Below, in pieces: positions 1-27,752 of a stretch of 27,752 nt of DNA. A program made the translations under genes and the position numbers. Where the stretch lies: the NCBI GenBank assembly GCA_029834535.1, contig JAQMWT010000618.1:1-27752 (forward strand), given 5' to 3'. This stretch comes from Chrysophaeum taylorii (Eukaryota; Sar; Pelagophyceae; Pelagomonadales; Pelagomonadaceae). A model generated the notes under the pieces. That model searched no databases. It was not told where the DNA came from and was given only the letters and a program-made list of their open reading frames with translations. Each line of letters begins with the position of its first letter. Within the stretch, counting starts at the first letter, position 1.

Positions 1-848
1 AGCCATCTTTCTGATAGGGACAAGGTTTTTTTCTTTATACCTTTCCACCTTACTCGGCAAGCTTACTTTTGTCCAGTTGGCTTGTCGTCCTGGTTTATCC
101 CAAAGCCTTAGTCGTTGCTCTCGAGGAATGCATAATCCAGCATTTCTACATGTTCAAGTACTAACAGGAACGCTCCGCTACTTGCGCAAGCCCGAAAATC
201 GTAATCTTCGCCTCTGGTACTACTCTGGTTCTTCGCTCTAATGGACCATCTTCGACTTCTTATCGTAATCGTACTGACATGGCCACCATGTTGGACTACA
301 CTAAAGAGCAAGTTAATTCAGGTAATTTGATCCACTGGTCGCATTCGTTGATGCCGATAATGCACCTCTTATAACAAGACCGCAAATCTACAACCGGTTA
401 CGCTATCTTTTGTTTGGTTCTCTCATCACTTGGAAGTCTAAGCTACAACCTATTACAGCTACTTCTACGCATGAGAGCGAGCTTATCGCCCTTAATATGT
501 GTGCCGATGATGTGGTCTGGTTACGCAAATTGCTAACGGAAATGGCATTCGTTATAAATCCTCACATCTATCTCCGCCAACCTTCAGGGAAAGACCTGCT
601 ACTAGATTAGATGCTATGATGCTCACGCCAATCCCCTCCTTCGGACATGTCGTTCATTCGTAACAGTCCTATACTTGGAGATTCGGCCTCTGCTTCATCC
701 TATCAATAACCCCGACAGCGCGACTAAGGCTAAAGCTATCACCTCACGCTGGTTCCGTATACGCGACTACGTACAGTTAAAACGAATACGCCTACATTAT
801 GTTTCCGGTACCCATAATATCGCCGATGGATTTACCAAACCCTTTTGA
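1..848 (+). pseudogene. Ty1/copia pol remnant: end of reverse transcriptase plus RNase H
   Basis: Two pieces of a copia-type pol are visible on the plus strand. From about 48 to 241 one frame reads LLGKLTFVQLACRPGLSQ, then MHNPAFLHVQ and GTLRYLRK. This matches the copia RT end (the 'G.L.Y....RPDLS' and 'H....LRYL' blocks). From about 320 the RNase H part follows: FVDADNA, KSTTGYAIF, then after a frame change SLITWKSKLQPITATSTHE and VVWLRKLL. At 810-848 it ends with the copia-typical HNIADGFTKPF and a stop. Stops and frame changes at about 241, 400 and 610 make it non-functional. The upstream gag, integrase and most of RT lie left of the window. In the family, RNase H removes RNA from the RNA-DNA hybrid during reverse transcription. 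The domain assignment is firm; the end of the element is not defined because I see no clear polypurine tract or LTR. Confidence 0.85.
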
Positions 849-991
849 GCTCCACTCATCAGCAGATTTCGCACGTTACTCGGCTTACAACAACCCATAG
901 CTCAACAAGATGGTTAATCATTACCCTCCATTATGTCCGAAATGACTTTAAACTAACCCTGCTATGCAAAGGGATACTGGCTTGCTAAAAT

Positions 992-2084
992 GTGAAATGC
1001 TACAAAAGATGTGATGTGGAGATTCCTCTCATGATGAATCCCACTAAAAACAAAGATGCTGCGAGCCGACGCCACTCTACCCTGAACCGTGGTCGCGGTG
1101 GTATACTGTCACTGTCTCCACCTTTTAATGCTCTAACTCCAAGCGTTGCACCGACTAGTTCCCCTAATCGGAAACATCAAACCTATTTGTCGGTGGCGCA
1201 AGGACATCAATCTACGCCCGTGACGTTACCGCCAATGCTTAACTATTTTCGTCAACTATCACTTGTCCAGCAAACTGCCTTTAAAAATGTGCTAATCCAG
1301 GTTGGCTACCCTTCGGACATAATTGATGTCTTTTCAGATGATACTTCTTCTGAAGATGTTTCACCAGCGCCGATCGACAATCCACCCGCTGAACCCACGC
1401 CAGATAAAGCTAACGACAATATGGCTGAATCTTTACACCAATTAAAAAGAAGAGGTTCGGTCTTTATCCTTACGTCTCACTAATACCGAACAGCAATTGA
1501 TGGCGCGAGATCAACAACTATCGCTTGCACTAACATCTCTCACACAGATGCAAGAGACTTACGAAAATTTAAACACTAAAGTGATCGAGAACATCAAGCA
1601 TGTGTCTCTGTTAAACAACATCTTGTCGAGTCTTCAGATGCACCAGGACACCATAATCCCGTCCTCTGCTGTATTTGTCCATATCATGTCTCGGTCGCTT
1701 ATCTCATCTATTGGACAGCTCCCCCCAGATACGTATAATGAGGCACAGCAAGTTCAAATCGACGCAGCTGCTCATCACCTCCACACAGCTATGTCTGATG
1801 CAAATGGTCGTGTTATTCCTGCATTGGATCTACACGCTCTTACACCAGATGGTGCTATGTCTTTCCTTTCGTCTGTCATATCACCCTTTGTCACCTTGAG
1901 TGATGCAATGACTACGCACAATACCAACACTACTAACGACCTACCCTCTGATGATCATAATTCGTCTTCTCCAGAGTTAAAGGAACTGGACGATAATAGC
2001 GAAGATGAATTGGACCACACATCTGATGTTGTGGATACTGATGCAGCTTCTTTGCGTAACATCACAACACGCTCGACATCATAA
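992..2084 (+). pseudogene. Unrecognised coiled-coil reading frame downstream of copia pol, one frameshift
   Basis: Not recognised. Two frames, 992-1483 (163 aa) and 1497-2084 (195 aa), appear to be one protein of about 360 residues. Just before the first stop, the other frame already reads EEVRSLSLRLTNTEQQLMAR and runs into the second ORF without a break. A one-base slip in the A-rich run near 1442-1455 explains this. The N-terminus is basic and rich in Ser/Pro. The middle is a likely coiled coil (LTQMQETYENLNTKV). The C-terminus is acidic (ELDDNSEDELDH). No signal peptide, membrane segment, zinc knuckle or catalytic motif is visible. It lies about 140 bp after the copia pol stop, on the same strand, and is similarly AT-rich, unlike the GC-rich DNA to its right. 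It may be an extra ORF of that copia element (some copia lineages carry one after pol) or the gag of another retroelement. Confidence 0.45.
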
Positions 2085-2518
2085 TTAATTTGTCCTGTTC
2101 TGTTGTTGTTTGTTCCATTGTCCACTGTTTTCATGTATATTGCACAAGTTCCGCCTCAAGAACGTCTGAAATGCATAAACCGTTTCCACACGTTGAGGGG
2201 GCCCAGAGAGCTACACTATTATGTGTGCCCTTCCTTCCTTACCCCTTCAGCAATTATATTTCACGACAATGAAGAACCCAGTCTGAAGCTCCTTTCCAAC
2301 ATGGAGTAGGCCACCAGGTGCGTGCCGTCAGGTACGGGGTTGTCTGTTTAATTAACAGAGGCTTTGTTCCTCGTTGTCAGTGTAAACGCTTCTATGGGAC
2401 CTAATTTCCTTAAGGAGTTAGGACTTAAAGCCCTACCTTGTGTAGTAGCATGTTGCAAGCGGAATAGTCTGCACACGCCAAAGACTGCACGCAGTCTCTA
2501 CCATTTACCCGGAGAGGG
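2085..2518. other. Gene-free stretch between the unknown frame and the MULE-like element
   Basis: No convincing coding sequence. A purine-rich segment near 2193-2210 (GTTGAGGGGGCCCAGAGAG) could be a polypurine tract of the copia element on the left. I found no matching LTR pair, so the element's end stays undefined. The right edge runs into the first repeat module of the MULE-like element. Confidence 0.4.
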
Positions 2519-2606
2519 TCAAATCTCTCCTGTATTGGGGGAGCGACCTAAATAATATGGTGTTTTTTGGGGGGCGACCAAGTCGGATTCTGTATGTATT
2601 GGGGGG
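2519..2606. repeat. Left terminal inverted repeat region of the MULE-like element
   Basis: It holds three partial modules joined at GCGACC: the end of one (TGTATTGGGGGAGCGACC), a middle one (TAAATAATATGGTGTTTTTT) and an inner one (AAGTCGGATTCTGTATGTAT). Each ends in a G run. The inner module is the reverse complement of 4357-4380 with three mismatches. A 12-base G run (2601-2612) follows, which may be prone to assembly or sequencing error. Confidence 0.6.
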
Positions 2607-4074
2607 GGGGGGCTCTCTCGCATTTCGGCGGAATCCGAAAAGAAGATGCTGACCTGGCAGCCGTACTCGTCGCGAAGCTTCTTGGCGAAGGCAGGGAGGC
2701 GCTGTAGCGCCGCGAGGCGGTCGCCGAGAAGAAGGAGTAGAGCCTGGCGCTTGATCTCGCGGAGAAAGGGGAGTTTCAGGCTGTACGAGGCGAAGGGGGA
2801 GAGAAGAGTGTCGATGCCTTTGGAAGTCATTTTGGGACACTCGGCAAGGACAGGCACAACAAGACGGGCGAGACGCTGGGCCACATATGGGGTGCGGCCG
2901 CGTTTCGATGCGATCGCAGCACAGCTTCGCGAGTGCTCCGTGTGGTTTCGCAAGACGAAGCGGCCGGTTGTCGGGGAACGCCGGTATATCTCGACGAAAG
3001 GACATTCGTCTTGGGCCTCTTCGTCTGGCGTCGCCGCCCTAACACCACGCCGGGCCTTCTTGCTGGCGCGAGCTCGTGCCGTCTCCGCCGCACCGCAAAC
3101 TAAACAGAGGACGTCGTGCTTGCATTCGCGAGCTTTGAGCACGGTGCCAAATTTAGCCGATCGACCGCGCGCGAATTGTTCGGCCTGCCACCGAAACTCG
3201 AACGACGTTGCCCCGTCGCTCCCGGTCTCATTACCCACAACCGCTCGCACGCGAGGAGCAGGTCGTAAATGCGCAGAGGCTCCCAGATCACGCCGCGTTC
3301 TTTCGCGAAGAGGAGCCGGCTTTGCTCCTCTACACGCCGTTTGTACGCCGCCTTCGACGCGTTTCGAGCCCAATTAATTTCCGCCGCATTCTCCTTCCTC
3401 TTTTTTTTTAAGTGGTGCTTTTTCTCGCAGTTTTTGTCAGCGTCGTGGTTGCAAAAACTCGCGTCCGATTCCGCTTCACATTCATCATCAGAATCATCGA
3501 TATCAGACTCAGCCTCAACCGTCGACATAGGCACTGAGCGAGCCTCGCACGACGAGCCGACAGGAGGAGGCGGCGTCGCTCCAAAGTAATTGCGAAGAGT
3601 TCGTACCGCTTGGTTCAGCGGCTGCATCACCTCGTGCGCCCGCTGGTCTTGCCATTTGTCCCCGTGGAACTGCCGCGCGAGGTCGCGGAACAATGCTTGC
3701 GCCTGCGCGCGGGGCGGAGACGTCAAAACTTTTCGAAGTCACGTTACTGCGACGGGACACACCTTTTCCAGAGTGACACTTTTTCTCGCGCCTAAGACCG
3801 TCACGGCGTCTGAAGCTGTCAGTATACGCGCGATGACGCGCTCCTTCGCCTCGTCGACTGACTCCTCCGACTCCCATGGCAGCGGTTGCAGCGCAACCGC
3901 TCTTAATAATAATGAATCGGTTTGGGCCGGTGGTGGTGGCGATGGTGGAATCGGTGATTCCTCAAACGTTTGCGGCCGCGACCGCGACGACGACGGCGGC
4001 GGCGACGACGGCGATGGTGGAATAGGTGACTCCTGCAGTGTCTGCGTCCTCGCCCGCGACGGCGTAGACGCCAT
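2519..4074 (-). pseudogene. MULE-type transposase, N-terminal half only, two frameshifts
   Basis: The reading starts at MASTPSRART (4074), between the inverted ends. The first part is proline-rich with a doubled ESPIPPSP motif. A frame change near 3735 leads to an Arg/Lys-rich region with an acidic Asp/Glu/Ser stretch. A second change near 3230-3270 leads to the best-conserved part: FEFRWQAEQFARG, CKHDVLCLVCG, then ECPFVEIYRR and NHTEHSRSC. This last pattern (C ... H-x-x-H-x-x-x-C) looks like the WRKY/FLYWCH-type zinc-binding domain that opens MULE transposases. It is followed by the helical block KGIDTLLSPFASY and GDRLAALQRLPAFAKKLRDE, which normally precedes the DDE domain. The frame then enters the terminal repeat and stops. 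No catalytic residues remain. Family assignment is by pattern only; a host zinc-finger gene captured between terminal repeats is the alternative. Confidence 0.5.
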
Positions 4075-4157
4075 CGCCTGACGAAGAAATTTCCGTTGGC
4101 TCTTCGCTGAACTAACGACCTAACGGATTTTTCGACTCTTCAACCGCCACTTTTCTA

Positions 4158-4395
4158 GGTCGCCCCCCCAATTTCGATGCATGGTTTTAAGGTCGCCCCC
4201 CAAAAACGTCCATTTTTTTTTAAGTCGCCCCCCCAAAATCACCACTTTTTTTACGGTCGCCCCCCCAAAAAACAACATGTTTCTAAGGTCGCCCCCCCAA
4301 AATCACCAATATTTTAACGGTCGCCCCCCAAAAAACACTATGCTTTTAAGGTCGCCCAATACATATAGAATCCGACGTTGTCGCCCCCCTAACAG
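4158..4395. repeat. Right terminal array: eight copies of a ~32-bp module
   Basis: The core GGTCGCCCCCC recurs with starts at about 4158, 4191, 4223, 4255, 4287, 4319, 4350 and 4379, so the period is 29-33 bp. The spacers alternate between AAAAAACA(C/A)-type and AAAATCACCA-type, each followed by a T-rich stretch. The two innermost-matching modules (4319-4388) are the inverted counterpart of the left end. The array is longer on this side, so the modules have been tandemly amplified within the transposon end. Confidence 0.8.
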
Positions 4396-5070
4396 CGACA
4401 TCACCTTTTTTTCCCCCCAACCAAAGCCCTGCCGCGCCGGCCCTAATAAGCGATACTCTTTTGAAACCCTGGTTGCTCTTATCTGCGCGCTGATGGCCCA
4501 CTCCGGCGGCGGTGGAGTCGGCGCACCCGGGTCGACGGTGGCCACGGGCGACGGGGGTGTCTCGACCGATGTCCAGGCCTTCCTCGACAACTAGTTTGGC
4601 GTCGCTACGTCGCGGGAATGGTGAGTTGAACAGCCGCGGCGTCGAACGATACCTTTTTTGTAGATGCTAGTATTGGGTCGCGGGCCGCGGGAAACGGGTG
4701 CCCACTCGCTCGGAGACCATTTCTAACACCTCCATGGTGTGCCCAAGGGCCCCCAATTCTTCGAACGAGCTCAGCGACCCACCTCGGCCGGTGGCGGCCG
4801 CAAATAGTTGTCCGTGGCCTTGTTTGTCGAGCCGTCGCGATATTGGGCCACCTACGTGGTCCAAGGTGCTCGTTTGGGCCTAGCTACGGCCCACCGGGCT
4901 CATCGGCGTCGTTCGTGACCCAGCCGTCGGTCGAGACTTCGTGGTCGCTCGCAACGTTGGTGGTCTAAAGTGCCTGTCGTGTTCCGCCAGCAACGTCCAA
5001 CCCTCGATTCCCAGGTCATCACCGTGCGACTGGTGGTATTTCAACAAGCTCCCCAAGTCGATCGTCTAGG
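4396..5070. other. Decayed sequence with no assignable gene
   Basis: A short plus-strand frame begins near 4493 (MAHSGGGGVGAPG...) and stops at 4594. Beyond that, both strands have only short frames broken by stops. It could be the 5' end of the gag-like pseudogene that follows, but I see no motif that proves it. Confidence 0.35.
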
Positions 5071-5956
5071 AGCTGACCCACCATGACATTACCGCACATA
5101 GCATCCCGCATCGATCTTTTAATGGTGTCTACTACAAGAAGGCCATGTACTACGTTACCACCATCGACAATATGACCTACGCGTTCCAGCCGCGGCACCA
5201 GTATAAGGTCGAGCGCCTGATCGTCGAGCACAGGGAGTTTATCCTCGCGATGCTCGAAGCGCATTTCAACGTGGGTGCCACCAGTTCGGTCGTGCGCTTC
5301 GACGACAACGTGAGCGGAACCGTGCTCCCGGCATTTCGGGAGCTCTTCGAGCTCGTCGACTCGACGATCCCGTGTGGCTCGGCAGCTGAATTCGCCGCCG
5401 CGGTCGCCTGGCTCATCCGCAACAAGGAACTGCCGGAGCTGCGTGCTTGTGTCATGGGCGAGGAGTCACGTGTCGAGCGTGGTCCGGCTCGCTGGTCGCG
5501 CGAGGGCCGATTAGTCTTTCAGCTGGCGACGGCGCTCCCAGCTTCGGCGCGAGCTTGGTGGTACTCGGCGGAGGCGTTGACCGAAGAATTCTAACGCCGC
5601 GAGGCCGACGGCGCGACCGCCGACGACGTGGGTCTGCTATTCTCGCCTAGCTCTTCGGCGATACGGTCTGGCTGGAATATGCGATGCAGTCGCGCCGACA
5701 GCACTGCCTTCATCTGGGTCCCATCGCCGAGCGTCTTCTCCCCCCACCGCGTTCGCCATCAGCTCGACGGCGGCGTGTCGCGACCGGCGAACCACGCACC
5801 CGAGAGCGGGTGCCCATTCCCTCGACCCCTCGTCAAGGCGTGGCGAAATATGACCAACGCTCAAGCCCCTGCCCCTGCTCCGACATCGCCTGCACCGACG
5901 TTGCCATTGCCAACCCAGTGCGCCCTGGCAGAAGTTTCCAGCCTAAGAGGTTTTAG
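5071..5956 (+). pseudogene. Unknown, possibly gag-like, degenerate coding sequence
   Basis: A plus-strand frame is open from just after a TAG at about 5068 to 5594. It reads ELTHHDITAHSIPHRSFNG, then MYYVTTIDNMTYAFQP (Met at 5145), and ends ATALPASARAWWYSAEAL. The block 'A..LP..AR.WW' followed by an aromatic/acidic stretch resembles the capsid region of LTR-retrotransposon gag proteins. In another frame downstream, FGDTVWLEYAMQSRRQH could continue the same domain. That frame runs to a TAG at 5956. Composition is GC-rich, as in the neighbouring MULE and the 13.9-kb gene and unlike the copia remnant. No zinc knuckle or protease is visible. The element 1 insertion at 5990 lies just downstream. 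The gag reading is an inference from weak similarity; an unrelated host pseudogene is equally possible. Confidence 0.3.
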
Positions 5957-5989
5957 GCAGGTCCGGGCGCGGCTGTCATCGAAGACTGG

Positions 5990-6324
5990 TGTAGTGATTT
6001 TCTCAGATACCCGCCCCTCCTGGCCGGACCGGGGGCCTCGACAACCCTTTCTCCCTACCCGAACCACGGGTGAAACCACCACACGCCCGATCTCAGCGTA
6101 ATACCTCACGCCATCACGAAATCGAACAATCAAAAGATGGTAATATCAAGAAGACAGCAAGAAAGCAATACAAATGCCCGGTACATTGGGTCCAATGGAA
6201 GCGCAGGTGAAGGTGTCAAGATGACACCCCCCCATAAATGCAAGGTCAATACCAGGGCAACAACCAGGGTAAGTCAGGTGGCAGGCAGGCAAGTGGGGGA
6301 AATGGGCATTACCATACTGCCACA
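5990..6324 (-). repeat. 3' LTR of element 1
   Basis: 335 bp, beginning TGTAGTGATTTTCTCAG and ending ACCATACTGCCACA on the plus strand. It is about 98% identical to 12215-12544. It contains an extra CCATA near the right end that the partner LTR lacks. It ends in TGT/ACA, as expected for integrase processing. Confidence 0.93.
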
Positions 6325-6339
6325 GGAGCCCCCTACTTG
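6325..6339 (-). promoter_or_regulatory. Polypurine tract of element 1
   Basis: On the minus strand CAAGTAGGGGGCTCC directly precedes the 3' LTR start TGTGGCAG. This is the place and composition of the plus-strand primer for reverse transcription. Confidence 0.65.
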
Positions 6340-6359
6340 AGGTGAAGTCGTCCTCGACT

Positions 6360-6600
6360 TCAAGGGTGACGAAGGTCACGCTCACGAATGGTACGATAAG
6401 CTCGTTCAGCTACATCAGCAGGAACTTTGTTGCTATGGAGACCGAAGTTAGTGACGAGGACATCGATTTCATCCGGGCGAAAATCAGTCACACAGGGTTC
6501 ACAGCCCTCCATGTTGGGTCGTAGGCATGTTGAAGCTACCTCCGTCAGGATCTTTGTCTTCTGGTCTTAAGCGTCGTTCTTCAGCAGAAGCGGTCGCAGA
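6360..6600 (-). pseudogene. Element 1 conserved C-terminal pol domain, frameshifted
   Basis: Two frames on the minus strand match the end of element 2's pol. The first reads LRPEDKDPDGGSF (element 2: LKPEYKDVDGHSF). After a frame change it reads CVTDFRPDEIDVLVTNFGL, then VPADVAERAYRTIRERD and a stop at 6362-6360 (element 2: CVTDFAPHEIDVLIPKFTL ... VPEPVVERVYKKIRSRD). The conservation across two element families shows this is a genuine domain at the pol C-terminus, downstream of integrase in element 2. Its function is unknown to me; it is not an obvious chromodomain. Confidence 0.7.
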
Positions 6601-6767
6601 ACAAACGTCAGTCTCCTCTAGTTTCCATGGTGCGGTTTCTCTCGGATATCAACGGCTATCTCGAACACCAAAACTTCTCGTCGAGCAGCAAAATTTGCCG
6701 GCTACTGTTCGACTCGCGCGGTTGACCGGTGCGACGGACTTACACGGCACAAGCATTTTGCCTCGCC

Positions 6768-6824
6768 AGAGACTATGGTTGGTCTCAGAGACTATGGTTG
6801 GTCTCAGAGACTATGGTTGGTCTC
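6768..6824. repeat. Three perfect 19-bp tandem copies
   Basis: The unit AGAGACTATGGTTGGTCTC occurs three times in a row without mismatch. Each junction forms the palindrome-like GGTCTCAGAGAC. It lies where the integrase of element 1 should be, so it may mark a repaired deletion junction. Confidence 0.9.
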
Positions 6825-7053
6825 TCCGGCCTTCTTTCTGCCTCTTTTCGGAGACTGTGGGTGGTCTCCTGGGCTCGCTTTTTGTCTTGAGACGCACAAA
6901 AATCCGCTCGACGTCCGAGTAGTAATCCGTCAGCTTGTTCTTTCGCTATCTCATCGAGAGTGATCTCATCCTCCGCTTGATCCGCAAAAGGGAGACGTTC
7001 GACGGAGTCAACTGGCTCAGACTCGTACGAGAATTGAGGCGGTTGTACGTTCT

Positions 7054-7413
7054 AACTAACTAACTAACTTCAGACCTCTCCCGAGCATGGGAGCCAGGCC
7101 GGACCAACAGGAGCCAGTCCGGAATCACGGGCCTGTAGACGAGGAGCGCCGAAAGGTCGGTCGGCGGAGAGTGACCATCAAGCTTGTCGCCATGCGACGA
7201 GGAGACCGCGATGTGACTGACAACCAACTCGTCGATAACCTTCCGTCTTCGCCCCCCGGCCATACCCCGTCCCACTGCGAACGTTCCGGCTGCCAACCGG
7301 CCCGCCCGGGAGGCGAATAGGTGCCAACCTACGCCGGGAGGGCGGATGCCCTCGCAAGGCTCAGGATTCATGAGGCACCGTCCATCACAACAGCAGTCGA
7401 CGATCAGGGTAAG
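7054..7413 (-). mobile_element. 360-bp non-LTR (SINE/LINE-like) insertion with tetranucleotide tail
   Basis: It interrupts element 1 and is flanked by the 9-bp direct repeat GTACGTTCT (7045-7053 and 7414-7422). On the minus strand it ends in AAGTTAGTTAGTTAGTT, a simple-repeat tail typical of elements made by target-primed reverse transcription. Just before the tail it reads GGCTCCCATGCTCGGGAGAG, also found (with one change) at 20089-20108 in a second insertion. The frame on either side resumes in element 2-like pol sequence: RNase H linker on one side and DEITLDEIAKEQADG on the other (element 2: NLTLEEIAKEQITG). The 103-aa frame inside resembles nothing I know. No terminal inverted repeats are seen, which argues against a DNA transposon. 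Confidence 0.75.
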
Positions 7414-9240
7414 GTACGTTCTGTCGCGTACTAACTGCTACCATAGCTGCGGTGGGTCCGCTGTCCGTCAGCATAGGCATCGTCAGCGAAGAGAAGGTGA
7501 AACAAGCGGTGCCAGGGACATCGGTGGGGATTTCTTGGAAAATCAAAAAAGCTTCATTGATCGGCTCCCCGTCTTCATCTTTCTCGATCAATTTGTCGAT
7601 AGGGTTGCGCGACAGACAACCCGGAATACGCATACCAGGGGAGCTTCCAGGTTTGTATCCGAGCTCCCGGTCGAACGCAGCAAGCCGCATAGCCCATCGT
7701 GCTAACTGTCCAGACGTATGATTCGAATCCCGTAGAAACGTTAAATTACGATGATCCGTCTCTAACTTTGTCTGATGACCTTCGATATAAAATCGGAAAT
7801 TTTCGAGAGCAGGGAGTACTGCGAGGAGTTCCAAGCGCCGAGGATCATACTTCCTCATCGACTTAGGCACGGTTCGACTCCAGTACTCGATAGCTCTCTC
7901 TTCGATTCTTTCTCTTTCATCGTCGTCAACGACTGGTACTTTTTGAAATAGGTAAGCACCCAACCCATGCGCGGAAGCATCAGTTCGAATGTAAAAAGGC
8001 AACGAGTAATCAGGATGGTAGACGCCCTTCGACGTGACAATAGCCTCGATGATGGTATCCCAAGTTTCCTGACACTCTTTCGTCCACTTGAATTTCACGT
8101 CCGGCAACGTCAGTTGTCTTAATGGCTCTGCAACTTTCGCAAAATTCCTCACATAACGCCGGCAAAAGCTCCCCATTCCAAGGAAAGATCGCACTTGCTT
8201 CTTAGGGTCAGCATCCGACAAAGTGCCACTAATTGGCATGTGTCTGATGGCTTCTAAAGATCTTGGTGATGGAAGAAGTCCGTTCGGGGTAGATAAATGA
8301 CCCAAAAACTCAATGACTTCTTGCATAAAATGAATCTTCTTGATCTTGGCACTGTACCCCTTCAAGGCGAGATGGGGAATAACTTGCACAAGGCACTGCA
8401 AGTGATTCTTTGTATCTGCGTGACCGGCGAGAATATCGTCGATATATGCCACGAGATCACGATATAGCCATTGCGATAAGTCAGTGTTCAACTGCTTGCA
8501 AAACAAACTTCCGGCTGGTTTGACTCCCAAGGGTAGACGCATGTGGCTGTACGCTCCCAGAGGACTAGTGAAGGTGACCACATCTTGTGCATCCAGCGAC
8601 AATCGCAAATTGTGATAGCCCCAACGAATATCCAAACTGGAACGACAGAACTTGTCAATGAGAAACATCAACGCGTCAGCCATGCTCACACTCGGCCAGC
8701 TATCATCCTTGAGCAATGCATTGAGGCGCCGTAGGTCAACAGCTGCTCTGTAAGCATTGGAAGTGCCAGGCTCAGCACCTTTCTTAGGCAACATCAAAAT
8801 AGGGAAACCCCAGCACCTTTCTTAGGCAACATCAAAAGAGGGAAACCCCATGGAGAATTCGCGGGACGAATAACTCCGTCTCGGGTCCATGCTTCAATCT
8901 GCATCCGCAAACATTCAGTCTTTTCTTTCGATAACCGATATGGCGAGAGTTTGACGGGAGTCGGGTTCTCTTCTTTGAACCGGAGCGTCACTTCAGGTGA
9001 ATCAACAGGTCTCATCACATCATCGAAAAATGCCCACGAATACGAGACTAAATGCTTCATCATCAGCTTCTCGTCATCATCTAAGGCAGGATGCTCTGTA
9101 ATACCCAATTCAGTCATCACCTCTTCGACCTGCGCGACGGTCGGAGGGATGACCTGCATGCTCTCCTGATCCGCTAAATGAGGAGGCATCACCGGTGAAG
9201 GTTGACCATGTTCGTCGTGAGGCGCGTCCGCCCACGGAAC
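7385..9240 (-). pseudogene. Element 1 reverse transcriptase and RNase H
   Basis: After a Pro-rich linker the RT begins at about 8960 with LSPYRLSKEKTE and DGVIRPANSPWGFPLLMLPKK. This is followed by AAVDLRRLN, SSLDIRWGYHNLRL, MRLPLGVKPAGSLFCKQ and the catalytic YIDD (8435-8446). RNase H follows: RTDASAHGLGAYLF, RRLELLAVL and ETDHRNLTFL give the D, E and D catalytic positions. Then comes RWAMRLAAFDRELGYKPG. This is a canonical Ty3/gypsy order. A 38-bp tandem duplication (8773-8848) shifts the frame within the 'LLMLPKKGA' block, so the enzyme cannot be made from one frame. Upstream it continues in the same frame from the methyltransferase-like domain; downstream it ends near the 360-bp insertion. 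RT copies the element RNA into DNA in cytoplasmic particles. RNase H degrades the RNA strand. Confidence 0.93.
8773..8848. repeat. 38-bp tandem duplication inside RT of element 1
   Basis: CAGCACCTTTCTTAGGCAAC and the following 18 bases occur at 8773-8810 and again at 8811-8848 with one mismatch (AAAATAGGG versus AAAAGAGGG). Thirty-eight is not a multiple of three, so the RT frame is broken here. Confidence 0.93.
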
Positions 9241-9599
9241 GTCGTACGTATTGAAATACGCTGGTCGCTCTTTCGCGGTGCCTTCTTCTTCAGCAGTTGC
9301 GGAGGGCTGGTTATCAACTTGGTTGCTCTGCATAACAGCAGTGGCGACGGTGCCCCCTGCAAAAGATGAAGCCGTCCCAGGCGATGTAACTGAAGGCGGT
9401 GGCGGGGTGGTGGTGGCAGCAGGAGTCGCAGAAGAGTAGAGTTCATCGGGCGCAATCCATGATACACTTCGAGTGACAGGGTCGAGCGTTGGAATGCGCG
9501 ACTCTACAGCAAAAGGTGAAAACCGCAGAATATGGTGATCAGGTTGGGCTAGCGTAGTCGTCGCAATATTCCGCAACTTACCCAAATTTCGAAGTGAAG

Positions 9600-10480
9600 T
9601 TTCAAACGAATTGTGCACTGCTAGCGCAATCCGCGTCATAGTCGCGGGTGGCACCATACTGCCAAGCATCTTCATAGCTACTGTCTCGGAAACTGTCGCA
9701 CCCCATTGCCACGTAGCAGGGACGGTCATAATTTCCTGGTGCATCTGCAACGTGAGTGGACGGGTGTTCGAGAAATGAGGTCCTAGGTGGAGCTTATTGC
9801 GCGTCACCGTGAAGGCAGGGCCGATAGCCGGGCGCGTAGATGAGAAACTGTTCACTATAATGAGCGGGTGACCACCTGTAAATCCCAACGCTGGCCCGAA
9901 ACGGTCCCGTAAATTCGGTGGTACACGCGATAATAAAGGCAGTTCCAAGCGAGCATTGCAAGCAAGTAGGCGCGTGCGCGAGCACAGCAATTCTGGTGTG
10001 ATACTATAAAAATCGACAATGCGCGGCACATGACATTGGTGATGCACAAAAGGGATCACTGATGGTTCCTGCTCGAGCGTCCATGTCCAATTACAGAAGG
10101 TGCGTTGCGGAAATGACGCAGGACCCAAGAAGTAATAGTAGCGCCCTTGCGTGCTTCCCTGTAGTGCAAATTGGCTGTCGACCCATAGATACACGGCGGA
10201 CTTGCGTGAAAATAAGAATGCCTCCAAAAATCTGAATGTAAATACGACAACACCAAGTCGTATGTACGACGATGAGATTCCCCCAACTCGTGCAAAACAT
10301 AGGGAATCTTCGGAAAATTGAGCTCTAAGGTGGCTCTGGCTTGGGGACAAGCATCCAAAGCCAGGACAATGCGAAATGAACTGCCATATAGCTCATTGCA
10401 TCGCCGGATACCCAACGTTGATCCTCCAGCGCCAGCAAAGTAGACAACGACAAAGGTGTAAGTGACGGGTATCCAAACCA
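9600..10480 (-). pseudogene. Element 1 C5-cytosine DNA methyltransferase-like domain, frameshifted
   Basis: The domain starts at IPVTYTFVVVYFAGAGGSTLG (motif I, cofactor loop, ~10425-10460). It continues with ALDACPQARATLELNFPKIP (motif II/III area) and ASPPCIYG (motif IV, catalytic Cys codon at 10191-10193). A frame change near 10095-10110 leads to WTWTLEQEPSVIP (motif VI position, Glu kept, ENV replaced by EQE). SRTRLLACN follows (motif VIII-like). The end reads LTLQMHQEIMTVPATWQWGA and MLGSMVPPATM, which match motifs IX and X. Length is about 290 residues, short for the family, with a very small target-recognition segment. It sits between a truncated gag and RT, and in frame 2 it is fused directly to RT. 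By family knowledge such enzymes transfer a methyl group from S-adenosylmethionine to cytosine C5. Whether this version is active is unknown. Confidence 0.82.
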
Positions 10481-11618
10481 AGGAGGCGTGCTTAGATAGC
10501 AGCTCCTTAACAGTCGCCTCCATCTCCATTTCTGGTGTTTTTTTCACTTCTCCATCTGGAGGTGGCTGAGGAGGAGGTCTGTCACTCAAGACATCCTCCT
10601 CGACTTCGTCGTCGTCAACAGCAGCCGTAAGAGTGGCATGACACACGTCATCAGTGGCTTCTAGCTGCATGTTGACACATCCTTCATGCGGTATGATCTC
10701 GCCTTCCATCATACGCCGCAATTGCATCCACCACGCGTCCACCTCATCACGGTCCTTGGTAATTTGCCCCGTGAGATTCGAGAATGTGATACGTGTCATA
10801 CCAGCAGCTCCCTTCTTGACACGAAGTATCTCTTCTTCGTCACGAGGGCGCGCCGAACCGGGGTCAGTATGATGGTGCGGGGTAGGCTCCGGTCGACTTC
10901 GCGGTGGCTGATCGTCGGTCAGTGCCGATACAGCGTCATCATCGTCGTCGGGCGTAACACGCGTAGCATTCGGAGAGTTTGGCCGTGCCTCTCGAGCATG
11001 CGCCCGCATGGATTCCTCCATCATTCGCCGAAGTCGATCGTTGTCGATCCGCTCTCGCTCCACTTCTGAGCGTTGTTGTTGAGCGTCGCGGCGGGTGTTC
11101 TCAAGTTCACGTATGATTTGCTCCATCTGCGACTGGTACATCTCGAATCGTTCGTTGATGGTCTGCAGAACCTCGGGGTCGACATCCCCGCGAAAATCTG
11201 TCGCTCTTATATTCACAGATGGTGGCCTAGGAGGTGCACTCTCCTCTGGTCCACGCATCGCCGTAAACGGTTCGGGTTCCGCTCGAGATGACTCCGTAGT
11301 ATTCATCGCACTTTCGTAGGGTCGTGCGTACGGGAACGTCGGCTCCCCTTGTCTTGAAGTTGCGTCTGACGCAACCGTATCTCCCCCTTCGCCGCCGCGT
11401 GGATCCGGAAGGATGACCACGCTCAGGGGGCTGTCGAGGCTATCATATGATCTGGCCTCTCTTCCGATGCCGCTTTCCTCGGCTTCCTGTCGTTGAAAGG
11501 GCGTACTGAACGGTGTTCTTCCAATAGACGCAAACGGAGTCCCTGCACTGAATCGTTGCAGACGCCCCTGTGCGTCCCGAAACCACTGCGATCGTTCTGT
11601 CATTGGCCTCTCTGCCAT
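10480..11618 (-). pseudogene. Element 1 gag N-terminal region, internally truncated
   Basis: The start is MAERPMTERSQWFRD at 11618, in an open frame that continues into the methyltransferase domain. Order: a Ser/Pro/Glu-rich N-terminus; a coiled coil (INERFEMYQSQMEQIIRELE followed by an Arg/Glu-rich heptad stretch); an Asp-rich linker; then DEVDAWWMQLRRMMEGE, which resembles the beginning of a Ty3/gypsy capsid domain. Soon after CHATLTA the similarity to gag stops. An acidic linker then leads straight into the methyltransferase (VWIPVTYTF). The capsid C-terminus, nucleocapsid zinc knuckle and protease expected here are absent. A deletion has apparently joined the capsid start to the methyltransferase, giving a gag-methyltransferase fusion frame. 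Confidence 0.6.
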
Positions 11619-11773
11619 GTTCGCGATTTGCCCGGATAATATGTTTGTTCCGGATGTTCACAACTCACTTGTTGTATTCTTTTCGTCAGACGACAATTGC
11701 CGGCAGCCGTCTGACTACTGCGCGCTGTACCGGTGCCTGGTCTTACGGAAGCATTTGCCTTGCGCGTGAAGAC

Positions 11774-12019
11774 TATGGACGGCCTTCCCGGTGTAGTCGC
11801 TCGCCATCAGGGAGGTGGTCTGCCTCGCGCGAGCTAGTTAGGTCTTATAACAATGCCTTACGATATGACGATATGCAAAAGTATGCAAAATGAGTATGGA
11901 CGGCCTTCCCGGTGTAGTCGCTCGCCGTCAGGGAGGTGGTCTGCCTCGCGCGAGCTAGTTAGGTCTTATAACAATGCCTTACGATATGACGATCGATATG
12001 CAAAAGTATGCAAAATGAG
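11774..12019. repeat. 121/125-bp tandem duplication in the element 1 leader
   Basis: TATGGACGGCCTTCCCGGTG starts unit 1 at 11774 and unit 2 at 11895. Both run to GCAAAAGTATGCAAAATGAG. They differ by one substitution (CCATCAGG/CCGTCAGG) and an extra CGAT in unit 2, so the duplication is young. It lies in the untranslated leader between the primer-binding site and the gag start. Confidence 0.93.
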
Positions 12020-12167
12020 TCGTAGTGACTCCGCTCCCCGTTCGATCCGAATCACGTAAAATGAACCCCGCGGCGGTACCCGTGATCCTCTGGATCTTCA
12101 CCCACAAATGCGTCGGCTTCGCACTCACTCGACCGTTACGAACCGACTCGCCGCCGAAAAACAGGAG

Positions 12168-12196
12168 ATCGATAGTCCGGGAGTTGGACTATCGAT
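12168..12196. other. Perfect 11-bp hairpin touching the primer-binding site
   Basis: ATCGATAGTCC (12168-12178), a 7-base loop GGGAGTT, and GGACTATCGAT (12186-12196) form a perfect stem-loop. Its edge overlaps the inner end of the primer-binding site of element 1. Confidence 0.85.
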
Positions 12197-12213
12197 TCCC
12201 GTTTCTGAGACCA
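12196..12213 (-). promoter_or_regulatory. tRNA primer-binding site of element 1
   Basis: One base inside the 5' LTR, the minus strand reads TGGTCTCAGAAACGGGAA. This begins with the TGG expected opposite a tRNA CCA end. Read as tRNA it gives ..TTCCCGT-TTCTGAG-A-CCA, with T-stem, acceptor stem and discriminator of the right lengths. I cannot identify the tRNA. Confidence 0.65.
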
Positions 12214-12214
12214 C

Positions 12215-12544
12215 TGTAGTGGTTTTCTCAGATACCCGCCCCTCCTGGCCGGACCGGGGGCCACAACAACCCTTTCTCCCTACCCGAACCACGGGTGAAG
12301 CCACCACACGCCCGATCTCAGCGTAATACCTCACGCCATCACGAAATCGAACAATCAAAAGAGGGTAATATCAAGAAGACAGCAAGAAAGCAATACAAAT
12401 GCCCGGTACATTGGGTCCCATGGAAGCGCAGGTGAAGGTGTCAAGATGACACCCCCCCATAAATGCAAGGTCAATACCAGGGCAACAATCAGGGTAAGTC
12501 AGGTGGCAGGCAGGCAAGTGGGGGAAATGGGCATTACTGCCACA
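12215..12544 (-). repeat. 5' LTR of element 1
   Basis: 330 bp, beginning TGTAGTGGTTTTCTCAG and ending GGGCATTACTGCCACA on the plus strand, paired with 5990-6324. As the 5' LTR it should contain the element's promoter. I see no certain TATA box. Confidence 0.93.
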
Positions 12545-12750
12545 CTGGGCGAGCTGGTCGGGCGACGGCGGCGAGGTCCGGGCGCTCGCGGTCGGGCAGC
12601 ATCTGCGTCATGATTTCATAGGTATTACGCTCGATATATGAGAACAGCAACGCAGCGCTCGGATAGTTGGCACCGCAGTACCGCGGCGATCAGGCAATCA
12701 GAGATGAAAATCGCGGCGGAATTTCACCTCGAGTTCGACGCGCTAGGGAG

Positions 12751-13350
12751 TCAGTCAACCATCGTATCAGCGGCGTGCCACGATGACCTCCAACATACAG
12801 AGCGCAGGCCCGGTGCAGCCGGGCAGACGAGGCTTCTAGGTGCGGAATAGCTGCTAGCAAATCCATCAAGGACCACCTCAACAACAGACTCCGCGTCGCC
12901 GAGCCTGACGAAGAGGCTGTCCAACACCTTGTCACCGTCGTCAGTTTCGTCATCGAAGGACATGGCGACCAGGTCGGGCCTCGTATTCTTGTAGGCAAGA
13001 AGCTGTCTCGACGCCTAAGAACGCTTGAGGCCGTGCTTGCGGATGAGGCCGTCGAGTTCGGCGTCAACGCCGGCCCTGGGCAGGTTCATGGATGACCACG
13101 AGTCAAACTTCTGACGAAACAGCTCGGCGAGTTCGGCCTTGGCGGCGGGCGTGATCTGACATGCTCGACCGATGCTCGACACGGCCAGGTTGGTGTTCTG
13201 GGCCGACGAAGATGGATCGGTGCCGGAAGCCACGGCTGCCCGAAGGTATAGGCAACGTGTGACCGCTTCGGTAGTCCCCGATCTGTCGAAAGCGTGATAC
13301 CGTCGCCGATCGTGACACCACGTTCCCGCCGCGAGGCCGTTCTCGGCCAA
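12751..13350 (-). pseudogene. Unknown pseudogene with one internal stop
   Basis: Not recognised. On the minus strand a frame from 13350 reads IGRACQITPAAKAELAELFR, then FDSWSSMNLPRAG, and a TAG at 13017-13015. The same frame stays open beyond the stop: LLAYKNTRPDLVAMSFDDE and VLDSLFVRLGDAESVVEVVL, to 12751. Near 12840 another frame looks equally coding (IPHLEASSARLHRACALYVG), so a frameshift is likely. The protein is mildly acidic, with amphipathic helices and no zinc, membrane or catalytic motif. The stretches 12545-12750 and 13351-13531 on either side hold nothing I can assign. It ends about 200 bp to the right of element 1. Confidence 0.35.
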
Positions 13351-13531
13351 ATCGGCTCGGACAACCCCAAACTCGCGTGCACGACGTAGACGAGGATCTT
13401 GGCTAGGCCTGGCGACAACTCCGGTCTTCGAATCTTATAAGGCTGGCGAGCTTGAGCTCACGCCGTCGGGACTCTGCCATCTTGTCATATCACATGTTTT
13501 CGGCTTCCCTCACGGGTGTTTCCCCCCCAGG

Positions 13532-13540
13532 TATTTATAT
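13532..13540 (+). promoter_or_regulatory. Candidate TATA box upstream of the 13.9-kb gene
   Basis: TATTTATAT followed by a CCCC-rich segment lies about 350 bp before the chosen ATG at 13890, in otherwise GC-rich DNA. It is the only TATA-like site in the upstream region. Transcription start evidence is lacking. Confidence 0.3.
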
Positions 13541-13889
13541 CCCCTTGGTGCAACGTCAGCTGTCACAAAACAATTCTTGACTACTAGTACACTAGGTTCG
13601 AACTAGGATACATCTACACAGATCCCAGGTAAAGGCCTGGTGTAACTTGTCTGTGCCATCCATTCCTTCGGGGCGGGGGGGGGGGCGCGTGGATTCGAGA
13701 GCGACCTCGCGACGACCGTCGTAGCAGCAGCGGTAATTTCCTCGAGGGTGGTGACCGACTGGTACCCGGTCCCACATTGTTGGTGGACGATCGCCGGTGG
13801 ACGATCGCCGCCGTCCCTCTCGCAGTACAACAAGGACAAGCGAAAGAAACGGAAGAATCGGAATTCGGACCATCCCATCCAGCGGCAAG

Positions 13890-14563
13890 ATGGCCGACTC
13901 GAAAGACTTCCACGACGTCCAGCGCCAGTTCTTGCCGGAGAAAACCATGGATCACATCATGATGTGTCACATGATGGCACAGATGCAGAGTATGATGAAC
14001 GAGATAAACGCACGATTTCCGCCCCAACCAGTCTCAACTGTCTCGGCGGGCACCACGCCACACGTCGCGACTACGGCCGCCGATTCCTTCAAACCACCAT
14101 CCATGCCGTTGAGCGACCACATGGCGTTGGCGTCCAGCTCGCCGCGAGGCGTCGCCGAACCTTTTGTCAGCGGCGCCGCTGTAACGCCATCGTCGCACGA
14201 CATGTCGCTCCAATTTTTGCCGTTCGGGTGTGGAGGGGTCCCCACCACCAAGGCGGCTAGCGCTAGCATGCTCATGCCTTCGGCGGCCGCCGCGGCGGCT
14301 ACCGCGGCCGCCTACGGCGCGTCGTGGCCCAGCGCTCTCGTCGGGCCGGTGAGCGGCCAAGACACAGTCTCCGCGAGCCAGCAGCAGCAGCCACCGGCGC
14401 AGAGCTTCGGACCGCCGACGCACAGCCAGTACGCGAGCCAGGCGTCCTACCAGCAACAATCTCAACAACAGCACCAGGACCAGCTTGCGATGCAGGGTGG
14501 CGAGGTGGTCGACGGGATGAGGCACCAGCTGCCAGTGACGTACCACTCGCATCACGAACGACC

Positions 14564-14595
<32 letters not shown>

Positions 14596-16739
14596 GGCAG
14601 CAGCAGCAGCAGCAGCAGCAGATTCTGGCGCACGCGACCTATGGTTCGCCAAGAGCACAGGGGGGCGGGGTTTTCCTCCAGCAGCTTCAGATGATGTATC
14701 GTGACCAGCCGCCCGCGTACTCGCCGAAACCACAAACGCAGCGTGACAACAACAACAACAATGACGATGATGATGCGAGCGCGGCGGCGGCGGCGGTCAA
14801 AGGCGAGTCGCGACCAACAGCGGCCGATACCTCGTCGACTCTTGATCCAACGGCTTATAGCCCGCTTGCGCTGCAGGCGTTTGTGCGGACTCCGCGCGAC
14901 GACAAGCATTTTGAGCGCTACAAGGCGATCGTCGATGCGACTATCTCCAAAATGCGAACGGAGAACGTCCAGAAGGCCGTCTTCAAGACGCCCGAGATCT
15001 TCGAGGATATGCTCCAGCTGTGTCTGCTTTCAGACGCCGAGGTGCGAGCTCTGCACAAGACGGACCCCGCGCGCTACACCAAGGCGCGTAACGTGCGCCG
15101 TGTATACTTCGCCAAGGCGGGGGCCGAGATCGCCAAGGACGAAGCCAGTTTGGCGCTCGTCCGGCCGCGTCTCTACCGCAAGGTCGAGGGTTACAAGCGG
15201 CCTATGGCCAAGCGTACTAAGCTCCACGACGACACTCGCCTGGCGCCGGCGCCCGCGACCAAGCATGCCGACGTCACGCACGAGGGCTTGCCTATGTATG
15301 ACATTTACGACGCGTTCGACGTCATCAAGGCGGCCCATCTCCGCGCCGGCCACATGAAGCGGTGTACGACTTCCAACGTCGCCGCAAGCGCCGCCGGCAT
15401 CCCCAACTGGATTATCAAAGCCTACGTCAAAACCTGCCGCGTCTGCGGCGACAAAAAAGCCGCGCGCAATGGAAAGGACGCCGAGGACCCAACGCCTTTG
15501 GCATCTGCGGCGGCTTCGAGCCTGCCCGGAGACGACGACGACGTGGAAGACGACGACGCAGCTGCTGTCCCTACCAACGAAAAAACTGCCGCCGCGAAAC
15601 CTGTCGGCGGCGCTACCTCGATGTTCGCCGTCGTCGTGGAGGAGAACGGTGATTCCGCAGTCTCTGAGGCTCCGCCGCCACTGTCGTCGCCCTCGTCACG
15701 CGCGATACCGATTGGGCCAGACGCGGTAGCCTCGCTGCAACGGCAAAGACACGAGGACCGAGAGGCTTCTGAGCAAGCTTTCGAGACGGAGAACGACGTC
15801 GCGACTTACGCTGCCCCGTGTGAAGCGACAGCGGAGACCACCACCACCGTGACGCCTGGAAACCGCTTGGACCAAGAGGGATTCGATATGCAGTACGACA
15901 TCGACGTCTTTGATGCGACGTCGACGGCGGCAGTCGTCGTCGTTTTCGAGCGTGCGACGGGCGCGCCGCTCGTGTTAGCGGCGGCCTCGAACCGCGACGA
16001 CGACGTCGGTCGCGCTGTGTGTGCAGGTCTGGCCGTCTACCCACAACCGCTTGTGCTTGCCACCCGGCGGGACGCGAGCTTCAACTCTTTGCTCGCGGAC
16101 AACATCCGCCACTGCTTGCGCTACTCGCCTCCGGCCCCAATCGTTGTCAAGTGGCACACGCGTCCGAGCTGCGCCGCACGCATCGAGGCCGAGGTTCGCG
16201 ACCTCTGCGCCTCAGAGCCGCGCGATTGGTCCAAGCTCTTACCATGGCTCCATCGAAGGCACCTCGAGGCGGCCGCCTCCAGCGCGTCGTGCCAGGGACA
16301 CGCCGACGACGCGATGCCGCGACCCCGTACCACGCGAAGGCTGCTGGCGACAGCCTCATCGTCTGCTTTGGTAGACCGCATCCGCCGACGACATTGGTCG
16401 CAGGTCGTCGAGGCCGTAGACCGTGACGGCCGCCTAGATGCCGCTAAGCTCATCGCCGGCGTCGAGGCCGACGTGCGCGACGCGCGCCTTCTCGCCGAGG
16501 TGTTTGCGCTCGACGATCCGCGGCTCCTGACGAGGCTGCCTGACCTCTTCCCCGACGACGCCGGTCGCGTGACCGGCGCGAGCCAGCGAAGATGGGCCAC
16601 GAAGAAGCGGAATCACGACGTCGCGGCTGCATCTCGCCGCGATGATGAAGAGAATGACGATGAGGATGAGGACGAGGATGTCCTCGTCGTCGCCGCCGAC
16701 GACGACGACGAGGTCGCCGAGACCGAGGCTATCTGCTAA
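13890..16739 (+). CDS. 949-aa polyQ protein with HHCC zinc motif and integrase-like D-D-E arrangement
   Basis: An intact intron-free gene. The start at 13890 (CAAGATGG, Kozak-like) is preferred to the in-frame ATG at 13797, whose 31 extra residues are low-complexity basic. N-terminus: a Met-rich helix (MDHIMMCHMMAQMQSMM), Ala- and Gln-rich stretches, and a 19-codon Q tract with one Arg at residues 226-244. The middle is helical and basic (DDKHFERYKAIVDATISKMR ... RNVRRVYFAKAGAEIAKDE). Then AAHLRAGHMKRC (His483, His488) and TCRVCGDKK (Cys516, Cys519) form an HHCC zinc motif like that of retroviral and gypsy integrases. After a low-complexity linker, MQYDIDVFD (Asp670/672), LATRRDASFNSLL (Asp728) and RIEAEVRDL (Glu766) stand at integrase-like spacing, followed by DWSKLLPWLHRRH. 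The C-terminus is strongly acidic. Among broken elements, a 949-codon open frame suggests selection. Proposed: a domesticated integrase-like, DNA-binding or regulatory protein. The zinc motif is firm; the catalytic fold is inference. Confidence 0.75.
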
Positions 16740-17359
16740 CCCGCCGTCACAAACAAATACGCTCAAGTCCGAGGAGAGAGGCCTTGCACGAGTCGGAAAG
16801 CTTTACGCCACCGGACGAGCGCGGATGATTGGTTATGTCCCGTCCCCCTCTTGGTTGTTGCGTTTTCGCCGCGACGGCGTACTCTCTCGCTCGTGTGCGT
16901 GCTTGGCGCGACGTATCTTCGAGCCTCGCCCCTTTCCCACAAACGCTACGGCGCATCGACTTACAAGTCGACCACGTGAACACACCCACTAATCATCCGG
17001 GGGCCAGGACACGACCGGACCCGGCCAAACACGTTTCGTCGTCTCGCAGCGTTTCCTCCCCGAAACACCTTCTCGCCCGTGCTATTGTCTTGTCTCGCAC
17101 GTCTCGAATTGCCCCCAGTCTCTCTCTAGCAAAAAAAAAAGTGTGCGTGGCGTGTGGGCTTATTACTAGACGGCGCCCTGGGCCGGATCTCGTCGCGGGC
17201 CTCTCGGCGAGAAGACACGGTTGTTGGCGCGTCTCTCGATTGTGACCGGATCACCGCGACGTTGAGCTACGCTACTTCGGTAATCGAGCTCGCCTTTTTC
17301 GTCGTCGGCTTGGGACATTCTCGTCGCAATCGTGGTCATCATCGTCCGCCTGCGCGAGC
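16740..17359. other. Intergenic sequence with no assignable gene
   Basis: Downstream of the 949-aa gene. Frames of up to about 140 codons exist on both strands but contain no motif and are biased in composition (Arg/Ser). A 10-base A run lies at about 17131-17140. No AATAAA signal was seen close to the stop codon. Confidence 0.4.
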
Positions 17360-17923
17360 TTGACGTTTCCTTTCGCACAACACGCGGATTTTCGTTGTCG
17401 TAATACGACCAAGGAAGCAGGTGAGAAGGACCCACGCGTCCGGCAGGGAACTCCGTCCGCGACGACGAAGGTGTCGTCGCAGAGGAATGAGAATGCAAAC
17501 AACGGGCAAAGAAAAAAAGCGAGGAAAAATTATCGGTGTGTGTTGGCTCCTAAAATCTCGCCTTCGTCGCCTTCGCATGCTCGCGCCATCTTGGGCTTGG
17601 AGTCGCGGTTTTGCGCTGTGCGCGCTTCATCTCGCATTGCGATCGCGCCGCTCTTTACGCAAGAGACGGCGACGTCGTCGGTGGCAGGGGTCCTTCACGA
17701 CTTGCGCGTTGTTGCGGCGAAAGAAGCGCCGATTAGGCCGTGGGTGTCGCACAAGAAGACGGTGTTTGATTTCCTTGTGCAATGTACAAGCGCATTTGAC
17801 CATGAACCCGGTTTTTTCCCGCAACTGCAGATCGACCGCCCCACCAACGCCGCATGGCCACTTTCGAGCACGCCTTCAAAGGCGTTGGTCGGGACTTGGA
17901 GACCCAGCAAATGTCCTGGTTAG
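17360..17923 (+). CDS. Hypothetical 187-aa frame, uncertain
   Basis: Not recognised. The open frame starts MTFPFAQHADFRCRN and ends in RPSKCPG. The first third is basic and Asn/Lys/Arg-rich. The rest reads like folded protein (LHDLRVVAAKEAPIRPWVSH, FDFLVQCTSAFDHEPGFFPQ). A second plus-strand frame overlaps it over the same stretch but is almost pure Arg/Leu and looks like a shadow. There is no domain, signal peptide or conserved neighbour to support it. It could be an exon of a larger gene or chance. Confidence 0.22.
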   Translation: MTFPFAQHADFRCRNTTKEAGEKDPRVRQGTPSATTKVSSQRNENANNGQRKKARKNYRCVLAPKISPSSPSHARAILGLESRFCAVRASSRIAIAPLFTQETATSSVAGVLHDLRVVAAKEAPIRPWVSHKKTVFDFLVQCTSAFDHEPGFFPQLQIDRPTNAAWPLSSTPSKALVGTWRPSKCPG

Positions 17924-18206
17924 CGAGTTTTAGTTAGCGGAGACGCTCACTGGGTTTCAGGGCCAAGACCATCAAGTTTCGCGGGGTCTCCAAGAGCCGA
18001 TCGATAACCCTTAGTCGACTTTGGGGGGGGGCGGGGGGTGCTTCGTCAGAACACGTGGGATGACGATCTTCAGTAACTGTTGCGGGAATCTTTATGGCCC
18101 ATTTTGGACGCAAACAATACCCCACAAACCCACCCACATCCTTCATGCTCCCCACACACACCCCCCTCTTAGCAGTCGACATTTAAAGACAAACAAGTGC
18201 AGGCCA

Positions 18207-18616
18207 GTAAGTCCACGTAGCCCCAACTCTAACCCTAGTAAGTTCACCTGGTCAGTAAGTTCACTTAGTCCCAACAAGCGCAGGCCAGTAAGTTCACCTA
18301 GTCCCAAGCTCTAACCCCAGTAAGTTCACCTGGTCCCAGTAAGTACACCTGGCCAGTAAGTTCACCTAGTCCAAATTTCTGACCTCAGTAAGTTCGGCGT
18401 AAACCCACTCGTGCTCACACCACTCCTTCGAGCTCGTCGCTGTCGCCTCCGCCAATCTAAGTTGCTTCGATCCGCACACGCCGCTAATCTTTGAGTTTAC
18501 TCTAAAGCCCCCAGTAAGTTCACCTGGTCTCAGTAAGTTCACCTGGTCACTATATTCACCTAGTCCCAATCTCAAACCCCAGTAAGTTCACCTGGTCCCA
18601 GTAAGTTCACCTACAG
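18207..18616. repeat. Interrupted minisatellite of GTAAGTTCACCT(A/G)GTCC units
   Basis: About 13 copies of the core GTAAGTTCACCTGGTCC, with T/A/G variants, in two blocks (18207-18405 and 18508-18616). A non-repetitive segment of about 100 bp separates them. Spacing between copies varies from about 18 to 32 bp because linkers such as CCAAGCTCTAACCCCA are included or left out. No coding frame passes through it intact. Each unit carries a GTAAGT, the consensus 5' splice-donor sequence. Confidence 0.85.
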
Positions 18617-19332
18617 TGCGCGTGTAGACGCCGGGAGGGGGCTTATCGGTATTGCGCAGCACGTGCTGGGTAGGGTGGAGTCGTCGACTCAGAAGAGCAT
18701 ATCCTCGGGGTTGCCGATCGACAGAGAGCCACGTAGAGCTGGACGTGACAGAAGACGGGCTTCGCCAAGAGGACGCCGACCTTGCGGGGCGTCTGCATCT
18801 GGCTCTTGTTGATCGTTTGGCGTCGGTGGGGCTTGAGGGATACAGGTTGGAGGAGCCTCGGTGACAACGACACTATCGATGATGTATCTGGTACCGTTGC
18901 AGTGGCCGTGCGACGGGTCGAGGTTGCGAAGACTTTAACCTCGCGATCAAAGTCAGCATGCCGTTGGTTGTCAGGGAGTCGAAAACTCGACTATAAAGAG
19001 CGAGGCGTCGTCTTCCGACCCAACCTAGTCGGCCGAAAAGAACTCCGACGCCTCGTCTCCGGGAAAGGCCGCGGTCATGCGCGCGTTGTCAGCATCGACA
19101 ACATCGTTTCGACGGGGCGTGAGAATGGCGCGCTGGCTAAAACAGCCGCCGCGGGTCGTGGAAATAGTCTGCGAGGTCGCCGTAGACGGCTTGGAGGATC
19201 ACTGTCTGGCTCTCGTGCCTACCTGATCCTTACTCTCGCGCCTACCTGATCCTTACCCTAAATCGAGGGACAAACAAACAGACAGACAAACAAACAGACA
19301 GACAAACATCTGTCGATTAGTAGTTAGGATTA
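18617..19332. other. Gene-poor stretch with short tandem repeats
   Basis: No convincing gene. A plus-strand frame at 18782-19249 is Arg/Gly/Ser-rich without motifs. The segment 19211-19256 is a 23-bp unit (TCTCGTGCCTACCTGATCCT plus TAC) repeated twice with one mismatch. It ends at a microsatellite and then the putative LTR of element 2. Confidence 0.4.
19271..19308. repeat. (CAAA/CAGA)n microsatellite
   Basis: A 38-base run of alternating CAAA and CAGA pairs. It may be a plain microsatellite or the tail of a decayed non-LTR insertion, since two other insertions in this window have tetranucleotide tails. Confidence 0.85.
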
Positions 19333-19650
19333 TGGCGTCACAGAAAAACCACTCCCGACCCCCGGGTGACAAAGGGGGTACTCACCGACTCGTCCTAGAC
19401 CTCACTGAACGAGGAAAACACGGACTCGGGGTCGGATATGCTCGCCACACACCTTGCTCACGCTCACCAAGCCTCTCAACAAGATGGAGGGATGGTATAT
19501 GATAGCAAGAATGCTACAAGAATACTGCAAGAATGCTTCTCACAAGAGAGAGGTATGATGTCACTAGGGGGGTAGGGAAAGGCGTCCCGTTGAACGGGTA
19601 TTAAGCCTCGAGAAAGGCGGGTAAGACTTAGCGGTCAGGAGTTGCCGCCA
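19333..19650 (-). repeat. Putative 3' LTR of element 2
   Basis: The right edge is placed where a purine-rich AGGGGAGTCCAG (minus strand) meets TGGCGGCAACTCC. The left edge is placed at TGGCGTCACAG (19333), because TGGCG...CGCCA gives matching inverted ends. The length (318 bp) is close to the LTRs of element 1. The partner LTR is outside the window, so the limits are a prediction. Confidence 0.45.
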
Positions 19651-19973
19651 CTGGACTCCCCTGGTGAGAATACGAGCTGCCCTCAGCGAGTCCGGCGAGA
19701 AGCACGAGCCTTGGCTGAATGAGCATCTCGGGAACGAATCTTCTTGTAGACACGTTCAACGACAGGTTCGGGAACGCGTCCACTACGCAAAGTGAACTTA
19801 GGAATCAACACATCGATCTCATGCGGGGCGAAGTCGGTGACACAAGGAGTGGTACTGTTGTTGACCTTGGTCTTGTCGGTGAAACTGTGACCATCCACGT
19901 CCTTGTATTCCGGCTTGAGCTTGCGAGTAGAGAGATGTGAGGTAGGCTTGTAATAAGAAACCTTGTCATGGGG

Positions 19974-20134
19974 CTCGCACAAGACCGCGCGCAGTGGCGG
20001 TCCGCCATCAACGCCTTTTCATCCCTCGCCTCTACCCCAACTGTGTGATTTTGCTCTGTGATCCTGGACCAGCTCCTACCGGCCCAGCCTGGCTCCCATG
20101 CCCGGGAGAGGTCCGAAATAAGTTAGTGAGTTAG
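19974..20134 (+). mobile_element. 161-bp 5'-truncated non-LTR insertion
   Basis: It is flanked by an 11-bp direct repeat with one mismatch: TTGTCATGGGG (19963-19973) and TTGTCAAGGGG (20135-20145). It ends on the plus strand in GGGAGAGGTCCGAAATAAGTTAGTGAGTTAG. The segment CCTGGCTCCCATGCCCGGGA is nearly the same as the 3' end of the insertion at 7054-7413. The element 2 pol frame continues on both sides (ADLGPLD before, KVSYYKPT after). The copy is shorter than the other, consistent with 5' truncation. Confidence 0.75.
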
Positions 20135-20871
20135 TTGTCAAGGGGACCAAGATCAGCATAGAAATGCAGAGCGACTCGATCATTCACAAAATCATAGGGT
20201 TCATAAACATCAGCGACGTAAATCTTCTTTCGCCAATCGGACCGTTTGTTATCCGGAATCCGAAAGAAAACGAACTTCCCATGCTTGTAATCATCCCGAA
20301 AAGTCTCCATGGGCTTGGGCACAGCTCGATCGACCACTGGAGAAACCATCACAGGGGTGATCTGACTAACATGAACACAACGGCGTTCGGGAGGAGAATC
20401 AAGAGACTCAATCCTGTAAGTGGCCGGGGACAAGCGTTCCAAAATAACAAATGGACCGCGCCATACCGGTCGAAGCTTGTTCTGAAGAAAAGGGATGTAG
20501 AGCAGAACATGTGAACCTTCTTCATACTCCACATCGACATGGTCCGTTTTGTAGGCGAGACGTTGTTTACGAAGAGCCTTCTCACGAGCTTCGTTCACCG
20601 TAGCGGTATAGAATTTCAGCCTCTCGCGAGTCTCTGCCACAACATCGGAGCGAGTTTTCGGCAAGCGGCGGACATCAAGATCCATGATCGTGTAATCGGT
20701 TGGCAATAAAGGCTGCCGGTTAAGACGAAGCATGAAAGGTGGAATCTGAGTTCCGGGGATAAATTTACGATTATAACAGAAAGCAATGTACTCCGCGAAT
20801 TCGGGCCATTCCGTGATCTTGCGGTTTTGAAGGCACGCACGAAGGAAAGCCTTGGTAAAGCGGTTGACCCT

Positions 20872-20885
20872 TTCAGCATTCAGCA
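20872..20885. repeat. 7-bp tandem duplication at the integrase catalytic Glu
   Basis: TTCAGCA is present twice in tandem. On the minus strand this doubles TGCTGAA next to the codons for Ala-Glu of the integrase third catalytic position. It causes a premature TGA and a frame change. Confidence 0.85.
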
Positions 20886-21599
20886 CGATTAGCCTGAGCA
20901 TGATACGGAATCGTGGTACTATACCGAACATTGAAAAGATGACAAAACTCTTCCATCAACTTGTTGACGAACTCTTTCCCATTGTCGGTACGAATCTTCT
21001 GAGGTAGATAACATTTGAGTAATATATTCGCGACAAAAGACTCGAGGATTGACTCAGCAGTCTTATGGTGTAGTACGTCAAGAATCAAGAAATGAGAAAA
21101 TGGATCAAAAAAAACGATGAGATATGTCTCGGGACCAGCACTGGGCAAAGGTCCAAACAAGTCCATACAAAGTACGACACAATCACCATAATACACTGGT
21201 TGCTGAAGCAGACCTGCTCTCTTTGGTTCAGGCGTACGAGCTTTCTTGCACACTATGCAACCAGCAATGTAAGCACCCACCTCATTAGACATATGGTGCC
21301 ACCAAAAACGTTCAAGTATCGACTGCACTGTACTTTGACGACCTATATGACCACCATAGAGAGGTGTGTCATGGTACAATCGGATGATGCGCGTCCGTAA
21401 AGTTCGGGGTGCGACTATCATCGGGTGCAAGTCGGGTGCGGCACGGTAGAGAACTCCTTTCACCACTTGATAGCGATAATTGGCTCCGTACCGACGAAGA
21501 GAATGGCCCTGAGCCATGCGATAACGAATGTCATCGCAAGTAGCACCAGTGATCTGCTCTTTGGCTATCTCTTCCAAAGTCAAATTATCCGGAATCTTG

Positions 21600-23841
21600 T
21601 CGATGTACTCTTGGTAATCATCGGCATCACAGAAAATACTAGGCTGGGTCTGCAGTCGTTGCTTCTGACGTTGTTTCGTAGCATGAGACGTGACCAATTG
21701 CATCGGATCATCGAGGTCTTCTTCCTCTTCCTCCACAGGCAACTCAGTCGTAACAAACGACAGAATGACATGGCACCCCGGTAAAGGTACTCTATCATCA
21801 ACAGAACGAGGGAGTTCTTGGCACACTAGATACGCGTGGTCCAAGGGTTCACCAAACTCGTCCGTCTCGATGACATGATCTATAGGATTGCGAGAGAGAC
21901 AGTCAGGGATGCTCATTCCCGGCGACTTCCCTGGCTTGTAACCCAATTCAGGATCAAAATTGGCGAGCCGCATCGCCCATCGAGCCAACTGCCCAGACGA
22001 GTGCTTCGCCTTTCGTAAAAACGTCAGGTTGCGATGATCTGTTTCAAGGATCGTCTTGTGACCTTCGATATAAGAGCGGAAATGCTCAAGAGAAAGAATA
22101 ACTGCCAGTAGCTCTAGCCGGCGAGGCTCATAGTTCCGCATCTCTTTCGGCACAGCTCGGCTCCAATACTCAATTACTCGTTCCTCTCGTGTCACCTTGC
22201 CGGTTTCGTCCTTGATTTCCACAAGCTGAAAAAGATACGCACCCAGACCATCCTTGGAAGCATCCGAGCGGATCTGAAAAGGAAGATCGTAGTCAGGATG
22301 ATAAACTCCACGAGAATCCACCAAAGCTTCGATGATCGTGTCCCATGCCTTTTGGCACTCAGGCGTCCACTCAAACTTAACGCCTTCAAGACACAATCGC
22401 CTAAGCGGCTCCACAATCTTCGAATAATTCTTCACATATCGGCGGCAATAGTTTCTCATGCCAATGAAAGATCGAATCTGGGTCTTCGGGGACGTATTAG
22501 GCAACGTACCGGGAATCGGCATCTGCTGCCGCGCTTCTAACGTCTTGGGATTCAGCTTCAAGCCTCCCGTAGTCGAAATATGTCCCAAAAACTCGATTTC
22601 GTCCTCGAGGAGGTGGAACTTCGAAGTTCGTCCACTATATCCTCGCTGCGCTAAATGGCACAACACTTCAATCAAAACTCTAAATGTCGGTGGAGTTCAT
22701 CCGATCCCATCATAATATCGTCGACAAACGCGACCAAGTCCTTATACATCCATGTGGACAAATCGCTAGCCATCTGCCTACAAAAGAGAGCTCCTGCTGC
22801 TTTTACCCCTAGAGGCAAGCGCAAGAAACTATGGGCTCCAAGTGGACTAACCATCGTAACGGCGTCCTGAGCGGCGACGTCCAAACGTAGGTTATGATAA
22901 CCCCATCGAATATCAATGCACGTCCGCCAACGGCGCATGGCAAGAAAAGTCAAAGCATCATCTTGACGAATATTCGGCCAACTGTCATTGACCAGCTGAT
23001 CATTGAGCTGACGCAAGTCAACTGCAGCACGAAAAGCATTCGATGTCCCGGCCTCTGCTCCCTTCTTAGGCAGCATCAGTACAGGGAATCCCCACGGAGA
23101 GTTCGCCGGTCGGATGACTCCGTCGCGACACCACTCAGTGATCTGCTTTCTGCGACACTCGAGCTTTGCTGGCGTCAACCTATAAGGCGTCATCTTGATC
23201 GGTCGTGGGTTTGCGTCTCTAAAGCGTAGAGAAACCGGTGGCGAGTCCACGGGTCTCATAATCGGATCAAAGAAAGCCCACGCGTATTGCACGCAATGGC
23301 TCAACATCATCTTCGCATCATCATCCAGATGCGGGTTGTCGGGAATTCCTAGATCTCGAACAACCTTCTCAACTTCTTCCTTCGTCGGAATTACGACTTT
23401 CATCGCATCATTGTCCTTGACGTGCTCGGGAATCTGCGGTAACGGTACACCGTCCGCATCGCGCGGCGCATCCTTCCATGGCACATCGAACTTTTCTTCG
23501 TATTTGAACCTCACCTCAGGGTGGCTCTTATTGATCTTTTCACCTTTGACGCGCACATTCGGCTCGCTCCTTACTTTCGGCTCCTGTTCAGGTTTAGGAT
23601 CCGGCGGAACGTCCACTTTTGATTGTCGGGGGGGCCGAGCAGAAAAAGCATGAGCCGTCCCCGGCGCATCAGTTGGAAGCGGAACTTCTGGCGGTTCCCA
23701 TTTAGTGGGATCCTGGAGATCATCCTTTGACACCCACTTAACGACACGAGTACGCGTATTTAACACCGGAATCTCTACGTGACGAGAGGTGGTGTCGGAG
23801 ATTCGTAAATACTGCTCAAAGGATCGATCTGTCGGGCTCAA
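21600..23841 (-). pseudogene. Element 2 reverse transcriptase and RNase H
   Basis: The frame from 23841 begins with a linker (VEIPVLNTRTRVVKWVSKDD) and a proline/charged stretch. RT follows: KMTPYRLTPAKLE, DGVIRPANSPWGFPVLMLPK, AAVDLRQLN, CIDIRWGYHNLRLD, FLRLPLGVKAAGALFCRQ and the catalytic FVDD (22719-22730). Near 22671 one T is missing from a T run, which brings a TGA. The next frame continues IEVLCHLAQRGYSGR, SFIGMRNYCRRYVKNYSK and the RNase H domain with RSDASKDGLGAYLF, RRLELLAVIL and ETDHRNLTFL. Region by region it aligns with element 1. It is fused or nearly fused to the methyltransferase upstream and to integrase downstream, as one polyprotein. Except for the frameshift, all catalytic residues are present, so it was lost recently. 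Confidence 0.93.
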
Positions 23842-24800
23842 CGCGGTCGGCAGACTTCACCACTTTGGCGGAAACCTCTTGTCACGGAGTTGTGCAGATC
23901 GACTGCTAAAATCGCAAGAGTATCTGGAGGGACGACAGATGCTAAATGTTTGAACGAATCTGTCTTAGACAAGCTAGCCCAATCATGATCCACCGGCATC
24001 GTGAGCAACTCGGCCGTCATTTTGAGAGTCAAAGGCTGAGTGTCCGAGCGATGCGGTCCCAAACGAAGAGGAACTCGCGTAACGGTGTAAGCCGTATCTG
24101 TTGCTTCTCGGGACGAGCCAAGATTATTCAGCTGGAGAAGGTGGCTTTCATGAGCATAACCTAAAGCTGCAGCAAATTTTTGTTGCATGTTCACACATGT
24201 CTTCGGAGCCTCTTGCAAGTGCAGTGGGTGACTGGAAACCAACAATCGCACACGAGAGCTCATCAGAGTAGATATGATATCATGAAAATTGACGACGTAC
24301 ACGTAAGGGTGTAAACGCGCTATATACGAAATAATAGACGCCTCCTGTTCAATCAGCCACATCATGAAGCCAGCCATTTTGCACAGCTTCATCGTCCAAC
24401 TAGTGGCCGTAACACCCTTGCCAACATCTCTGGATGTCAAGTTGCAGAGTACTGAATGAACGCAGGGTGGTGACGCTATACACATCGACGATGACCATTC
24501 CGCTTCAGGCAAATAAGCCTTGATCAATCGGAGGGTCGAGTCATATCGTCCGCAGAGCGTTTGCTGAACCACAGGTATCTTCGGAAAATTCTTCTGATGA
24601 ACCTTGTTGGCAGCTGTTGAAGAGTCAAGAGCAAGGACGACTCGAAACGACGTCCCGCACAACTCGTTCGCTCGTTGCATTCCTAAAGTACTTCCTCCGG
24701 CGCCGCTAAAGAGCATCACAACCTTGCGATACGTGATCGGCACCCAGTGGACCTTTTCAAACCTTCGGCGAGTCTCGCCTTCTGTAGCTTCTCGGCATTT
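23838..24800 (-). pseudogene. Element 2 C5-cytosine DNA methyltransferase-like domain, open over its full length
   Basis: The domain itself is unbroken within the open frame 25160-23838; only the polyprotein is broken on either side. Motifs in order: WVPITYRKVVMLFSGAGGST (motif I), VVLALDSSTAANKVHQKNFP (II/III area), IASPPCVHS (motif IV; Cys codon at 24462-24464), MMWLIEQEASII (motif VI position; Glu kept, Asn replaced), SSRVRLLVSS (VIII-like), LTLKMTAELLTMPVDHDWAS (IX) and ASVVPPDTLAILAVDL (X; GN replaced by AS). Motif I to X spans about 275 residues, so the target-recognition part is minimal. Motif IV with two prolines resembles the SPPC seen in Dnmt2-type enzymes. At 23838-23841 the stop of this frame overlaps the start of the RT frame. 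In element 1 the two are one frame, so a one-base lesion or a -1 frameshift lies here. The likely role is methylation of element DNA; activity is unproven. Confidence 0.85.
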
Positions 24801-26313
24801 CTTTTCCTCCTCGTCAGTTCGTCGGTCTAAATCGTCGTTACTGAGCGATTCTTGACGAGAATTCCTCTTCTTATCGGCAGAAGAAGACGCCTTCTGCACA
24901 GAGCTCAAAAGCATCGGTTCATCGCCTTGAGTAAGGTGGCTTGCGACCGAAACAGTGAATGATAGGTTAGCCTTGTTAGATTCGGCTTCACCATCCTTCG
25001 TTAAATCGTCGACCGTCACAGCATTCAGCTCGTCATCAAAACGAACAATATCGCCCAAAGCAAGGACTTCACCTTGGGTGATCACGGTCGGCACATCCTG
25101 GGTATAGGATATCGCCACTCGAGCTGCGAACTTATCATGATCCTCAGGAGAAGAACACATTCCATCGACTACCCCGAGTTGCTCGTACCCAGAGACGTAG
25201 CAACGAAAACTGGCCCGGTTTCCGTGGGCTCTGAAAGAGTGACTGGCACGCAGTAGGTGCGTCCAGGCTCGACCTTCATCGTGCGCGCAGCATAGGCTAT
25301 CACTTCATAGGCATCGCTGTTCGAACATTGAGAAGGCGTAACTGGAATGACTCCCCAAGTCGTCGAAGCTCCCGCTTGTTTCGGCGGTGGACGCTGGAGG
25401 TCTTCAATCTTGCACAAGCGAGCGTAGACTCGGTTCTCAACTGCGCTCAGGCACTTTTGCATCGCATGGTGCTGTTGCCCATAAACCTGAACTACCACGG
25501 GATTGCGCTCGTCATAAGTTGATCTGAACGTCAAAATCGGAGAATCGACTCGTCGATCCTGCACCTTTAAATTCTTGCGCCCAAGCGACTTGTGTGCGGA
25601 GAAACGCAATGCGATTTCGCGGGTAGTCCACTATGGCTCAACACCCGAATATCGCGCGCTCCCAGCAAAAATAGATGATTAGTATCGGCCACAATAGCAA
25701 CAACTGGAACGGCCACGTCGTCAAGCGCAATCCGCAATGCACCCATTGTGGATAGTCGTCTTGTTCAATCCTGACCCGTACAGGTGGCGCTCGACTGGAA
25801 GATCGCCCCGGTCAAGATGATGCATCGGCCAGTTTTTCGACCATCCCGACAAATATAGGAGACATCAGCATTCCATCCACGCCTAAAGTCGTTGCAAACT
25901 TCGGCCCGTCGTCGTCTATAAATATGACCAACTATAAACGTAAGTGTACCAGGGTCCAAACAACCGATGGTGATGAGGGTCTTGCTCGATCTTTCCCCAT
26001 CGCTCGGCGAAAGTGCAGTGTGATGACATCGAATCTCCGGTTTCGCATCGCCCGGCATCTGCATCGTCACCGCTGCCATATCTGGCGTTCCACATCTCGC
26101 CTCTGAATCTATATTGGCGCTCGCCGCTTCGGCTGCTTCCTCATTCCCCAGTTTCGCTGACAACAAATTCTGACACTTCTCAATCGGAGGCACATATACC
26201 TCTTTATCTCTTCTGGCAATCGTCGTTTCTCGTCCATCAAATCGGACATTCCCGTCAACTTCTCCCATCGGCGCCGCTGTGGTCTGCTCTGCGCGACAAA
26301 ACTGTATCGGCAT
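24800..26313 (-). pseudogene. Element 2 aspartic protease remnant and protease-RT linker
   Basis: LITIGCLDPGTLTFIVGHIY (about 25922-25980) looks like the start of a retroviral-type protease in which the active-site D-T/S-G has become D-P-G (codons at 25951-25956). About 100 residues later, after one TGA, VPVVAIVADTNHLFLLGARD matches the conserved end of such proteases (the 'LLG.D' strand). Next comes 25609-25169 (MKVEPGRTYCVPVTLSEPTE), which after a frame change near 25165 continues YEQLGVVDGMCSSPEDHD and ITQGEVLALGDIV. This resembles the beta-rich linker found between protease and RT in many Ty3/gypsy elements. It is followed by a charged low-complexity stretch leading to the methyltransferase. 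The part from about 26000 to 26313 is coding-like but not assignable. Protease cleaves the polyprotein in particles; this copy is inactive. Confidence 0.55.
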
Positions 26314-26326
26314 CGGCTAAAACGGT

Positions 26327-26938
26327 TCAGGGGGCGTAGAAAAAAGACGTCGTCCCCGACGTCAACTCAAAAGGTCTAACGTCATCATCGTGAACTGCCC
26401 TGCAAGACATGCACATTGACGAATGGGGGACACTGGAACCTGCGGCATGGGTTCGTCGGTCTCGAATCTGAGTCTTCCAGTAGTGCGGAGAATCCAAAGT
26501 AGCATCTGATATTGCTTCCACATACGATGCGAAGGCCACAAACGATCGAGCGTTGGTGGTATTTTGCTCCTGTTGCAAACGATGGCTCGTCACAGCGACA
26601 TCGGCAACATCATCGGAGACTCGAACGGGGCGCGCCGTCGGGTAAAAGACAACCCCGACGATGGCGGCGCGTCGCATAAGATTGGAACGCGAAAGTTGCG
26701 CTCGAATGTCCCGAACATCTGATATCGGCCTCCGTCATATTCGTCATCGTGATGTCGATGACGTCGGCGCCGGCGCGAATTGCGACTAGAGCCGGCGATG
26801 GCGGGGACTCGGGCTGGTTTGAGGGTGGGCCTTTCGATCAGGGCTCTGGCTTCGATGTCGGCGCGACGATCGTCTAGGAGGTGATCGTCCGTCTCGCTGT
26901 CGTGTAGAAGACGACGTAGCTGATGCCTCTGACCTCGC
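26327..26938 (-). other. Unassigned element 2 sequence between nucleocapsid and protease
   Basis: A 116-codon minus-strand frame (26677-26327) reads VGVVFYPTARPVRVSDDVAD and CMSCRAVHDDD, with no recognised domain. The rest is broken in all frames. By position it should encode the end of gag or the start of pro. Confidence 0.3.
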
Positions 26939-27752
26939 TCACCATGGTCGCCATTGTGGTTCCAATATCGGTGAGGGCCGTTTGAATTTAATTATAAGAA
27001 TCCGATCCGCGCGTGGCGTTCGCATGAGATGCATCATCACGCTTCGCCCAATCGGAACGCGATTGGGCTTGCTTCTTCTGCTTACGAATACGCTTACATC
27101 GCACAGTAATAACGATCCGGATCGCGGTTGCAAACCTGCGTTTCCGTGTTCATCTTCATCATGGGTGGTCCAGAAGAACCGCAGTGCGGGCACGTCCTCT
27201 TGCACCACAAAAAGGATCTCGTAAGATCAGCGGATCCGTATTCCCAGACGGTTTTATCCGCATCTTGCTTGGCTTGTTGATCGGAGGCCATAGCGACCTC
27301 CCGCCCTCGCGGCGGTTTATTCGATTTCGGATTAGGAGGGCCTTGGTCCTTCTCCTCCTCCATCAACTTGCAAGAAGTCGTTCTCGAGCCGCGATAAGCG
27401 CCACCATCGACAAAGTCAAGTAACTATCAGGATGTCCGCTCCTCATAGTCCGCACACGGTCCTCAACTCGCGGATGTCAACCACTGATAAGCTGGTCGAG
27501 GATATCGACATCATCCATCGTGCGGCTGGACACGGAACAAAACTCCAGGCTCGATTGGAATCTGGTACAATACGTCTGGACGTGCCGCTCCCCAGACTTC
27601 TTCGGAACTGAAGCTGGGTGACCTCCGCAGCTTGTCGAGCAGCTGCGCTGCGTGCTCGGAGGTCAGCAAGTCGATCTAAATAATCCAAAATCTTATCATA
27701 GCGTGTGTTAAGACGACGGATGCGACGAACCGAGCTCCATGTAATCATCGTC
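26939..27752 (-). pseudogene. Element 2 gag: capsid C-terminal half and cysteine-rich nucleocapsid
   Basis: On the minus strand a frame from about 27600 reads HVQTYCTRFQSSLEFCSVSS, DDVDILDQLISG, a TGA at 27479-27477, then PRVEDRVRTMRSGHPDSYLT and LIAARERLLAS. The 'V..Y..RF..L', 'DQLISG' and 'A..A.RE' pattern is the usual Ty3/gypsy capsid C-terminal domain. A frame change at about 27364 leads to MEEEKDQGPPNPKSNKPPRG (basic, Pro-rich) and CKRTCPHCGSSGPP with later Cys residues (QVCNRDPDRYYC). These may be the nucleocapsid zinc-binding part, though the spacing is not a standard CCHC knuckle. The capsid start lies partly in another frame near 27748-27600 or outside the window. Gag forms the particle and packages RNA. 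This copy cannot be translated through. Confidence 0.6.

Follow-up and report, generated by a model that had tools for sequence, protein, structure and literature searches.

A predicted, divergent C5-cytosine methyltransferase-type domain within the Gag-Pol of a multi-copy Ty3/gypsy retrotransposon

Background

What use could a cytosine methyltransferase be to a retrotransposon? Cytosine methylation is usually employed to fight transposons, and elements which carry and keep such an enzyme therefore invert the usual story. The question is raised by a stretch of 27,752 nucleotides from Chrysophaeum taylorii (the window, meaning the whole stretch analyzed). The original prediction placed a C5-cytosine methyltransferase (DNMT) domain between the protease and the reverse transcriptase (RT) of a Ty3/gypsy copy found there, element 2, and pointed to retrotransposon-borne methyltransferases of dinoflagellates and charophytes. 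The precedent is real: the 2018 study describes DNMTs in LINE, DIRS and one Gypsy retrotransposon, from dinoflagellates and a charophyte (PMC5890265).

Results

The DNMT region of element 2 is spanned by an open frame of 488 aa (23838-25304, minus strand). The motifs of cytosine-C5 methyltransferases are found in this frame in the order predicted, at 23925-24710 (-), and the domain spans motifs I to X in full (Table 1). Motif I is taken here to be the SAM-binding loop, and the Cys of motif IV is presumably the catalytic residue. Some letters depart from the usual ones: EQE stands in place of ENV in motif VI, and PPCV in place of PPCQ in motif IV. The motif VI Glu falls near the Glu of LENV in the host Dnmt2 upon hhalign alignment. 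The frame matches the PF00145 profile with 23.8 bits (E 3.5e-5) and the domain alone with 25.7 bits (E 9.4e-6), above the curated cut-off of 22 bits, and the profile check proposed for the prediction thus supports it. The match of the domain is limited to profile positions 2-48. Shuffling the domain 200,000 times never reproduces the ordered-motif pattern, and one frame of at least 150 aa in the window matches it; this test is partly circular because the pattern was composed after the sequence was seen.

The flanks are also as claimed, profile matches and tblastn placing protease and spacer upstream of the DNMT and RT downstream; the RVT_1 match of element 2 (29.3 bits) falls just below the cut-off of 29.6. 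Element 2 is a decayed copy. Its coding region is split into several frames, gag runs off the contig end and the 5' LTR lies beyond the window. The same DNMT domain is carried by element 1, a second copy in the window, in which the marks of Ty3/gypsy elements (direct LTRs, target-site duplication, tRNA primer site) are all present. The two LTRs align with 323 identical columns, 7 substitutions and 5 gap columns, and CCAG flanks the element on both outer sides. The primer site pairs with 19 nt of the tRNA-Gly(GCC) gene plus CCA, as read from the sequences.

Table 1. Features of the two DNMT-bearing gypsy copies in the window
Feature	Position	Strand	Evidence
Element 2, gag remnant reaching contig end	27366..27736	-	tblastn with N-terminal part of L040, 42-67%
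Element 2, protease and spacer start	25196..25816	-	tblastn with L039 frame, 43% identity; protease motif by eye in L039
Element 2 (subfamily A), C5-methyltransferase domain with motifs I to X	23856..24767	-	PF00145 profile; alignment with relatives
Motif I, FSGAGGSTLG	24681..24710	-	F and G in 34/34 rows
Motif IV, ASPPC	24462..24476	-	Cys in 34/34 rows
Motif VI, WLIEQE (Glu)	24342..24359	-	Glu in 33/34 rows
Motif VIII, SRVR	24246..24257	-	each of two Arg in 34/34 rows
Motif IX-like block, LTLKMTAELLTMP	23994..24032	-	same part of relatives matches C-terminal PF00145 profile
Motif X-like block, LASVVPP	23925..23945	-	Pro in 32/34 rows
Element 2, linker and RT	22684..23880	-	82% to L039; RVT_1
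Element 2, RNase H and integrase, two frames	20134..22684	-	RT_RNaseH, Integrase_H2C2, rve, Integrase_p58_C; 82-83% to L039
Element 1, 5' LTR, 330 bp	12215..12544	-	alignment with 3' LTR
Element 1, primer-binding site, 22 nt	12192..12213	-	complementary to tRNA-Gly(GCC) 3' end
Element 1, DNMT, N-terminal part	10101..10475	-	46% to element 2; PF00145 profile 7-77, E 0.003
Element 1, DNMT, C-terminal part, different frame	9607..10083	-	39% to element 2; PF00145 profile 261-321, E 0.0042
Element 1, RT and RNase H	7427..8812	-	RVT_1 50.2 bits; RT_RNaseH 88.9 bits
Element 1, 3' LTR, 335 bp	5990..6324	-	alignment with 5' LTR

Many DNMT-bearing gypsy copies, belonging to at least three subfamilies, reside in the host assembly of 70.8 Mb, the copy search yielding at least 92 matches (88 scored of 1252 candidates). 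The DNMT slot is identical in all three subfamilies examined, behind protease and spacer and ahead of RT. A genomic copy (L039) features an uninterrupted frame of 3,005 aa in the order Gag-PR-DNMT-RT-RH-INT, and the same order is found in a 2,070-aa open frame of L060; PR-RT-RH-INT, with RVT_1, RNase H and integrase domains, is read in one frame in L039, in pieces in element 2. The whole L039 frame scores 18.4 bits against PF00145, under the cut-off. In the element-1 lineage, the intact copies L060 and L061 reach 38.6 bits (E 1.1e-9) and 36.4 bits, and each matches the profile in two stretches, the best being C-terminal (257-321 and 260-321 of 324). Four gypsy domains score 17.9 (the window domain) to 22.7 bits against NCBIfam dcm (TIGR00675), under its cut-off of 100.65. 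Primer matches of subfamily B number 36 in the genome vs. none in the control, and no tRNA was found in 20/36 sites scanned.

The conserved alignment columns of the relatives coincide with the catalytic motifs, and Cys, Glu and Arg are kept across an amino-acid divergence to L060 of about 59%. Median dN/dS between subfamilies A and B is 0.073 for DNMT and 0.025 for RT (51 pairs, drawn for both from the same 17 loci of A and 3 of B), and 0.21 for protease (72 pairs), at a dS near 1.7, i.e. near saturation. The DNMT is kept by purifying selection along with its catalytic residues, selection on it being looser than on RT.

PDB sequences matched by the gypsy family profile are C5-methyltransferases in 4/4 cases, at E 0.28-0.56 only. 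By hhalign, the family can be aligned to a bacterial C5-methyltransferase across motifs I-IV (E 1.8e-7), and to the host Dnmt2 (copy L001) over motifs I-VIII (E 0.0008, probability 24%). Dnmt2 is the best, though weak, alignment partner among host DNMTs; identities are 15-26% in a poor four-way alignment, and the letters of motifs VI and IV differ. A first structure model of the gypsy DNMT is useless (pLDDT 31), a second one weak (pLDDT 43); several RNA methyltransferases rank above DNA C5-methyltransferases in comparison with the latter, a ranking which means little because of the pLDDT of the model.

In the search for relatives elsewhere, none of 1810 candidates matched the L039 region at E 0.001, and the 7994 scored with the window frame included one chance-level bacterial C5-methyltransferase (E 0.56). 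One real relative emerged from 5540 candidates searched with profile A5. It is a metagenome protein (P0002, JGI) of 322 aa, from a 2,598-bp contig, clearly homologous to the gypsy DNMT (E 1.6e-36 with the profile; 34% identity across 60% of the query). The N-terminal part of P0002 looks, by eye, like the protease-RT spacer. Unlike the gypsy DNMT, P0002 reads PSC at motif IV and has no Pfam match. The gypsy RT found no match in the viral contigs searched.

A Ty1/copia family of the same genome carries another DNMT, directly behind the protease. In a single frame of copy L046, DNA_methylase (349-475), rve (1016-1110; 17.2 bits, under its cut-off) and RVT_2 (1686-1933; E 1.6e-38) follow a protease recognized by eye, the PR-INT-RT order with RVT_2 being that of Ty1/copia elements. 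Copia LTRs were looked for in 10-kb pieces and not found. The copia DNMT has a dN/dS of 0.149 (in 23/28 pairs), scores 35.6 bits against dcm, under the same cut-off of 100.65, and has no PDB match at E 10. No similarity between the gypsy and copia DNMTs is detectable by hhalign (probability 0.1%), a result compatible with a remote common origin, because both profiles hold little diversity.

A CpG-decay footprint of self-methylation was sought in the element copies, and neither CpG depletion nor a CG-specific excess was found. The CpG observed/expected ratio is above 1 in every measured stretch of DNMT-bearing elements (1.01 to 1.30). Differences of the CG-to-TG type amount to 0.055 among subfamily A copies (370 pairs), vs. 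0.068 for CT, 0.058 for CC and 0.043 for CA; the corresponding values at element-1 loci (55 pairs) are 0.061, 0.062, 0.056 and 0.038. In both sets CG-to-TG is not above CT-to-TT. CpG ratios of element-1 and copia copies (1.01-1.07) are lower than those of three host stretches (1.26, 1.34, 1.46), and their TG+CA higher, in DNAs of differing GC content. The host genome has its own DNMT5-like gene, and encodes a red-type Rubisco and a chlorophyll a/c-type light-harvesting protein.

Discussion

Judged from its sequence, the feature is almost certainly a divergent C5-cytosine methyltransferase-type domain that a multi-copy Ty3/gypsy LTR retrotransposon carries within its Gag-Pol. That motif I is a chance resemblance, in a domain which is not a methyltransferase, is extremely improbable. 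The window copy alone covers only 47 profile positions and the first structure model is of no help, but relatives also match the C-terminal end of PF00145, the catalytic motifs coincide with conserved columns, and the DNMT is under purifying selection. The domain may have ceased to methylate and be retained for a structural role in the polyprotein, or for binding nucleic acids, as the low scores against known families and the unusual letters of motifs VI and IV would allow; this is improbable, since Cys and both Arg are found in 34/34 rows and Glu in 33/34, and are kept across the divergence to L060. Action in trans on host DNA or competing elements, e.g. reshaping silencing at insertion sites, seems rather unlikely. 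The high copy number would give dosage, and host-methylome effects are discussed for Symbiodinium in the 2018 study (PMC5890265), but a place in Gag-Pol beside RT favors work inside the particle.

An active methyltransferase may have RNA as its substrate, be it element RNA, the tRNA primer or other tRNAs, and affect packaging, priming or stability rather than DNA marks. Dnmt2, the preferred partner among host DNMTs, is a tRNA enzyme, element 1 is primed by tRNA-Gly(GCC), an isoacceptor methylated at C38 by Dnmt2 in other organisms, and a clear CpG footprint is missing from the DNA of the copies. Several RNA methyltransferases come before the DNA C5-methyltransferases in the structural comparison, and RNA methylation is raised for SymbioLINE in the 2018 paper (PMC5890265). 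Yet the gene of the primer tRNA has T and not C at position 38, and a Dnmt2-like C38 action on this primer is rejected; the Dnmt2 alignment is weak, and the structural ranking derives from a poor model. On balance an RNA substrate is unlikely.

Methylation of the element's own cDNA is the role tentatively favored here, with slightly less than even confidence; the reading as a whole, a C5-methyltransferase-type domain in gypsy Gag-Pol that methylates its own cDNA, is an even call. The DNMT would have been gained before the gypsy subfamilies split. Made as part of Gag-Pol and packaged alongside RT, it could methylate cytosines of the reverse-transcribed DNA before or during integration, and the new copy would therefore arrive pre-marked. 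The host DNMT5, if it has the maintenance role we assume from the fungal enzyme, could afterwards preserve the mark. Being marked would protect the copy against defences aimed at unmethylated DNA, or determine its chromatin state. The occurrence of a different C5-methyltransferase-type domain in the matching copia slot suggests a benefit of the activity during reverse transcription.

The balance tips slightly towards independent capture, by gypsy and copia elements, of two unrelated C5-methyltransferases in the same Pol slot behind the protease, both maintained as enzymes, the gypsy one representing a retroelement-specific lineage also present in other organisms (P0002). Convergence on the slot, if true, would mean that carrying a cytosine methyltransferase in the particle during reverse transcription is generally advantageous, e.g. 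by pre-methylating cDNA. With two LTR superfamilies that carry different enzymes, the 70.8-Mb assembly provides a natural test of the use of the enzyme to a retrotransposon, which rests on the same host, the matching slot, the different enzymes, the many copies and the host DNMT5-like gene.

Comparison with known systems

KnitGypsy-Dnmt3 of Klebsormidium nitens is, like the gypsy DNMT described here, an intronless domain within a Ty3/gypsy Pol polyprotein, multi-copy and under purifying selection (PMC5890265). Because this case is already published, the gypsy DNMT is a variant, not a first. The KnitGypsy enzyme is of the DNMT3 type, whereas the present one is assigned only to the C5-methyltransferase type; KnitGypsy repeats are DIRS-like according to the figure legend, those of element 1 plain direct LTRs of 330 and 335 bp (PMC5890265). 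The host lineages differ, too (PMC5890265), and the "further lineage" proposed in the original prediction fits a host whose Rubisco is red-type and whose antenna is of the chlorophyll a/c type, unlike a charophyte.

SymbioDIRS-Dnmt3 and SymbioLINE-Dnmt of Symbiodinium similarly reside in retrotransposon coding regions, in many copies and under purifying selection, but the carriers are DIRS (tyrosine recombinase) and LINE elements, whereas integrase-type LTR elements are involved here (PMC5890265). SymbioLINE is CG-depleted, DNMT-bearing elements here are not (PMC5890265). De novo CG methylation in yeast was shown for SymbioDIRS DNMTs only; in this assay no methylation was seen with the DNMTs of KnitGypsy and SymbioLINE, a result that its authors call inconclusive (PMC5890265). 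A copia case has perhaps been published already, because DNMT3 members are placed in "LTR Copia and DIRS" elements by PMC12344493, citing the 2018 paper, which says Gypsy (PMC5890265). A DNMT in the frame of the element, many copies and purifying selection, the traits of the 2018 cases, are found here as well; new are the host lineage, the very divergent enzyme, and the presence of two DNMT-armed LTR superfamilies in one genome.

A methyltransferase-type domain in the Gag-Pol of Ty3/gypsy elements

The analysis shows that the Gag-Pol of these elements carries a conserved C5-cytosine methyltransferase (DNMT)-type domain adjoining the reverse-transcription module. In a profile search against Pfam DNA_methylase (PF00145), the check proposed at the outset, a segment of the element 2 frame scores above the curated cut-off, and features motifs I, IV, VI, VIII, IX and X in this order, confirming the DNMT-like domain with ordered motifs of the original prediction. 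The location upstream of RT in a gypsy polyprotein, also predicted, holds true, the DNMT slot being constant in the copies examined, after protease and spacer and ahead of RT. Element 2 is a decayed copy. Element 1 resides on the same strand, has CCAG at both outer sides, and contains the same DNMT domain, divided between two frames. The primer of element 1 is tRNA-Gly(GCC), to which its binding site is complementary along 22 nt; the gene for this tRNA has T at position 38 and so lacks C38. The 16-nt core of the site occurs 107 times in the genome and 0 times in the control. The glutamine-rich frame of the window is probably a host gene.

Features of the window and of the copia loci
Feature	Position	Strand	Remarks
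Frame with DNMT, element 2	23838-25304	-	488 open codons
DNA_methylase match	23856-24767	-	
Element 2 pieces (protease, DNMT, RT, RNase H, integrase)	~25816 down to 19614	-	several frames
Element 2 gag remnants	reaching contig end	-	
Element 1 LTRs	12215-12544 and 5990-6324	-	7 substitutions and 5 gap columns between them
Element 1 primer-binding site	12192-12213		
Tandem duplication, 102 bp (98%)	11771-11993		between element 1 5' LTR and first frame
CAGTAAGTTCACCTGG-type dispersed repeats	18117-18613		
GGTCGCCCCCC units in array	4148-4347		32-bp spacing
Open frame with glutamine runs, 994 aa	13755-16739	+	CpG observed/expected 1.34
Copia element, L046	3597-9455	+	DNMT between protease and integrase
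Copia element, L047	701-6307	-	DNMT between protease and integrase
L046, DNMT-integrase interval	~5400-6590	+	~330 aa

Copies and subfamilies

The assembly spans 70.8 Mb in 697 contigs, the window being one entire contig. Genome searches gave at least 92 matches to the element 2 frame (88 scored of 1252 candidates) and at least 152 to an element 1 piece (150 scored of 679 candidates); the two sets overlap, the latter taking in A-type copies at ~40% identity. Two contigs of nearly equal lengths (C10 and C297 of this genome, G000) have the same matches at almost identical places; at least this region therefore seems to have been assembled twice, once per haplotype, and copy counts may be inflated for this reason.

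Three subfamilies were examined, A (element 2), B (L039-L041) and the element 1 lineage. The DNMT domains of B and of the element 1 lineage are ~80% and 42% identical to that of A, respectively. L039 hosts a 3,005-aa uninterrupted frame within the fetched piece, with DNA_methylase (18.4 bits, under the cut-off), RVT_1, RT_RNaseH, Integrase_H2C2 and rve in this order; the 2,070-aa frame of L060 has DNA_methylase (30.9 bits) and RVT_1. L039 and L060 are 41% identical in the DNMT and 65% in the RT, L060 and L061 85% and 90%. The CAGTAAGTTCACCTGG-type repeat may be carried along by elements of subfamily B or A, since it is present in the L039 3' flank (74-92% in pieces) and in L066.

Selection and catalytic residues

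Comparing A with B, the DNMT has a median dN/dS of 0.073 and the RT, at the same loci, one of 0.025 (51 pairs, 17 A x 3 B loci); the protease has 0.21 (72 pairs). All are rough ratios because dS (~1.7) is close to saturation. Within A, medians, which include the decay of dead copies, are 0.22 for the DNMT (429 pairs), 0.26 for the RT (136) and 0.45 for the protease (294). The motif-IV Cys and both motif-VIII Arg are found in 34/34 rows, the motif-VI Glu in 33 and the motif-X Pro in 32; rows were selected by likeness to the element 2 frame and 85% domain coverage (both window elements included regardless of coverage, L009 removed as a duplicate, L011 and L012 being two haplotypes). PPC, LEQE, SRTR and VPP are kept in the nine complete element-1-type rows from 14 loci examined, corresponding to eight places (L055 and L061 are the same).

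Other DNMTs in the genome

Searching the genome with PF00145 gave at least 57 matches (123 scored of 474 candidates). The first two are single-copy, host-type DNMTs: a Dnmt2-like gene (L001, 360 aa; E 3.9e-39 vs. 1g55) and a DNMT5-like frame (L002, 2,086 aa; E 5.4e-124 vs. 7r76, the fungal DNMT5 structure, PDB name Rad8). DNMT5 is found in pelagophytes, diatoms and haptophytes (PMC9998398). The genome also has an rbcL of the red type, for which 7yk5 is the top PDB match (E 1.7e-299), and a light-harvesting protein closest to VCPI and FCP chains; both suggest that the host is a photosynthetic stramenopile or haptophyte.

Six more loci examined (L003-L008) all belong to one further repeat family, with at least 79 matches in the genome (68 scored of 830 candidates). 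The order in L046 and L047 is that of Ty1/copia: upstream frame, protease, DNMT, ~330 aa, integrase, RVT_2; the protease was read by eye, and the separate upstream frame, lacking Pfam matches, was taken as gag. The copia DNMT features PCQ and ENV motifs, with Cys and Glu in 8/8 rows and Arg in 7/8, and a dN/dS of 0.149, based on the 23 pairs out of 28 in which dS exceeds 0.3. Profile comparison found no similarity between copia and gypsy DNMTs. The interval between DNMT and integrase in L046 gave zero Pfam matches at E 10; an HLDG stretch therein could, as a guess by eye, be read as a dioxygenase HxD.

Proposed role and known systems

The gypsy DNMT may methylate newly made cDNA, the precedent being the methylating activity of SymbioDIRS enzymes in a yeast assay (PMC5890265). 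Against cDNA methylation count the CpG observed/expected ratio, >1 in all element stretches measured, and the CG-to-TG differences, which are not in excess among element copies. The missing CpG footprint would fit an enzyme target other than CpG, as it would weak deamination in the host, or RNA as substrate.

PMC5890265 describes retrotransposon DNMTs in LINE and DIRS elements of Symbiodinium and in a Gypsy Pol of Klebsormidium, bearing out the dinoflagellate and charophyte precedents named in the original prediction. The principle, a DNMT in a retrotransposon, is the same. The present elements differ in host and in enzyme divergence, and from KnitGypsy, as known from a figure legend, in repeat structure; in contrast to those cases, the present genome also houses a copia family with another DNMT.
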